A stretch of DNA of 64,000 nt, from positions 20,596 through 84,595 of the IMG/VR virus record IMGVR_UViG_3300005577_000030; one strand, written 5' to 3'. Of this stretch, positions 1 to 64,000 are shown piece by piece (positions within the stretch are counted from its first letter, which is position 1; every line of letters starts with the position of its first letter). This DNA comes from a virus. The notes under the pieces were generated by a model. It did not search any database, was not told where the DNA came from, and worked only from the letters and a program-made list of their open reading frames with translations. A program made the translations under genes and the position numbers.

Positions 1-951
1 GAAACAGCTGGAAGATTAAGTGGAAATTCGAAGAGTAATTTTTCGTCTAGTTATAATTCTGGACAAAATTTTACAGCAACACAAGGGCCGGCGCAGAGTG
101 GATTTGGAACTCGTCAAAGTCAGGTACCAAATAATAGGGCAGCTGGGACGAAGAGAAATTTAATGCGATGGTTGGTTCCAGAGATGCCGATAGTTGAGAT
201 GTATGTAAATCCGCAATCTGTTAGTTATAATTATTCTAAGCAGATAACTGAGCAAAGAACGAAAGGTGGTTATGTACTTCAATATTGGGGAGAAAATTTA
301 ACTACATTAACATTGGGAGGAACTACTGGGACATCTGGTATTGAGGGAATTAATGTTTTATATGATGTATATAGGAATGAGCAATTGATGTTTGATCCGT
401 ATGCATTAGTTTTACAATCTCAAGTTGATGCTCAGGCCCAAAGTGATACGAATTTTGATTTATTTGGAAATTCTGCATTAAATCCTAGTGGTCCAAATAG
501 TTTTAATGGAGTTGCGAATTTATTAACTGGTAAATCAAATGTAAATACAGGTACACGTCCTAAGCCTACATTAGCATCTATGGCTTTTACAGTTGAATTA
601 TATTGGTCTGGAGAGGTTTATAGAGGATATTTTAAGGATTTTACAGTAGTTGAAAGAGCTGATAATTTGGGAATGTTTGATTATACGATTAATTTTAGGG
701 TGACACAGAAGCGTGGATTTAGGCAGAACTTTTTGGGATGGCACAGATCGGCAACGAGTGGCCCGAGTAATTCAAATCCTAATTATGGAACGCCTCATAG
801 TTTTGCCGCTTCATTGGATGCGATACCTACAGCTCAGAGAAACAGTGTTGATCAGCCTGGGTTAAATAGTCCATTTGTTGATATAGGTAGAAATACGAAT
901 AGTAATCTTAATGATCAAGGAAATGCTGTTATTAATGCATTTGATGTATAA
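1..951 (+). CDS. Baseplate/tail-tube-associated protein, 5' end missing
   Basis: The frame is open from the first base, so the gene starts upstream of the window; 316 residues are visible. The internal ATG at 163 is probably not the start because the Ser/Asn/Gln-rich stretch before it is in frame. After that low-complexity lead comes a segment with PIVEMYVNPQSVSYNYSKQI, which resembles the N-terminal domain of contractile-injection-system tube or LysM-type hub-linking proteins, where a short strand with an NP turn begins the domain. The aromatic C-terminal part (FRVTQKRGFRQNFLGWHR) is like T4 gp53-type baseplate proteins of large myophages. It stands directly before the hub gene and overlaps its start by one base (TAATG). 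The role in tail assembly is inferred from context and motif; the exact family is uncertain. Confidence 0.6.
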   Translation, partial: ETAGRLSGNSKSNFSSSYNSGQNFTATQGPAQSGFGTRQSQVPNNRAAGTKRNLMRWLVPEMPIVEMYVNPQSVSYNYSKQITEQRTKGGYVLQYWGENLTTLTLGGTTGTSGIEGINVLYDVYRNEQLMFDPYALVLQSQVDAQAQSDTNFDLFGNSALNPSGPNSFNGVANLLTGKSNVNTGTRPKPTLASMAFTVELYWSGEVYRGYFKDFTVVERADNLGMFDYTINFRVTQKRGFRQNFLGWHRSATSGPSNSNPNYGTPHSFAASLDAIPTAQRNSVDQPGLNSPFVDIGRNTNSNLNDQGNAVINAFDV

Positions 952-3900
952 TGAGTTTTTTAGGTAATATAAGTACAGCAGGAAATAAATTATTAGGAGC
1001 GATAAATGAACAATTTACTCCTGGTGAAAATACTCCAAGAAGTTTAGATTCGGTAGATCCATCTGATCCGGATAGAACTACGAATTTTGGTACTTTGGGT
1101 GATTTTGCGTCAAAAATAGATAAAAGTGCATTACGCTCATATGTGGAAACTGGATTAATTAGAAATGTAAAACCACATAATTTAGAAATATTAATGCAGG
1201 AACCTGAGTTAACAGTAATTGTTAAAAAGCGATTATTTTCATCATTAATTGATAATTATAGATTTGAATTAATGTCACCTGAAGATAAGTTATTTATAAG
1301 GGCTAGTAAAAAATTATTTAAAAATAAATGTCAGGCTATAGCAACATATGAAAAATTAACAAAGATTGATCGTATTGTAAAAAATACTGGAATTTTAAAT
1401 GAATTTTTGGTACCTCAAATTATAGCGGGTATTAATGGATTAAGCGCATTAGGTGTAAATATAGTAGATGGAAAAACTAAAAATATATTAGATACATTGC
1501 AAAAAGTAATGAGTTTTTCTGATCCTTCTCAAATTACAAATTGGAATGTGGCAAATGATCCTGCTTTTTATTCAGAGATGGGTGAGGGCACTGGTACATT
1601 TGATTTAACGTTAATTTCGAGTATAAATACAACAACTTCAACGAAATTTGGTAATGGAAGTTGTAGTTTAACAATTGAAGATCCGTACAATTTAATGTCA
1701 ATAACGGAAGAAGATATTGAAAAAGCTTTAGCAGATGCTTCTAGTATATTTAATAGTAGCAGTTTTTTTAGAGAAACCCAAGATACATTAGATAAAATTA
1801 TTAGTGATTATAAAAAACAATTAAATGATTCTAGGGTGCGAAGAGGTGCTGCTCCGATTAATTTTTTGATTAATGATGATACGATATTATATAGAAGAGT
1901 TCGGGCAATTGTTGATGAAATTGGGCAAGAAATATTTTTTAATTACGATCCTGGTGTTTTAGGTGTAGCGTCATCAGTTGATGTAGATGATAAGGGATTG
2001 CCTGTATTAAATCAATTAAATTCTGGAGAGTTGAAATTATTTATAAGTATAACAAAAAATATTTATCAATTATTAAATTTACAAAGATCAACTCAGTCTC
2101 AATTAAATAATTTGGATGATGCCACTCATGAAAATGTAAATTATGTACGAGATAAGATGACATTGCATTACATGGGTAAAACGATAATTCAAACTATGGA
2201 TGTAATTCATGTTTTTATGAGTTCTAAAACAAGTTTGGATAATAAGGTAATAGGATTTGATAAAGCTAGTTTAAGTGGTGGTAGTTTATTAGGAGCTTTG
2301 AATAATGCTACAAATAATCTTCAACAAAGTTTTAATAATATTGCTGGTTTTTTTGGTGGTAATGTTCAGAATACTATGATTGAAGCGGAGAAAGATGCAA
2401 TAGTTGGGGCAGAATTTCCGACATGGCTTTGGTTATTATTAAGAAATACATTTACGAGACAATCAGCTGGAGTTCAGGTTTTTACTGGAGTAGTTGGTCC
2501 GGCTACTAGTTCATATAATGCTAGTGATGGAAAATATATAGTAAATATTTCAGCTGAAGATAATACCAAATATATGAGAATGGGTCAAATTAATATTAAA
2601 CCTTCTACAGATGTTTATAATGGTCCTTTGTATGATCCGTTAACTCCATTTAAATTAGATTTTGATGCTTCTACTGGGTTTCAAAATGGTGAATTTCCTG
2701 AATTATTAGATGAAAATAAAAAATTATTACAATCTGGATTAATTAAGTTTAAAAATGGACCAATGCGTGGAAGTATTGCGTCTGAAAGTTTATATAAATT
2801 ACAAAATGGAGAACCTGTACAGGGAAGTTCTTCTTTGAATTATAGAGTTGTATTAAATGATCCTGATGGTTTTATTTATCGTTGGAAATCAGGAATTGGT
2901 GCATTAACTACTTTTGGTACTCCTAATCCATTAACTTCTATAGATACTAAATTAGGGCAATCATTAACAAAAGATCCATTTGCTGGTCAAGATGTAATGA
3001 ATGTATTGTCATTATTAGTAACAGGTCAGCCATATAATTATAATACTTTCGTTGTTTCTGGAATTAAGTCTGGTAATTTATCTAGAGATGATATTCTAAA
3101 TCAAGATGGATCGGTTTCTTTTTATAGAGGTTTGGTGGCAAGTTTAACTAAGGATAATTTAACTTGGGGTAATTTCATTCCATTTAAGCATGAAATTATT
3201 AATGAAAGAAGTTTAAATTTTCTAGTTAAGGGACAATTTGATGTTAGTACGGCTAATACTAAATTAAATGATTTATTGCAACAGAGAGCTAATTTTCTTG
3301 ATCAATTGAGTTTAACAGCAAATGGGAAAGAATTTGCGACTAATCCTCAGGCATTTGCGATAAATTCAAATTATGTTCCTAAATTATCAAATACTGAAAT
3401 TACAGCAAATGATCCAGCGGTAATTGCGGCTCAATCTATAGTTAATATAAATAAAGAAATAGCGGTTATTACAAATGATTTATTTAATTATTTATCATTG
3501 GCAAATATTAATAATGGATCTTTAAAGTTTTACGGTGATGATATTTCTTATGATCCTAATATTTCTGATGATAATTCTTTAACTGAAGAGCAAAAAGTTA
3601 AAAATAGAAAAGAATTTAGAAAAAAATTAAATTATTTAACTCAAAGACGATTATGGAAAGTTAAAGCTAATGAGGATGTTAATTTATTTATTGTAGATGA
3701 TCAATATGATAAAAATTATGATATTCAGGCTTTTGAGAAAACATTAGCTGGAAAATTAAGTTTATTAAATCCTGAATATACACAAGTTGGAGATCAAATA
3801 CCAAGAATTGCTGCAGAATTGGGATTAGAAGTATTTGCAGATTCTCAGGGTCACATTAGAGCTCGTCCACCTGCTTATAATAAAGTTCCTAGTTCTGTTT

Positions 3901-5825
3901 TTTATAAAATGATTAGGCAGACAATTGAAAAGAAAAAGAGAATATTTCCAAAAGTATTAGAAAGTTTATTTGTAAATCAAGTAGATGGAACAAAAGAACA
4001 ATTAGAAATTAATGAAGATCAAATAAGATATAGATGTGCACTATTGAGTTTTAATGATGATGAAAGTTCAGAAAAATTCTTAAGTGGAAACGGTTCTAGT
4101 TTTAAATTTGTAACTGGGTCTGATGGATTTTTAGGTGGTCGAGATTTAAAAAATATGTTTCAAGAAGCTAATCCAGATTTAAAAGAAGGATTAACTTATA
4201 AACCATTAAAATCTATTAATTCAGTTCTTTCTGGACAGTTAAAACAGACTGCTATATTTAATTTTCAAATTAAGATTACAGCAGTTCAAACAAATAGTAT
4301 TTTTGCTGCTGGAGTTAATGTTTCACGAGCTACAGAAATTGCGAATAGATTAAAAACAAAAGGAATTACAGTTACAAATCCTATCACCACTCAAATTACA
4401 ACTCAAGTAGCGGCACTAGGGTTAATTGATGAAATAGCTAGATTAATTGCTGAGAGACAGAATTTAATAAAAACTATATCTAATGCTATGAAGAATCTTA
4501 GTGATGGAGTTGCTGTAAATACTGATCCGAAAAAAGCAAGAGCATTACTTTATCCAGCAATTAACACAAAAACAACTATGCCTGATTTATTAGAGCATAT
4601 GATTGAGGATGAAGATAATGATGATTTAGGTCCAGGATCAGGGGCTAGATATATAATTAGAGATAATCAAATTTTAGACTTAAGTATTACGGAAAATGCT
4701 CCAGAATATACCAGTGTAGAAGTTCATGGATTATTTGCAGAGGGTTTGGCTTCTCCTCCAAACGCATTTAATTCTAATTCTGGTGGTAATTTAATTTCTA
4801 GTGCATTTGCTACAGATTATGATTTATGGAGAATGTATGGATTTAAAAAATCTCAACCAATTCCAGCGCATTCTTTATCTGATCCTGATTCGCAACTTGC
4901 CCCATTAGCTGTATTTCTTTTAAATAGAGCTAGAAAAAATATATTAAGAGGAAATTGCAGTATTATTGGAAATGAATATATGCAAGCTGGTGAAGTTATA
5001 TATATAGAAAGTAAAAATTTATTATTTTATGTAGAAGATGTCAAACATTCTTTTTCTTATAGCGGACAATTTCAAACATCATTAAGTTTAAGTTTTGGTC
5101 ATGCTCCTGGTGAATATATACCTACTATGTTAGATATAATTGGTAAAGCCTTATATTCTAAAAAACATAATGCAAATTTGGTTAGGCATGTTCGTCAGGG
5201 TTATGCAAATGGAGAAATTCCAATTACTTCATTAATAACAGAAAATAATATTGCAAATTCTGATATGGATAATTTAATTGGCGGTACATTTGGTAATCAG
5301 AATAGAAAAAATTTAATTAATATGGTAGTATCAGCTAGTGGTATTTTAACTCCAAATGTAGGTAAAAAACCAGTCTTAGAATTAAGAATTTATTATAATT
5401 CTGCTGCTGATACAAATTTAATTAATATAGCAAATACCGTACATGATTGGATATTAAATCCTACTTCTAAATCTTTGGGAGGTGATTTATTACCAGATGC
5501 AAAATATGATGGAAAAATTGGATTAAATCCTGAAGATATTAAAGTTGTTCAAGTGAAATTAGATGATACTAGTGTTTCTGCTTCTCCTTCACCTCAAGCT
5601 TGGAATTTGGTAAGAAATGCTATAGATACAAAGCCATTTCCATTTAATCCCGCTATTGAGACTCAGGAACAAAATGTATTGTTCCATAATATTATTGATG
5701 CTTGGGTAACATTTGAAGATATTCCGCAAACTGTAGCTACTTCAAAAATTGCTATTGGGACGAATCAAGATGCAATAGCGGCAGAGCAAAAATTATTAAA
5801 TGATATAGGTGCTAAGAATGGGTAG
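951..5825 (+). CDS. Large baseplate hub protein (gp27-like C-terminal part)
   Basis: A 1624-residue structural protein. Around residues 960-985 is the string DSQGHIRARPPAYNK, and at about 1333-1390 is a block with GNEYMQAGEVIYIES, LLFYVEDVKHSFSYSG and SFGHAPGEYIPT. Such a block (start of a beta-barrel plus a turn GHAPGEY) is typical of hub proteins of the gp27 / late-control-D type in large myophages. It is much longer than T4 gp27 (about 390 aa), so it probably carries extra domains, none of which I recognise. It starts by TAATG overlap with the preceding gene and overlaps the spike gene. Gene order hub then spike supports the call. It would form the central platform that connects tube and spike. 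Confidence 0.6.
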   Translation: MSFLGNISTAGNKLLGAINEQFTPGENTPRSLDSVDPSDPDRTTNFGTLGDFASKIDKSALRSYVETGLIRNVKPHNLEILMQEPELTVIVKKRLFSSLIDNYRFELMSPEDKLFIRASKKLFKNKCQAIATYEKLTKIDRIVKNTGILNEFLVPQIIAGINGLSALGVNIVDGKTKNILDTLQKVMSFSDPSQITNWNVANDPAFYSEMGEGTGTFDLTLISSINTTTSTKFGNGSCSLTIEDPYNLMSITEEDIEKALADASSIFNSSSFFRETQDTLDKIISDYKKQLNDSRVRRGAAPINFLINDDTILYRRVRAIVDEIGQEIFFNYDPGVLGVASSVDVDDKGLPVLNQLNSGELKLFISITKNIYQLLNLQRSTQSQLNNLDDATHENVNYVRDKMTLHYMGKTIIQTMDVIHVFMSSKTSLDNKVIGFDKASLSGGSLLGALNNATNNLQQSFNNIAGFFGGNVQNTMIEAEKDAIVGAEFPTWLWLLLRNTFTRQSAGVQVFTGVVGPATSSYNASDGKYIVNISAEDNTKYMRMGQINIKPSTDVYNGPLYDPLTPFKLDFDASTGFQNGEFPELLDENKKLLQSGLIKFKNGPMRGSIASESLYKLQNGEPVQGSSSLNYRVVLNDPDGFIYRWKSGIGALTTFGTPNPLTSIDTKLGQSLTKDPFAGQDVMNVLSLLVTGQPYNYNTFVVSGIKSGNLSRDDILNQDGSVSFYRGLVASLTKDNLTWGNFIPFKHEIINERSLNFLVKGQFDVSTANTKLNDLLQQRANFLDQLSLTANGKEFATNPQAFAINSNYVPKLSNTEITANDPAVIAAQSIVNINKEIAVITNDLFNYLSLANINNGSLKFYGDDISYDPNISDDNSLTEEQKVKNRKEFRKKLNYLTQRRLWKVKANEDVNLFIVDDQYDKNYDIQAFEKTLAGKLSLLNPEYTQVGDQIPRIAAELGLEVFADSQGHIRARPPAYNKVPSSVFYKMIRQTIEKKKRIFPKVLESLFVNQVDGTKEQLEINEDQIRYRCALLSFNDDESSEKFLSGNGSSFKFVTGSDGFLGGRDLKNMFQEANPDLKEGLTYKPLKSINSVLSGQLKQTAIFNFQIKITAVQTNSIFAAGVNVSRATEIANRLKTKGITVTNPITTQITTQVAALGLIDEIARLIAERQNLIKTISNAMKNLSDGVAVNTDPKKARALLYPAINTKTTMPDLLEHMIEDEDNDDLGPGSGARYIIRDNQILDLSITENAPEYTSVEVHGLFAEGLASPPNAFNSNSGGNLISSAFATDYDLWRMYGFKKSQPIPAHSLSDPDSQLAPLAVFLLNRARKNILRGNCSIIGNEYMQAGEVIYIESKNLLFYVEDVKHSFSYSGQFQTSLSLSFGHAPGEYIPTMLDIIGKALYSKKHNANLVRHVRQGYANGEIPITSLITENNIANSDMDNLIGGTFGNQNRKNLINMVVSASGILTPNVGKKPVLELRIYYNSAADTNLINIANTVHDWILNPTSKSLGGDLLPDAKYDGKIGLNPEDIKVVQVKLDDTSVSASPSPQAWNLVRNAIDTKPFPFNPAIETQEQNVLFHNIIDAWVTFEDIPQTVATSKIAIGTNQDAIAAEQKLLNDIGAKNG

Positions 5826-7803
5826 TACAGGCGGAAAATTAGGATTATTAAGTGAGGCTATCATTGATAGTTACAATGATAATGGAACTGTTAATGTAAA
5901 AATACCTACAAATGATAGTTTAATTGTAGCTTCATTACCTTTGGCATTTTGTAGTCCTAATGGGGCTTTTATTGGCGGTTATCCTTCGATTGGTACCTCT
6001 GTATCTATTTCGTATGGTCAGGGCAAATATTTTATATCTTCTTATTTACCTACATCTAAAGTATTTAATAATTCTACTCGAAATTTAATGAGTGAATTTG
6101 GTCCTGGTAAAATTCTATTACAGACTGAAAAAGCTGCAAATAGAATTTTAATGGATCCGAATGATGGAATTTCAATAGGGACTTCAGTTGCTAATGAAAA
6201 AATTGATAATAAAAGAAGTATTTGGAGTCATAATTTATCTACAGAAATGTCTTTTACGGCAGCACATCGTTCAATAATCGGTGTAATTCAAAGAGATATA
6301 AAAGAAAATTCAACAAGAAATATTTCTAGTTCGATATTAGACTCTCATGAATATAGTGATTCATTAGTTAATATTGGTATGGATCCTACTACAACAATAT
6401 CAATTAATAGTACGAGTAATTTAATTAGAAATTTGCCTTTAGTTGAAAATCATGAAATTATTTATGAATTTCAGAATTTTGATAATGGAATAACATTTAC
6501 TAATGATGAAGATGAAGCTGGCAGGTATATTTCTAAAAAACCTGCAAAAAGACCTACACAAGTATTAAGAAAAGATAGTAGGACAGATATTTTTAATTTG
6601 AATTTAAATAATCCTAATCATTTAATGGAAATATTAAAAGGTACTGGAGTTGATTTATATGGTAATATATTAGATTTAAATAGAAATGTTTTACCAATAG
6701 GATTATTAGATTCATTTAGTTTATTAAAAAATTCGGATAAAAAAGATGCATTTAGTAAAATTAGAGCTTTACATAGAAAAAGTTTAGCATTTCATTTTGA
6801 ATTAAATGCTAGAAAACAAACAGGAAATGATGATGTAAGTCAAATTCCAAATCCTATTTCGGTTGAAAATTATGGAAGAGATCGAAGTAGATTATTTATT
6901 GATATTGATAAAGAGGGGCAATTTAAAATAAATATTCCGGCATCAAGTGAAACTGGAAATGTGCCTTTATTAACTAGATATGAGACTGCTTCAACATATG
7001 CGGCAAATTTAGGTTTAGTAAATGATCCTGATGTTTTAATAAAAGAATCAAATAATAAAGATATTTTGCATCAAGATTTTAGTAATGCTTCTACAGTATT
7101 TTTAAAATCAGATTTAGATGGATATGAAGGTCCAATAGATATATTAAAAAATAAACCGATAAATTTAGGTACAGCTTATCATGATATTAAAAAAACAATA
7201 TTACAGCATCAAAATACAGGTAGAGAGACATTAATTAATTATTTTGATGATGGGCAAATATATTTAAATACTATAGGATATTTAGATAAAGTAGTAAGTG
7301 ATACAGTATTTGTACATGGTCCTAATGCAAATGCTGGAGGAAGATCTGGAACTTTTAATTTTGATGGCATGATTTCGTATTCTATTGGGGCAAATACAGT
7401 AGATCGTCAATCGGTTTGGGCAGATTATGCTGGTGGAATTGTAAGTAATGTTGGAAGGGATTTAAGAGGGAATAGTCTTTTAACAACATTTGATGGAGCT
7501 GTTCGTTGGCAAATTGGATCTACTGGAGTTTCGGGAGATTCTAGATTTAAAAATGAAAATAATGCTCATATGGCTGGAACGTTAGATATTAGAGTTGTTG
7601 ATGGAACTGGTCAATTATCTATAATAAGAGTTGATTCAAAAGGTATTTCTATTGCTTCGGCTGGTAGATTGGAAATAGCTGCTGAACAAGATTTAATATT
7701 AAGATCTAACGGTAATATCTTGATGGAGAGCAAGAATTGTATCTTTTACCCGGAAAATAATATGGGTCGTATTGTTAAGAGAAATGGAATTCCTGAAATT
7801 TAA
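5818..7803 (+). CDS. Baseplate central spike protein (gp5-like)
   Basis: A 661-residue protein. Residues about 10-75 look like the small OB-fold of gp5/VgrG spikes: a strand GTVNVKIP, then LPLAFCSPNGAFIGGYPSIG and a strand leading to YFISSYLP. The C-terminal 70 residues consist of short beta repeats (LDIRVVDGTG, IIRVDSKGISIASAG, LEIAAEQDLILRSNGNILME), as in the triple-stranded beta-helix of spike needles. The middle 500 residues are unassigned; no lysozyme motif is visible. I chose the ATG at 5818, 8 bases inside the hub gene and preceded by AGGTG, rather than the in-frame GTG at 5809. It is expected to form the membrane-piercing tip below the hub. Confidence 0.6.
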   Translation: MGSTGGKLGLLSEAIIDSYNDNGTVNVKIPTNDSLIVASLPLAFCSPNGAFIGGYPSIGTSVSISYGQGKYFISSYLPTSKVFNNSTRNLMSEFGPGKILLQTEKAANRILMDPNDGISIGTSVANEKIDNKRSIWSHNLSTEMSFTAAHRSIIGVIQRDIKENSTRNISSSILDSHEYSDSLVNIGMDPTTTISINSTSNLIRNLPLVENHEIIYEFQNFDNGITFTNDEDEAGRYISKKPAKRPTQVLRKDSRTDIFNLNLNNPNHLMEILKGTGVDLYGNILDLNRNVLPIGLLDSFSLLKNSDKKDAFSKIRALHRKSLAFHFELNARKQTGNDDVSQIPNPISVENYGRDRSRLFIDIDKEGQFKINIPASSETGNVPLLTRYETASTYAANLGLVNDPDVLIKESNNKDILHQDFSNASTVFLKSDLDGYEGPIDILKNKPINLGTAYHDIKKTILQHQNTGRETLINYFDDGQIYLNTIGYLDKVVSDTVFVHGPNANAGGRSGTFNFDGMISYSIGANTVDRQSVWADYAGGIVSNVGRDLRGNSLLTTFDGAVRWQIGSTGVSGDSRFKNENNAHMAGTLDIRVVDGTGQLSIIRVDSKGISIASAGRLEIAAEQDLILRSNGNILMESKNCIFYPENNMGRIVKRNGIPEI

Positions 7804-7851
7804 AGATATATAGATAGAGTTAATAAATGATAAAACTGTTTGGAAATATTT

Positions 7852-10005
7852 ATGCCGTGTAATCCTAATGATACAACAATTAATGTACCTGCTGCCCCTG
7901 GTGTCCCAATTAATGGATTCGGTATACCTTTTTCGCCTCCCCAATTGCCATTAAAAGGAATTGAGCTTCCAAATATTGAATCAGTTTTAGATTTAGTCAA
8001 TGAATTCACGGCCCGTTTTCCATCTTCAGATTTTAAACCAAATTTAGATGATGGGACAAATACAGTTTTAACAGCTTTAATGAGTTTGTTAGATCAAGTA
8101 GCTCCATTTTTATCTTTATATAAATTTTTTCAACCAGCGATAAATATGCTTTTATGCTTATTGGAAATTCTTTGTGCATTTCCTAATCCATTTAAAATGT
8201 TTAGAGCTATGCGTCGATTATTTAAACGATGCTTACCTGATTTAATGAAGTTATTTCCATTTTTAGCTTTATTAGTAATGATTTTATCTTTATTATTAAT
8301 TATATTAGCTTTAATCGAATACATTATAGCTATGGTAGAAAAGCTAATTGAAGATTTATTAGCTAATATTATTACGTTAGAAAAAGGTTTATCATTACAA
8401 GATGATGATGCTGTATCAGCTACTGCAAGAAAAATTGCTCAATTACTTTGTTTAATGGAAAATTTATTTTCTGTATTAATTGCTATTTCTTCTATTATTA
8501 GTATTATTCAAGCTTTAGCGGGGATTAGTGGAAAAAGTGCTTGTGGTGGTGGTGGTGCTCCTTCTGCTGGAGATGAAAGTTGTTGTTCTTCGGATGTTTG
8601 CCCTCCATTTGTCACAGATAATCCTGATGGCATTGTTGGAATTAGTGGCGAATTAATTTATTATAATAGAATAAATACTGATCTGCGAGGAATATTTGGT
8701 GCTCTTACAGCTGAACAAGCTGGAGCATTTAATTTACCAGCTCTTAGAAATGAATCTTGGCAATTTATAAATCAGGCTACAAATCAGCCCTATCCATTTA
8801 AGGATATAATTACGGCAATTAATGGTGGTGATATTTTCTTTCCTGAGGGAGTAACATTTAATAAAAATACTCGACCAAATAAAGCTCCATATACTTTAGA
8901 TTTAACTTTAACAGATTTTGATCCTAAAGTTTTTCTTAATTATGAATTAAGTGCAGGTAGAGATTTCTTAATAAAAGATTTAATTATTACTGAAAAACCT
9001 TATATTGGAGTATTAGATTTTGATAATAATTTAAATTATTCATTAAATAGCAATGGTACTTTTAATTTAGCTGGTGGTTTAGTATATGAAATTGATCAAG
9101 TTACAAAAGCAGTAAATCCTTATTATGTAAATGGAGCTCATGCAACAATTGAAAGTTTTATTCATCATAATCCTAAATTTGGGTATTTGCCGGCAATTGA
9201 TGATGGATACATGATTGGCGATGTTAAATTTACATTAAATATTAATCATGAAACTTTAATACATTATGGATTAATTACGTTAGGTTGTCATCCAGATATT
9301 GCTCAAGAACGATTTGTAGCTAATACAAGTATTGAGTCTATTGGCTTTGATGCAATATCTGTTAAATTACCTGATGTTGGAGCGAATGGAATTTTACCAG
9401 ATGCTTTAGGGGCTCAAAAATGCACAGCGGCGGCAATTGAAAAATTAAGAGCTAGTGTATCTCCAGAAAATGTAGCAATATTTCAAGCAGAAATTGATGC
9501 ATGTTTAAGTCAATTACGTTCAGAGGTATTACAATCTTACTGTAATATTTTAAGAGCTGGGGTTAGTGCATATGAAAGTACTATTAAGATAAATAATGAT
9601 ATAGAATTTATTACTCGTCCAATTAAAGTTGATGTACAATTATTAGATCCAAATGGTACATTAATTTCATTTAATATTCCTCCGAGTTGTATTCCAGAGA
9701 TGGAAGAAGCACTTCAAGGAAATGTTACATTAGGTAAAATTTCTGACTTTAAATATGATGGAACTTCTACATTTAAAGCTGAAATAACTAGTAAAGAAGC
9801 TGGTAATGGTGAATTAACTGTTACTTTTGATGGAAATACCTTTAAAAAAATAATTGGAACAGATGAAACGCCAAGTATTATTAAAGATAATATCTTAGCT
9901 TATCAATTTATTAGTACAAGTATTATTTCTAAGGTTCCTGGGTCTTCTACTTACGAAGAACAAGTACGTCGTGATGATAGTGATATTGCTGGAGATAATC
10001 CATGA
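7852..10005 (+). CDS. Baseplate-associated protein with membrane-like helices and Cys-rich patch
   Basis: 717 residues from the ATG at 7852, which has GGAA 7-10 bases upstream; an in-frame TTG at 7840 is the alternative. The N-terminus is Pro/Gly-rich (NVPAAPGVPINGFGIP). Two strongly hydrophobic segments follow, about residues 133-163 (LALLVMILSLLLIILALIEY) and 205-225 (VLIAISSIISIIQALAGI), then a Gly/Cys-rich linker with CCSSDVC near 245, then a beta-rich C-terminal half. Long hydrophobic helices in a virion protein suggest a part that is buried in the tail and may enter the host membrane during injection. Its position between spike and wedge genes makes a structural role likely. I do not recognise a named family. 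Confidence 0.5.
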   Translation: MPCNPNDTTINVPAAPGVPINGFGIPFSPPQLPLKGIELPNIESVLDLVNEFTARFPSSDFKPNLDDGTNTVLTALMSLLDQVAPFLSLYKFFQPAINMLLCLLEILCAFPNPFKMFRAMRRLFKRCLPDLMKLFPFLALLVMILSLLLIILALIEYIIAMVEKLIEDLLANIITLEKGLSLQDDDAVSATARKIAQLLCLMENLFSVLIAISSIISIIQALAGISGKSACGGGGAPSAGDESCCSSDVCPPFVTDNPDGIVGISGELIYYNRINTDLRGIFGALTAEQAGAFNLPALRNESWQFINQATNQPYPFKDIITAINGGDIFFPEGVTFNKNTRPNKAPYTLDLTLTDFDPKVFLNYELSAGRDFLIKDLIITEKPYIGVLDFDNNLNYSLNSNGTFNLAGGLVYEIDQVTKAVNPYYVNGAHATIESFIHHNPKFGYLPAIDDGYMIGDVKFTLNINHETLIHYGLITLGCHPDIAQERFVANTSIESIGFDAISVKLPDVGANGILPDALGAQKCTAAAIEKLRASVSPENVAIFQAEIDACLSQLRSEVLQSYCNILRAGVSAYESTIKINNDIEFITRPIKVDVQLLDPNGTLISFNIPPSCIPEMEEALQGNVTLGKISDFKYDGTSTFKAEITSKEAGNGELTVTFDGNTFKKIIGTDETPSIIKDNILAYQFISTSIISKVPGSSTYEEQVRRDDSDIAGDNP

Positions 10006-11681
10006 GTGATATAAATATAGAAATAATTCAAGAATCAGGTTTTGATGATATTCAAAATGTTATTACTGATATTGAAGAATTATCAAAGCAATATGTAGGA
10101 CAAATTGATTTATTAAAAAGTATTTTTAAACCAGCTACATCTAATTCTGTATCTATTGCAAAAAATATTATTAATGTAGCAGATATTAATATTGACCATC
10201 CTCCAGAAAGTAGGACCCATTGTTTTTATAGAATGATTGGATTTCCTGTTTTAGCACCTGATGGATCATTTTATAATCCAGGATATGAACCGAATATAGG
10301 AAGTTCATTAGAAAAAAGATCAAAGGTTAATGCAGCTTTTTTAGCTAATAAACAATTAACTATGATTATGCAACAAAGAGAATTATCGGTTTTAACTAGG
10401 CGTAATATTTTTGCTAATCAAGATATGAATTCTACAATATATGCTTTAGGATTAAGATATATTAAAACATTCTCAGGATATTTTGATAAAAATTCTATGG
10501 GCTCAGATCCTCTTAAAGGAGATCCGCAAGTATTTACAATAAAGTCTAGAGTTGATGGTTTAGTTGATTTTTATCAAAATAATAATGTTGTAAATACTAC
10601 AAATTCATTTAGTAAACAAAATCATATACTTAGGCCATTCGTTGTAGATCCGTTAATTGCAGAGACGGTTAATCCTGTAGAGAATAGAATTTGTGTTCCA
10701 TTTTTAAATACAAAAGAAGATACAAAAATTAATATTCATTCAGCTCCTCTTAAAAGACCTATAATAGAATTTATTTGTAGATTGAGGTTACAGCAAGATA
10801 ATAAAACTGATACATATTTTATAAATCAGGTTAATAAATTAATTTCTGGAACGAGTTCAAATTCTAATAGTTCTTTACAGGATATTAAAAATACAATTTT
10901 AGCTTTATCTGGAAATGATAATTTATCTGAATTAAAGGATAATACGTTATTTTTGGATAATATTAATAATTTTTCAAGTGTACAGACAGCTACATTAAAT
11001 ATGTTAATTAAAACTATTAAAGGATTAGTATTTCAATTAGACGCAACAATAAGAAATTTAGATATAATTACGAGAAAAATTGATTTTCAACCTATTCCTA
11101 ATAAAGAAGGGCCAGAATTTGGTGGAGGTATTAGAAGTACAATAAATTCAGTTTATGATCAAAAAATAGCTAACTTAACTATATTAAATTTAAATAATCA
11201 AAGACAGCAACAATTAATTGCGGATAAATTGGGCGGTGGAAATGAATTATTTGCTAGCGCTGTAATTGCTTCTAGTCAAAAAAATTACAAAACTGAAATA
11301 AATAATTTACAAAGACAGAAGGATGATTTGGCCAATGAAGCTTTAAATAATTTAGCTGATATTGAAAGAATTTGTGGAGAAGTGAGTGGACTAGGATTAA
11401 TTGATATTTTAGCAATTTATACGGCATTATGGGCCATAGATATAGATTCATTAATTGGTTTACTTGATGATAAAGCATTTAATAGACTTTATGATTTTAA
11501 TGTTGAGTTAAGAACAAAAGAAGTAGAAGCTAGAAAATCTAGTGGATCAAGTGCAGTTACTTGTTTTGATGCATTAAAAAATTTTGAAACTAGTTTATTT
11601 AATATATTATCATTTGCAGATAAAATATTAGAAATGGCAGAAAGTTCACCATCAATAAATTCTGATAGTTATATTTATTAA
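10002..11681 (+). CDS. Putative baseplate structural protein, unknown family
   Basis: A 559-residue protein that starts by ATGA overlap with the preceding gene. It is mostly alpha-helical by eye: an N-terminal helix rich in Asp/Glu, a conserved-looking aromatic segment near residues 70-90 (THCFYRMIGFPVLAPDG), and a long probable coiled coil at about residues 385-460 (Gln/Asn/Lys-rich, including YKTEINNLQRQKDDLANEAL). No catalytic motif is visible. The fixed place between the spike-region genes and the gp25 gene suggests a wedge or hub-linking component. The assignment rests on neighbourhood only. Confidence 0.45.
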   Translation: MSDINIEIIQESGFDDIQNVITDIEELSKQYVGQIDLLKSIFKPATSNSVSIAKNIINVADINIDHPPESRTHCFYRMIGFPVLAPDGSFYNPGYEPNIGSSLEKRSKVNAAFLANKQLTMIMQQRELSVLTRRNIFANQDMNSTIYALGLRYIKTFSGYFDKNSMGSDPLKGDPQVFTIKSRVDGLVDFYQNNNVVNTTNSFSKQNHILRPFVVDPLIAETVNPVENRICVPFLNTKEDTKINIHSAPLKRPIIEFICRLRLQQDNKTDTYFINQVNKLISGTSSNSNSSLQDIKNTILALSGNDNLSELKDNTLFLDNINNFSSVQTATLNMLIKTIKGLVFQLDATIRNLDIITRKIDFQPIPNKEGPEFGGGIRSTINSVYDQKIANLTILNLNNQRQQQLIADKLGGGNELFASAVIASSQKNYKTEINNLQRQKDDLANEALNNLADIERICGEVSGLGLIDILAIYTALWAIDIDSLIGLLDDKAFNRLYDFNVELRTKEVEARKSSGSSAVTCFDALKNFETSLFNILSFADKILEMAESSPSINSDSYIY

Positions 11682-11688
11682 GGAAATA

Positions 11689-12117
11689 ATGTCTTTTGAT
11701 TTAAAAATACTTAATGGAGATTTGGTTATCGGAACGAATGCTGATTTAGCTCAGGTTCAAGATACTGAAAAATTAATTCAGGATGTATTAAAAATATTAA
11801 TGACAGAGGTGGGAGCTAATCCCTGGTTTCCCTGGTATGGCTCTTTATTATCAGGATCAATGGTAGGTTCTCCGTTTGATTCTAAATTTATTGCTACTAT
11901 GGCAGAAAATCAGATTCGATCAAGTTTAGAAATAATTCAAGGATTACAAAGAGATCAAGCTACTAAACAATTAGTAACACCAAGTGAGTTATTGGCAGCC
12001 ATTAAAAGTGTAAATGTGGCAAGAAATCAAATAAACCCTATGTTTTTTTCTATAAGTTTGGCAATTTTAACTAAAAATTTAACAGTAGCAAATACTAAAT
12101 TTAATGTAACACTTTAA
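11689..12117 (+). CDS. Baseplate wedge protein, gp25-like (GPW/gp25 family)
   Basis: A 142-residue protein, the usual size for the gp25/W lysozyme-like family of baseplate wedge proteins. Typical features are the N-terminal strand pair (LKILNGDLVIGTNADLAQV), the segment KLIQDVLKILMTEVGANPWFPWYGS, and a hydrophobic middle helix. In contractile tails this protein joins wedge and sheath and primes sheath polymerisation. It has a good ribosome site (AAGGAA, 5 bases before the ATG) and directly precedes the gpJ-like gene, the conserved order in myophages and related injection systems. Confident family call. Confidence 0.85.
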   Translation: MSFDLKILNGDLVIGTNADLAQVQDTEKLIQDVLKILMTEVGANPWFPWYGSLLSGSMVGSPFDSKFIATMAENQIRSSLEIIQGLQRDQATKQLVTPSELLAAIKSVNVARNQINPMFFSISLAILTKNLTVANTKFNVTL

Positions 12118-12118
12118 A

Positions 12119-12155
12119 CTAATTAAATCGCATATTTATGATTTATACTAATTAG
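12119..12155 (+). promoter_or_regulatory. Imperfect inverted repeat overlapping the ribosome site of the next gene
   Basis: Arms CTAATTAAATC (12119-12129) and GATTT-atac-TAATTAG (12140-12155) pair apart from a 4-base bulge. The right arm runs into the AGGA ribosome site of the gpJ-like gene at 12154-12157. It could be an RNA hairpin limiting translation or processing of the transcript. All pairs but one or two are A-T, so chance is possible. Confidence 0.25.
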
Positions 12156-12162
12156 GAATTTA

Positions 12163-15100
12163 ATGGCACGTATTCGGAGCTCAAACGAAATAATATTAGC
12201 ATTATTAGATTTTTATCGAAATGCTCAACCTAACTTGGATACAAAACCAGGGACAGTATCTAGAGATCTTTTGGTTGATGGTTTTGCTTCTCAATTATCT
12301 CGCTTATATGAAGAGTTAGCCCGAACATCTTCATTACAATCCTTACGATTAGCTTTAGGTTCAGATTTAGTTAACTTAGCCAGCAATTTTGGAGTTTTTA
12401 AAAAAAATGGCTCCAAATCTAGTGGTCCAGTATTATTCACATTTAATTCATTAACTTCCGATATACCAATTAATAAAGGTGATATTGTTACTGCCAGAAA
12501 TGGTGCAACATTTGTGGTATCAAATGGTTTAGTAGTTAGCTCAGTTTTTGCTAATTCATTTAAGGCTATAGCATCTCAATTCAGAACTGATTTAGATTTA
12601 GCAGGAATTTCTGATCAATATGCTGTTCAGGTACAAGTTGAAGCAACAGCAACTGGAATTCAAGGAAATATTTCGAAATATTCTATAGTTTCAACATCTA
12701 CTTCTGGTGTAAGTAATGTACTTAACGTAGTTCCTTTTGGCGGTGGAAAGGCAGCCGAAGATGAATCAGCGTTTAGAAGTAGAATTTTATCGGTATTTTC
12801 CGGGTCAAATACGGGAACTTCTTTAGGATATAAAAATGCTGTGTTAAGTGATCCGGCTACAATAGATGCTGTAGTTATTGAACCTGGCGATACATTAATG
12901 ACTAGGGATGGAACTCAAGTATTTACAGCTGAAAATGGAACAAAAACTATTATTTCTGAAGGATCTGGTGGTAAAATTGATATTTATGTATTCGGAGCTA
13001 GATTACAAGAAGTATTAGATAGTTATATTTATAGAGATTTAAGTAATACTGGAAATGCTACAAATCCGGCTAACAATTTTGTATTGGGGCAATTATCTAC
13101 TGATGATAATAAAACGGTAACTAAAAAACGTTTAGATGATCTGGCTAATGGAATTTTACCATCACAACCAATAAATAATGTAATTCAAGTTAGCGGTTCA
13201 TTAAGTGGTAATAATTTTATTGAAAAATCAGTTGATAGTTTGGGTAGAGTATCAGGCAACTATGAAATTATAAAAGATACTGGTGCATATGGTGGTAGTC
13301 CATGGGGATTTGATAAATTATCTTGGATTTCTGACAGAGTTTCTGGATTTAAAGAAGATACTACAAAAGGTATATTTGACGGCCAAGATTCATTATCATT
13401 TTCTGATATTACTGAAATCCAAACAATTCAGCAAAATATTAGTATTGTAAATGAAAATAGTAAAGTTTTGCCGTCAGATCGTTCAATGATTCAATTATCA
13501 CATTATCCTATTTCTAATGTAACTAGAGTATTTAACGTATCAACAGGCGAAAGATATGTTATTGTAAATCAAAATCCTAATGGAACAGGATCAGTAAATA
13601 ATACCGGAAAAATTCAAATATCAGGTGGAAGTTTACCAGCTGTTAATGATATTTTACAAACTGATTATACTTGGTTATTTACATATGATCCAAATTTTGA
13701 TTATGATAATAAGGCTAATAAAAATAATATTAGGGCAGTTCAAGATAGCGTAGATTGGGGATTTTCTAATATTGTAAAGCGAGAACAGGCTACATTAATT
13801 ACTACAAGTTCCACCTTAACTGTAACTACAACTCATCCAATAAATAGTGTTATTAGTGTTAATGTATTTAAAAATGAAACCAACGCTGTTTCATATGTTT
13901 CGAATAGACTTTCAGTTGTTGTAAATTTTCCTGTTACGAATGTGGTTAGTGTAATTAGAACTTCAGATAATGCTGAATTATGGAATACAAATAAATTAGA
14001 CGGTACATTTAGTGGATTTACTATATTTTTACCAACAGATACATCGGCCAGTGTAGGTAATTTAATAGAAGTTGTTTATAATGCTGTTGATGTTTTTAAT
14101 GTAGATAATAGTGAGGGAAGTTTTAATGATAATAAAATTACAATAGTTCCTAGTGCTACTGCTATAGCTGGTACTATTGTTGAAGTAAATTATATAGCAA
14201 ATATAAATACATTATTACCATCATTAACTCTAGCTAATTTACCTGCAATAAGAGCTGGAAATTATTTTAATACTACAAATTTAAATAATATTGGAAATCA
14301 ACCGACTAGTCATATATTTTCTAATACGGGCGGTATAATTCAAAATTTAAGAAGTGCTCCAACAAGACTTGCTTTAACAATTTCTGGATCAATTTCTCCC
14401 GGAGTTATTACCGTATCTGGAACTACCATTTTTGGAGTTTTAGATGTTGTGTATACTGTAGGAACATCTGGATTAAAACAAGATTTAAGATCTGCTTTAC
14501 GGACAGCTTTAGGATTAACTTCAGTATCGGATATTCCTTCTAATTTAAAAATAGCTAGATTAATTAGTTTAGAAAAAGTAGAAACTACATCAAATTTAGA
14601 TGTATTAAATATATTAAATAGTTTTGATATTAAGGGATATGGAATACGAGAAAATACATTTGTTAAAAATGAAGCTGTGGCTGATTTAACATTAGGTGTT
14701 ACAGAAATATCTTTACCAAATACGGTAAATAATAATGATAATTTACCGCAAGTTGGTGAACGATTAAAAGTTTCATTTTATTATATATTAGAAAATTCTT
14801 CAGAAAATGTATTATTTTCAAAGGGTGGAACGCTTTATACTAATAAATCTTTTGCTTTTGTTGATTCTGTTGTTATTTCAAGTGGTTTTACTTCTGGATC
14901 ATCTAGTTCCGCGTTATTAACTATTTCTAATCAAAATCAACCTACAACTGGTTCAAGATATAGTGTAATTTATGATTATATTGCGCCAAAACAAAATGAA
15001 AGAATTACTATTGATTATAATTACAATCAATTAATAGGTGATGCAACATTGGCTGTAGAAAATACTAGGCCAATAAACGCTGATGTTTTGGTAAAAGAAT

Positions 15101-15405
15101 CACCTTCTATAAAAGTTGATATAGAAATGAATATTGTGTTAACTGATGATTTTATAAATAATGGAAACACTGTGAAACAAAATGTTCAAGATATTGTAAC
15201 TTCAACATTAAATTCTAATAAATTAGGTTTGACTATTGATTCATCTGATTTAATTAATGCTGCATATACAATAGATGGTGTTGATAGAGTTAGAGTATTA
15301 TTTTTTAATAAATCAGATTTGGCCGGAAGTGTATTAAGTATTACGGCACAGAAGAATGAATATATAGTTGCAAATGATGTTGTTATAAATATAGAAACGA
15401 GATAA
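12163..15405 (+). CDS. Baseplate J-like protein (T4 gp6 / P2 gpJ family)
   Basis: A 1080-residue protein. The N-terminus (ALLDFYRNAQPNLDTKPGTV, then LYEELARTSSLQSL) and the block near residues 190-235 (GGGKAAEDESAFRSRIL, GTSLGYKNAV) are typical of baseplate J proteins, which form the wedge ring around the hub. About residues 583-641 carry a beta module (VVSVIRTSDNAELWNTN, then FSGFTIFLP and IEVVYN) that also appears in the next protein. The family is often 300-600 aa, so this version has large insertions. It has a clear ribosome site (AGGAATTTAATG) and ends in TAATG overlap with the following gene. Confidence 0.8.
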   Translation: MARIRSSNEIILALLDFYRNAQPNLDTKPGTVSRDLLVDGFASQLSRLYEELARTSSLQSLRLALGSDLVNLASNFGVFKKNGSKSSGPVLFTFNSLTSDIPINKGDIVTARNGATFVVSNGLVVSSVFANSFKAIASQFRTDLDLAGISDQYAVQVQVEATATGIQGNISKYSIVSTSTSGVSNVLNVVPFGGGKAAEDESAFRSRILSVFSGSNTGTSLGYKNAVLSDPATIDAVVIEPGDTLMTRDGTQVFTAENGTKTIISEGSGGKIDIYVFGARLQEVLDSYIYRDLSNTGNATNPANNFVLGQLSTDDNKTVTKKRLDDLANGILPSQPINNVIQVSGSLSGNNFIEKSVDSLGRVSGNYEIIKDTGAYGGSPWGFDKLSWISDRVSGFKEDTTKGIFDGQDSLSFSDITEIQTIQQNISIVNENSKVLPSDRSMIQLSHYPISNVTRVFNVSTGERYVIVNQNPNGTGSVNNTGKIQISGGSLPAVNDILQTDYTWLFTYDPNFDYDNKANKNNIRAVQDSVDWGFSNIVKREQATLITTSSTLTVTTTHPINSVISVNVFKNETNAVSYVSNRLSVVVNFPVTNVVSVIRTSDNAELWNTNKLDGTFSGFTIFLPTDTSASVGNLIEVVYNAVDVFNVDNSEGSFNDNKITIVPSATAIAGTIVEVNYIANINTLLPSLTLANLPAIRAGNYFNTTNLNNIGNQPTSHIFSNTGGIIQNLRSAPTRLALTISGSISPGVITVSGTTIFGVLDVVYTVGTSGLKQDLRSALRTALGLTSVSDIPSNLKIARLISLEKVETTSNLDVLNILNSFDIKGYGIRENTFVKNEAVADLTLGVTEISLPNTVNNNDNLPQVGERLKVSFYYILENSSENVLFSKGGTLYTNKSFAFVDSVVISSGFTSGSSSSALLTISNQNQPTTGSRYSVIYDYIAPKQNERITIDYNYNQLIGDATLAVENTRPINADVLVKESPSIKVDIEMNIVLTDDFINNGNTVKQNVQDIVTSTLNSNKLGLTIDSSDLINAAYTIDGVDRVRVLFFNKSDLAGSVLSITAQKNEYIVANDVVINIETR

Positions 15406-18400
15406 TGGCTAATATTAGATTAACTAGAATAAAAGTATCAGATAGTACAACAATTAAAGCTGAATTTAATGCAAGTTTAAGTTCTTTAATTGGTGTAAAT
15501 AATATAACTGTAACTTCAGGTACTCCAGGAGTTCCAAATGCTGAAGTTTTAAAAGTTAAAGTTTCTGATACAGTTTTAATTATAACAACTAGACCGTTGA
15601 CTCCTTTTATAGCTTATTTTGTAGAATTTAAATCTGTACCAAATTTTCAATTTAAATCAAAAGATGGCCAATCATTTTTATTTGAAGATGGAAAAACAAA
15701 TCGTGCTACAGTTTATGGAGTATCTGACCCGGCCGATCCTATTAAAAGTTCATTAACTGATTATTTAAAAGGTAATGTATATAATATAGATGAAAATACT
15801 TTAGTTAATACGATATTAAATTCACAAAGTTCTAATTTAAGTAGAGCTTTATATGATATTGGCCAATTAAAAAATGATAATTACTTAGAAGTATTAATTG
15901 AAGATGAAATTAAGGTTCGTGGCTCTGGACCCTATGATAGATTAAATGAAGAAGGGGCTTTTGAAATTATTAGAGTTGGAACAAAAGCTAGTGGTTCAAC
16001 CTCTTTTATGGAATTTAATTTTCAAAGTTTTCCGCATAGCAAAATATCATTATTGAAATCTTCTATTGTTAATGAAAGATTAAGTGCAAGTAATAATTCT
16101 ACAGGTTTTAATGATTTCATATTAACTGTTTCAAAATATCCAGTTATCACTTTAACTAGTTTAAAAGTAGCATATCAAAATGGTGGTTCAAGTACATATG
16201 ATATTAATACTTTTGGATATCAATTAAAAGATCCAAGTTATGATCCAGATAGAGCTTCTACTTATTTACTTTTAAATGACAATCAAATTAGACTAAGTGA
16301 ATTAATATTAAATTCAGATTTTATTCTTCCAAAACCAGGCGATACAGTTTATGTAAGTTATGAATTTAAATCATTAGGTAAAATTATTAGTGAAGATACT
16401 ATAGCTGTATCGCAAATAATTGATGCAGTGCGTGAAGTTATTCCGCCATTAAAAAATGATTTTTCTTTAATGAATGCATTATTAGTTGATAATGATGGAA
16501 ATACCCCTACAATAGATGGCGTTATATTTTTAGATCCATTATCTAATCCTCCATTTTCTGATGTGCATCCTGCATTTTCTACCGAAATTCCTTATAAATT
16601 AGAAAGATTACCGTCTTTTCCTGGAGAATATTCAATTGATTATGTTAATGGAAGAGTATTTTGTTATGGTGTAAGTGAAAAATTAAAAGATGGATCAGGT
16701 AATTTTCCTCCCGTAGCTACATATAAGTATAAAAAATTATATGATAATAGATTAGATTATACATTTAATAATGAAACATCTGATTTAGTAGCTTCACCTT
16801 TAAGGGAATTAATAGGTGAAAATGTAACTGTATCTTTTAGTTATGAACAAACATTGGTTCCAGGCATTGACTATAAAGCTCAAGTTCATCAAGAAATAAT
16901 TAATGAAAGAATTGAAAATAGATTAAAAACATTAGGTTCATTAGGTGTTGAAAATACACCTATTACAAATACGTTTAGAATATTTAATGAAACTAGTGGT
17001 GAAATTTATCCAATAACTAGATTTAATGATAATACTGTATTTTTTACTTACAGTAATCCTCCAGCAATATTAAATATAAATAGAGAACGAGTTTCATTTA
17101 CTGACGTTTTGAATGAATTATTAATAGTTAATAATGAATTAATTAATGCTTCTAGTGTTAGAATATTTAAAATAACTTTACAAAATAATCAAATTATAAA
17201 TGGAACTGAAGATGGAATAGGGGCTAGTTTTAATTCTAGTGCTTCATTTAGCAGGACGGATATATTTGAAAAAGAAATTTATTTTGATGGACAAGAATTA
17301 ACATTAACTAATAATTTAAATAAATTGGTAATAGGAAATTATCAAATAGATTATGTTAATGGTATTTTATATGTAGCTACTTCTAATTCTCAAGATTTAG
17401 ATTTAGGTACAATTAATTATAAAAAAGCAACTATTTCAACAAAAAATAAACATATAATTAGCGTTTCTAATTTATATAATAGTATTAGTTCATTAAAGGG
17501 AATTAATAAAACTTTAGATTATAATAGTTTCAGTGATAGTGAAATTGTACCTAGTAAATTAGATCGTTCAGATGAAAGATTTTTAAATGGTGATGTAACA
17601 TTATCTTATTTTGTTAATAATGGGACTATATTTGTAACGGATAATATTAAAAATGTTAGAGGTTTATATGATGCTTATGATTTAAATAATCATACTCCAA
17701 TAAATTTTGCTGACACTACTACTGTTGCATCTAATATAATTACATTAAATCCAAATGGCCTTCAGAAAAAAGATACATTAAATATTGGGTCATTAGCACA
17801 AATTACCGTTCCTTTTATTAGTAATGGCGTAGAAATTGTGAGTGTTTCTAGTGTAATTAGAATTAGTGATGGAGCTCAACTTTGGGATAATTCAGGAAGT
17901 TTTTCAGGATATGTTATTTCATTATCAGGTACGGGTTCACCTTTAATTGGCCAAGCTGTAGTTGTAATTTATAATATTCAATTAAATGGGGCAGCTACAC
18001 CAATTGTAGATTATAATCGTGGAGATTATTTTGTTGATTATTCTTATTTGGCAGATGAAATTTTAGTAAGTTATGAATACGGTGATAATTTAATTGATTT
18101 TAGAGAATCAGGAACATTAGATGAAGGTGATCAATATTATGTAACTTATAAAGTTGGAGCTTTGCGAGATGCGTTATTAAAGAATTTTGGTAGTTTAGTT
18201 AATTTACCTATAATGAATAATTTTGACATTTCATTACCAAGAGAAAATTATCGAAATGCATTACAGGGAGCCTTGCAATCATTTCCTAAAGGCCCAACTA
18301 TAGCTGCAATTAAAAAATTAGTTTCCAGTATAACTAAAATTGATCCAGCGTTAACTGAATCTGTATTTGATATTTGGTCTTTAGGCATAAGTAGATTATT

Positions 18401-21400
18401 TCAAAATAGAGCTACGATTACTGGTAATCCTACTTTATTAGCAGCTAAATTTGATAACGGCGTATTAATTGATAAATCAGATCAAACAATTTCATTTCCA
18501 ATGACCAGTAATTTAAAATTGGAAAACGGGTCACTTAGATGTTGGGTTATTCCGGAGTGGGATGGATTAGATAATGATGCTACACTGACATTTTCTAAAA
18601 TATTAAAAGATGGTTATCAATTATCTGCTTCAAATATATTTATAGGATCAGATAGTCATAATCCTATTTTTGATATAAATAATACATTTTCAGTAAATAA
18701 AGATGATGAATTAACTTCTATTGGTTTGCCATCAAACATTTACACAAAAACTGGTATTTTTATTTATTATGATAATGTAGCTAAACGTTGGAAAGTATTA
18801 GCTAAAGATTCTACTTCTTCAAACCATACTTATTCTGCTGAAATAAATTCATCAGGTGAAGTTTATGATGTTAAATACATAGAAGGATTAGGGGAATCTA
18901 CAGATGTTTTAAGAAGCTTTACTAATAAAATTCAATTTACATTTAATATTGGAACTAGTGAATCAAGTAGTCCTGATGGATATACAATAGGTGATGGATA
19001 TATGGCCGGGTATTCTTTTGATGGAATTACTTTTATGGCTGATGATTTGCATTATTTATTTGATTTTGGTAAAGATGAAACTACCGAACGATTTTCATTA
19101 TTTAAAGATGGTAGAGGATATTTAAATTTTGAGGTTTGGGATAAAGGTAATAAATTTAGAAAAAATTCTTATAGAGTTAGTGCTGATATTTCTGGATGGT
19201 CTGCAGGAGAAAAGCATTTAGTTGGCATTTCTTGGAAAATTAATTCATCAAATAGACAAGATGAAATGCATTTATTTATTGATGGATTTGAAGTTCCAAA
19301 TATTATGAGATATGGTGGTAGACCAGTCGCTTCATCAACTGATCGTTTTAGAGTTATAAAACCAGAAATTATTGCTGGAACGGTTGCTAAAAAATCTATT
19401 TTAGGTAATGATTTAACTACAACAGCTGGTTCAAATATAGTTACTTCTGGTTCAATTTCATTTCAAACACTCGGAATTGTTCCTACAGATACAATAGAAA
19501 TTTTAGAATTAGGTTTTGGCTTATACACAATAACTGGTGTAACAGGAAATACATTAACTTTAAATAATCCTGTTCCAACATCTTTTTCTGATGCTAGATT
19601 TTCAGTAAATCAATTATCTGTAGTAGTATCTTCAGAAATTGATACTTCAGCTAATATAGCTGTTTCAATATTAAGGGGAACTGAGGAAATTGAAATTCCT
19701 GGATTGCGAGCGGATTTACCATCTTATAGAATTAGTAAAGATTCTCAAAATCAAAATATATTAACCATATTGGGTAATGCTAATGTAGGCGATCAAATTG
19801 TAGTAAGAACATTAGGATTAAATCATAGACGTTGTAGAGAAACAGTTTATCTTTGGGGTAATACGACTAATGTATTAAAAACTCAATTGCCACCTCCAAT
19901 AAATCTTGATGAAGTTAAAATTTATCCAGTATTACTGCCATTAGTAACAATTGGGCCAAGCAATTCAACAATTTCTGCTGGTAAATTTGTAGCTGTATTT
20001 ACTCCTAGTCAGCCATCTAATGCATCAGAAGGCAGAACATTATCTGTAAGAATGACTGGTGGAAATATAGATTTTACTACAGCGGCTACAGTTACAATAG
20101 TAGGTGTGGCAGCTTCAGGTCCAGCAACGGTTATTTTATCATTTTCTGCTCCTGGAACTCAATTAACTGTTCAAAAATGGAAAACAATTACTTCTATAAC
20201 TGCAACTATTAAGCCTTTTGTAATTAGTCAAAATTCAGGCTCTGTGGAAGTTAAAGAGGCATATTCACTTACAAATTCTGAAAATAATAATTTATTTCCA
20301 GTAATTAGATTTAGTTATAAAACTCAAAATGGTAGAACTTTATTTGGAACAGGATCTTCTGCTATTACTGATGATAATGGATTATTTGCTGATTCGGATA
20401 TTGGTAATAAAATTATTATTACTTCCCCTGCCCCTGTAGCCGGAACATATTTAATTACCGATAGAATTGATGAAAAAACGATTACAGTTACCCCTAATCC
20501 AGGATCTGCCTTTAGTAATGGAGTTTATAGTATTTATAATGTTTCAATTGGTAGAAGTGGATTTCAGAATGGATTTTTTACTTTTGAAACAGCTGGTTTA
20601 ACCAATGTTCCATATTATTTACATGAAGGATTATTTCAATTTGATTATACAACATATTTAGAAATAGCATTTAATCCACTAACTGATTATAAATTATATA
20701 TTGGTTCAGATTTAAATGGCAATAATCAAGCAAAAGCAATATTGGATGAGTTTGTAACTACTTCAAATATGCTAACTGATGTTCGAGTTGGAGAATCAAT
20801 TGCTGTAAATCAAAAATCATTTACTACTGATTATAATGCATTAAGACCTTATTCGGTAGATAAAAATACATTAATGTTATTAAGATTTAATGATAATACA
20901 TTTATAAACGAAGCGCCATTTTATACTACAGCTATAAAAGATTTTATTCAATCCGGTGATAGTATTAACGATAAATTTAGTCAATCTGTTGTTATTAATA
21001 ACAACCCTTTAATTTTTGATAATAAAGGATTATTATCAACTAGTTCAGAAGGAACAATTGAATTTTGGGTTAGTCCGATTTTTGACACATATAATGATCC
21101 AAAAATTAGATTCTATTTTGATGCCTCTGGGTCTTTTATAGAAGAAATGATTAGTTTAACTAGTGGTACAGTTAAAGTGAATAATTTAATACAAAATGTA
21201 GTTAGCGTTAGATTAATTACAGATGTAGATAATAGTGGAGTTAATTATTTTGATGGTGGCAGTATTGCGTCAGATTTTAAAACAATAAATCTTGGAATAG
21301 CATTACCATATCAGCAAACACCAGTTAAAATTGTATATGTTCCCTCTGGATTAAATGGAAATCGGCTTTCAATTTATAAGGATACAGCCGGATTTATTAC

Positions 21401-22058
21401 ATTTAGTGTTAAATCGGGCGGAGTAGATTATCAAGTTCGTCAGCCTGTTTTTTGGGCTCGGAATACTTGGCATAGAGTTAAGGCTACATATTTATTTAAT
21501 TCAGCAAATAATAGAGATGAAATTAGATTATTTGTAGATGGTGAAGAACGTGGTGTTATATTATTCGGAACAGGTTTAGTTTTCGGTACAGAGACAGTTT
21601 TCGGTCAAGGATTAGCTGGATTAAGTGAAACGAGATTGATTACAGATATTAATTTTACAGATCCGGTAAATCAAATATATATTGGTTCAGATTTTATGAT
21701 GGCAAATTGCGCTCAAGCTAGAATAGATAATTTTAAAATAAGTAATATAAGGCAACCGTCATTTATTTTGGCAGGACAGGCCAAAGATATTAATTATAGT
21801 TCAAATATATCTACAGTTTATCCAGTAATTGAAGATGCTTTTACTACATTTTTAATGAATTTCGATCAATTAATTCAAAAATCTGAAGATTTTGCTGTAT
21901 TAAGAGATGAACTATTTGGCATATTTAATTTTACTTTACAAATCATAGATTCATTTGGTATAGTTATAGATAATGCAAAATTGAAACAAGTTTTAGAAAG
22001 TCTTATTTTTGCTCTTAAACCGGCTCAAAGTCGCGTAAATTTGGAATATATAACATGA
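15405..22058 (+). CDS. Giant baseplate/tail-fibre protein with two LamG-like domains
   Basis: 2217 residues, the largest gene here. Two regions look like concanavalin/LamG jelly rolls: about 1020-1300 (SLRCWVIPEWDG and, at the end, EMHLFIDGFEVPNI) and about 1820-2110 (LMLLRFNDNTF, GTIEFWVSP, DEIRLFVDGEERG, IYIGSDF). Such domains usually bind carbohydrate or protein ligands, so a host-surface contact role is plausible. Residues about 801-857 repeat the beta module found in the upstream gpJ-like protein (VSSVIRISDGAQLWDN, FSGYVISL). The final 100 residues are helical. It is translated by TAATG overlap with the J gene and overlaps the next gene by ATGA. Probably a wedge-attached protein or fibre. 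Confidence 0.6.
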   Translation: MANIRLTRIKVSDSTTIKAEFNASLSSLIGVNNITVTSGTPGVPNAEVLKVKVSDTVLIITTRPLTPFIAYFVEFKSVPNFQFKSKDGQSFLFEDGKTNRATVYGVSDPADPIKSSLTDYLKGNVYNIDENTLVNTILNSQSSNLSRALYDIGQLKNDNYLEVLIEDEIKVRGSGPYDRLNEEGAFEIIRVGTKASGSTSFMEFNFQSFPHSKISLLKSSIVNERLSASNNSTGFNDFILTVSKYPVITLTSLKVAYQNGGSSTYDINTFGYQLKDPSYDPDRASTYLLLNDNQIRLSELILNSDFILPKPGDTVYVSYEFKSLGKIISEDTIAVSQIIDAVREVIPPLKNDFSLMNALLVDNDGNTPTIDGVIFLDPLSNPPFSDVHPAFSTEIPYKLERLPSFPGEYSIDYVNGRVFCYGVSEKLKDGSGNFPPVATYKYKKLYDNRLDYTFNNETSDLVASPLRELIGENVTVSFSYEQTLVPGIDYKAQVHQEIINERIENRLKTLGSLGVENTPITNTFRIFNETSGEIYPITRFNDNTVFFTYSNPPAILNINRERVSFTDVLNELLIVNNELINASSVRIFKITLQNNQIINGTEDGIGASFNSSASFSRTDIFEKEIYFDGQELTLTNNLNKLVIGNYQIDYVNGILYVATSNSQDLDLGTINYKKATISTKNKHIISVSNLYNSISSLKGINKTLDYNSFSDSEIVPSKLDRSDERFLNGDVTLSYFVNNGTIFVTDNIKNVRGLYDAYDLNNHTPINFADTTTVASNIITLNPNGLQKKDTLNIGSLAQITVPFISNGVEIVSVSSVIRISDGAQLWDNSGSFSGYVISLSGTGSPLIGQAVVVIYNIQLNGAATPIVDYNRGDYFVDYSYLADEILVSYEYGDNLIDFRESGTLDEGDQYYVTYKVGALRDALLKNFGSLVNLPIMNNFDISLPRENYRNALQGALQSFPKGPTIAAIKKLVSSITKIDPALTESVFDIWSLGISRLFQNRATITGNPTLLAAKFDNGVLIDKSDQTISFPMTSNLKLENGSLRCWVIPEWDGLDNDATLTFSKILKDGYQLSASNIFIGSDSHNPIFDINNTFSVNKDDELTSIGLPSNIYTKTGIFIYYDNVAKRWKVLAKDSTSSNHTYSAEINSSGEVYDVKYIEGLGESTDVLRSFTNKIQFTFNIGTSESSSPDGYTIGDGYMAGYSFDGITFMADDLHYLFDFGKDETTERFSLFKDGRGYLNFEVWDKGNKFRKNSYRVSADISGWSAGEKHLVGISWKINSSNRQDEMHLFIDGFEVPNIMRYGGRPVASSTDRFRVIKPEIIAGTVAKKSILGNDLTTTAGSNIVTSGSISFQTLGIVPTDTIEILELGFGLYTITGVTGNTLTLNNPVPTSFSDARFSVNQLSVVVSSEIDTSANIAVSILRGTEEIEIPGLRADLPSYRISKDSQNQNILTILGNANVGDQIVVRTLGLNHRRCRETVYLWGNTTNVLKTQLPPPINLDEVKIYPVLLPLVTIGPSNSTISAGKFVAVFTPSQPSNASEGRTLSVRMTGGNIDFTTAATVTIVGVAASGPATVILSFSAPGTQLTVQKWKTITSITATIKPFVISQNSGSVEVKEAYSLTNSENNNLFPVIRFSYKTQNGRTLFGTGSSAITDDNGLFADSDIGNKIIITSPAPVAGTYLITDRIDEKTITVTPNPGSAFSNGVYSIYNVSIGRSGFQNGFFTFETAGLTNVPYYLHEGLFQFDYTTYLEIAFNPLTDYKLYIGSDLNGNNQAKAILDEFVTTSNMLTDVRVGESIAVNQKSFTTDYNALRPYSVDKNTLMLLRFNDNTFINEAPFYTTAIKDFIQSGDSINDKFSQSVVINNNPLIFDNKGLLSTSSEGTIEFWVSPIFDTYNDPKIRFYFDASGSFIEEMISLTSGTVKVNNLIQNVVSVRLITDVDNSGVNYFDGGSIASDFKTINLGIALPYQQTPVKIVYVPSGLNGNRLSIYKDTAGFITFSVKSGGVDYQVRQPVFWARNTWHRVKATYLFNSANNRDEIRLFVDGEERGVILFGTGLVFGTETVFGQGLAGLSETRLITDINFTDPVNQIYIGSDFMMANCAQARIDNFKISNIRQPSFILAGQAKDINYSSNISTVYPVIEDAFTTFLMNFDQLIQKSEDFAVLRDELFGIFNFTLQIIDSFGIVIDNAKLKQVLESLIFALKPAQSRVNLEYIT

Positions 22059-24949
22059 CACGTAGAATTCCCATAAGTACTGTTCAAAATTTATATCATG
22101 ATGCTCAGCGAGTGGATAAAAATGATTTAGATGTAGAGCAAAATTATAATACACAAACAAATGCAGCAATTGTTAATAATTTTTTTGGGTCCGGTGTATT
22201 AGTTAATAGTCCAGAACAAACTATATTATTTGATTCAAATAATTTGGATGTAATACAAGCTGCATTAGCGGCAGCCAATAAATTTGATGGCAGTGGAATT
22301 AATCCAACTTTTCAGCCATCAGATAATAATTTGGGCAATCAAATAGAGATTGAATTATTAGATTCTGAAATATTTGGAAGGTTAACAACTAGTGTATTAA
22401 TTATAGGTTTATCTTTTAATGATGAATTAATTTATGATAGATTTATATTTCATAGAAACGAAAAACAAGTCTCAAGTAAACACTATAAAAAAATATTAAC
22501 TATATTATTTAACGATTTTATGGGAAACAATAATTGTTCTAGAAATAATGGTGGAAGAATTATTGTTCGTGAAGCTTTTTCATTTCAATTATCTAGAGAT
22601 GCCATTATGGTTTCTCAAGATGTAGAACCGAATATATTTTTTAGAGATTTTAAAGTTGCTGATGGATATGTAGGTTTATATCATACAATACAAAATGCTA
22701 TTGGATCTGCTTATAACGCTGACGATTTGCAAATAAATATTACTGGAGCAGGTAGAAGAAGTATTGGCCCAAATGATGTAACAACGCAAGTAGGGCAAAA
22801 ATTTTTAGCAACTACGAATAATATTCAAAAAGTTACATTTTTAATGGGAGCTTACAGAAATGATTCAGTTCCTGTGGCAAATCGATTTGATTGGGCAGGT
22901 GATTTAATTGTTAGTATATATCCATTACAAACTACTGTCAGTTGTCCTACAGATATTATTCCTGAATTAGCAATAGATTTTGATCCGGCTAGAACACCTT
23001 TAGTTGAAGTTAGTTTTAGTCAATCTGAGTTAAGGGATTTAGGATATGTGTTAACTGATGTAGCTCAACCTGTAGATTTTATTTTTAATTCTACAAAAAT
23101 AGCAAATGCTGGCGGGATTATTATTGGTAATTATTATGCAGTAACATTTAGACGATCTGGTTCTTCTTCAAGTGGAACAATATTTGTAGAAACTGGAGCA
23201 AATTGGATTGATAATTCCCGTTTAACTGTATTTAATAATGTTTGGGTTGATACAAATGAAGAAGATTTATGGTTTCAGATTTGGTCTGATGCAGCAAAAG
23301 TAGCAGATGGTCAAGGGTTTGATGCTGGAAATGGTATGTTATTTGAAAAAACCAAAATTGATGAAAAAACTGGAGCTACAGTTGATAATCAAGTTGGTCA
23401 TTTTTCTTTTAGTACTACTGGTCAAGGTACAATAAATACAGGAATTATACAAGCTATTTTAAATGATAGCGTATCTATTCAAGATGAACGGACTGGAAAT
23501 CCTACATTTTCTAGAAAACAATTTGTACCATCGTTTAGCTTTGTAGATAATGCAAATTTAGCTAAATTAAATAGTATTTCAGAGCCATTAATTATTGGAT
23601 CAGTTGCTGATAATAATCCTAAAATAAATCCATCACTTAATAAAACTCAAAAAATTCCAGGGTTAGTTAAAAATGATTCTTTTTGTATTTTAAATCCTGA
23701 TCCTGATTTATTAAGTTTACAATTAATTGGCAGTAAATTAATTCCTAATACCAGTAAAGCTTATGATTATCGAATATTTAAAGTTCAATATTGTGTAGAT
23801 GGTTATGGTGATGTTAATGGTGATGGTATCATTGATGATAGTGATGTTACAAGAGCTTCTGAATTATTAGGCGAGGGTATTAATATAACTAGCACTCAGA
23901 CTAAAATTGTAAATGGTCAAATTGACACATTAGAATTATTGCGAGCAGATGTTGATGGAGATGGAGTTATAACTACAAATGACGTTAATTTGATACAAAA
24001 TTATGTAAATCGTTCAAATAATACATTTCCTGTTGGCTCAAGTTTTACTCATATGTGTTTATTGGTTCAACAAAGTATTGGTAGAAGTGATGGATATTAT
24101 GATTGTACACAAGGTTATATAAGATTAGATGGATATGTTGGTGCCAATAAAGTCTTGGCTTCTTCATTAGACCCTACAGTATTAATTTATGATGGTTATT
24201 ATACAAATGTAATTATGAATCAAACGGATACATCGTGGAATACTGTGCCATTTTCACCAATTAATTATCAGATTAAATTTCAATCATTTTGGCAAGATTA
24301 TTTATTAACATTAAGGAGTAATGCCAGGCTAATCCCTACGACATTTACATATAAAAACGGAATTATACCCGAAGACTGTTCTGTACTTTCATCATTTAAT
24401 TGCGTTGATAAAGTTGGTTTAATACCTACAGTTGATTCGGGCAGAAATGATTATTTCGTTCCTGATAATTTAATTCTTGGCAAAGGTGAAATTTTAAGAC
24501 CTGATGGAAGTAGTTATAAGACTGATTTTGAAATAGGCACAATTATATTAGAACTTCCATCTTCTTCAATTTCTGAAAAATCTATAAATATATTTGATGC
24601 ATTTGTGGCCGATGTAGGTGATGGTAGGACGGCTTCTGGGTATAATGCATTAAGATATTCTGATTGTTCTACAGTAAAACCTTTAGATATATTAAATAAT
24701 AAAATTAGATTTGATGTTTCTATACAATCTATTAATCATGATAAAACAGCACCAGATGATATTATTGGAGTATATGTTGATCAAAGTACCGGTTTAATGA
24801 ATTTAACTTCTAAACATACGTTATCTGATCCTATTTTTGCTGATCTGAGAACTAGAATTCAAATTTTAGTATACTTAAAGAAAGGCGGCTGGAACAATGC
24901 GGCATTAGTTGTTTTAGGTAATGAAGTAACCGGATTATTCGCTTCATAA
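22055..24949 (+). CDS. Baseplate/tail protein with dockerin-like calcium-binding repeats
   Basis: A 964-residue protein overlapping the previous gene by ATGA. Most of it is beta-rich and unassigned. At residues 586-597 and 632-643 are two 12-residue loops of the EF-hand/dockerin type I pattern (DVNGDGIIDDSD and DVDGDGVITTND) with acidic or Asn side chains at loop positions 1, 3, 5 and 12, each followed by a short helix (the second one NLIQNYV). The spacing of 46 residues is longer than the usual 23-35 of dockerins. A calcium-stabilised or protein-docking segment in a virion protein is inferred. Last gene of the tail block. Confidence 0.55.
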   Translation: MTRRIPISTVQNLYHDAQRVDKNDLDVEQNYNTQTNAAIVNNFFGSGVLVNSPEQTILFDSNNLDVIQAALAAANKFDGSGINPTFQPSDNNLGNQIEIELLDSEIFGRLTTSVLIIGLSFNDELIYDRFIFHRNEKQVSSKHYKKILTILFNDFMGNNNCSRNNGGRIIVREAFSFQLSRDAIMVSQDVEPNIFFRDFKVADGYVGLYHTIQNAIGSAYNADDLQINITGAGRRSIGPNDVTTQVGQKFLATTNNIQKVTFLMGAYRNDSVPVANRFDWAGDLIVSIYPLQTTVSCPTDIIPELAIDFDPARTPLVEVSFSQSELRDLGYVLTDVAQPVDFIFNSTKIANAGGIIIGNYYAVTFRRSGSSSSGTIFVETGANWIDNSRLTVFNNVWVDTNEEDLWFQIWSDAAKVADGQGFDAGNGMLFEKTKIDEKTGATVDNQVGHFSFSTTGQGTINTGIIQAILNDSVSIQDERTGNPTFSRKQFVPSFSFVDNANLAKLNSISEPLIIGSVADNNPKINPSLNKTQKIPGLVKNDSFCILNPDPDLLSLQLIGSKLIPNTSKAYDYRIFKVQYCVDGYGDVNGDGIIDDSDVTRASELLGEGINITSTQTKIVNGQIDTLELLRADVDGDGVITTNDVNLIQNYVNRSNNTFPVGSSFTHMCLLVQQSIGRSDGYYDCTQGYIRLDGYVGANKVLASSLDPTVLIYDGYYTNVIMNQTDTSWNTVPFSPINYQIKFQSFWQDYLLTLRSNARLIPTTFTYKNGIIPEDCSVLSSFNCVDKVGLIPTVDSGRNDYFVPDNLILGKGEILRPDGSSYKTDFEIGTIILELPSSSISEKSINIFDAFVADVGDGRTASGYNALRYSDCSTVKPLDILNNKIRFDVSIQSINHDKTAPDDIIGVYVDQSTGLMNLTSKHTLSDPIFADLRTRIQILVYLKKGGWNNAALVVLGNEVTGLFAS

Positions 24950-24961
24950 GGTAAAAATAAA

Positions 24962-25552
24962 ATGACAATGCTATCAATTTCAGTTCCAGAGAATATTTCT
25001 AAAATATTACAATCAATATCATTAAATAGCGAAATAATCCAAGGAGACAAGTCTGATCATTGTACTTGTTTTTATTTTGAAGATGACGGTATGGAGATTG
25101 AAACTGTATTAAAAATAATACCATTAGTTTATAAAATTACACAGAAAATTAAACCATTTATTGTAAATATTAAATCTTATGATAGTTTTTCTGAAGGTAA
25201 ATATGGGTTTCCAATTGTTTCAAAAATAAATAGTAAAGAATTAATTAAATTACGCAATGATATTAAAGATATATTTGAAGAAAACGATATAGATTTTTCT
25301 AAAAAATTTCCAAAATTTGTACCGCATATTACTCTAGCTTACGCAAAAAAAGAATGTTCTGGAAAATTTGATGAGATAGCATTTCCGGTTCAATCTATTT
25401 CTTTATATTATAATACTGATTCTAAACAAAAAGAAAATCTATATGTCGAGTTTCCGTTTGGCAAAATAATTAAAAATTCAAGTTCGTTTCTTGACCATTT
25501 TGCCGGATATTTTGAAAAACTTGCCTACAATAAAAATTTCTTCAAAGCATAA
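24962..25552 (+). CDS. 2H phosphoesterase (LigT / 2'-5' RNA ligase-like)
   Basis: A 196-residue protein with the two diagnostic HxT motifs of the 2H superfamily: H33-C-T35 and H122-I-T124 (context VPHITLAYA), about 90 residues apart as expected for the two-lobed fold. The family hydrolyses cyclic or 2'-5' linked nucleotides and RNA ends. Some phage members, such as Acb1, degrade the cyclic nucleotide signals of CBASS immunity, so a counter-defence role is possible but not shown. The start at 24962 has AAGG 10 bases upstream; ATG 24968 is less well placed. About 30 extra residues follow the last core strand. Confidence 0.75.
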   Translation: MTMLSISVPENISKILQSISLNSEIIQGDKSDHCTCFYFEDDGMEIETVLKIIPLVYKITQKIKPFIVNIKSYDSFSEGKYGFPIVSKINSKELIKLRNDIKDIFEENDIDFSKKFPKFVPHITLAYAKKECSGKFDEIAFPVQSISLYYNTDSKQKENLYVEFPFGKIIKNSSSFLDHFAGYFEKLAYNKNFFKA

Positions 25553-25754
25553 AAATTATATATTAATAAAAAATTTAAAATTCTATTTAAATAGAAGTTC
25601 ACGCAAAGATTTTATATTAAAAATAATAAGTGGAGATCCTCCTACATATTTTTTATTATCTCATAATTCTGGAGAATTTGCTCCGGATAGAGTTAATCGA
25701 TTATTAATTATGAATAGAGTAAATGTAAAAAGAAAATTTAAAAGAGTAAAATGA
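25491..25754 (+). CDS. Small basic protein, unknown
   Basis: An open frame of 87 codons overlapping the end of the 2H gene. No ATG lies near the 5' end: possible starts are TTG at 25491, 25512 or 25521, the last giving about 77 residues. The product is Lys/Arg-rich, with beta-prone central strands and the segment SGDPPTYFLLSHNSGEFAPD, and a very basic tail (NVKRKFKRVK) that could bind nucleic acid. It overlaps the next gene by ATGA, which supports it being translated. No family recognised. Confidence 0.45.
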   Translation: MTILPDILKNLPTIKISSKHKNYILIKNLKFYLNRSSRKDFILKIISGDPPTYFLLSHNSGEFAPDRVNRLLIMNRVNVKRKFKRVK

Positions 25755-25966
25755 GAATAAGAAATTTAAATAAAAATTTGGAAATATTAAGAGCTGTATC
25801 ATGTTCTAAAACATCTATGTCATCATATGATTATAATACATCTAGAATTTTTCATATTAATTATAAATTAATAAATTTTTTACATATTAATATTATTAAT
25901 AAAAGATCAATTGAAGAAAATGTTATAAAGGCAGTTTTGCAATATAAATGTAAAATAAAAAATTAA
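25751..25966 (+). CDS. Small basic protein, unknown
   Basis: 71 residues, starting by ATGA overlap with the preceding small gene and ending 11 bases before the first glycosyltransferase. Lys/Asn/Ile-rich with no motif I recognise. Size, overlap and codon use fit a real phage gene, but no function can be proposed. Confidence 0.45.
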   Translation: MRIRNLNKNLEILRAVSCSKTSMSSYDYNTSRIFHINYKLINFLHINIINKRSIEENVIKAVLQYKCKIKN

Positions 25967-25977
25967 GAAAGTATTGA

Positions 25978-27078
25978 ATGAAGGTAAAAATACAACAATT
26001 TTTATTTGGTAAAAATCATAGTTGGAGTGTAGTTGGAAAAGAAATTGGCCGAGAATTAATTCATCGCGGTCATGAAGTTCATTTTATTTCTACTGATGGA
26101 ATTAATAAAGAATTTATAGATTCTGATCTAGCTAAATATATTAAATATTATCCAGATAATAATTATGATATAAATTATTCTTATACCGCCCCAAAGAATT
26201 TTATTAATTATTTAAATGGAAATAAAGGAATTAGATTAGGATGCTGGAATTATGAATGGCCGTATATGCCGCGAACTTTTGTTCAAGCTATAGCGTCTAA
26301 AAATAATGTAGATAAATTTTTACCATCATCTAAATGGTTTTATGATATTTGTTTGCAAAATAAAATTCCAGAAGAAAAACTTTGTTTAATGCCTCATGGT
26401 ATTGATGTTGATAAATTTATTAACGCTGTACCAATGCAATTAAAAACTGATAAAAAAATTAAAATATTAATTAATGTCACTCAATTACATATAAGAAAAA
26501 ATTTACCAGGTACATTAAAAGCTATTGGAGAAGCATTAAATAAAAATGATGATGTATGTTTGGTATTGAAGGTTTCAGATACTAAACCAAAAATGGCATT
26601 TGAATTATCTTTTTCGCAAGTTTTTAATGAATTTAATAAAAAATATCCAAATCATGTAGAATGTTTAATATTAAAAGAATATATTCCAAATATAGAATGT
26701 TTATATAAAGCTTGTGATATTTTATTTTTATTAAGTCATGCTGAAGCTTATTCTTTAACTCATGCAGAAGGTTTAATTTCTGGGCAGGTGGTTTTTTCTA
26801 GTAATTATGGAGGAGCCTTAGATTTTTTAAATGATAATAATTCATTTTTGATTCCAGGTAAAATGGTGAGAGCCCCTACTTTATCTCAATATTGGGAACC
26901 TAATGTTTTGAATGGACATTTTGAACCTGATGTAAAAATTGCCGCTGAAAAACTACGATATTGTATAGATAATTTTGAAACTGTTAAAAAAGAAAAATTA
27001 TCATTTGTAACTAAAAATGATATAGATAATTTTAGATGGGGCAAACAAGTTGATATTTTAGAAGGATTAGTTAAATGA
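25978..27078 (+). CDS. Glycosyltransferase, GT-B fold (GT4-like)
   Basis: 366 residues. The N-lobe begins with a Rossmann strand and HSWSVVGKEIGRELIHRGHEV, usual for GT4 enzymes. The C-lobe has LMPHGIDVDKF (the hinge motif PxGxD) near residue 138, KILINVTQLHIRKNLPG, and at about 256-264 the E-x7-E donor-binding motif (EAYSLTHAE). It would transfer a sugar from a nucleotide donor with retention of configuration. First gene of the glycan island; its stop overlaps the next start (ATGA). Substrate not predictable. Confidence 0.8.
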   Translation: MKVKIQQFLFGKNHSWSVVGKEIGRELIHRGHEVHFISTDGINKEFIDSDLAKYIKYYPDNNYDINYSYTAPKNFINYLNGNKGIRLGCWNYEWPYMPRTFVQAIASKNNVDKFLPSSKWFYDICLQNKIPEEKLCLMPHGIDVDKFINAVPMQLKTDKKIKILINVTQLHIRKNLPGTLKAIGEALNKNDDVCLVLKVSDTKPKMAFELSFSQVFNEFNKKYPNHVECLILKEYIPNIECLYKACDILFLLSHAEAYSLTHAEGLISGQVVFSSNYGGALDFLNDNNSFLIPGKMVRAPTLSQYWEPNVLNGHFEPDVKIAAEKLRYCIDNFETVKKEKLSFVTKNDIDNFRWGKQVDILEGLVK

Positions 27079-27818
27079 AAGTATCTATAATAATACCTGT
27101 ATTTAATAATTGGAATTTAACTAAAGCTTGTTTAAATGATTTATCTAAATTACCTGATGATCATGAAATTATTTTAGTTGATAATGGATCTACAGATGAA
27201 ACTAAAAATATATTAAATTTATCTAAAAATCAATTACCAGTTAATTTTGTTTTAATTAGAAATGAAGATAATTTAGGATTTGCTAAAAGTTCAAATCAAG
27301 GAGCTAAAATAGCAAAAGGTGAATATTTAATATTTTTAAATAATGACATTAGGGTTAAAAAAGATTTAAGTAATTGGACAAATTTATTAACTAAAGTAGC
27401 TGAAAATGATTGTTTGGTTAGTCCTACAGTAGGTTTATTAAATGCTAGCTTTAATTTTATAAATGAAAATAATATTAGAGAAAGTGATGATATAATAAAT
27501 AATGTAGATGAATTTAAATATTATAATCGATATCCAAATTCAATTATTTATTTAAGTGGATGGTGTTTATGTGCTAAAAAAGAAATATTTAATAAATTAA
27601 TAATAAATGATTATGATGGACCGTTTACTGAAGAATTTTTTACTTATTTTGAAGATACTGATTTAAGTATTCGGGCTAAAAAATTAAATATAAAAAAGGC
27701 TCAAGTATATATTCCATTAGTACATTTTGGAAGAATGACAAGTACAAAAGTAGGATTACAAAGTTTATATAGAGTAGCAAGGGAAAAATTCATAAATAAA
27801 TGGAAGAACCAACTTTAG
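27075..27818 (+). CDS. Family 2 glycosyltransferase (GT-A)
   Basis: 247 residues with the classic GT2 layout: VSIIIPVFNNW at the N-terminus, VDNGSTDET at about 35-43, the nucleotide/metal site FLNNDIRV at about 87-94 (NND in place of DxD), and TYFEDTDLSIRAKK near 193-207 carrying the acid/base ED. Cytosolic by appearance: no membrane segment. ATGA-coupled to the preceding GT4-like gene. Rhamnosyl- or similar transferases share this pattern, but the donor is unknown. Confidence 0.85.
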   Translation: MKVSIIIPVFNNWNLTKACLNDLSKLPDDHEIILVDNGSTDETKNILNLSKNQLPVNFVLIRNEDNLGFAKSSNQGAKIAKGEYLIFLNNDIRVKKDLSNWTNLLTKVAENDCLVSPTVGLLNASFNFINENNIRESDDIINNVDEFKYYNRYPNSIIYLSGWCLCAKKEIFNKLIINDYDGPFTEEFFTYFEDTDLSIRAKKLNIKKAQVYIPLVHFGRMTSTKVGLQSLYRVAREKFINKWKNQL

Positions 27819-27850
27819 AAAATCAAATATATTTTATATGTAGTGTATTT

Positions 27851-27943
27851 ATGAGGATAGTATTATTTTCATTATTTGGCTTATTTTTCTGTATATATGT
27901 AATATTGATCCTTATATTGGCTATAAAATTATTATTTCCATGA
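27851..27943 (+). CDS. Possible 30-residue membrane peptide
   Basis: Lies in the longest intergenic gap (27819-27994). It encodes about 30 residues that are almost entirely hydrophobic (LFSLFGLFFCIYVILILILA), enough for one membrane span. The stop overlaps the start of a second short frame by ATGA, the same coupling used by the real genes nearby. No convincing ribosome site is seen, so translation is uncertain. Single-span phage peptides can act in lysis or superinfection control, but nothing here points to one role. Confidence 0.3.
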   Translation: MRIVLFSLFGLFFCIYVILILILAIKLLFP

Positions 27944-28002
27944 CTTTATTAGGTGCTGTTATTGGGGTTGGTGATGTTTTGAAGAGGATGAGTAATGGTT
28001 AA
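27940..28002 (+). CDS. Possible 20-residue peptide, coupled to upstream membrane peptide
   Basis: Starts by ATGA overlap with the 27851 frame and ends 8 bases inside the next glycosyltransferase gene. It encodes MTLLGAVIGVGDVLKRMSNG. Alternatively, with a +1 slip at the overlap it would add a second hydrophobic stretch to the upstream peptide. It could also serve only to carry ribosomes to the next start. Confidence 0.2.
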   Translation: MTLLGAVIGVGDVLKRMSNG

Positions 28003-28822
28003 TTTGCACGTATTTACTTTATCATGGAATGGTTTAGATAAATTAAATAAATTAAAAACTGGTTTATTTGATAATTTAAATTACATAAAAGAAAATAAAA
28101 ATATTAATTATTTATGGAATATACGTGATAATGGAAGTAAAGATAATACAGTAAAAGAAGTTAATTCATGGATTTCTGAAGGTTTACCGATTAATCTTAC
28201 AGAAGTTGGACATAATCGATTAAATTTTTCACAGGGAATGAATTGTATTTTTAAAAATATCATTTATTCTGATAATGATTTAATATTATTGTTAAATAAT
28301 GATATTACATTTGAAGATAATAAATCACTTTTTAATATGTTGAATTTAATGAAAGACGATGTTGGAATTGTGGGTTCTAAATTATTATTTACAGGAACTA
28401 ATAAATTACAACATGCTGGAATTGTATATTCAAATTATCGTGGTGGTAATGCTTGGAATTATCGAACTGGAGAAATTGATGATAGTGATGCTTCAAAAAA
28501 TCGATATTTTCAAGGAGTGTCTGGAGCTGTATTATTAACTAAAGCTAAAATTTATGAAGAAGTAAATGGATTATCAGAAGATTTACATTGGGCTTTTGAT
28601 GATTGTGATTATGGTTTAAAAATCAAACAATTAGGTAAAAAAATTATATATTGTGGAGATACTAAAATTTTTCATGAAAATTCAGCTTCATTAAAAAAGA
28701 ATCCGGTTAATACTTTATTTTTAAATGAAAATTTAAGAATATTTAAAACTAGGTGGTTTGGCAAATATGAAATTGATCATGATAAGTATTTAAAAAATAA
28801 AAATTATAATGAAATTAAATGA
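27995..28822 (+). CDS. Family 2 glycosyltransferase (GT-A)
   Basis: 275 residues: N-terminal strand HVFTLSWNG, RDNGSKDNT near 43-51, LLLNNDITF near 98-106, and WAFDDCDYGLKIKQLG near 198-213 with the DD/D acid cluster. The segment LQHAGIVYSNYRGG before it is common in rhamnosyltransferase-like GT2 proteins. Soluble. ATGA overlap with the next gene. The acceptor is unknown; it belongs with the surrounding glycan genes. Confidence 0.85.
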   Translation: MVNLHVFTLSWNGLDKLNKLKTGLFDNLNYIKENKNINYLWNIRDNGSKDNTVKEVNSWISEGLPINLTEVGHNRLNFSQGMNCIFKNIIYSDNDLILLLNNDITFEDNKSLFNMLNLMKDDVGIVGSKLLFTGTNKLQHAGIVYSNYRGGNAWNYRTGEIDDSDASKNRYFQGVSGAVLLTKAKIYEEVNGLSEDLHWAFDDCDYGLKIKQLGKKIIYCGDTKIFHENSASLKKNPVNTLFLNENLRIFKTRWFGKYEIDHDKYLKNKNYNEIK

Positions 28823-29775
28823 GTGTTTGTTATTTTCCTTTTTGTCCTGGTATTCCTTGGCAATTAAATTCAAGTAGAGTAGTCCAACCTACATTAAATA
28901 GTGAAATTTGGTTTAAAGCTATAAATGATAAAAATCCTATAATTACTTGTTTTGGTGGATTATTTGAAACTTTTTTTGCTTTATCTTATGCAGAAGCTTT
29001 AAATAAATTAATACCCACCAAAAAATTAATATTTAATGGCAATCCTACATTTAATAAATTAATTAGTTTAAATGGTTTAGCCACTTCGGGAAATTTAATT
29101 TCTAAAAGTGAAGTTGAACAATATCCATTACCATTATTTTTCGATCAAGAAAATAATGTTTATTTTAATTGTTTATTTAATTATTTAAAAATTTATAATA
29201 ATATTAATGTTTACGCATACAAAAATTTAAAAGCATTAAGTAAACAAATATTTATAAATTCATGTTTACCTTGGAATATTAATTATATACCTAAATTAAG
29301 AAACTTAATAGAACCACCTGAATTTGCTAAATGGAAATTATCTAAAAAATTTAATATAGATAAGCCCTTTGTATTAATTTTTCCAGATAAAACAGGATTA
29401 TCTGAGCATCCACAATCTGCATTAAAATGGTCAATAAATGATATTAAATCATTTATATCAATGATTTATGGTTCTGGAATGGAGTCAGTAATTGTAACAA
29501 AAAATATTGGAAGATATACAGGAATTAATAGTTTGGTTATTGAGCCAAATTTAGAGCATATTTTTTATTTAATTGAAAAATGTGGCGTTATATTAGCAGA
29601 AGAGATAGATTTTTTATTAATCAGTTTAATGATTTCGAAAAATGCAACAGTGGTTAGTAGGAAAAATAAATATCAATATTCTATTAAATCTAATAAAAAA
29701 TTTTATAAAACTGATATAAAAATAATTGAAAGTAAAAAATTAATTCCATTTGAAGTTTATAAAGCAATTAAATAA
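28819..29775 (+). CDS. Probable GT-B glycosyltransferase (GT9-like), tentative
   Basis: 318 residues. The central FVLIFPDKTGLSEHPQSALKW and the later SVIVTKNIGRY, LEHIFYLIEKCGVILAEEID resemble the C-lobe of heptosyltransferase-like GT-B enzymes, in which a sugar nucleotide binds between a Pro/Gly loop and an acidic strand end. The N-terminal part (ITCFGGLFETFFALSYAEAL) resembles the first Rossmann unit with its glycine loop. No exact motif match; the call rests on pattern and on the flanking glycosyltransferases. Confidence 0.4.
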   Translation: MSVCYFPFCPGIPWQLNSSRVVQPTLNSEIWFKAINDKNPIITCFGGLFETFFALSYAEALNKLIPTKKLIFNGNPTFNKLISLNGLATSGNLISKSEVEQYPLPLFFDQENNVYFNCLFNYLKIYNNINVYAYKNLKALSKQIFINSCLPWNINYIPKLRNLIEPPEFAKWKLSKKFNIDKPFVLIFPDKTGLSEHPQSALKWSINDIKSFISMIYGSGMESVIVTKNIGRYTGINSLVIEPNLEHIFYLIEKCGVILAEEIDFLLISLMISKNATVVSRKNKYQYSIKSNKKFYKTDIKIIESKKLIPFEVYKAIK

Positions 29776-29798
29776 TTTGATTGTAAATTAAAGGTAGT

Positions 29799-30551
29799 AT
29801 GAAAATAGCAGAATCTGTAATTTCTATTATGATGGTCACTTATAATCGTTTAGAATTAACTAAACAAACTATAACTAATATTTATGAAACTGTAAAAACT
29901 CCATTTGAATTTGTTATTATTGATAACGCTTCTACTGATGGAACCATAGAATATTTAAATGAATTAAATAAACAATATAATAATATACATTTAAAATTTA
30001 ATAAAATAAATAAGGGAATTGGTTGGGGAAGGTCTCAAGCTCTTTTATTGGCGGACACATTAAATACAGAATGGTATGTTACTATAGATAATGATGTTTT
30101 ATTTCATAGTGGCTGGTTAGATGAGTGTATTGAAATATTAACTCATAATAAACATTTTGGAGCTATTGGTGTAAGTTTTGAACCTACAGTGTATCCAATT
30201 ATTAAGTCAAATGGATATGAATTTGAATATAAATCTAAAGGTAATTTAGGAACAGCATGTATGGTTTTTCATAAATCATTACATAAAATGATTGGATTTT
30301 TTAATACTACATTTGATAAATATGCTCATGAAGATGCCGATTGGGGAAATAGAGTTGTTTTTGCTGGATTAAAATTAGGATATATTAAAACTCATGGTAC
30401 TCATATAGGTGAAGGGGTAAATGATCAAGGCACTTATCGTGAGTTTAAAAATAAACAACATCAAGATAACCTTCAAAAATATTATAAAGATTATACATTA
30501 TATGCTTCTGGTAAAAAATCATTATATATTCCATTTAAGGATAATGAATGA
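29799..30551 (+). CDS. Family 2 glycosyltransferase (GT-A)
   Basis: 250 residues with SIMMVTYNRLELTKQTI at the N-terminus, IIDNASTDGT near 41-50 and the donor site TIDNDVLF near 95-102. A late HEDADWGNRVVFAG carries the acidic catalytic residues. The start has AAAGG 6 bases upstream. It ends by ATGA overlap with the large gene that follows. Substrate unknown. Confidence 0.85.
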   Translation: MKIAESVISIMMVTYNRLELTKQTITNIYETVKTPFEFVIIDNASTDGTIEYLNELNKQYNNIHLKFNKINKGIGWGRSQALLLADTLNTEWYVTIDNDVLFHSGWLDECIEILTHNKHFGAIGVSFEPTVYPIIKSNGYEFEYKSKGNLGTACMVFHKSLHKMIGFFNTTFDKYAHEDADWGNRVVFAGLKLGYIKTHGTHIGEGVNDQGTYREFKNKQHQDNLQKYYKDYTLYASGKKSLYIPFKDNE

Positions 30552-32629
30552 ATGATATTGAATTAAATGGATTAGAAATAAAACCATATATTCATTCTCA
30601 AAAAAATTGCCGACCCTCAGCTTCTGGCTATGTTATGGAGGCTTTAGATTCTTCTTTTATTATAGATTTATCAAATTTTCAAAATATATCTAAGATTGCA
30701 ATTATAACTAAACGAATATCTGGAAATGGTAAAGTTATTATAAATGATTTAAACTTTGATGTTTTATCTAAAGATTCCAATATATTAGAAATAGGTCCCA
30801 CAAAAACATTAACTTTTTTAAGGAATGATTTATGTATTGGTAAAATTATTATTGCTAATATTAAAATATCAATAAATGATGTACAATTAAATATTAATCC
30901 ATCATTTATTGATCAAAGAATTATTGCTCAAAATCCAGAAAATTGGCGAAATTTACTTATGAAGTGTGGGGAAATAAGGGGAATTAAGTTAGTTAATAAT
31001 AAGCTATTAGTTTCAGAAGGTGCCTTTATTCAAAAAAGCGATTTAATAAATTATATCGAAACTGAACCACCCAATTGTTTTATTAAATCAGATGTGATTA
31101 AATTCATATATCCTTGTGAAATAACGAATATTTCATTTAGTGAAAATACAATATTAGTCGATAAATCAAATACAATTTATAAACATTTTAATGAGCCTGT
31201 TAATACTATGATTAATGTATTACCTAGTATTTTAGCTAATGACAACTTTACCGCAAAAGAAAATATGACAAAAAGTGATAATATTATATATGATTCTTTA
31301 GAAAATGGTATAAATCCATCAACATTAACTAAAGTTGATGATGTAGAGGCCCATCAAGGTAAAAATAATAAAGGGGCTATTATTAAAAAAGATGGAACTT
31401 TTTGTGTTCCGTTGTCTATGTTGCAACCAAATATGCAGTATGTAGTTGTTGTTAATATTAAGAAAATAAATGGAAATGGTAAATTTGGTATTCAAATAAC
31501 TACAACTGATAATATTCCTAAAGGTTCAGTTGTTACAGTTGCTACAGATCGTGAAACAGAATTATATCTTAAATTAAATACTGATTCTGAACCGACCCCT
31601 GGAAATTCCTATATGTTAAAATTCTTCCGTCCAGAAGAATCTAGTTTTGGAGATTTATTATTAAATCGTTTGATGGTAATTAGCGGTATTGCTTTGGCTA
31701 ATTTAGTTAATCCACAAAATAATAAACCAGCTCAAATTAAAGTAAGTAAATTTAATAATAAAAATGAAACAGACCCAATTAGAGGATTAGCTAAACTTTA
31801 TCATAGAAATTTACCACATAAAAAAACTAATCCTATTTTTAATTACTCTGGAGAAATTTCTCTTAAAAGCAGTTCAGCTATCAATTGGTTTAATAAATTA
31901 AGTCCTCTTTGTTCTAAAATAAAAGTTACAGATAATGCAAAAATATTATTTAGTGAACTAACTTCCTTAAATTCAGCTGATATTATATTTTTGGAACCAT
32001 TTACGGAAGACATATCATCTGAAGATATGAATATTTTACAATGTGCAAAAATTATTATTTCTTCATCCTCAGAAAATGTAAAATTATTAACCGAATTATT
32101 TCCAAATGTTTCAGTTAAATTGCTAGAACGTACTTGGCCAATGATTGAATCAACGCCAATAAAACATTTACCTAAAGATTATTGTGTAATGTTTCACAGA
32201 AATGCTGAAATTACACATAAAGTTGTAAGTAATTATCCTAATAATTATCCACCATTAGTATTAATCGGGGCACAACATTCTTATAATGAAAATATAATTC
32301 AATTAAATGAATATATTAGTTATGATAAAATTTTAGACGTATTAATTAATTGTAAAATTCTAATTGATTTTCCTGAATATAATCAGTATATGTCAGGATT
32401 GTTATCATTAGCTTTTGATTATGGTATCCCTGTTGTTACTTCTAATAATTTTGGAAAAGATAAATATAATTGTAAATTTTTAATATCAAATAAAAATGAT
32501 AAAATTAATTTGCCAGAAGTCGAGAATATTCAAAAAGCAATAGTTGAATTATTAGAATTTAAAAAACTTGAAGTTAATTCAGAACATAATAAAAAATTAG
32601 ATGAATTATTTTCAACAATATTTAATTGA
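30548..32629 (+). CDS. Large two-part protein of the glycan island, C-terminal GT-B-like
   Basis: 693 residues. The first 400 or so are beta-rich, resembling carbohydrate-binding beta sandwiches (for example KISGNG and NIKKINGNGKFGIQITTTDN-like repeats of strand-loop-strand). The last 230 residues alternate strands and helices (INWFNKLSPLCSKIKV, SADIIFLEPF, LLSLAFDYGIPVVTSNNFG), like the donor lobe of a GT-B glycosyltransferase, where a Gly-Ile-Pro-Val-Val strand follows the nucleotide site. A glycosyltransferase with an attached binding domain is likely but not proved. Confidence 0.4.
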   Translation: MNDIELNGLEIKPYIHSQKNCRPSASGYVMEALDSSFIIDLSNFQNISKIAIITKRISGNGKVIINDLNFDVLSKDSNILEIGPTKTLTFLRNDLCIGKIIIANIKISINDVQLNINPSFIDQRIIAQNPENWRNLLMKCGEIRGIKLVNNKLLVSEGAFIQKSDLINYIETEPPNCFIKSDVIKFIYPCEITNISFSENTILVDKSNTIYKHFNEPVNTMINVLPSILANDNFTAKENMTKSDNIIYDSLENGINPSTLTKVDDVEAHQGKNNKGAIIKKDGTFCVPLSMLQPNMQYVVVVNIKKINGNGKFGIQITTTDNIPKGSVVTVATDRETELYLKLNTDSEPTPGNSYMLKFFRPEESSFGDLLLNRLMVISGIALANLVNPQNNKPAQIKVSKFNNKNETDPIRGLAKLYHRNLPHKKTNPIFNYSGEISLKSSSAINWFNKLSPLCSKIKVTDNAKILFSELTSLNSADIIFLEPFTEDISSEDMNILQCAKIIISSSSENVKLLTELFPNVSVKLLERTWPMIESTPIKHLPKDYCVMFHRNAEITHKVVSNYPNNYPPLVLIGAQHSYNENIIQLNEYISYDKILDVLINCKILIDFPEYNQYMSGLLSLAFDYGIPVVTSNNFGKDKYNCKFLISNKNDKINLPEVENIQKAIVELLEFKKLEVNSEHNKKLDELFSTIFN

Positions 32630-32635
32630 GGTATA

Positions 32636-33592
32636 ATGACTGAAAAAGTAAAAGTTAATTTAATTTATACTCCCCAAAATGTTGATGCTACATCTCCTAG
32701 ATTTCAAAATGAATTTGGTGAATTATGGATGAATGCACATCATAAATCAGATATGCATAATATTAGTATGAGTTTTTATTCAGCTAATTATCCAAACCCG
32801 ATAGCTTTAGGTGATTCAATATATGTAATTGAACCTAAATGTGTTTCAGAGCGAGATTATGAAATTGAATTTTTAGAACGATTTAAATATATTTTTACTT
32901 GGGCTGATAATGCTTTTAAAAATACTAGAATTCAAAATAAAATAATTCCATTAAATCATCCAAGTTGTTGGGGTATGGATAAACAAGGTTTTGAAAATAG
33001 AAAAAAACAATGGGCTTCTTGGAATAATAGAAGGGATGAAATTACTTTTATTGCTAATAATAAAGCTTCAACACATAGAACAGAATTATATAGTGTTAGA
33101 GTTATGTTAGCTCAATGGCTAAATAATAATTCAGAGAAATATAAAGTTAGTTGGTATGCTCAAGGAAATATTACTCAGCCATATTTTAAAGGTACAATTG
33201 GGGAAAAATCAGAAGTATTAAATAATGTCAAATTTTCTATTTGTACTGAAAATTGCTATGATGAAAAATATAGCTCTAATTATTTTACTGAGAAAATGCC
33301 TGAAGTTTGGTTTTCAGGAGCCGTTCCAATTTATACAGGATGTTATAATATAGATAAATTTGGCTTTCATCCGGATTCTTACATTGATTTACGAAAATTT
33401 ATGGATCATAAAGCAATTAAATATAGAGAATTATTAAATGAAATAAATTCTTTTAATGAAGAAAAATACAATAAATATTTAGAAGCTGTTAATTATAATA
33501 TATATAATGCAGATTTATTTAATATAATTTCGGAAGAAAAAGTCATGAGTAAAATGATTGAAACTTTTTATAAGGAAAAGAATGGACTATAA
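32636..33592 (+). CDS. Fucosyltransferase-like, family GT10
   Basis: 318 residues. The C-lobe holds FSICTENCYDEKYSSNYFTE, EKMPEVWFSGAVPIYTG and FHPDSYIDLRKFMD at about residues 200-260. This is the conserved donor-binding region of GT10 alpha-1,3/4-fucosyltransferases (family pattern F-E-N ... TEK ... G-x-VPIY-G ... FID). The N-lobe includes a stretch with multiple strands and a conserved-looking HPSCWGMD. The donor would be GDP-L-fucose, which the Gmd and Fcl genes at 45872-47842 could supply. GAGGT ribosome site before the ATG. Confidence 0.75.
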   Translation: MTEKVKVNLIYTPQNVDATSPRFQNEFGELWMNAHHKSDMHNISMSFYSANYPNPIALGDSIYVIEPKCVSERDYEIEFLERFKYIFTWADNAFKNTRIQNKIIPLNHPSCWGMDKQGFENRKKQWASWNNRRDEITFIANNKASTHRTELYSVRVMLAQWLNNNSEKYKVSWYAQGNITQPYFKGTIGEKSEVLNNVKFSICTENCYDEKYSSNYFTEKMPEVWFSGAVPIYTGCYNIDKFGFHPDSYIDLRKFMDHKAIKYRELLNEINSFNEEKYNKYLEAVNYNIYNADLFNIISEEKVMSKMIETFYKEKNGL

Positions 33593-34331
33593 AAATTTTG
33601 TAATTATTATTCCTTCATATAATAATGCTAAATGGTATGAGCAAAATGTAATTTCTGCTATGCAACAAAATTATCCTAAAGATAAATTTAGAGTAATATA
33701 TACCAATGATGCGTCTATAGATGATACTGGTACTTTAGTTAATAATTTAATTGAAAAACATAAATGGGATAACATTAAATTAATTAATAATATTGAAAGA
33801 TTAGGTGCTTTACATAATATATATAATATGATTCATTCTTGTAATGATGATGAAATTATTGTTGATTTGGATGCAGATGATACTTTAGCCGGCCCACATG
33901 TATTAGAAAGATTAAATCAAGAATATCAAAATCCTAATGTATGGATGACGTGGGGTTCCTATTTAGATTCTTGTAATATGACTCGTGGATGTTGTAAACC
34001 ATATGAGCAAACTGTTATTGATAGGAATGCTTATCATGTTGTTCCCTGGAGATGTTCTCATTTACGAACAAGGATAGCTAAATTATTTAAATTAGTTAAA
34101 AAAGAAGATTTAATGTATCAAGGTAAATTTTTTATGTCCGCTTGGGATCTTTCTTATCAATTAAGAATGTTAAGTATGGCTGGTGGGAGATTTTCTTATA
34201 TAAATGATATTTTGTATATTTATAATAATGATAATCCTATTTCTGATTATAAAGTAAGAGCACAAGAACAAGCTTTTTTTGATCAGTATATTAGACGTCA
34301 AAAACCTTATGAAAAAATAGATTCATTATGA
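33582..34331 (+). CDS. Family 2 glycosyltransferase (GT-A)
   Basis: 249 residues from the ATG at 33582, chosen because AAGGAAAAG lies just upstream; an in-frame TTG at 33558 is weaker. VIIIPSYNNAKWYEQNV leads the Rossmann-like core; VDLDADDTLAG at about 94-104 is the DxD metal/donor site, with the unusual run DADD. Overlaps the GT10-like gene by 11 bases and the GT11-like gene by 4, so the three are probably made together. Soluble. Confidence 0.85.
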   Translation: MDYKNFVIIIPSYNNAKWYEQNVISAMQQNYPKDKFRVIYTNDASIDDTGTLVNNLIEKHKWDNIKLINNIERLGALHNIYNMIHSCNDDEIIVDLDADDTLAGPHVLERLNQEYQNPNVWMTWGSYLDSCNMTRGCCKPYEQTVIDRNAYHVVPWRCSHLRTRIAKLFKLVKKEDLMYQGKFFMSAWDLSYQLRMLSMAGGRFSYINDILYIYNNDNPISDYKVRAQEQAFFDQYIRRQKPYEKIDSL

Positions 34332-35056
34332 GTATTACTTTTTCTGATTTAGGTAAAATGGGACGCTTGGGTAATATATTATTTCAAGCATCTGCTACTA
34401 TTGCTTTAGCATTAGATAATAATGTAGATTATCAATTTCCTAAATTTTGGTCTGATCGTAAATATTTTAATATACCAGAAGAAAAATTTGTAGATAAATT
34501 ATATTATTTAAATAATTACAAAGAATTAAATTACCATTATAATAAAATAATATTTAAAGATAATTTAAATTTAAATGGATATTTTCAAAGTTATTATTAT
34601 TTTAATTCTCAAGATAAAATAATAAAAAAATTATTAACACCTAATATTATAATTAATAAACAAGATTATGTTAGTTTGCATGTTAGGCGAACTGATTATT
34701 TAATTCACAATAATTGTTATAAAATATTAAATAGAAATAATTATTATGATAAAGCAATGGAAATTTCTAGTGGAAAGAAATTTTTAATATTTTCTGATGA
34801 TATAAATTGGTGTAAACAAAATTTTACTGGTAATGAATTTGATTTTGTAGAGGGTAATAATGCACCAACAGATTTAAAGTTAATGGCAAATTGTTTGGGT
34901 GGAAATATAATTGCAAATAGTAGTTTTTCATGGTGGGGAGCCTATCTTAATGAAAATATTAATAATTGCGTTATATCTCCTAATGATTGGTTTGGTCCTG
35001 AGTTGTCAATGAATAATACTAAAGATTTATATTTGCCGAGTTGGATAAGGATTTAA
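34328..35056 (+). CDS. Fucosyltransferase-like, family GT11 (alpha-1,2)
   Basis: 242 residues with the GT11 signatures in order: GRLGNILFQASATIALAL at the N-terminus (the G-x-LGN-x-LFQ motif), VSLHVRRTDYL near 115-125 (the HxRRxDY motif for GDP-fucose), FLIFSDDINWCK near 154-165, and NSSFSWWGAYL near 198-208. These are the defining motifs of bacterial alpha-1,2-fucosyltransferases. Somewhat shorter than the typical 280-300 aa. It fits the GDP-fucose pathway encoded downstream. Confidence 0.85.
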   Translation: MSITFSDLGKMGRLGNILFQASATIALALDNNVDYQFPKFWSDRKYFNIPEEKFVDKLYYLNNYKELNYHYNKIIFKDNLNLNGYFQSYYYFNSQDKIIKKLLTPNIIINKQDYVSLHVRRTDYLIHNNCYKILNRNNYYDKAMEISSGKKFLIFSDDINWCKQNFTGNEFDFVEGNNAPTDLKLMANCLGGNIIANSSFSWWGAYLNENINNCVISPNDWFGPELSMNNTKDLYLPSWIRI

Positions 35057-35061
35057 GAGAA

Positions 35062-36042
35062 ATGAGAGTATTATATTTACCTTTAAATTATGGAAGTACA
35101 GTTCAGGACGGAGTATATGACGCATTTAATCAATTAAATTGTCAATTAGAAATATTTGATTATTTTGAACATTATAATAATGCCGGAAATAATCAAAGAA
35201 ATGTTAGGCAAATGTTAATTGAGGTAGCAAAACGATTTAGACCTGATTTAATTTATTGTCAAATTCAACATACAGTTATTATTGATGCCGATACAATTAA
35301 TGGAATTAGGAATTATTGTCCAATGGTTAAAATAGTTAATTATACTATTGATGCCAGAAATTATATTCCTGGTCCATATTTTAGTGTGTCTAGAATTTCT
35401 GATCTTAATTTAATTACATCAACTGGACAATTACAAATGTATAAGGATAATAATGTTCCTAATATACATTATTTGCAAGTTGGTTATAATCCTAAACATT
35501 ATTTTCCTGAAGTTGAAGCTAAATCATCATATGAATTTGATACAGTATTTTTAGCTAATGTTAATAATGTTGAAAATTATCCTGGTCATTCTCAAAGAAT
35601 TGATACAGTACATGCGTTAAGAAAAGCTTTTGGAAATAGATTTGGTTTATTTGGTCACGGTTGGCCTAAAGAATTAAAATCTCTAGGGTCTGTTGATATA
35701 AATTTAGCTGTTAAAAATGTATATGCAAATAGTTTTTCTACAATCAGTGTGAGTCATTTTAATGAAATTACTCATTATTTTTCTGATAGATTATTAATGT
35801 GTTTAGCTTCCGGCAGACCTACTGTTTCTTGGCATTTTCCAGGTTATGAAAGTTATTTTGTTAATAAGCAAGATTTATTAATTGGAAATAGTCCTGATGA
35901 AATTGTAAATAATGTTAAATGGTTGTTAGAAAATCCTGATAGAGCTAATTTAATTGGTCAAAATGGAGCAAGTAAAGTATTTTGTGAACATACATATTTA
36001 AGCAGAATTAAAGAAATGCTTGAAATGATCGGATTACAATAA
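35062..36042 (+). CDS. Glycosyltransferase, GT-B fold (CgeB/Glyco_trans_1_2-like)
   Basis: 326 residues from ATG 35062 (AAGAGA upstream; TTG 35041 is an alternative). The C-terminal part has FSDRLLMCLASGRPTVSWHF near 240-259 and DEIVNNVKWLLENPDRANLIG, as in proteins of the CgeB/group 1_2 glycosyltransferases. The first half is a Rossmann-like lobe (VLYLPLNYGSTVQDGVYDAF). It starts just after the GT11-like gene. Donor and acceptor unknown. Confidence 0.7.
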   Translation: MRVLYLPLNYGSTVQDGVYDAFNQLNCQLEIFDYFEHYNNAGNNQRNVRQMLIEVAKRFRPDLIYCQIQHTVIIDADTINGIRNYCPMVKIVNYTIDARNYIPGPYFSVSRISDLNLITSTGQLQMYKDNNVPNIHYLQVGYNPKHYFPEVEAKSSYEFDTVFLANVNNVENYPGHSQRIDTVHALRKAFGNRFGLFGHGWPKELKSLGSVDINLAVKNVYANSFSTISVSHFNEITHYFSDRLLMCLASGRPTVSWHFPGYESYFVNKQDLLIGNSPDEIVNNVKWLLENPDRANLIGQNGASKVFCEHTYLSRIKEMLEMIGLQ

Positions 36043-36050
36043 GGAATATT

Positions 36051-36155
36051 TTGTTTGGGTATCAATATAGTGCTAAATTAACTCCCGAGGAAAGACAAAG
36101 AATTATTAATTCAATCATTAAAAATATTAAAAAATCAAGATATATTTGTTATTAA
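36051..36155 (+). CDS. Small 34-residue protein with TTG start
   Basis: Fills the gap between two glycan genes. A perfect AAGGA (36041-36045) lies 5 bases before TTG 36051. The frame encodes 34 residues, mostly one helix (LTPEERQRIINSIIKNIKKS), and stops 6 bases before the next gene. The ribosome site speaks for translation. No family recognised. Confidence 0.4.
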   Translation: MFGYQYSAKLTPEERQRIINSIIKNIKKSRYICY

Positions 36156-36161
36156 GGAAAT

Positions 36162-37742
36162 ATGGAACCGTTAATTGCTGCATTTTTTTCTCATGATTCT
36201 TCTATTTGTATAAGAGATACTAATGGAAAATTTACAATATTTGAATTTGAACGTTTATTAAAAGAGCGTTTTGTTAAATTAACTGGAAGAAAAGATTTAA
36301 AGAATATTTTAATTAATCTTAAAGAAATAATAAAAAAAGATTATAATATTGAATCATTTAATATTTGTTATCATTTAGGGTTGACCGAAGAAGAAAAAAT
36401 AATATTAAATGAAGTATGGGGTATTTCGGATTTTCATGAAACTGGCCATCATTTATCACATGCTTCTTGTGCTTATTATCAAGCTCCATTTAATGAATGT
36501 TTAGTAATGTCATATGATGGTGGTGGATATGATGGCGGTTTTGAAGATGAAAGAATTGGCTATTTTAATGTTTATTATGTAAATGATGGTATTTTTAAAA
36601 AGATAAATCATATAAAGTATGATTTAGGTACGGCTTATGGTTTATCAGCTATTCCTATAAGTGAAGTTCAAAAAACAGAAGAAAATTGGGAAGAACGCTT
36701 TTTATCATTTAGTGGTAAAATGATGGGTTTAGTTGGATACGGTTCTGTTAGAGAAGAATGGCTAATTCCATTTAAGAATTTTTATAAAGAGCATAAGCAT
36801 GTTTCTTTAATTGATTTAAATAAAAGTTTAGCTCCATCTATTAATTTACCTTTAAATATTAATAGTTTAAGTGGACAAGATAGTTATGATTTTGCAGCTA
36901 CTTCACAGAGAGCATTTGAAGAAGTAATATATAAAGAAATTATTCATTTAATAAATTGTTATAAATTACCCATATGCTTAACAGGTGGCTGTGCATTAAA
37001 TGTAATATTAAATCAAAAATTAAGTGATTTGTTAGGTAATGATAAAGTATTTATTCCACCAAATCCAAGTGATTGTGGATTAACTTTTGGAATGCTTGCT
37101 TATAAAACATCTCCGCAAAATGCTATAAATTTAATGTATGACGGATTTCCTATATTAGATATTGATGAATTATCTAAATATGTAAAAAAATATAATGCTA
37201 AAAAAATAAAATTACCTGAATTAGCCAAATTATTATATGATGGTAAAATTATTGGATTAATGAGAGGAAAATCTGAAGTAGGACCGAGGGCTTTAGGAAA
37301 TCGAAGCATTTTATGTGACCCTTCTTATTCAGATATGAAAGATACATTAAATCATAAAATTAAATTTAGAGAATGGTTTAGGCCATTTGCCCCAATATCT
37401 AAATTAGAAAATGCCAATAAATATTTTGAATTTAATGGTGACGCTTCTTTTATGTCTTTTTCTCCTAAAGTTAGAAAAGAATATTTAGGTAAAATACCAG
37501 CTGTAGTTCATAAGGATAATACAGCTAGATTGCAAACCATCTCTGAAAAGCAAAATAAATACATATATGATTTATTAACTGAATTTGAAAATTTGCGTGG
37601 CATTGGGTGTTTATTAAATACTTCTTTTAATATAAAAGGAAAGCCAATATTAACTACGATTAAAGATGCAATTGAAGTATTGGAAACTACACAAATAGAT
37701 GCTGTGATTATTGAAGATTATTTATTTGAAAGAATTAAATGA
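36162..37742 (+). CDS. Carbamoyltransferase, NodU/CmcH/TobZ family
   Basis: 526 residues. N-terminal Kae1/YrdC-associated ASKHA-like fold: HDSS near residue 11, HHLSHASCAYY near 96-106 (metal-binding His residues), MSYDGGGYDGG, and LTGGCALNV near 274-282. The C-terminal YrdC-unrelated part has SEVGPRALGNRSIL near 372-385, FREWFRPFAPI and LNTSFNIKGKPI, all diagnostic for NodU-type O-carbamoyltransferases. The enzyme would add a carbamoyl group from carbamoyl phosphate to a sugar hydroxyl, here probably on the phage-specified glycan. AAGGAA ribosome site; ATGA overlap with the next gene. Confidence 0.9.
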   Translation: MEPLIAAFFSHDSSICIRDTNGKFTIFEFERLLKERFVKLTGRKDLKNILINLKEIIKKDYNIESFNICYHLGLTEEEKIILNEVWGISDFHETGHHLSHASCAYYQAPFNECLVMSYDGGGYDGGFEDERIGYFNVYYVNDGIFKKINHIKYDLGTAYGLSAIPISEVQKTEENWEERFLSFSGKMMGLVGYGSVREEWLIPFKNFYKEHKHVSLIDLNKSLAPSINLPLNINSLSGQDSYDFAATSQRAFEEVIYKEIIHLINCYKLPICLTGGCALNVILNQKLSDLLGNDKVFIPPNPSDCGLTFGMLAYKTSPQNAINLMYDGFPILDIDELSKYVKKYNAKKIKLPELAKLLYDGKIIGLMRGKSEVGPRALGNRSILCDPSYSDMKDTLNHKIKFREWFRPFAPISKLENANKYFEFNGDASFMSFSPKVRKEYLGKIPAVVHKDNTARLQTISEKQNKYIYDLLTEFENLRGIGCLLNTSFNIKGKPILTTIKDAIEVLETTQIDAVIIEDYLFERIK

Positions 37743-38506
37743 AAGACATACAATTTACTTTTGGAATAATTACACAATCTACTACAGAGGCGTCTGAACA
37801 TTTAAAATTATCCATTAATTCTATTATTAATTTAAATATTCCCGAATATCAAATTATTATTATAGGAGATGGATTTAATTTAAAAAATGATAATTTTTTA
37901 TTATCACTTAATAATATTAAAATAATAGACTTTGATTATACAATTAAAAAAGATTGGATAACAAGAAAGAAAAATTTAATTACACAAAATGCTAAATATG
38001 AAAATATAGTTTACCAACATGATTATATTTCTTATGAACAAGATTGGTATGAAGGCTTTAAAGTATATGGTGATGATTTTAAAGCTTGTATGACTAAGAT
38101 ATTAAATAATGATAATACGCGTTTTAGGGATTGGGTATTATTCCCTTGGCATCATTGTTACGGTGAGAATTATATTAAAAAGGCTAAAGAATTGTGGGAA
38201 TTTGCTAATATTCAAAATAATGAAAGTATGATTCCTTATAATGAAACGCGATTTAGTAGATTTCAATATTTTTCAGGATCTTACTGGGTAGCTAAAAAAC
38301 AAATAATGTTAGAAATACCTTTAGATGAAGGATTAGTTTGGGGGCAGGGGGAGGATTGTGTATGGTCATCTCAATTTAGCTCAAAATATAATTTTAGTAT
38401 GAATGCAAATTCTACGGTTAAACTATTAAAATGGAAACAAGATGCATTTAGTATAATTCGTCCAGAATGCTATGAAAAAGCCATTAAATACATTGAAAAT
38501 AGCTAA
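37739..38506 (+). CDS. Glycosyltransferase-like protein (GT-A)
   Basis: 255 residues. FTFGIITQSTTEASEHLKLS and IIIIGDGFN at the N-terminus, WITRKKNLITQNAKYENIVY, then QHDYISYEQDW as the likely metal site, and GLVWGQGEDCVWSSQFSSKY near residue 200-219 with the acidic GED. This order fits a GT2-like GT-A enzyme, though the DxD motif is altered. It is ATGA-coupled to the carbamoyltransferase, suggesting action on the same sugar. Confidence 0.65.
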   Translation: MKDIQFTFGIITQSTTEASEHLKLSINSIINLNIPEYQIIIIGDGFNLKNDNFLLSLNNIKIIDFDYTIKKDWITRKKNLITQNAKYENIVYQHDYISYEQDWYEGFKVYGDDFKACMTKILNNDNTRFRDWVLFPWHHCYGENYIKKAKELWEFANIQNNESMIPYNETRFSRFQYFSGSYWVAKKQIMLEIPLDEGLVWGQGEDCVWSSQFSSKYNFSMNANSTVKLLKWKQDAFSIIRPECYEKAIKYIENS

Positions 38507-38523
38507 TATTGTTATATTAAGAT

Positions 38524-39330
38524 ATGGTTAAAAAAGTTGTAGTTTCCATACCTGTTCATGAAGAACCGTTAGTAGTAGCAGATCATTTAAGAAATATTAA
38601 AAAATTTGTACCTGATTCATTTGTAGTTCTTCATGCTTCGGCGGATAGTCCAAGTCCATTTAAAAACATATTGAATGATATGTCTAAAAATGAATTTGAT
38701 GGATTTATGTATGTTAATGATATTTCTTATCATACCCATGCACCGAATGAAGCTGGATCTGTTTATGGATTAAGTACAGTACATTCATCTAATTTTCAAT
38801 TTGCAAATAAAGTAATTTCAGATTTTGATGTTTTTGCTTTAGAAACATCAAATGACATGTTTGTAAGAAAAGGTGTTGAACGACTTTGGAATAACTTTAA
38901 ATGTGGATGTGGTGCTAGAAAAAATGATTTATCCGCTTATAGAAATGTTCGCGAAAAAGAAGTGATTGATATACTTAATATTGTTATACCATTAAAAACT
39001 ATTGAAATTCATGCTCAGGAGGGAACATTTTATCCCAAAGAAGTGTTTAGTGAAATTTCAAATATTATATTAAATAAGCTTGGTGGATTTATTGCACATG
39101 AAGAATTAGTACTTCATACATTGGCATTTAATTTATTTCCTGAATTATATGATAGTAATTGTGGTGAGGGATATATGTTTCATAATGCAACTCATTATGC
39201 CACTACTAATGAAGATATTTTAAAAGTTAAAAATGGAATATTAAATAATAAATATGCCGTTAAAAGAGTTCCTAGAAGGATAAATGATCCTTGTAGAATT
39301 TTTGTTAATAAGGTTAATGAAAATGAATAA
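38524..39330 (+). CDS. Probable glycosyltransferase of the Core-2/I-branching type, tentative
   Basis: 268 residues. KVVVSIPVHEEPLVVADHLR then FVVLHASADSPSPF resembles the first strands of GT14-like branching enzymes (HxxP, then VHxD/S). FDVFALETSNDMFVRKGVERL near residue 100-120 and IEIHAQEGTFYPKEVF near 160-175 fit the middle of that fold. No firm motif. Soluble. Overlaps the HAD gene by 8 bases. Confidence 0.4.
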   Translation: MVKKVVVSIPVHEEPLVVADHLRNIKKFVPDSFVVLHASADSPSPFKNILNDMSKNEFDGFMYVNDISYHTHAPNEAGSVYGLSTVHSSNFQFANKVISDFDVFALETSNDMFVRKGVERLWNNFKCGCGARKNDLSAYRNVREKEVIDILNIVIPLKTIEIHAQEGTFYPKEVFSEISNIILNKLGGFIAHEELVLHTLAFNLFPELYDSNCGEGYMFHNATHYATTNEDILKVKNGILNNKYAVKRVPRRINDPCRIFVNKVNENE

Positions 39331-39682
39331 AAGACCTTATACACTTATTATAGATATAGATGGAACATTAATTAAACATTCTGGTGATATTTGTCATCAA
39401 TATACAGAAGAAATTGAAATTTTGCCAGGTGTTATTGAAAAATGGAAAGAATTTGATATTGCAGGTCATAATATAATATTAATAACTGGAAGAAGAGAAA
39501 GTAATAGAAAATTTATTGAAGAAAAATTACAAGATGCAGGATTGTTTTGGGATCAATTAATAATGGGTGTCGGGGGAGGAAATCGGATTTTAATTAATGA
39601 TCTAAAACCTTTAAGTGAAGAACCTACAGCAATAGCTATAAATGTAAGACGAAATACAGGATTAAAGGATATAAAAATATGA
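39323..39682 (+). CDS. HAD-type phosphatase, small
   Basis: 119 residues from ATG 39323; alternatives at 39317 and, far upstream, 39284. LIIDIDGTLIKH is HAD motif I with both aspartates (DxDGT). IILITGRRESNRKF is motif II (T-G-R-R), and GVGGGNRILINDLKPLS holds the last acidic motif (ND). Similar small HADs accompany nucleotide-sugar genes and remove phosphates from sugar phosphates. It is followed by ATGA overlap with the cupin gene. Confidence 0.7.
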   Translation: MNKRPYTLIIDIDGTLIKHSGDICHQYTEEIEILPGVIEKWKEFDIAGHNIILITGRRESNRKFIEEKLQDAGLFWDQLIMGVGGGNRILINDLKPLSEEPTAIAINVRRNTGLKDIKI

Positions 39683-40020
39683 AATTTGTAGAAAAACCTT
39701 GGGGTTCTGAAAAAATCATTATATTAAATAATATTGTATTAAAAGAATTATTTATGAAGGCCGGTTGTAAATGTAGTTTACAATATCATAATTTTAAAAA
39801 TGAAATTATCAGAGTTTTAAGTGGTAAATTAAAATTATCTTATTCACCAAATAAAGAAACATCATTAATTAATTTAGAATTATCGCCTGGTGATAGTTTT
39901 GCTATTGAACACGGAATTATACATAGAATGGAGGCTATTGAAGACTCAATTTATATTGAAGCATCATCTAATGAATTAGATGATGTTATTCGACTTGAGG
40001 ATTCATATGGCCGAGTATAA
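39679..40020 (+). CDS. Cupin, mannose-6-phosphate-isomerase-like
   Basis: 113 residues. KFVEKPWGSEKII, then LKELFMKAGCKCSLQYHNFKNEIIRVLSGKL and LELSPGDSFAIEHGIIHRMEA form the two cupin motifs with His residues (YHN...E and H...H). The Pro-Trp-Gly start is usual in the C-terminal cupin of type II phosphomannose isomerases and in stand-alone sugar isomerase-like proteins. It could epimerise or isomerise the sugar of this module. Confidence 0.65.
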   Translation: MKFVEKPWGSEKIIILNNIVLKELFMKAGCKCSLQYHNFKNEIIRVLSGKLKLSYSPNKETSLINLELSPGDSFAIEHGIIHRMEAIEDSIYIEASSNELDDVIRLEDSYGRV

Positions 40021-41572
40021 AGTTCTTTTAACAGCCTCCGGTATTGGTCAAAGACTCGGCGATTTAACTAAATATACTAATAAATCTTTAGTTAAAATTG
40101 GTAAAAAACCAGCTATAAGCTATATAATCGAACGATATCCAGATGATGTAGAAATTATTGTTACATTAGGTTATTTCGGAAATCAAGTAAAAGAATTTTT
40201 AACATTAGCTTATCCTGAAAAAAAGTTTAATTTTATTAATGTTGATAAATATGAAGGTTACGGCAGTAGTTTATTATATTCAATGTTATGTGCAAAAGAC
40301 GAATTACAATGTCCATTTATATTTCATGCTTGTGATTCTATTATTTTAGATGAACCTATTCCATCATTAGAAGATAATTGGCTTGGCGGGTATAATAAAA
40401 CTGATAGTGCTCAATATAGAACATTTAATATTGAAAATGAATTTGTTAAAAAAATCAATGAAAAAGGTGAAATGTCCTATGATTTTGAATACATAGGCGT
40501 TTGTGGTATAAAGGATTTTGATTTATTCTGGAAAACAGCTGAAAAAATTTATTTTAATTATTCAGAAGACAGTTCATTATCTGATTGTCATATATTTAAA
40601 TTTATGATTAAAAAAATAATATTTAAATACTACATATTTAATTCATGGTTAGATATTGGAAATATTTATTCTTTAAAGAAAGCGCGAGAATTTATTTATG
40701 ATAAATTTGAAATTTTAGATAAATTAGATGAATCAATTTTTATAATTAATAATTTTGTTATTAAATTTTTTTATGATGTTAATATAGTTAAAAATCGCGT
40801 TATTCGTGGTGAAAGTTTACTTCCAAACGTTCCTAAAATAACAGGATCAACAAATCATTTTTATAAATATGATTATGTTGAAGGTAAATTATTTTCTAAA
40901 TCAGTTAATGAAGTTAAATTTAAACAATTTTTAGAATGGGCTAATAAAGAAATATGGTCAAATAAAATTATAGAAAATTTTAAAGAAAGCTGCTTTGATT
41001 TTTATATTACGAAAACTTATAATAGAGTGAATAAATTTTTAATAAATAATAATATTATTGATAAACAAGATTGCATTAATGGAATTTTAGTACCGTCTAT
41101 TGCTGATTTAATGAAATTAGTAAAAGAATATAATATCATTGACGGAATACCAGTTAATTTTCATGGAGATTTTATTTTGGATAATATTATTGAAACTGAT
41201 GATGGATTTATGCTTTTAGATTGGCGACAAGATTTTTCAGGAAAAACTTCTGGCGGAGATTTATTTTATGATTTAGCCAAATTAAATCATAATCTTACAG
41301 TGAATCATGATGTAATTAATAAAAATTTATTCGAAATACATGTAAATAAAGACAATTCTATTAATTGTGATATTTTAATTAATTATAAATTAGTTGAATG
41401 TAATAAAATTCTTAAAGAATTTATTAAAAATAATAAATATGATTATAAAAAAATACAAATAATTACAGGATTAATTTGGATTAATATGAGCCCCTTACAT
41501 CATTATCCATTTGATCAATTTTTATTTTATTTTGGTAAATATAATTTATTTAAAGCTTTAGGAATGGAATGA
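40007..41572 (+). CDS. Fusion of sugar nucleotidyltransferase and kinase (choline/aminoglycoside-kinase fold)
   Basis: 521 residues from ATG 40007, with GAGG 6 bases upstream, inside the cupin gene by 14 bases. Residues 1-225: nucleotidyltransferase with TASGIGQRL at 9-17, TNKSLVKIGKKPAISY and HACDS as metal site. Residues about 250-500: protein-kinase-like phosphotransferase with NFHGDFILDNI near 385-394 (catalytic loop HGD-x4-N) and LLDWRQDFSG near 402-412 (metal-binding DxR/DxD). The pair could phosphorylate a sugar or alditol and then activate it as a nucleotide derivative. Substrate unknown. Confidence 0.75.
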   Translation: MAEYKVLLTASGIGQRLGDLTKYTNKSLVKIGKKPAISYIIERYPDDVEIIVTLGYFGNQVKEFLTLAYPEKKFNFINVDKYEGYGSSLLYSMLCAKDELQCPFIFHACDSIILDEPIPSLEDNWLGGYNKTDSAQYRTFNIENEFVKKINEKGEMSYDFEYIGVCGIKDFDLFWKTAEKIYFNYSEDSSLSDCHIFKFMIKKIIFKYYIFNSWLDIGNIYSLKKAREFIYDKFEILDKLDESIFIINNFVIKFFYDVNIVKNRVIRGESLLPNVPKITGSTNHFYKYDYVEGKLFSKSVNEVKFKQFLEWANKEIWSNKIIENFKESCFDFYITKTYNRVNKFLINNNIIDKQDCINGILVPSIADLMKLVKEYNIIDGIPVNFHGDFILDNIIETDDGFMLLDWRQDFSGKTSGGDLFYDLAKLNHNLTVNHDVINKNLFEIHVNKDNSINCDILINYKLVECNKILKEFIKNNKYDYKKIQIITGLIWINMSPLHHYPFDQFLFYFGKYNLFKALGME

Positions 41573-42576
41573 ATAGAAATGGTTTAAAAGAAATTAAATT
41601 ATATGTCGGTCCAATGACAAAAAATGTTGTTGATGCAGTTATTGAATTTGCGAATAAATTTAATATTAAAATAGGGTTTATTCCATCTAGAAGGCAAATC
41701 GAATTTGATCAATCTGGATATGTTAATAATTGGACCACCAGAACTTTTATGCAATATATTAGGTCAAAAACCAATTTAATAGGTTTAGAAAGAGATCATG
41801 GTGGTCCTAATCAAGGTTTAACTAATGATGATGGATTTGCTAGTTTATTTCAGGATACTCAGAATTTTGATATTGTTCATATTGATGTTTGGAAAAAATA
41901 TCCCAATTTTGATGATGGTGTTAAAAAAACTATAGAATATATTAAATATTGCCATAATGTAAATCATCTTACTTTGTTTGAAGTTGGTACTGAGCAAAGT
42001 ATTAGGCCATTTAATTTATTCGAATTAGATAATTTTTTATTTGAACTCCAGCATAATTTAACTAATGAAGAATTTAGTAAAATACTTTATTGTGTTATTC
42101 AATCTGGCACTTCTTTAAAAGGAACAATTAATACTGGAAAATATGATTCTGTAAAATTAAAAGATATGTGCTATATTGTAAATAAATATAATATATTATC
42201 TAAAGAACATAATTCCGATTTTGTTGATATAAATGAAATATATGATAGATATAATAATGGATTAAATGCTATTAATATTGCTCCAGAATTTGGACAGATT
42301 GAAACTAATTGCATTTTGGAATTAATTAATAATAATGCTTATTTATTAAATATATTTTATACAATATGTCTAAATTCTAATCGATGGGTTAAATGGGTAG
42401 CTTCAAATTTTAAGCCTGAAGATAATAAAATTGAATTAATTAAAATCTGTGGACATTATGTATTATCTGATCCGAAAATGAAAGAAATTATAAGTAAATT
42501 TCCTGAATTGTCTGATTTAGTCAAACAAGGTGTATTTGAAAAGTTATATAGTATATTAACTCCAAGGATATCATGA
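41569..42576 (+). CDS. TIM-barrel aldolase-like protein (GatZ/KbaZ-like)
   Basis: 335 residues. The spaced motifs RRQIEFDQSGYVNNWTT near 41-57, ERDHGGPNQG near 74-83, HIDVWKK near 104-110 and FEVGTEQSI near 137-145 match the beta-strand ends of GatZ/KbaZ-type proteins, which are related to class II ketose-bisphosphate aldolases (His and Glu residues at strand ends). In phage context the enzyme could join or cleave a C-C bond of the sugar activated by the neighbouring fusion protein. Family level only. Confidence 0.55.
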   Translation: MNRNGLKEIKLYVGPMTKNVVDAVIEFANKFNIKIGFIPSRRQIEFDQSGYVNNWTTRTFMQYIRSKTNLIGLERDHGGPNQGLTNDDGFASLFQDTQNFDIVHIDVWKKYPNFDDGVKKTIEYIKYCHNVNHLTLFEVGTEQSIRPFNLFELDNFLFELQHNLTNEEFSKILYCVIQSGTSLKGTINTGKYDSVKLKDMCYIVNKYNILSKEHNSDFVDINEIYDRYNNGLNAINIAPEFGQIETNCILELINNNAYLLNIFYTICLNSNRWVKWVASNFKPEDNKIELIKICGHYVLSDPKMKEIISKFPELSDLVKQGVFEKLYSILTPRIS

Positions 42577-43205
42577 TAAAAGGAATTTTATACGATTTAG
42601 ATAATACTTTATGTTATTGTGCTGATTGGCATAAATTAGCCTTAAATAAAGCATTAAAAGAAATATGTGGATTTGAAATTTCAGAAGATGAACATATTTC
42701 TACATTTAATGGATTACCAACCAAAAAGAAATTAGATTTATTAATTAATCAAAGACGAATTAAAATAAATGATTATGATTTAATTTCTCAAAAAAAACAA
42801 GAATATACAAAAGATATAATTTTTGAAGAAGCAATTGTAGACCCAATAAAAGTTAAATTACATCGGCAAAATAAATTAAATGGATTAAAATCAGCATGTG
42901 TTACTAATAGTATTACTGAAACAGCAGCATTAATTTTAGAGAAAACTGGACAATTACAATATATGGATTTTTTAATTTCTAATGAAGTAGTTAAATATCC
43001 TAAACCGCACGGAGAAGGATATATTATCTCTATGATTAAATTAGGAATTTATCCTTCTGAAACTCTTATCGTAGAAGATAGTCCTGTTGGAATTCAAGCT
43101 GCAAAATCTACTGGAGCTCATGTCTGGGAAGTTAAAGATTCTATTGAAGTTACTTATGAAAATTTCCAGCAATTTATAAGTTCAATAAATATAAGAAAGG
43201 TATAA
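42573..43205 (+). CDS. HAD hydrolase, beta-phosphoglucomutase-like
   Basis: 210 residues. YDLDNTLCYC at residues 7-16 is motif I, SACVTNS near 107-113 motif II, KYPKPHGEGYIISM near 141-154 motif III (K-P-x-G-E), VEDSPVGIQAAKS near 167-179 motif IV. A helical cap sits after motif I. Likely a sugar-phosphate phosphatase or mutase for the same pathway. ATGA overlap with the aldolase-like gene. Confidence 0.85.
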   Translation: MIKGILYDLDNTLCYCADWHKLALNKALKEICGFEISEDEHISTFNGLPTKKKLDLLINQRRIKINDYDLISQKKQEYTKDIIFEEAIVDPIKVKLHRQNKLNGLKSACVTNSITETAALILEKTGQLQYMDFLISNEVVKYPKPHGEGYIISMIKLGIYPSETLIVEDSPVGIQAAKSTGAHVWEVKDSIEVTYENFQQFISSINIRKV

Positions 43206-43931
43206 ATGGCTTTAAATATTTTGGTGCCTATGGGTGGAAAGGGCCGGAGGTTCGCAAATCTTGGGTACACATTCCCTAAACCATTAATAGAAGTTCAAGG
43301 TAAACCTATGATTCAAGTTGTTGTTGAAAATTTGAATTTAGATGGAAAGTATATATTTTTGGTTTCTAGAGAACATTATACAAAATATGCTTTAAATTAT
43401 TTATTACCATTAATAACAAAACCATATCAATGTGAAATTATTATTGAAGAACCTCCTATTTATGGAGCAGCTTATGCTTGTCTTTTAGCCAAACATTTAA
43501 TAAATAATGATGATAATTTACTTATAGCTAATTCTGATCAATGGATAGATTATGATCCGGAAAGTTTTTTAAAATCAGTTAAAAATGTTGATGGAGCTAT
43601 TTTAACATTTTATGGTACACATCCTAAATGGAGTTTTAGTAAAATTAATGAAGAAACTGGTTTTATTTCCGAAGTGGCAGAAAAACAACCAATTAGCACA
43701 AATGCCAATACAGGAATATATTATTGGAATAAAGGTAGCGATTTTATTTCATCAGTAGAAGAAATGATTGCTGATGAATTTAAAGTGAACAATGAATATT
43801 ATGTAGCTCCTTCTTATAATTATTTAATTAATAAAGGTAAAAAAATAATTAATTATCCAGTTAAACAAATGTTTGGAATTGGAACTCCAGAAGATTTACA
43901 AAATTTTTTGCAATTAAATATTAAGGTTTAA
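43206..43931 (+). CDS. Sugar-1-phosphate nucleotidyltransferase
   Basis: 241 residues. PMGGKGRRF at 8-16 and FPKPLIEVQGKPMIQVVVE at 24-42 are the nucleotide and sugar-phosphate motifs of the RmlA/GalU/WcbM superfamily; ANSDQWIDYD near 108-117 gives the metal-binding DQ/D, and NTGIYYW near 177-183 the sugar pocket. It would form an NDP-sugar. Stand-alone, unlike the fusion upstream, so this island has two such activities. AAAGG ribosome site. Confidence 0.8.
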   Translation: MALNILVPMGGKGRRFANLGYTFPKPLIEVQGKPMIQVVVENLNLDGKYIFLVSREHYTKYALNYLLPLITKPYQCEIIIEEPPIYGAAYACLLAKHLINNDDNLLIANSDQWIDYDPESFLKSVKNVDGAILTFYGTHPKWSFSKINEETGFISEVAEKQPISTNANTGIYYWNKGSDFISSVEEMIADEFKVNNEYYVAPSYNYLINKGKKIINYPVKQMFGIGTPEDLQNFLQLNIKV

Positions 43932-43934
43932 TAA

Positions 43935-44600
43935 ATGTTGATATTGACACGAACAGCTTGTTTAGGTGGGGAAGTTATAAATTATAAAATTGGTGGAAAT
44001 CATGATTTTTATAATCAGCAAAAAGTTAGAGTTGATATGTTTAATGAAGTTGTAAGTGGGAATACAATTAAACCTAAAAAATCTGAAATATTACCTTGGT
44101 TAGCTGATGCATCTGATACTGGTGGAGTTTATTCACAATCAGAAGAATTTAGATGGTTTACTATTAATAGTAAACCAAACTATTTAATTATGGATAATTA
44201 TTCCGAACTTGTTGATAAACAAATAATTCATAAAGATGGTTGGTCTTTTTGTGGTGTTTATGGTGATTTTAAACATGAGGCATTTACAAGTAGTACTTTT
44301 ATTGATGGCAGTCTTTTACCTCTTGATAAGATTTATGATTCTTATGATAATTTTTTCCAATTTGTAAAAAACAAATGGAATATTCCTATTATTTTTATTC
44401 ATTTTCCTACAATTTTTGATCATAGAGAAATGTATATAAATCAGGGAATAGCAATAACTGATGCTTTAAATATACTTGCTCCTAAATATAATATACAAAA
44501 TATTCATGCAGACTTATCAGAAATAGAAAAACAAGATAGTAATTATTATCATTTTACAAAAAGAACATTTAAAAACTTGGCTGATAAGATTATTATTTAA
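43935..44600 (+). CDS. Unknown protein of the glycan island, weakly SGNH-hydrolase-like
   Basis: 221 residues. The middle has PNYLIMDNYSELVDKQ and the end DSNYYHFTKRTFKNLADKIII, which recalls the final DxxH block of SGNH hydrolases, where the catalytic Asp and His lie just before the last helix. The expected N-terminal GDS motif is not visible, so the fit is weak. An acyl-ester role on a glycan is only a suggestion. AAGG ribosome site. Confidence 0.35.
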   Translation: MLILTRTACLGGEVINYKIGGNHDFYNQQKVRVDMFNEVVSGNTIKPKKSEILPWLADASDTGGVYSQSEEFRWFTINSKPNYLIMDNYSELVDKQIIHKDGWSFCGVYGDFKHEAFTSSTFIDGSLLPLDKIYDSYDNFFQFVKNKWNIPIIFIHFPTIFDHREMYINQGIAITDALNILAPKYNIQNIHADLSEIEKQDSNYYHFTKRTFKNLADKIII

Positions 44601-44616
44601 TATAAGGTAAATTTAA

Positions 44617-45306
44617 ATGTTAAAATATAATGATTTAATAAATATAATGAATGAAACTGAATATAAATTAGTTCCATTTTATAAAGGATTACGTATGGAA
44701 ACTCATATGAATCCTGTTTCTATTGCCGAACCAGAATTTAATTTTATTTATGATTTTATTTTAAACAATAAATTAAAAAAAGGTTATGAAGTTGCTACTG
44801 CTTTTGGTATTTCAATGTTGGCGGCAGGATTAGCGTTTAAAGAAACAAATGGTAAATTAGTTACAATGGATGCTTATATAGAAGAGCAATTTAATAGTTG
44901 CTCTTCATATGATGAAAAACACACAATTACTTATCAAAATTCAGATGGATTTAAAACTGCCACTAAATTAATTGAAATATTTAAATTAGAAAATACAGCA
45001 TCATTAAATGTAGGATTTAGTCCAACAGACACTTTTAATGTAATTAAAAATACATTCGATAATGAAAAATTAGATTATGTTTTTATAGATGCTTTACATA
45101 CAGAAGAAGCGGTAATAAAAGATATTGAAGCAGTATTACCATTTTTAGATGAAAAATTTGTTTTATTTTTGCATGATGTACATTGTTTTGAATCTGGTAA
45201 AGTTCAAAATTATGTTTACGAAAAATTTGGAACCGCTTGGACTGTAGCTAAAGGTTGTGAACATCCTGGCGAAGGTTACAATTTATCTTATATAAATAAA
45301 TTATAA
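44617..45306 (+). CDS. SAM-dependent methyltransferase (class I, Methyltransf_24 type)
   Basis: 229 residues. GYEVATAFGISMLAAGLA near 51-68 is motif I (a GxGxS loop with A for one Gly). KLVTMDAY follows as motif II with the acidic ribose-binding residue, and LDYVFIDALHTEEAVIKDIE near 148-167 is motif IV/V. FLHDVHCFESG near 186-196 resembles the catalytic end of sugar O-methyltransferases. Possibly methylates a sugar or its acceptor in this pathway. Confidence 0.7.
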   Translation: MLKYNDLINIMNETEYKLVPFYKGLRMETHMNPVSIAEPEFNFIYDFILNNKLKKGYEVATAFGISMLAAGLAFKETNGKLVTMDAYIEEQFNSCSSYDEKHTITYQNSDGFKTATKLIEIFKLENTASLNVGFSPTDTFNVIKNTFDNEKLDYVFIDALHTEEAVIKDIEAVLPFLDEKFVLFLHDVHCFESGKVQNYVYEKFGTAWTVAKGCEHPGEGYNLSYINKL

Positions 45307-45368
45307 TTTAATATTTAAATAAAATATAAAATGTTCGATAAGAATTTGATAATCACATATTTAATTAT

Positions 45369-45833
45369 ATGAATAAAGTTCTGATCTGTCACAAAGGTAA
45401 CATCGCTGGACCAAATCCATTAAGAGAAAATCAGCCAGAATATTTAAAAGAAGCTTTAAATTTAGGTTTTCATGTAGAGACTGATGTTTGGTTATTAAAT
45501 AATACATTTTATTTGGGTCATGATAGGCCAGAATATATAATAAATTTTGAATTTTTATTGAATGAAAAAGTTTGGGCTCATTGTAAAAATTTAGCAGCTT
45601 TAGATGCTTTAATATTAGAACCTGATGCTAATTGTTTTTTTCATGATAAAGATGATTTCACTTTAACTAGTAAATGTTATATATGGACATATCCGAGAAA
45701 TTTGAGATTAACTTCAAATTCAATAGCTGTTTTGCCTGAAAAAGTTAAGAATTGGAATTTAAAAGGTTGTCATGGAATTTGTACGGATTATGTTTTAAGT
45801 TATCAACGTTGGGATGAAGAAGGTAAAATATAA
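45369..45833 (+). CDS. Short phospholipase/GDPD-like TIM-barrel protein
   Basis: 154 residues. Pattern ICHKGN, then ENQPEYLKEALNLGFHVETDVW, LGHDRPEY, VWAHCKNLAALDAL, and GICTDYV is that of glycerophosphodiester-phosphodiesterase-like barrels: first His, then Glu-x-Asp for the metal, then GHD. Normal GDPD enzymes are 230-250 aa, so this is a compact version with fewer barrel units. Such genes often sit in surface-polysaccharide clusters. Activity uncertain. Confidence 0.55.
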   Translation: MNKVLICHKGNIAGPNPLRENQPEYLKEALNLGFHVETDVWLLNNTFYLGHDRPEYIINFEFLLNEKVWAHCKNLAALDALILEPDANCFFHDKDDFTLTSKCYIWTYPRNLRLTSNSIAVLPEKVKNWNLKGCHGICTDYVLSYQRWDEEGKI

Positions 45834-45871
45834 AATAATTTAATATTATTTATATACATAAGGATTAATTG

Positions 45872-46876
45872 ATGAAGAATGTTGAAGAAAATAAAGTTTG
45901 TAGTATTACTGGAATAAACGGCCAAACTGGTAGTTTTTTAGCTGAATTATTACTAGAAAAAGGATATAAAGTTTATGGCATGGTTAGAAAAAGCTCTGTC
46001 TTTAACACGGAAAGAATTGAAAATATTTATAATCATCCAAATTTAAAACTTATTTATGGCGATTTGGCTGACACATTAAGTGTTGTAGATTTTATTACTC
46101 AAACTAGGCCTGATTATTTTTTTAATTTAGGTGGATTATCACATGTTAGAACCAGTATAGATATGCCTTTATCAGCTATTGATGTTGATGGTCTAGGTGT
46201 TGTTAGATGCTTAGAAGGGATTAGAAAATATAGTTCTCATACACGATTTTTACAAGCATCAACTTCAGAATTATTTGGTAATTCTCCTGCACCACAAAAT
46301 GAACTTACCCCTATGGTTCCATGTAGCCCTTATTCAATAGGAAAATTGACTGGATATAGTGCTGTTAATTATTATAAACTCGCATATGGAATGTTTGCTG
46401 TAAATGCAATTAGTTTTAATCATGAATCATATCGCAGAAATCCAACATTTGTAACAAGAAAAATTACAAAAACATTATCAGAAATAAAACTCGGATTAAA
46501 AACTGAATTAAATTTAGGAAATTTAGTCTCAAAACGCGATTTTTCTCATGCTTCGGACGTTGCTGAAGCTATGTATTTAATGATTACTGCAGAAAATCCG
46601 GAAAATTATGTAATATCGAGTGGAGAAACTTATTCAATTGAACAATTTTTAGATTTAGTAGCTGCAAAATTAGAATTAAATTGGAAAGATTATGTTAAAT
46701 TTGATAAACGATTGTTGAGACCTGTAGAAGTTAATTGTCTTTTAGGAGATAGTACTAAAATTCGTACAGAACTTTCATGGAAGCCAAAATATAATATTAA
46801 TTCATTAGTGGATGAAATGGTTGAATATGATTTAAAATTGGCTAGACGGCAATTATTATTAAAAAATAATGAATAA
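45872..46876 (+). CDS. gmd: GDP-mannose 4,6-dehydratase
   Basis: 334 residues, start ATG 45872 with AAGGA 7 bases upstream (an in-frame TTG is adjacent). The NADP-binding GxxGxxG is at 14-20 (GINGQTG), followed by STSELFG and the catalytic Y154-x3-K158. The stretch SFNHESYRRNPTFVTRKIT is characteristic of GDP-mannose dehydratases, although the usual PRRGE is changed to YRRNP. It would convert GDP-D-mannose into GDP-4-keto-6-deoxymannose, the substrate of the next enzyme. First of three adjacent sugar-nucleotide SDR enzymes. Confidence 0.9.
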   Translation: MKNVEENKVCSITGINGQTGSFLAELLLEKGYKVYGMVRKSSVFNTERIENIYNHPNLKLIYGDLADTLSVVDFITQTRPDYFFNLGGLSHVRTSIDMPLSAIDVDGLGVVRCLEGIRKYSSHTRFLQASTSELFGNSPAPQNELTPMVPCSPYSIGKLTGYSAVNYYKLAYGMFAVNAISFNHESYRRNPTFVTRKITKTLSEIKLGLKTELNLGNLVSKRDFSHASDVAEAMYLMITAENPENYVISSGETYSIEQFLDLVAAKLELNWKDYVKFDKRLLRPVEVNCLLGDSTKIRTELSWKPKYNINSLVDEMVEYDLKLARRQLLLKNNE

Positions 46877-46885
46877 AAGGAATAA

Positions 46886-47842
46886 ATGAGAGTTTTAATT
46901 ACCGGTTCCAATGGCATGCTTGGAAGAAATTTAATATCTAAATTATTACAATCAAGTTCCAGTCATACATTTTTAACTCCATCTTCTAGTGAATTAGATT
47001 TAAGTAATTCTGGTCATACTTGGGATTATTTTTACAAATTTAAACCTGAAATAATAATTCATTTAGCCGCCTTTGTTGGAGGAATTGGATTAAATAAAAA
47101 ACAACCAGCCGATTTAACTCATTTAAATTTAAAAATGACTGTTAATTTATTTGACGCCATACGAGAACATAAGACAAAATATTTCTATGGCATGGGTTCA
47201 GTTTGCTCTTATCCTAAATTTCTACCCCACGGTTTAAATAAATTTTCAGAAGAAGATATGTGGGGTAAACGTAGCGAATTTACCAATTTCGGATATGGCG
47301 AAAATAAGAAAATGATGATCGTTGAATTCGAAACCCATAAAAGACAATATGGTTTAAAAGGTGCTAATTTAGTTTTATGTAATATGTATGGACCTCACGA
47401 TCATTTTTTTGATCTAGAAAATTCCCATGTTATACCCGCCTTAATAAGAAAATTTTATGAAGCTAAATTAAATAATTTACCACAAGTTGAATGTTGGGGA
47501 ACAGGTAAGGCAACTAGAAGTTTCCTTTATGTTGAAGATGCTTGTGATGCTATTTCAAAAGCTTTAAATATGAAATTAGATACAGATGAATATATAAACA
47601 TTGGTCCCGAAGATGATATATCAATATTAGATTTAGCTAATATGATCTCTGAATTAGTTGATTATAAGGGAAATATAGTTTTTTCTGGAGAATTAGATGG
47701 ACAACCAAAACGTTTATTATCTGTAGAAAAGGCTAAATCAATATTAAATTGGAAAACTGAAACTGAATTAAAAATTGGATTAATGAAAACTATCGAGTTT
47801 TATAAAGAAAATAGATTAAATTATGTAAGTGAATCAAAATGA
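46886..47842 (+). CDS. fcl: GDP-L-fucose synthase
   Basis: 318 residues of extended SDR type. GSNGMLGR near 7-14 binds NADPH; Y137-x3-K141 (YGENK) is the catalytic pair; SVCSYP precedes it. NMYGPHDHFFDLENSHVIP and GTGKATRSFLYVEDA are near-diagnostic for GDP-fucose synthases (WcaG/Fcl), which epimerise at C3 and C5 and reduce C4. It follows gmd by 9 bases, with an AAGGA site. Together the two give GDP-L-fucose, which would feed the GT10- and GT11-like enzymes upstream. Confidence 0.9.
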   Translation: MRVLITGSNGMLGRNLISKLLQSSSSHTFLTPSSSELDLSNSGHTWDYFYKFKPEIIIHLAAFVGGIGLNKKQPADLTHLNLKMTVNLFDAIREHKTKYFYGMGSVCSYPKFLPHGLNKFSEEDMWGKRSEFTNFGYGENKKMMIVEFETHKRQYGLKGANLVLCNMYGPHDHFFDLENSHVIPALIRKFYEAKLNNLPQVECWGTGKATRSFLYVEDACDAISKALNMKLDTDEYINIGPEDDISILDLANMISELVDYKGNIVFSGELDGQPKRLLSVEKAKSILNWKTETELKIGLMKTIEFYKENRLNYVSESK

Positions 47843-48807
47843 GTAAAATTAATTTATTAGTAACTGGGTCATCTGGATTTATATATGGAAATTTTATTCG
47901 ATATATGCTTAAAAATTCTAATGATTATAAAATTTCCAGTATAGATGATATTAAAGATGTTAAATTAATTAATACCATTTACGCTAATAAAGGTCATCAA
48001 TTTTATATGGGTGACATTACAAATCAACATTTTGTAAATAATGTTTTTGAGATTGAACGTCCAGACATAGTAATTCATGGAGCGGCAGAATCATTTGTAG
48101 ATAAATCTTTAATTGCCGGCCAAGAATTTGTAAAATCAAATGTATTAGGAACTCAAATTTTAATTGATGTAGCTTTAAAATATAAAGTTAAAAAATTTAT
48201 TTATGCATCAACTGATGAGATATACGGAGCTTTAAATAATGAAAATGAACCTTCTTGGACTGAGGAATCTCCATTAGCTCCACGAAATCCGTATTCTGCC
48301 ACAAAAGCTGCTGGAGAATTATTAGTTAATGCAGCTCATATTACTCATGGATTAAATTATATAATAACTAGAGCTTGTAATAATTATGGTCCAAGACAGC
48401 CAAGAAGAAATTTAATTCCAGTAACAATTGGAAATATATTAGAAGGAAAAGAAGTTCCAATATATGGACAAGGTTCTCAAATTAGAGAATGGATATATGT
48501 GCAAGATATGTGTTCAGCTATAAAAACAATTATTGAAAATAATACTATTAATGAAATATATAATATATCTTCTGGACAAGAATTTTCAAATATAGAAGTT
48601 TGTAATGAAATTTGTAATATACTTGGAAAAGGTCATAATTTATTAAAATTTGTAACTGATCCACGAGGAAATGGTCATGATTTTAGATATTCAGTAATAT
48701 GCGATAAATTGAAAAAACTCGGATGGAAACCACAATATAATTTTAAAAAAAATGGGCTCGAGGCTTGCGTAAATTGGTATGTAACAAACAATTGGTTTTT
48801 AAAATAA
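47839..48807 (+). CDS. NDP-glucose 4,6-dehydratase-like (RmlB family SDR)
   Basis: 322 residues. GSSGFIYGNFIRYML is the nucleotide loop (GxxGFIG with Y for one Gly), AAESFVDKS, STDEIYG near 130-136, and PYSATKAAGE with the YxxxK pair. The end (GHDFRYSV followed by KLGW) is as in dTDP-glucose 4,6-dehydratases. It would make a 4-keto-6-deoxy sugar, the entry to rhamnose, amino or deoxy sugars. No RmlC or RmlD partner is in this window, so the product is open. ATGA overlap with fcl. Confidence 0.75.
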   Translation: MSKINLLVTGSSGFIYGNFIRYMLKNSNDYKISSIDDIKDVKLINTIYANKGHQFYMGDITNQHFVNNVFEIERPDIVIHGAAESFVDKSLIAGQEFVKSNVLGTQILIDVALKYKVKKFIYASTDEIYGALNNENEPSWTEESPLAPRNPYSATKAAGELLVNAAHITHGLNYIITRACNNYGPRQPRRNLIPVTIGNILEGKEVPIYGQGSQIREWIYVQDMCSAIKTIIENNTINEIYNISSGQEFSNIEVCNEICNILGKGHNLLKFVTDPRGNGHDFRYSVICDKLKKLGWKPQYNFKKNGLEACVNWYVTNNWFLK

Positions 48808-48816
48808 AGAATTAAA

Positions 48817-50253
48817 ATGCGCAATGTTCGTGGCTCTATATTAAATAGATACTCTAATAAGGATATAATGTCAGTAAAGAATGAAACAATAAAAATGGAA
48901 CAAAACGAATTAGTCGATGATATTTCAAACGAAGAAATTAAAAAATCAAACGAAGAAGAAAATTTAAATGATGATGTGATGGCTCAATTAAAAGCAAAAT
49001 TGGCAGCCAAAACAGAAAAAGCTGAGGAAAAAGTTATGACACCACGAATAGTAGAAAAGAAAAAGCGCAGTATTGATCTAGGAGTTGTAGCTTCTGGTCA
49101 GGCTGGCGGAAGAATTGCAGAAACTTTTAATACTCTAGGATATCCCGTTGTAGCTGTAAATACTGCCCAACAAGATTTAGAATTTTTAAATATTGACGAA
49201 TCTTGCAAACTCCATCTTCAATGGACTTTAGGTGGTACTGCAAAAGATCAAATTACCTCTAAGGATGCTACTGATAATAATATTGATTCAATTCGTCAGA
49301 TTATTGCAGAAAAATTAGATTCTTCAGTACACGGTTATATTTTTACTACATCTTTGGCTGGTGGTTCTGGTTCAGGTTCTGCCGAATCAATTATCCAAAT
49401 GATGCAGGAATTTGGAAAGCCTATTGTAGTTGTTGCCGTACTACCTCTTTCAAATGATGATGCTATTGGTAAAAATAATACTATTTCAGCTTTAGCTAAA
49501 TTAACTTCTATGGCTCAAAATAAACAAATATCTAATTTAATTTTAGTTGATAATAGCCGAATTGAAACCATTTTTGCTGATGTTTCTCAAATGGATTTCT
49601 TTAATGTTTCAAATTTAGCTATTGTGGATGGTTTAGATTCATTTAATAAATATAGTGCTCAGCCATCAAAAGTAAAGAGTTTTGATCCAATGGAATGGGC
49701 TACTGTACTTTTTTCATCTAATGGCATTTCTACTTATGGTTCTATCGATGTAGATAACGTTCAAGAACCTACAAGAATTGCTGAATCTGTTATTGAGAGC
49801 TTATCTGGAGGATTATTGGCTAGTGGGTTTGATCTTAAACAAGCTAGTCATGTAGGTGTATTATTTGTTGGAAATGAAGAAACTATGAAATCAATTCCTA
49901 GCGCAAATATTAACTATGCTATGAGTATAATTAAAGAAACTAGTCCAAGTGCTACAGGAGTTTTTCGAGGCTTATATGAGGATGAATCAATTAAGCCTGG
50001 AATATTAAGAGTTTATTCTATTTTTGCTGGATTAGGATTGCCAACTGAACGTATTAATTCTTTACAAAAATCTGCTAAAGAAGAGATGGAAAAAACTAAG
50101 GGTAGAGATCAAAATAGAAATTTAACTCTTAAATTAGAAACTGGAGTTGAAGAAACAGCCTCTGCTGCTGATAAGGTACGTGAATTAATTAAGAGAAATA
50201 GTTCAACGTTTACTAAGAATTTTGTCGGTATTAAAGATTTTCGCAAGAAATGA
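48817..50253 (+). CDS. Tubulin/FtsZ-like GTPase
   Basis: 478 residues. After a charged, disordered N-terminus of about 80 residues comes a tubulin-type GTPase core: ASGQAGGRIAETF at 92-104 (T1 loop), VAVNTAQQDL (T2), LAGGSGSGSAES at 180-191 (the GGGTGSG signature, here AGGSGSGS), VVVAVLPLS (T5), and FDPMEW at 289-294, where D290 and E293 could be the catalytic acidic pair of the T7 loop. Phage tubulins (PhuZ, TubZ) form filaments that position DNA or a replication compartment. The ATG at 48868 has a better ribosome site (AAGGA) and would shorten the protein by 17 residues. A hairpin follows the stop. Confidence 0.8.
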   Translation: MRNVRGSILNRYSNKDIMSVKNETIKMEQNELVDDISNEEIKKSNEEENLNDDVMAQLKAKLAAKTEKAEEKVMTPRIVEKKKRSIDLGVVASGQAGGRIAETFNTLGYPVVAVNTAQQDLEFLNIDESCKLHLQWTLGGTAKDQITSKDATDNNIDSIRQIIAEKLDSSVHGYIFTTSLAGGSGSGSAESIIQMMQEFGKPIVVVAVLPLSNDDAIGKNNTISALAKLTSMAQNKQISNLILVDNSRIETIFADVSQMDFFNVSNLAIVDGLDSFNKYSAQPSKVKSFDPMEWATVLFSSNGISTYGSIDVDNVQEPTRIAESVIESLSGGLLASGFDLKQASHVGVLFVGNEETMKSIPSANINYAMSIIKETSPSATGVFRGLYEDESIKPGILRVYSIFAGLGLPTERINSLQKSAKEEMEKTKGRDQNRNLTLKLETGVEETASAADKVRELIKRNSSTFTKNFVGIKDFRKK

Positions 50254-50271
50254 TATATAATATATAAGTTA

Positions 50272-50306
50272 ATAGCCTATATATTTATTATAAGTATATA
50301 GGCTAT
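50272..50306 (+). terminator. Hairpin with T-rich tail after the tubulin-like gene
   Basis: A perfect 12-bp stem, ATAGCCTATATA (50272-50283) with TATATAGGCTAT (50295-50306), has an 11-base loop and is followed by ATTTATTTA. The only clear stem-loop between genes in this window. The stem is AT-rich but has a GCC/GGC core, so an intrinsic terminator or RNA-stability element is likely. It separates the glycan/tubulin unit from the replication genes. Confidence 0.6.
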
Positions 50307-50332
50307 ATTTATTTAATGGGTTAAGGAAATGA

Positions 50333-51799
50333 TTGGTTGAAATTATAATAAATGGAACATCTTGTAAATTAATAGATGATTCAATACCTACTAGAGTTTT
50401 GCAGAAATTAGATTTAGAACTATCTTATAAAATCGAAGGCGCTGAATTTAGTGAAGCGTATAAATCTCGTGGATGGGATGGTACGAAACATTTATTAAGT
50501 AAAAAATTAGAATTTCCATACGGTTTATTAGATAGAGTTAAAGATTTTTTAAAAGTATATGATATTGAATATACGATTAAAGATAATCGTGATATTTTTA
50601 AACCGAGACCAATAGATATTTCAGAACGATTAAAAGAACTTAAAAAAATTCCATATGATTATCAAATAAAAGCCGCAAGTATAGTTTTAGAAAAAGATTG
50701 TGGAATAATTCGTATGGCTACTGGCGCTGGCAAGTCGATTGTATGCTGTATGATGATTGCTAACTTGGGTCGAAATGCTAATGTATATGTTATTGGAAAA
50801 GATTTATTATATCAATTACATTCATTATTAAAACAAGTATTTGTAAATATTAAAGTTGGCATTATTGGTGATGGATTATGTGAAATTGGTGATATAAATG
50901 TAATTTCTATTTTTACTGCTGGTATTTGTTGTGGTATTGATAAAAAGAAAATTATTAATGATGATTTTGATGGCGAAAATATTGTGCCAGAAAATAAACA
51001 TCAATTTATTAGAGAAGCATTAAAAAAAGCCAAAGTTCATATATTAGATGAATGCCAAGTAGTAACAGCAGAAACAATTAACATTATACATAAAAATATA
51101 AATGCAGCTTATATTTATGGAATGAGCGCTACTCCATATAGAGGAGATAATAGTTCAATTTTAATTTCTGAATCAATTCTTGGCAGAAATATAGTAGATA
51201 TTTCAGCGTCATATTTAATTGAACGTGGTTTTTTGGTACAACCTGTTATTAAATTTATTGATGTTCCAAAATATAAAGGAGTTCTACCTAAAACTTATCA
51301 ACAAATATATACGACATATATAGTTGAAAATAAAGTTAGAAACGATCTAATTATAGAACATGCAAAAGATTTAGTTGCAAAAGGTTATAAAACACTTATT
51401 TTGTTTGATAAAATTGCTCATGGCGATTTATTATACGATGCATTAAAAGATCAAATACCATGTTCTTTATTATCTGGAAAAGACAGTAACGAACAACGTA
51501 ATATTATAAAAAAAGATATTGAAACGGGTACTATTAAATGTATTATTGTTTCACGAATTTTTGAAGTGGGAGTGGATATTCCGTGTATTAATGGATTAAT
51601 TTTAGCTTCGCCTACAAAATCGAAAATTAAAGTTTGTCAAAAAATTGGACGAGTTATTAGAAAGTTCGAGGGGAAAAGTTTTGCGGCCGTTATAGATTTC
51701 AAAGATTCAGCTAAATATTTTAAATTACATTCTGAAGAACGTAAAAAAATATACGAGCTAGAGCCGAAATTTAAAATACTATGGCCCCAGAAAAAGTAA
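50333..51799 (+). CDS. SF2 DNA helicase, UvsW-like
   Basis: 488 residues. N-terminal 85 residues (KSRGWDGTKHLLSKKLEFPYG) match the small substrate-binding domain in front of UvsW helicases. MATGAGKS at 128-135 is Walker A, DECQ at 239-242 is motif II (with Cys and Gln), MSATPYRGD motif III, and CQKIGRVIRK motif VI near 440-450. UvsW-type enzymes remodel branched DNA and R-loops and help switch replication modes. The start is TTG at 50333 with AAGGA 5 bases upstream; no ATG fits the domain. Confidence 0.85.
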   Translation: MVEIIINGTSCKLIDDSIPTRVLQKLDLELSYKIEGAEFSEAYKSRGWDGTKHLLSKKLEFPYGLLDRVKDFLKVYDIEYTIKDNRDIFKPRPIDISERLKELKKIPYDYQIKAASIVLEKDCGIIRMATGAGKSIVCCMMIANLGRNANVYVIGKDLLYQLHSLLKQVFVNIKVGIIGDGLCEIGDINVISIFTAGICCGIDKKKIINDDFDGENIVPENKHQFIREALKKAKVHILDECQVVTAETINIIHKNINAAYIYGMSATPYRGDNSSILISESILGRNIVDISASYLIERGFLVQPVIKFIDVPKYKGVLPKTYQQIYTTYIVENKVRNDLIIEHAKDLVAKGYKTLILFDKIAHGDLLYDALKDQIPCSLLSGKDSNEQRNIIKKDIETGTIKCIIVSRIFEVGVDIPCINGLILASPTKSKIKVCQKIGRVIRKFEGKSFAAVIDFKDSAKYFKLHSEERKKIYELEPKFKILWPQKK

Positions 51800-52398
51800 A
51801 TTTTATAATGGAACAAGTCAAACTTTCTAAACCTTGGGAAAATTTCTTTTATAAATTCAAGGATATAGAAGAAGAACCTTTTAAATCCAAAGTATTCTTA
51901 TGGAAAGAAGTTCACATATTAGCTTATATATGTAAGCGATTTAAAGAGTTATATAATAAAGACTATGCTATAACGCAAAAAAATGCACCATCAAAGTGCC
52001 CTGATATGTTTTTTGTAAGAAAAATGATTTCGACTTTAGGCACTACAAATATGGTGATTGTTAAAGAATATATTGATTGGATATACGATAAAAAAATTAT
52101 TCCAGAAAACAAGAAAATTAGAACATTATCCTATTTTATGACAGCAGGATTTGTAAATGAATTTTATTTCCAAAAATCGGAATCTGAAATAGTTAAAAGA
52201 TCTACTTCTCTTCCTAAAAACTATAAAGAAATTGCTAATGCTTTAAATGTTTCAGTAGATACATATGGAGATTTAGCTTTTATAAAAATGGCCTCAGATA
52301 GAGCTAAAGGTGATTTAAATAATCCTAATGTAGTATTTTTTGAAAATATTAAAGCTTTAGGATTTGATATTTCTATTTTGGAGAAATTGGCTGAATGA
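51781..52398 (+). CDS. Unknown protein coupled to the helicase
   Basis: 205 residues, starting 19 bases inside the helicase gene; ATG 51808 is an alternative start. Mostly helical, with LSKPWENFFYKFKDIEEEPF at the N-terminus and APSKCPDMFFVRKMISTLGT near residue 68-87. No catalytic motif seen. The tight coupling suggests a partner of the SF2 helicase or of DNA replication. Family not recognised. Confidence 0.6.
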   Translation: MAPEKVNFIMEQVKLSKPWENFFYKFKDIEEEPFKSKVFLWKEVHILAYICKRFKELYNKDYAITQKNAPSKCPDMFFVRKMISTLGTTNMVIVKEYIDWIYDKKIIPENKKIRTLSYFMTAGFVNEFYFQKSESEIVKRSTSLPKNYKEIANALNVSVDTYGDLAFIKMASDRAKGDLNNPNVVFFENIKALGFDISILEKLAE

Positions 52399-52847
52399 AA
52401 GTTGGAGATTTTATTAAAATTGTATTATCATCTAACCAAGTTGAAGAGGGAATTATTATTTCAGTAGATGATATTGAAAAAATTGAAATAGCTCCACAAA
52501 AATTCATTTACAGACATTGGTTAGTTTTAGCTCATAAAGATTTTCCTAATTTAAAACTTACTGTTGATAAAAAGGAAATTATAGCTTTTCAAATTAGTGA
52601 AATTGAATTACAAAAAGCAAAAGAAGTATTTGTTGTAGATGATCAAACTATAAATCAAGAAAATGATTTAGTTTCAATAGATATTAATGACAAAAATTCA
52701 CGTATTAAAAGGTTGGCACATTTAGCTATTAAAAATGGAGAAAAGGAGCGTAATTATTTTAAAAAAAATATTAAAAATAATAATGGTATTCCTCCAAATA
52801 TAAGCTTATCACCTAAATATAAATTGCCATTTTTCATTAAAAAATAA
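52395..52847 (+). CDS. Unknown small protein
   Basis: 150 residues, ATGA overlap with the previous gene. The first 85 residues look like a compact beta barrel (MKVGDFIKIVLSSNQVEEGI, WLVLAHKDF), SH3/KOW-like in appearance; the last 65 are charged and Lys/Asn-rich. Not recognised. It is the last gene before the tandem family and has no H...CxxC...C pattern itself. Confidence 0.55.
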   Translation: MKVGDFIKIVLSSNQVEEGIIISVDDIEKIEIAPQKFIYRHWLVLAHKDFPNLKLTVDKKEIIAFQISEIELQKAKEVFVVDDQTINQENDLVSIDINDKNSRIKRLAHLAIKNGEKERNYFKKNIKNNNGIPPNISLSPKYKLPFFIKK

Positions 52848-52851
52848 ATTT

Positions 52852-53061
52852 ATGAAATCTTCTTCTAAGAAATTTACTCATAATTTAATTAAATATAGTA
52901 GATTTGATTTATCATATGATTATATTTGCACAGTTTGTGGAATTGAATTATATAAAGCTATTTTTGATGAAGAATATTTTCTCTTGAATGAAGGGCATTT
53001 ATCTACAGATTACTATGAATATAATTGTAATGAGTGGATTATTAAAAATATAGTAGAGTAA
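52852..53061 (+). CDS. Array protein 1, H-CxxC-C mini-protein
   Basis: 69 residues; candidate metal ligands H10, C26, C29, C59. The N-terminus has an extra KSSSKK before the shared motif (FTHNLI), so it is one of the more divergent members, as expected at the edge of an array. The C-terminus YNCNEWIIKNIVE differs from consensus by one residue. It starts 4 bases after the preceding unknown gene, with no purine-rich ribosome site. Fold and role unknown; a small zinc-binding module is inferred. Confidence 0.8.
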   Translation: MKSSSKKFTHNLIKYSRFDLSYDYICTVCGIELYKAIFDEEYFLLNEGHLSTDYYEYNCNEWIIKNIVE

Positions 53062-53062
53062 T

Positions 53063-53278
53063 ATGGAAAAAGAAAGTTATTTAACTCATCAATTAGTAAG
53101 ACATATTTTCCCTAATTATAAAGGTTATAATGATTTTAAATGTAATATTTGTGGTATTTATTTATGTAAAATGAATGATATGTATTTTTTACTTAATAAT
53201 GATGGATCAGGTCCGAATAATGAAGATGAATTTTCATTGACTTGCAATCAGTTTATTATTAAAAATATAATAGAATGA
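53063..53278 (+). CDS. Array protein 2, H-CxxC-C mini-protein
   Basis: 71 residues; H9, C27, C30, C61. Closest to copy 5: both share THQL, the GIYLCKM-type segment with a third Cys just after CxxC, an NDGS/DDGS turn and the unusual ending CNQFIIK. That pairing points to a duplicated unit. One base separates it from copy 1. Confidence 0.8.
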   Translation: MEKESYLTHQLVRHIFPNYKGYNDFKCNICGIYLCKMNDMYFLLNNDGSGPNNEDEFSLTCNQFIIKNIIE

Positions 53279-53490
53279 AGTATTTAACTCATAATTTAAT
53301 TGAATGCAAAGATCAGTATTATGATTATTATGTAGATTTTAAATGTAATATTTGTGGTGTATTATTAGCCAAATCTTTACATAATAAATTTTATTTAATT
53401 AGAAAAAATCCAAATGATTTTTATGATATTGAATATGATGAATTTTTATTAAATTGTAATGAAGTTATAATTAAAAATATAATAAATTAA
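53275..53490 (+). CDS. Array protein 3, H-CxxC-C mini-protein
   Basis: 71 residues; H6, C24, C27, C61, plus an extra C11. Starts by ATGA overlap with copy 2. Its last residue is Asn (IIKNIIN) instead of the usual Glu. The middle (NPNDFYDIEYDEFLL) is more acidic than in other copies. Confidence 0.8.
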   Translation: MKYLTHNLIECKDQYYDYYVDFKCNICGVLLAKSLHNKFYLIRKNPNDFYDIEYDEFLLNCNEVIIKNIIN

Positions 53491-53491
53491 A

Positions 53492-53698
53492 ATGATAAAA
53501 ATAATTAAATATTTAGATCATGAATTAATTAGATCGAATCCTAATTATGATATAAATGATTATCGGTGTATTAATTGTAATATATTACTTTATCAGGCAG
53601 CTAACGAAAAATATTTTTTTATAGATGAAAATTCTCATAATGTATATAATTTTATTTATACATGTAAAGAATGGATTATTAAAAATATAATTGAATAA
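53492..53698 (+). CDS. Array protein 4, H-CxxC-C mini-protein (LDH subtype)
   Basis: 68 residues; H10, C26, C29, C58. First of the subtype with YLDHELI, RCINC and YTCKEWIIKNIIE, shared with copies 6 and 9. One base after copy 3. Confidence 0.8.
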   Translation: MIKIIKYLDHELIRSNPNYDINDYRCINCNILLYQAANEKYFFIDENSHNVYNFIYTCKEWIIKNIIE

Positions 53699-53699
53699 T

Positions 53700-53909
53700 A
53701 TGGAAAAATATTTAACTCATCAACTAATTAAACATGCTTTTGAAGGTTATGATTCTTATCAAGATTTTACATGTGAAATTTGTGGAGTTTATTTATGTAA
53801 AATGGATAGTATATATTTTTTACTTAAAGATGACGGATCAGACACTCTTGATGAAGATGAATTTTTATTAACTTGCAATCAGTTTATTATTAAAAAGATA
53901 ATAGAATGA
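53700..53909 (+). CDS. Array protein 5, H-CxxC-C mini-protein
   Basis: 69 residues from ATG 53700 (an in-frame TTG lies 9 bases upstream within copy 4); H7, C25, C28, C59. A near-twin of copy 2 (about two thirds identical by eye). The C-terminus is CNQFIIKKIIE. Confidence 0.8.
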   Translation: MEKYLTHQLIKHAFEGYDSYQDFTCEICGVYLCKMDSIYFLLKDDGSDTLDEDEFLLTCNQFIIKKIIE

Positions 53910-54100
53910 AATATTTAGATCATGAATTAATTCAAATTGATCCTAATAAAGATATGTACTATTATCGATGTATTAATTGTAATGTAATACTTTATAAAGC
54001 ATTTGATAAAAACTATTACATTATAATTGAAAATCCATATATTATATATAAATTTTTATATACATGTAAGGAATGGATTATTAAAAATATAATTGAATAA
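53906..54100 (+). CDS. Array protein 6, H-CxxC-C mini-protein (LDH subtype)
   Basis: 64 residues; H6, C22, C25, C54. ATGA overlap with copy 5. Very like copies 4 and 9, including YKFLYTC before the final helix. It ends the first tightly joined run of the array. Confidence 0.8.
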   Translation: MKYLDHELIQIDPNKDMYYYRCINCNVILYKAFDKNYYIIIENPYIIYKFLYTCKEWIIKNIIE

Positions 54101-54102
54101 TA

Positions 54103-54110
54103 TATAAATA
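54103..54110 (+). promoter_or_regulatory. TATAAATA box in the only gap of the tandem array
   Basis: TATAAATA equals the -10 element of T4-type late promoters, and it lies 33 bases before copy 7, in the only intergenic space within the array. The window is so AT-rich that a chance match is quite possible. Confidence 0.25.
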
Positions 54111-54142
54111 TATTTATCTCATATTGATTAGAACAAAAACAT

Positions 54143-54370
54143 ATGATGATTTTATATGCACAAAATTTTAAAATTAAATATTTAAATCATGATTTAATTA
54201 AAATTAATAATTTAAATATATGTTTTAAATGTACTGTTTGTAATGTTATTTTATATTCTGTATATAGTAAGCCAGCTGGTAAACTTATATTTTATGAACC
54301 ATTACCAGGCCCCCTTTCTGAATTTAAATATAATTGTAATGAATATATTATTAAAAATATAATAGAATAA
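54143..54370 (+). CDS. Array protein 7, H-CxxC-C mini-protein
   Basis: 75 residues, the longest member; H16, C30, C33, C65, with an extra C27. It has ten additional N-terminal residues (MMILYAQNFK) before KYLNHDLI and a Pro-rich loop (EPLPGPLSEF). The start follows a 42-base gap. Either of the two tandem ATGs may be used. Confidence 0.8.
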   Translation: MMILYAQNFKIKYLNHDLIKINNLNICFKCTVCNVILYSVYSKPAGKLIFYEPLPGPLSEFKYNCNEYIIKNIIE

Positions 54371-54371
54371 T

Positions 54372-54581
54372 ATGAAATATTTAACTCATGAATTAATAAA
54401 AACTAAAATGTATGGTGATAATTTCAATAATGATTTTATATGCACTATATGCGGAGTATTATTATATAAAGAAAATATAAATAATCGTTTTTTTGAAATT
54501 AAATCAAAAAATCATTTAAATGAATATAAAATTTTTCAATTAACTTGTGATGAAGTCATTATACAAAAAATAATAGAATGA
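54372..54581 (+). CDS. Array protein 8, H-CxxC-C mini-protein (QKIIE subtype)
   Basis: 69 residues; H6, C24, C27, C59. Ends in CDEVIIQKIIE, a variant shared only with copy 10. One base after copy 7. Confidence 0.8.
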   Translation: MKYLTHELIKTKMYGDNFNNDFICTICGVLLYKENINNRFFEIKSKNHLNEYKIFQLTCDEVIIQKIIE

Positions 54582-54775
54582 TAAAATATTTAGATCATCA
54601 ATTAATTCAAATTGTCCCAATAGAAGATATAAACGATTTTAAATGTATAAATTGTGGTATTATACTTTATCAATCATCTAATAAAAATTATTACTTTATC
54701 GATGATAAACAACGTAAATATTATAAATTTTTATATACATGTAGTGAATGGATTATTAAAAATATAATTGAATAA
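54578..54775 (+). CDS. Array protein 9, H-CxxC-C mini-protein (LDH subtype)
   Basis: 65 residues; H7, C23, C26, C55. ATGA overlap with copy 8. Member of the LDH subtype (YLDHQLIQI), placed between the two QKIIE copies, so subtypes alternate along the array. Confidence 0.8.
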   Translation: MIKYLDHQLIQIVPIEDINDFKCINCGIILYQSSNKNYYFIDDKQRKYYKFLYTCSEWIIKNIIE

Positions 54776-54776
54776 A

Positions 54777-54983
54777 ATGCAAAAGTATTTAACTCACGAA
54801 TTAATTCGAACATATATATGTGGTAAAACTTATTATAATGATTTTATATGTTTAAAATGTAACGTCTTATTATATGCGCAAAATCAACAATATTATAAAA
54901 TTACATCGTGTGATTCTTATGATAACTCTCAAATTTTCACATTAACTTGTGATGAAGTCATTATACAAAAAATAATAGAATGA
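54777..54983 (+). CDS. Array protein 10, H-CxxC-C mini-protein (QKIIE subtype)
   Basis: 68 residues from ATG 54777 (in-frame TTG 9 bases upstream); H7, C25, C28, C58, with an extra C15. The DNA of its last 35 bases is nearly the same as that of copy 8. Confidence 0.8.
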   Translation: MQKYLTHELIRTYICGKTYYNDFICLKCNVLLYAQNQQYYKITSCDSYDNSQIFTLTCDEVIIQKIIE

Positions 54984-55183
54984 TACAATATTTAACTCAT
55001 AAATTAAAGCCATATGGAAAGTTTGGACACCATTTTGACTTTAAATGTGAAATTTGTAATGTATGTTTATTTCAATCTTCTAATACCTATTTTTATTTAA
55101 TAAATAATGACGGATCAACCTTTGATGTTAAAAACTTTCTATTAACTTGTAATGAATGGATTATTAAAAATATAATAGATTGA
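54980..55183 (+). CDS. Array protein 11, H-CxxC-C mini-protein (NVCLF subtype)
   Basis: 67 residues; H7, C23, C26, C57. Shares CNVCLFQSS after the CxxC with copy 12, its direct neighbour, giving a third nearby Cys. ATGA overlap with copy 10. Confidence 0.8.
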   Translation: MIQYLTHKLKPYGKFGHHFDFKCEICNVCLFQSSNTYFYLINNDGSTFDVKNFLLTCNEWIIKNIID

Positions 55184-55185
55184 AA

Positions 55186-55392
55186 ATGTTAAAAATAATT
55201 AAATATTTAACTCATGAATTAAAAGAAATTAAAAATTATGGTAGCTTTTATGATTTTAAATGTACTATTTGTAATGTATGTTTATTTCAGTCTTCTACTG
55301 GTACTTATTATTTAATTGAAAATAATAAAACTGATGATGAATTTTTTTTATTAACCTGTGATGAAGTGATTATCAAAAATATAATAGAATGA
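55186..55392 (+). CDS. Array protein 12, H-CxxC-C mini-protein (NVCLF subtype)
   Basis: 68 residues from ATG 55186; a TTG at 55180 overlapping the previous stop is the alternative. H10, C26, C29, C58. Adjacent twin of copy 11, the most recent-looking tandem duplication. Confidence 0.8.
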   Translation: MLKIIKYLTHELKEIKNYGSFYDFKCTICNVCLFQSSTGTYYLIENNKTDDEFFLLTCDEVIIKNIIE

Positions 55393-55586
55393 TTAAATAT
55401 TTAACTCATGAATTAATTAGAATTTACCCTTATGATGATATTTTTGATTATAGATGTAAAAATTGTAATGTAATATTATATGAAACCTCTAACATGAAAT
55501 ATTTTTATATATGTGAAAAACCGAGATTAATTTATGAATTTTTATATACTTGTGATGAATGGATAATTAAAAATATAATAGAATAA
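55389..55586 (+). CDS. Array protein 13, H-CxxC-C mini-protein
   Basis: 65 residues; H7, C23, C26, C55. ATGA overlap with copy 12. Its middle resembles the LDH subtype (RCKNCNVILY, YEFLYTC) but its N-terminus is YLTHELI, so it looks like a recombinant between subtypes. Confidence 0.8.
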   Translation: MIKYLTHELIRIYPYDDIFDYRCKNCNVILYETSNMKYFYICEKPRLIYEFLYTCDEWIIKNIIE

Positions 55587-55594
55587 AATAAAAA

Positions 55595-55783
55595 ATGATA
55601 AAATATTTAAATCATGAACTTATAAAAATCGAATATTTTGATTTGCATTTTAAATACAATATTTGTAATATTTTTTTATGTAAACTGTATGATGATTATT
55701 ATGAATATAATAAAAATTCAACAAAGTTTATTAAATATAAATATACTTGCGCCGAGCAGATAATTAAAAACATATTAGAATAA
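55595..55783 (+). CDS. Array protein 14, degenerate family member
   Basis: 62 residues, the shortest. The His (H7) and last Cys (C52) are kept, but the first Cys of CxxC is Tyr (Y21-N-I-C24); C29 follows in LC. It may not bind metal in the same way. It lies 8 bases after copy 13 and 2 bases before the helicase loader. The C-terminus IIKNILE is preserved. Confidence 0.75.
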   Translation: MIKYLNHELIKIEYFDLHFKYNICNIFLCKLYDDYYEYNKNSTKFIKYKYTCAEQIIKNILE

Positions 55784-55785
55784 TA

Positions 55786-56451
55786 ATGATATCCAAAGAA
55801 TTAAGAAATGTCCCCGAAACAAAATTAAAAACTCTAATAGATGAATTAGATAAAACTGATGAAAAAAAATCCAGTTTATTAGCTAAAGCATACGAAAGAT
55901 ATTTTAATGCCAATATCCCTATCATGTATTGGAAATTAGAAATGTCAAAATTTAATGGAGACCCAACTTTATTAAATATTTATAATGATCTAATTGTCGA
56001 TTTAAAAAAAACATATGATAACGGAAAAACTCTATGCCTCGCTGGTAGTTTTGGCCGAGGAAAAACTATGACAGTTACTAATATATTAAAACGTGCAGTT
56101 GAAAAAGGTTACACAGCCCTCTACGTCACACTCAATGATATTATTTCTGCAATTTATTCTCCAGACGCCTACTCAGCACGAAAAGAATTATTAACCGTAG
56201 ATTTTTTAGTTATAGATGAATTTGACTCAAGACATATGTCCAATACCAATCAGTCAATAGATTTTTTTGCCAGAACTATTGAAGATATATTTAGAACTAG
56301 ATCTCAAAATAAATTACCCCTTTATTTATGTACTAATTCCCCAAACCCTTTAGAAGCCTTTAAAGGATCATTAAAAGAAAGTATTACTAGCCTTTGGAAC
56401 TATGTTGATCTTATTCCCGTTACCGGAAAAGACTTTAGAGCGGAGAAATGA
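55786..56451 (+). CDS. Helicase loader, DnaC/IstB-like AAA+ ATPase
   Basis: 221 residues. GSFGRGKT at 87-94 is Walker A and VDFLVIDEFDSR at about 137-148 Walker B, with a sensor-like LYLCTNSP near 182-189. A helical N-terminal part of about 60 residues would bind the helicase. DnaC-type proteins place the DnaB helicase on DNA. It overlaps the helicase gene by 4 bases, which supports the pairing. From here on codon use has more C-ending codons than in the array before it. Confidence 0.85.
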   Translation: MISKELRNVPETKLKTLIDELDKTDEKKSSLLAKAYERYFNANIPIMYWKLEMSKFNGDPTLLNIYNDLIVDLKKTYDNGKTLCLAGSFGRGKTMTVTNILKRAVEKGYTALYVTLNDIISAIYSPDAYSARKELLTVDFLVIDEFDSRHMSNTNQSIDFFARTIEDIFRTRSQNKLPLYLCTNSPNPLEAFKGSLKESITSLWNYVDLIPVTGKDFRAEK

Positions 56452-57851
56452 TGCAGGATATCGATTATCGAGTATTACAAGGTATAGCCCAAAGCTCTTT
56501 CGTTGCACTATCTTATAGCAATAAATATGATGAAAAATTATTCATAAGCCCAGAAGCTAAAATCATAGCTAAACCTATGATCGATTATGCTAAAGCTTAT
56601 CACTCAGCTCCATCTAAACGAACATTATTAGAAACTTATAAAAATGAAAAAGACTTACTCCCACATTTAGAAAATTTTTATACTTCTATTGAATCTAAAA
56701 AATATAATGATTCAGATTTTAAATTTGATTTAGAAAAATTAAAAGAACGATTTTGCTCATTTAAATATAAAGAATTAAAAAAACTTAATACAGAAACTGA
56801 AGATATTCAAGTAGGTGTCAAACAAGCTCAATCTATCCTAAATGAAATTAAAGGTTTAAATCACGCCCAAACTTCAACTAGAAAATCATTAAAAGAATTT
56901 ACTCCAGATTTTATAGCCGAATATAAAGCCAAACAAAAAAATCCAGACTTAGGTAAAGGTATTTTAACAGGATACTCATATCTAGATTTCTTAAAAAATG
57001 GATTTAGACCAGCTGATTTAATCATGATCGCCGGTGAATCTGGTGCCGGAAAATCAATGTGGCTAAATAACATCGCAGTTAATATGTGGATGCAAAATAA
57101 TACCATTGATACTCATCCAGATAAATATACTAAAGGATATAATGTTGTTTATGTATCTCTAGAAATGCCTTTAGCCGATATGTATCAAAGAACTATCGCC
57201 TGCGTAGCTGATGTATCTTCCTATGGAGTAAGAGATGCTAAAAATTCAGCAGAAGAAGGAATTGCACTAGGAAAAGCAACCAAATTCTTCAAAAATTATC
57301 CATATACTTTTGATATAATAGATGTTCCACGAGGTTTTACCGTAGAACAACTAGAATTACAAATGGAGCAAATTAAAACCCAATATAAACCAGATGTAGT
57401 TTTTATTGATTATTTAGGATTAATGGATGAAGTTGATGACCAAGAAGATTGGCTAAAATTAGGTTATCTAGCTGGTAGAGTTCATGAGTTCGGTAGAGTT
57501 TATGAAATCCCAGTTGTTACAGCCGTTCAAATGACAGATAAACGCGCCGTCAAATCCAAAGAAGATTCAGATAAAATAGGCTTACATAGAATTGGTCGAT
57601 CAGGATTAATTGCCCACCACGCTACTATGGTTATTCAAATCGAAACCAAAGGCGGAAAAGATGACGGAATTAATGATTTTAAATATCATATTGTTAAAAA
57701 TCGTTATGGTGAATCTGGTGGATCAGCTTGCGTAATTAAAAAATATAGTCATTGTAAAGTTATTGATAAACCTTATGATGTATCCGCTAGAACTGATTAT
57801 ACTATAAATGATGACATTAGTGTAGATATATCGAAATATTTAAATGACTAA
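56448..57851 (+). CDS. Replicative DNA helicase, DnaB/gp41-like
   Basis: 467 residues. N-terminal 160 residues are helical. The RecA-fold core has GYSYLDFLKNGFRPADLIMI, Walker A GESGAGKS at 196-203, VYVSLEMPLADMYQR, Walker B DVVFIDYLGLMDE near 315-327, and IPVVTAVQMTDKRAV (the Q of motif H3). IGLHRIGRSGLIAHHATMVI corresponds to motif H4 with its Arg finger region. Two adjacent ATGs at the start. This gene is intact: no intein, although gp41 of related phages can carry one. Confidence 0.9.
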   Translation: MMQDIDYRVLQGIAQSSFVALSYSNKYDEKLFISPEAKIIAKPMIDYAKAYHSAPSKRTLLETYKNEKDLLPHLENFYTSIESKKYNDSDFKFDLEKLKERFCSFKYKELKKLNTETEDIQVGVKQAQSILNEIKGLNHAQTSTRKSLKEFTPDFIAEYKAKQKNPDLGKGILTGYSYLDFLKNGFRPADLIMIAGESGAGKSMWLNNIAVNMWMQNNTIDTHPDKYTKGYNVVYVSLEMPLADMYQRTIACVADVSSYGVRDAKNSAEEGIALGKATKFFKNYPYTFDIIDVPRGFTVEQLELQMEQIKTQYKPDVVFIDYLGLMDEVDDQEDWLKLGYLAGRVHEFGRVYEIPVVTAVQMTDKRAVKSKEDSDKIGLHRIGRSGLIAHHATMVIQIETKGGKDDGINDFKYHIVKNRYGESGGSACVIKKYSHCKVIDKPYDVSARTDYTINDDISVDISKYLND

Positions 57852-58035
57852 AGATAAATACTCATTATATAAAACTGTAGGAAAAGCTATTCGTATTGAA
57901 TATGATCATAGCTCAGATTCTGTTTATTTAGTTTTTGAATTAATTGATGAAGATTTTAAAAAACGCATTAAAAATGATTGGACTGAAGATATAGATCTGG
58001 AATTAGATAATAAAAATTTAATAATAAAAGAATAA
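57844..58035 (+). CDS. Small protein, possibly DUF2283-like
   Basis: 63 residues, 8-base overlap with the helicase gene. AIRIEYDHSSDSVYLVFEL followed by acidic DIDLELDNKNLI resembles the short beta-strand pattern of DUF2283 proteins (YD...AD-x-LY). Function of that family is unknown. Weak match. Confidence 0.5.
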   Translation: MTKDKYSLYKTVGKAIRIEYDHSSDSVYLVFELIDEDFKKRIKNDWTEDIDLELDNKNLIIKE

Positions 58036-58061
58036 TTTCACTGATATATATTTATGTTATC

Positions 58062-58069
58062 TATAAATA
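58062..58069 (+). promoter_or_regulatory. TATAAATA box before the zinc-ribbon gene
   Basis: Matches a T4-type late -10 element, in the 44-base gap after 58035. A start of transcription about 6 bases downstream would fall inside the AAGGA ribosome site of the next gene, which argues against use as its promoter. Confidence 0.15.
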
Positions 58070-58079
58070 AAGGAATTTA

Positions 58080-58394
58080 ATGCCGTTTTATACTATGTTA
58101 TGTCATGCCTGCAACCACGAATTTGAAGATTTTTTCTCTGCTAAAGCTCCAGTTCCTACATTATGTCCTAATTGTAATGTAGATGGATATGTTCAAAGAT
58201 TAATTCCAAGTATTGTCTATGCCAGAGTGCCTTTAACAGGACAAGATCTTAAACAACAAATTAAAAAAGAAGCTGCTCAAATTAAAGCTCAAGTTAGTAC
58301 CAATGAAAATTTAAGGGCTAATATTGTAGGTGAACAGAAATACGAACAGCATGTTAAAGCTACAGAAAAATTAAAAGAAACGTATAAAGATTAA
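58080..58394 (+). CDS. FmdB-like zinc-ribbon protein
   Basis: 104 residues. Residues 1-40 form a zinc ribbon: C8-x2-C11 and C29-x2-C32 in MPFYTMLCHACNHEFEDFFS ... CPNCNVDGYVQRL, the pattern of FmdB-family putative regulators. The remaining 60 residues are a charged helix (LKQQIKKEAAQIKAQV). A transcription-related role is plausible given the sigma factor two genes on. AAGGA 5 bases before the ATG. Confidence 0.8.
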   Translation: MPFYTMLCHACNHEFEDFFSAKAPVPTLCPNCNVDGYVQRLIPSIVYARVPLTGQDLKQQIKKEAAQIKAQVSTNENLRANIVGEQKYEQHVKATEKLKETYKD

Positions 58395-58395
58395 T

Positions 58396-58536
58396 ATGTC
58401 TAAAAAATATTTAAAGGAAATTTTACAAACCCTTTTAAATGTAGATGATATTGATGTAATTAAATATACAATCGAATCTCTTATCGAGGAAATTGAAGAA
58501 GAGCTCAATAATAAAAAGGATGGTGAAGACCTGTAA
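58396..58536 (+). CDS. Small acidic helical protein
   Basis: 46 residues, starting 1 base after the zinc-ribbon gene and ending 14 bases before the sigma-factor gene. Two amphipathic helices, the second very acidic (IEEIEEELNNKKDGED). The frame fills the interval exactly. Unknown function; the acidic tail could contact RNA polymerase or sigma. Confidence 0.5.
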   Translation: MSKKYLKEILQTLLNVDDIDVIKYTIESLIEEIEEELNNKKDGEDL

Positions 58537-58550
58537 TAACAAGGATTTGG

Positions 58551-59213
58551 ATGAGTAATTTGAATAAAGACGAAATAAATGAAATTGTAAAAGAATTTAT
58601 TGAGCTAAGAGAACGAGCCGAAAAAAGTAAAAGCAAAAAAATTAAAAGCAAATTCCTCGAGTTTCAATCAACTATAGTAAAAAAATTATCGCATCTGGTA
58701 TTATTAAGAACTAATAGATACAGAATGTTTTCAAATTATCATGACCTGCAGCAGGATGGATTCGAGGCTCTCTTTATGGCATTAAAAACTTACCGCCCAG
58801 AAAAAGGGGATTTCTCCTGGTGGGCTAAAAAATATATAGATACTAGAGTTTCGAGAGCTGCTAATTCACATTCTACTATTAAATATCCATTAAAAACAAT
58901 TAAAGATTTCAAACCTCATAAAGTCAGTATCATCCCTGTTATTACCGATATTGCTTTAGATCCTCAACAATCTTTAGAACAAATGGAAATTAAAAAGGCA
59001 ATTACAGAAGCTATCGTATTATTACCCGAACTACAACAAAAAGTAGTTAAATTATCTTTCGAAATGGCTGGAAATAGAGCTTCTACAATAACAAAAATTT
59101 CTGAAGAATTAAAAATATCACGATCAGCTTGTATGAAAATATTAGAAGAAGCGAAACAAACTTTAAAATTAACATTGATTAGTAACTTGACGGATTTGGA
59201 GAATAATGAGTGA
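58551..59213 (+). CDS. Sigma-70-family RNA polymerase sigma factor (gp55-like)
   Basis: 220 residues. Residues 65-107 contain region 2: [20 protein letters not shown] and [20 protein letters not shown], which bind polymerase and the -10 element. Residues 150-205 have a region 4-like HTH ([34 protein letters not shown]). It would redirect host RNA polymerase to phage promoters. AAGGA ribosome site; 8-base overlap with nrdB. Confidence 0.85.
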
Positions 59214-60162
59214 TATCGAAAATAGCGAACGATTTGTTTTATTTCCTATAAAGTATAATGAAATTTGGAAAATGTATAAGGATGCCGAGGCTTCCTTTTG
59301 GACCGCTGAAGAAGTTGATTTAACCGGTGATATAAATGACTGGAAATCTTTAAAAGATTCTGAAAAATATTTTATTAGTCATATTTTAGCTTTCTTTGCA
59401 GCTTCAGATGGTATTGTTGGAGAAAATTTAGCATTACGTTTTTATGGTGATGTAAAAATCCCCGAAGCTCGTGCATTTTATGGATTTCAATTAATGATGG
59501 AGGGTATACATTCAGAAATGTATAGCTTATTAATTGATACTTATATTAATGATGATAAAGAAAAAAATAAATTATTTAACGCTGTTAATGAAATTCCCAT
59601 TATAAAAGAAAAAGCAAAATGGGCTTTAAGATGGATTGATTCAAATGAGTCATTCGCAGAACGACTAATTGCCTTTGCTATTGTTGAAGGTGTGTTTTTT
59701 AGTTCATCATTTTGTTCTATTTATTGGCTTAAAAAACGCGGCCTGATGCCAGGGTTAGCATTTTCCAATGAGAGTATAAGTAGGGATGAGAATCTCCATT
59801 GCGAATTCGCTTGTTTACTATATAAAACATTAGGATTTAATTTATCTCAAGATAGAATAAATGAAATTTTTACGCAGGCGGTTGAACTAGAATGTAAATT
59901 TGCGACTGAAGCTCTTCCTGTTAGTTTAATAGGAATGAATGCTGACTTAATGAGTCAATACATAAAATATGTAGCTGATAGACTTGCGGTATCATTAGGA
60001 TATAAAAAAATATATAATGAAACTAATCCGTTTGACTGGATGGAATCAATTTCATTAGTTAAAAAAGGTAATTTTTTTGAAGTTAAAGTTGCCAATTATA
60101 AGAAAAATGGAGTCGGATTAACTGCTGAGCAAAATTCTGTTTCATTTGACGCTGATTTTTAA
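59206..60162 (+). CDS. nrdB: Ribonucleotide reductase class I small subunit
   Basis: 318 residues. All iron ligands and the radical tyrosine are present: D68 (FFAASDGI), E99, H102 and Y106 ([14 protein letters not shown]), E161 (IVEGVFFS), E195 and H198 ([10 protein letters not shown]). The sequence is strikingly like eukaryotic R2: [23 protein letters not shown] and the last residues SFDADF, which equal the R1-binding tail of eukaryotic R2. Supplies the tyrosyl radical to NrdA. GGAG ribosome site within the sigma gene. Confidence 0.95.
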
Positions 60163-60164
60163 TT

Positions 60165-60172
60165 TATAAATA
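60165..60172 (+). promoter_or_regulatory. TATAAATA box before nrdA
   Basis: Matches a T4-type late -10 element in the 28-base gap between nrdB and nrdA. A start about 6 bases downstream would leave an AGGAAA ribosome site at 60180-60185 intact, so the spacing is workable. Chance match still possible. Confidence 0.25.
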
Positions 60173-60190
60173 CTAAAATAGGAAATACTA

Positions 60191-61804
60191 ATGTTCGTAA
60201 TTAAACGCGATGGATCCAAGGAACAAGTAAAGTTTGAAAAGGTAGCTAAAAGAATAACGAGAGTCGCCAAAGATCTTAAAAATGTTGATCCTAATGCTGT
60301 AGCTCAAAAAGTTATTCAGGGTATTTATGATGGCGTATCTACTGTAGAATTAGATAAACTTGCAATAGAAGTAGCATATTCTATGACCACTATGCATTAT
60401 GAATATGATCGATTAGCTGTTAGACTCGCTGTTTCAAATTTACATAAAAATACACCTTCTACTTTTTCTGAAGCTGTTGATAAAGTTTACAATTCAGTTG
60501 ATGTATTTGGAAATAAACGTCCATTAATAGCTGAAGATGTATATACTATAATTAAGAAAAATGCTCACATTCTGGATTCAAAAATTGATTATGATCGGGA
60601 TTATTTATTAGATTATTTTGGATTCAAAACATTAGAGCGATCTTATTTATTAAAGATAAATGAATATGTTGATAATAAATTAACACAAAAAATCGCATTT
60701 CGGCCACAACATTTATGGATGATGGTTTCAGTTGGAATTCATAAAGAAGATATTGATGCCGCATTAGAAACATATGAAATTCTTTCTAAAAAAGAAGCTA
60801 CACATGCAACTCCAACATTATTTAATGCAGGATTAATTAAAAATCAGCTCAGCAGTTGTTTTTTAATAGCAATGAATTCTTCCGATTCAATGGCTGGTAT
60901 TTATGATACATTAAAACAAACTGCTTTAATAAGTCAAAGTGCCGGAGGAATTGGATTACACATTCATAATATAAGATCAAAAGGATCTCCAATATTTGGC
61001 ACAGGAGGATTATCAAATGGTATAATTCCTATGTTAAAAAACTTTAATGAAACTGCGCGTTATGTTGATCAGGGCGGGAAAAGGAAAGGCTCATTTGCCA
61101 TATACTTAGAGAGCTGGCATTCCGATATCTTTGAATTTTTAGATTTACGTAAAAATAATGGTAAAGAAGAATTTCGTGCAAGAGATTTAAATCTTGCTTT
61201 ATGGGCTCCTGATTTATTTTTCAAACGAGTAAAAGAAGATGGAAAATGGACATTAATGGACCCAGCTAAATGTAAAAATCTTTCCGATGTTCATAGTGAA
61301 GAATTTGACAAATTATATATTCAATATGAACAAAACAATATGGGTGAAAAAACAATTAATGCACGTGATCTTTGGAGTAAGATTGTTGAAGCACAAATTG
61401 AAACTGGTCAACCATATATTTTAGCAAAAGATGCTTGTAATAATAAATCAAATCAAAAAAATCTTGGTACAATTAAGAGCAGTAATCTTTGTATAGCTGG
61501 TGATACATCTGTTTTTATTAAAACCTCATTAGTGGATGATGAAATTGAACTTCCAATTAATAACGTTGTTAACATGTTTAAAAATGGAGAAAAATTATTT
61601 ATCAAATCATATGATGAAATAAATGATAAAATTACTTTCAATGAAATATTAAACGGTGCAGAAACAAATCGTGAAGCTGAAGTTTTAAAAATTACTTACA
61701 ATGATTATGAAATAGTTTGTACCGAAGATCATGAATTTTTCACCACAAGAGGTTACGTAAAAGCCAAAAATTTATTGGAAACAGATATTTTAAAATTAAT
61801 TTAA
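60191..61804 (+). CDS. nrdA: Ribonucleotide reductase large subunit, N-terminal half, fused to N-intein
   Basis: 537 residues. Residues 1-433 are the N-extein: ATP cone ([17 protein letters not shown]), [11 protein letters not shown], active-site C223 in [26 protein letters not shown] and [10 protein letters not shown]. Residues 434-537 (from Cys codon 61490) are an N-intein: [12 protein letters not shown] (block A, nucleophilic Cys1), [17 protein letters not shown] (block B with the usual D/E-x-H) and a stop at 61802. No endonuclease is embedded. The product must join with the protein from 62928 by trans-splicing. Close to eukaryotic RRM1 over the extein. Confidence 0.93.
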
Positions 61805-61814
61805 TTGGAATTTA

Positions 61815-62927
61815 ATGATAGAAAAAGAAAATGAAGAAAAAATAAAACAAAATAAATTTTATTGTGAGTTTGATTCAAAATTTTATAATCGCATACAAAT
61901 GGTAAAATTATTAAAAATAAATGTAGACATGTTTAATTATTATTTTAATAAATTATCATTAGAATTACAAAATGAAGTAATTAAAAGTAATGATTATAAA
62001 TATAAATATTTATATAGAATTATATCTAATAAAATCATATATTGTATTTATTCTAATAAATTAATTCCATTTGAAAGAGTTCTTAGAGGATGCATAACAT
62101 TTTCAGATGTTGAAAGTTTATGGGGTAAAGGAATATCAACACGAAATAAAAAAAGACCCGAACATGCTAAAATAATTTCTCTTAAGCTTAAAGGTGTTAA
62201 AAAATCTAATGAACACCGTAATAAAATGACTCAAAGATTAAAATCTATAGATTTTAAAAAAAAAGTACTGTCTAATAAAGGAATTGAATATACGGATGAT
62301 TCTTCTGTATATGAAAAATATGCCGCCCTGTATTCTAATTTATTAAAATCGTTTGATTTTAAAAAATCATTTGTTTTAAATAATTATAAATTATATTTAG
62401 AAGATACAGAATTAACTCATGAAGAAATTAATCAAATGAGTGAAACTGAAATTTTAAATTTATATTCTGAATTAATGTCAATAAAAAGTTCTATAGCTAT
62501 GGCTAATTCAACTTCAATGGGGAATGCCAAAATAGTTAAAATTGAAAATTTACAATATAATTTAAGAAATATAAATTCAATTGATGTTAGATCTGAAATG
62601 GAAAAGAAAATAATTTCTTTTTTTGAACGTAATAAAATTTATTGGGATTATGAAACTGAAATTATAAAATATTTTTTTAATTTTAATAGAAGATATATTA
62701 TGGATTTTATATTTTATATTGATGGTAAATGTAATTATATGGAAGTAAAAGGTTCGGTTAGAAGTAGTGATGTTGAAAAAACATTAGCAAAAACCAAAAC
62801 AGCAATTGAAAAATTTGGTGAAATATATGTTTATCAAAAAGAATTAATTACGTCGATAAAAGATTTAGATAAAATTAAATATAATAATTTTTCAGAATTT
62901 AAGTTAAAACACGTATATGGAGATTGA
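61815..62927 (+). CDS. Homing endonuclease between the split nrdA halves (NUMOD3 plus PD-(D/E)XK)
   Basis: 370 residues. Near residues 113-140 two NUMOD3-like DNA-binding repeats can be seen (RPEHAKIISLKLKG and KSNEHRNKMTQRLK). Residues 258-325 look like a PD-(D/E)XK-type nuclease: SEMEKKIISFFERN with its Glu, YIMDFIFYIDGK with D297, and YMEVKGS with the E-x-K. Its place between the two intein halves matches the fractured-gene arrangement with Vsr-like homing endonucleases reported in marine phage metagenomes. Ribosome site GGAATTTA before the ATG; the stop abuts the next ATG. Confidence 0.8.
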   Translation: MIEKENEEKIKQNKFYCEFDSKFYNRIQMVKLLKINVDMFNYYFNKLSLELQNEVIKSNDYKYKYLYRIISNKIIYCIYSNKLIPFERVLRGCITFSDVESLWGKGISTRNKKRPEHAKIISLKLKGVKKSNEHRNKMTQRLKSIDFKKKVLSNKGIEYTDDSSVYEKYAALYSNLLKSFDFKKSFVLNNYKLYLEDTELTHEEINQMSETEILNLYSELMSIKSSIAMANSTSMGNAKIVKIENLQYNLRNINSIDVRSEMEKKIISFFERNKIYWDYETEIIKYFFNFNRRYIMDFIFYIDGKCNYMEVKGSVRSSDVEKTLAKTKTAIEKFGEIYVYQKELITSIKDLDKIKYNNFSEFKLKHVYGD

Positions 62928-64000
62928 ATGTTAAAAATAGAAAAATTGTCACAAAAAATTCCGGTATATGATTTAACTGTTAAAGATAATCATAATTTTT
63001 TTGCTAATAAGATTTTGGTTCATAATTGCGCCGAAATAATTGAATATTCTGATGATCAATCAACCGCAGTATGTAATTTAGCATCTATCTCACTACCTTC
63101 TTGCGTTGAAGGTAAAAAATATAAACGAACATTTAATTTTCAAAAACTATATGATATTACTTATCAATTAACTATAAATTTAAATAAAGTTATAGACATA
63201 GAATATTATCCTGTTGAAGAAGCTAAATATTCTAATTTAAAAAATAGACCTATCGGTATTGGTATTCAGGGTTTAGCTGATGTTTTTGCTTTGATGCGAT
63301 TAACCTGGGATAGCAAAGAAGCTTTAATATTAAATCAGCATATAGCTGAAACAATGTATTATGCTTCGTTAAATGCTTCTGCAGATCTGGCTAAAAAAGA
63401 TGGTCCTTATGAATCTTATTCTGGATCACCATTAAGTGAAGGTATTTTTCAATTTGATTTATGGAATACTAAACCTACATTGGAAACATGGGATTGGGAT
63501 AAATTAAAGAAAAAAATTAAAAAATATGGTGTTCGGAATTCGCTGTTATTAGCTAACATGCCAACAGCTTCTACGTCTAATATACTTGGTAATACCGAAT
63601 GTTTTGAACCAATTACTTCCAATATTTATACGCGCCAAACATTAAGTGGTGAATTTGTACAAGTAAATAAATATTTGCTAGAAGATTTAATTGAATTAGG
63701 ATTATGGAATGATACACTTAAGCAAAAAATTATAGCTTCAAATGGATCAATTCAAAACATTGCTGAAATTCCAGATGATATTAAATTATTATATAAGACT
63801 GTTTGGGAAATATCTCAAAAAATAATAATTGATATGGCAGCTGCTCGCGGTCCTTTTATTTGTCAGTCACAAAGCATGAACCTTTATATTAAAGAAGCAA
63901 ATACTGCTAAGGTTACCTCTGCAATATTTTATGCTTGGGAAAAAGGATTAAAAACTTTGGTGTATTATTTAAGAACTACAGCTGCACGCGAAGCTGCTAA
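62928..64000 (+). CDS. nrdA: C-intein fused to ribonucleotide reductase large subunit, C-terminal half (3' end missing)
   Basis: 357 codons are visible; the gene runs off the window. Residues 1-33 are a C-intein: VYDLTVKDNHNFFANKILVHN (blocks F and G, ending His-Asn). The C-extein begins at Cys34 (codon 63027): CAEIIEYSDDQ, TAVCNLASI with C49, GIGIQGLADVFALM, MPTASTSNILGN, and VYYLRTTAA with the radical-transfer Tyr pair. After splicing, Cys34 becomes residue 434, equal to the thiyl-radical Cys429 of human RRM1. GGAG 5 bases before the ATG. It was the start codon that marked this as a separate gene rather than a frameshift. Confidence 0.93.
   Translation, partial: MLKIEKLSQKIPVYDLTVKDNHNFFANKILVHNCAEIIEYSDDQSTAVCNLASISLPSCVEGKKYKRTFNFQKLYDITYQLTINLNKVIDIEYYPVEEAKYSNLKNRPIGIGIQGLADVFALMRLTWDSKEALILNQHIAETMYYASLNASADLAKKDGPYESYSGSPLSEGIFQFDLWNTKPTLETWDWDKLKKKIKKYGVRNSLLLANMPTASTSNILGNTECFEPITSNIYTRQTLSGEFVQVNKYLLEDLIELGLWNDTLKQKIIASNGSIQNIAEIPDDIKLLYKTVWEISQKIIIDMAAARGPFICQSQSMNLYIKEANTAKVTSAIFYAWEKGLKTLVYYLRTTAAREAA

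Follow-up and report, generated by a model that had tools for sequence, protein, structure and literature searches.

Array of 14 paralogous genes

The 64,000-nucleotide stretch of phage DNA analysed here (the window) contains a run of 14 small genes encoding variants of one protein, which raises the question of what these variants share and what the shared part is for. The tandem array spans positions 52852–55783 and comprises 14 ORFs of 62–75 aa each, all on the + strand, which overlap or are separated by 0–42 nt. The genes for these tagged, putatively zinc-binding mini-proteins, numbered 1 to 14 and given with the tag that ends each product, are located at 52852–53061 (69 aa; NCNEWIIKNIVE), 53063–53278 (71 aa; TCNQFIIKNIIE), 53275–53490 (71 aa; NCNEVIIKNIIN; an ATGA overlap with gene 2), 53492–53698 (68 aa; TCKEWIIKNIIE), 53700–53909 (69 aa from ATG; TCNQFIIKKIIE), 53906–54100 (64 aa; again TCKEWIIKNIIE), 54143–54370 (75 aa; NCNEYIIKNIIE), 54372–54581 (69 aa; TCDEVIIQKIIE), 54578–54775 (65 aa; TCSEWIIKNIIE), 54777–54983 (68 aa from ATG; again TCDEVIIQKIIE), 54980–55183 (67 aa; TCNEWIIKNIID), 55186–55392 (68 aa from ATG; TCDEVIIKNIIE), 55389–55586 (65 aa; TCDEWIIKNIIE) and 55595–55783 (62 aa; TCAEQIIKNILE). 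All 14 tandem genes described in the earlier note were found, at these positions and on the same strand. A single array paralog used as query retrieved all 13 others in its own genome (E = 3e-25 to 3e-7), and the significance of the paralogy is far above chance. Across the 14 proteins (alignment A1), H10, C29, C59, I63, I64 and I67 are invariant and Y7, L8 and C26 are kept in at least 90%, the most variable segments being the linker preceding CxxC and the middle from CxxC to the last Cys. The His, CxxC and Cys had been reported to be kept in 13 of the 14, and this count is correct because the product of the last gene (55595–55783) has Tyr for the first Cys of CxxC.

Four related phage records were compared, namely G000 (this phage), G001, G002 (459 kb) and G003 (435 kb). 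Upstream of the array are a conserved core gene (51781–52398, + strand), with orthologs in G002 (L090 7507–8094) and G003 (L103 16230–16823), and, directly before the first paralog, a gene for 150 aa (52395–52847, + strand). The array is followed by a gene for a DnaC-like helicase loader (55786–56451, + strand; PHROG E 1.6e-17), which likewise has orthologs in G002 (L090 8554–9249) and G003 (L103 15024–15707). At the place of the 150-aa gene both relatives have small unnamed ORFs (L090 8091–8585 and L103 15670–16233), without the array, which is best explained as a set of paralogous accessory genes inserted specifically in one lineage. As regards a diversity-generating retroelement, whose targets are linked to a reverse transcriptase and a template repeat, inspection by eye of the window ORFs of at least 90 aa brought no RT-like ORF to notice.

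Family searches and the predicted zinc site

Searches of Pfam, PHROGs, NCBIfam, PADLOC, PDB sequences and INPHARED found no family for the array proteins, known zinc-ribbon and zinc-finger profiles gave scattered weak single-member matches, none convincing, and a Foldseek fold search of PDB and BFVD gave no match at E <= 0.001. An explanation by a known family is ruled out by these profile, sequence, fold and isolate searches, which bear out the claim that the family is undescribed.

The H and Cys residues are conserved over 98 members. Cys(-11), counted from the C-terminus, is present in 134 of 179 bodies with CxxC and in 1 of 117 others (Fisher p = 3e-43) and, being nearly confined to CxxC bodies, belongs to the predicted zinc site. 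The four putative ligands of a one-zinc H-C-C-C scaffold are therefore co-conserved, the last Cys depending on CxxC. The AF2 model of mini-protein 13 (m528387756ee8) has a pLDDT of 89.5 and a C-terminal helix at residues 55–64, which is the tag. The array body is best explained as a beta-sheet bearing a small zinc knuckle of the His/Cys3 type, with a predicted metal site; a scaffold that is built round a metal site and carries variable surfaces, as had been proposed, is plausible in the light of the tie between the last Cys and CxxC and of the AF2 confidence.

A C-terminal tag on unrelated proteins

The final "CxExIIKNIIE" of the array had been taken as a trait of the family, and it is indeed present in the 14, but it also terminates proteins with many unrelated bodies. 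It is a helix of 9–12 residues, strictly at the chain end, with the consensus [TS]-(C)-x-E-x-I-I-[KR]-[DNE]-I-I-E. Scored with a tag PSSM, 289 of 1,922 ORFs of the four records are carriers (13–21% per record: 19/91 in G000, 49/234 in G001, 111/825 in G002 and 110/772 in G003), most of them (265/289) of 60–150 aa. Roughly every seventh gene of such a giant phage thus carries the tag, nearly all carriers being unannotated, and the array is one corner of a larger tagged set in a lineage of huge, uncultured phages; five further tagged genes lie outside the window at the start of the same contig (L027 197–1918). The final residue is E in 181 of the 289 carriers; in most chains it is acidic or polar, and E, K, N, T and Q are found at this position in different phages. 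A chance ending in AT-rich genomes is ruled out by the PSSM background (1 of 296,982 internal 12-mers scored as high as the tag), by a reversed-pattern control with 0 matches, and by the bimodal scores of C-termini, 12 of 1,922 falling between 5 and 15 bits. In a scan of GTDB, 24 lone matches were obtained, for example in bL21-like proteins of Cloacimonadota, and these look like chance.

When clustered at E<1e-3, the 296 carriers from the four records plus L043 fall into 126 body clusters, 65 of them free of CxxC and including DUF4116 repeats (Pfam E 7e-20) and MORN-like HREDGPA repeats. Carriers with unrelated bodies exclude confinement of the tag to the zinc family: E(-9), I(-6), I(-3) and I(-2) do not depend on CxxC in the body, and ExII[KR][DNE]IIE is body-independent. 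Residues -10, -7, -3 and -1, compared between G002 and G003, follow the phage and not the zinc or non-zinc body type, as would be expected if the tags of each phage fit its own receptor; these concerted letters could instead reflect gene conversion or shared descent. The tagged genes are accessory, encode small proteins and turn over fast. Reciprocal best hits in a sibling phage were found for 8 of 104 tagged proteins compared with 64 of 337 untagged proteins of the same size (p 0.006), and all 11 sibling homologues found for tagged proteins were also tagged.

The tag is not a general trait of huge phages in those sampled: Bacillus phage G gave 0 pattern matches in 497 kb and 0 carriers among 589 ORFs in 400 kb, and no carriers were present in the 49-kb stretches of Atu_ph07 and SCTP-2 that were read. 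The Agrobacterium phage Atu_ph07 and other jumbo phages likewise have tandem paralogs of about 100 aa, of the HREDGPA and DUF4116 families, but the Atu_ph07 and SCTP-2 stretches are without the ExIIKDIIE tag and C-terminal similarity there is within a family. The relatives G014 and G015 also lack the tag, which says little because G014 is a short piece and G015 covers mainly the core region, tag-free in G002 too. We found no earlier description of the tag in the open-access literature.

Proposed role of the tag

Each tagged product has a body that varies and a C-terminal helix that stays constant. We hypothesize that the helix serves as an address or a docking tag for a single receptor shared by all of them, through which many different proteins could reach the same place or machine. 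The most likely mechanism would be that tagged proteins are collected through the tag and delivered together, like the packaged and injected internal proteins of T4. Two-part accessory proteins of this kind, with a docking or sorting helix, one receptor and joint delivery, form what we judge to be the best model overall, and we give it an even chance of being right. The narrower reading of the tag as a common docking signal is somewhat more probable than not; were it so, virion packaging would have about half of the likelihood, and the remainder would be divided between recruitment to a phage compartment and recruitment to a machine of host or phage. The full proposal has slightly less than an even chance: one helical tag would act as the address, evolving in step with a receptor particular to the phage, and would bring a fast-changing set of more than 100 accessory proteins of unrelated structure to one and the same destination (virion, compartment or hijacked machine), new proteins joining by acquiring the tag. 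If the tag is an address, identification of the single receptor would give more than 100 unannotated proteins a role at once, the accessory arsenal of such phages could be listed by simple computation, and the short helix might be used to send cargo to a phage structure or machine. By inference only, the 14 array genes might encode inhibitors of many host targets, as the earlier note proposed.

The internal proteins of T4 are diverse counter-defence (anti-restriction) proteins with only a capsid-targeting sequence (CTS) in common (PMC3012670). A short sequence common to otherwise unrelated accessory proteins is found here too, but T4 has few such proteins per phage, compared with about 110 carriers in each of two sibling phages. 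The CTS of T4 is N-terminal and cleaved, whereas the present tag is strictly C-terminal, and no sequence relation between the two was found. Near the capsid gene, neither a prohead protease nor any other packaging factor was recognised. Also of interest are the encapsulation peptides of bacterial microcompartments, short helical domains by which diverse cargo is directed into a single compartment (PMC12339742). They are fused via a disordered linker, unlike the tag, and no shell was found in these phages. We know of no phage examples of such peptides. Nucleus-forming jumbo phages, with their PicA pathway, likewise have many phage proteins to sort to one place, and a tubulin/PhuZ-like protein is encoded by phages of the tagged lineage; no motif serving as an import signal came up when the PicA paper was searched by terms.

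Alternative explanations

The tagged proteins may instead be adaptors, the body binding a host protein while the tag docks on a machine, of host or phage, that all of them share (an AAA+ protease, for example); each would then redirect a different target. We consider this unlikely, though the most probable of the rivals. Repeat or zinc-finger interaction bodies with a constant C-terminal helix give a poxvirus-like architecture, and lineage-specific expansion, small size and fast turnover are consistent with adaptors. The analogy is with the poxvirus ankyrin-repeat/F-box (PRANC) proteins, a multi-gene family with a variable N-terminal interaction module and a constant C-terminal docking domain (PMC9414399). 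Variable body and constant C-terminal docking part would be alike in the two cases, but PRANC proteins dock on the eukaryotic SCF and have one repeat type, whereas the tag is of about 10 residues and occurs on dozens of body types. There was no Pfam match for PRANC or F-box homology among the proteins scanned, and the absence of a flexible linker before the tag argues against adaptors.

In AF2 models of two unrelated folds the tag coincides exactly with a C-terminal helix, and this helix is amphipathic (moment 1.37 compared with 1.13±0.07 for shuffled sequences). Joined directly to the body and confidently predicted in both models, the helix could simply be an intramolecular cap. A structural cap or oligomerisation helix, which would fold onto its own body or pair with other tags and spread by modular fusion without a separate receptor, would also agree with the zinc members, in which a probable ligand Cys comes from the tag's first turn. 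However, the most invariant residues (E-9, I-6, K/R-5, I-3 and I-2) are identical on unrelated folds, and an interface within the molecule would be expected to vary from fold to fold. We place this explanation a little below adaptors in probability.

More doubtful again is a C-terminal degron or stability tag that would impose one shared lifetime, short or regulated, on the accessory proteins. The strictly C-terminal position and the frequency of a last E would be compatible with it, but ssrA-type tags have small hydrophobic ends, unlike the mostly acidic or polar ends found here, which vary between phages.

Selection on tag and body

A DNA- or RNA-level element is mostly rejected and very improbable. 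In this reading the tag codons would seed recombination or couple translation to that of the following gene, and the peptide would be a by-product. In its favour, 83 of 111 tagged genes in G002 overlap the next start codon, the tag Ile codons favour ATA, and synonymous divergence in the 14 genes is lower at the N-terminal motif and tag than elsewhere. Against it, the same peptide is written in very many synonymous ways, the tag is independent of the downstream gene and the reversed pattern has no matches. A single heptapeptide is spelled in up to 24 ways at the DNA level, and the 24 occurrences of IIKDIIE use 20 distinct DNA words. Tag scores with and without a close downstream gene are equal (26.7 and 26.1), and the 35 tags whose next gene is distant or lies on the opposite strand are just as strong. 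Selection therefore acts on the protein.

For the array genes, the tag has a dN/dS of 0.17 and the middle one of 0.88, rough values as synonymous divergence is already substantial. The diversifying change suggested earlier for the variable middle gained no support, its dN/dS not being above 1, and positive selection there is not demonstrated. Within their roughness, these values show a tag that is strongly constrained and a variable middle that is relaxed to near-neutral.

The tandem array and its family

The array consists of 14 ORFs of 62–75 aa at 52852–55783, all on the same strand, and one member used as query retrieves the remaining 13 (E 3e-25 to 3e-7). The earlier note had described tandem paralogs with a shared motif, keeping a His and three Cys in 13 of 14; alignment with MAFFT bears this out, the His, the second Cys of CxxC and the last Cys being invariant and the first Cys of CxxC missing from gene 14 alone. 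The tightest subgroups ({4,6,9,13}, {2,5}, {8,10} and {11,12}) share 57–65% identity, so the array has grown through repeated duplication. No convincing match was found in Pfam, PHROGs, NCBIfam or PADLOC, or among PDB sequences, INPHARED and GTDB contigs, and Foldseek searches of PDB and BFVD with an AF2 model built with 98 homologues as input (pLDDT 89.5; six predicted strands, then a helix at 55–64) returned nothing significant. The suggestion that the family is undescribed, like the novelty of the tag described below, rests on these databases and the open-access literature. Within the array, dN/dS is 0.17 for the C-terminal helix (the tag), 0.31 for the CxxC knuckle and 0.88 for the middle preceding the last Cys.

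A C-terminal tag shared by different proteins

A single IMG/VR record, 3300005577_000027 (G001), contains close relatives, and in it the ending CxEWIIKNIIE also terminates proteins with different bodies. Its HREDGPA repeat proteins end EEWIIFQIIN, IIFQIIN being their own tag variant, and a CxxC-free set ends NLTEEEFIIKNIIE. The start of the window's contig (L027, 197–1918), which precedes the window, adds five more tagged genes; their bodies do not resemble the zinc mini-proteins, and they end NERIIQNIIE, NENIIENIIN, KENIIKNIIE, CDEQIIKNIIE and EEERIIKDIIE. A DNA pattern of tag peptide plus stop, run over IMG/VR, found mainly two giant records with dozens of tagged genes each, G002 (3300028920_000022; 458,729 bp) and G003 (3300027740_000003; 435,004 bp). 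Both encode a terminase, and a further check of G002 found portal, sheath and major head proteins. Both are colinear with G001 and with G000, the 84.6-kb IMG/VR phage record whose bases 20596–84595 form the window; with a core identity of roughly 40–65%, these four metagenomic records belong to a single huge-phage lineage. Among isolates, the nearest one seen was Bacillus phage G (~30% identity in the baseplate wedge), which has no tag; additional tagged records are L043, G005, G016, G017 and G018. The genes flanking the array are nearly adjacent in G002 and G003, which lack it, so among these three it is specific to the window's phage.

By an iterated 12-column PSSM, tagged ORFs number 19/91 in G000, 49/234 in G001, 111/825 in G002 and 110/772 in G003, approximate counts from mechanical ORF calls on pieces cut at 20-kb edges. 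C-terminal scores are bimodal, and the background is one of 296,982 internal 12-mers. In the consensus, [TS]-C-x-E-x-I-I-[KR]-[DNE]-I-I-E-stop, the most informative positions, counted from the C-terminus, are I(-6), I(-2), I(-3) and E(-9). The reversed pattern, as control, gave no matches, and the pattern itself only 24 lone ones in GTDB genomes. Cloacimonadota bL21-like proteins (L178, L181, L194) end YTEIIIKDIIK or close variants, a resemblance to the tag that is probably due to chance.

Tagged proteins span 41–439 aa (per-record median 70–96); 193 of 289 have 60–100 aa, 72 more 100–150 aa and none 500 aa or more. They form 126 body clusters at E<1e-3, an upper bound on independent bodies because sequence clusters may merge by fold, and 65 of these lack CxxC. 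The CxxC-free types include DUF4116 repeats, many orphans and HREDGPA/MORN-like proteins, which have viral matches and for which one tagged protein is modelled (pLDDT 96.6) with the tag helix at 100–109. Cys(-11) occurs in 134/179 proteins with CxxC vs 1/117 without (p 3e-43), which makes it a probable metal-site residue of the putative zinc bodies; the rest of the tag is independent of the body. Separately, one phage, Salicola phage SCTP-2 (L248), has 28 places matching DUF4116 repeats and several proteins with a common ending like IN[KR][LM]KLxxGP. In Agrobacterium phage Atu_ph07 (L247, 45386–48859), small proteins in a tandem run have a common ending of another kind, E-x-FY-x-F-[IL]-[DE]-R-V; observed inside a single family, it may reflect a comparable principle based on a different motif.

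Selection on the tag and its possible role

IIKDIIE occurs 24 times in 20 DNA spellings and MIKDIIE 35 times in 24. The tag is equally well kept without a close downstream gene as with one (26.1 vs 26.7 bits). ATA is commoner in the tag region and synonymous changes are fewer near junctions, so the tag may also play a minor part in duplication at the DNA level. When G002 and G003 are compared, only 8/104 tagged small proteins have a reciprocal best hit in the sibling phage, as against 64/337 size-matched untagged proteins (p 0.006); each of the 11 sibling homologues found for tagged proteins carries the tag as well. The residues at -10, -7, -3 and -1 vary with the phage in this comparison, with no detectable influence of a zinc versus a non-zinc body, and both factors affect -5 and -4.

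These comparisons establish that many accessory proteins, unrelated and evolving fast, carry a constant helix strictly at the C-terminus, retained at the protein level with phage-specific differences. Each phage would then possess one receptor for its tag; no packaging factor was recognised in the capsid region of G002. T4 internal proteins, whose diverse members share only a capsid-targeting sequence (PMC3012670), are a comparable system, and the closest architectural parallel is the poxvirus ANK/F-box proteins (PMC9414399). We place the tagged proteins in neither group, given actual or possible differences in position, homology or partners.

Other genes in the window

A tubulin/FtsZ-family gene at 48817–50253 (Pfam Tubulin 2e-13, a TubZ-like C domain, PHROG PhuZ 1.6e-6) is conserved in G002 and G003. 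A large block at 25978–48807, conserved there in part, resembles glycosyltransferase and nucleotide-sugar genes. At 60191–62927, an intein-like segment splits the ribonucleotide reductase large chain, and the ORF after this segment may encode a homing endonuclease.
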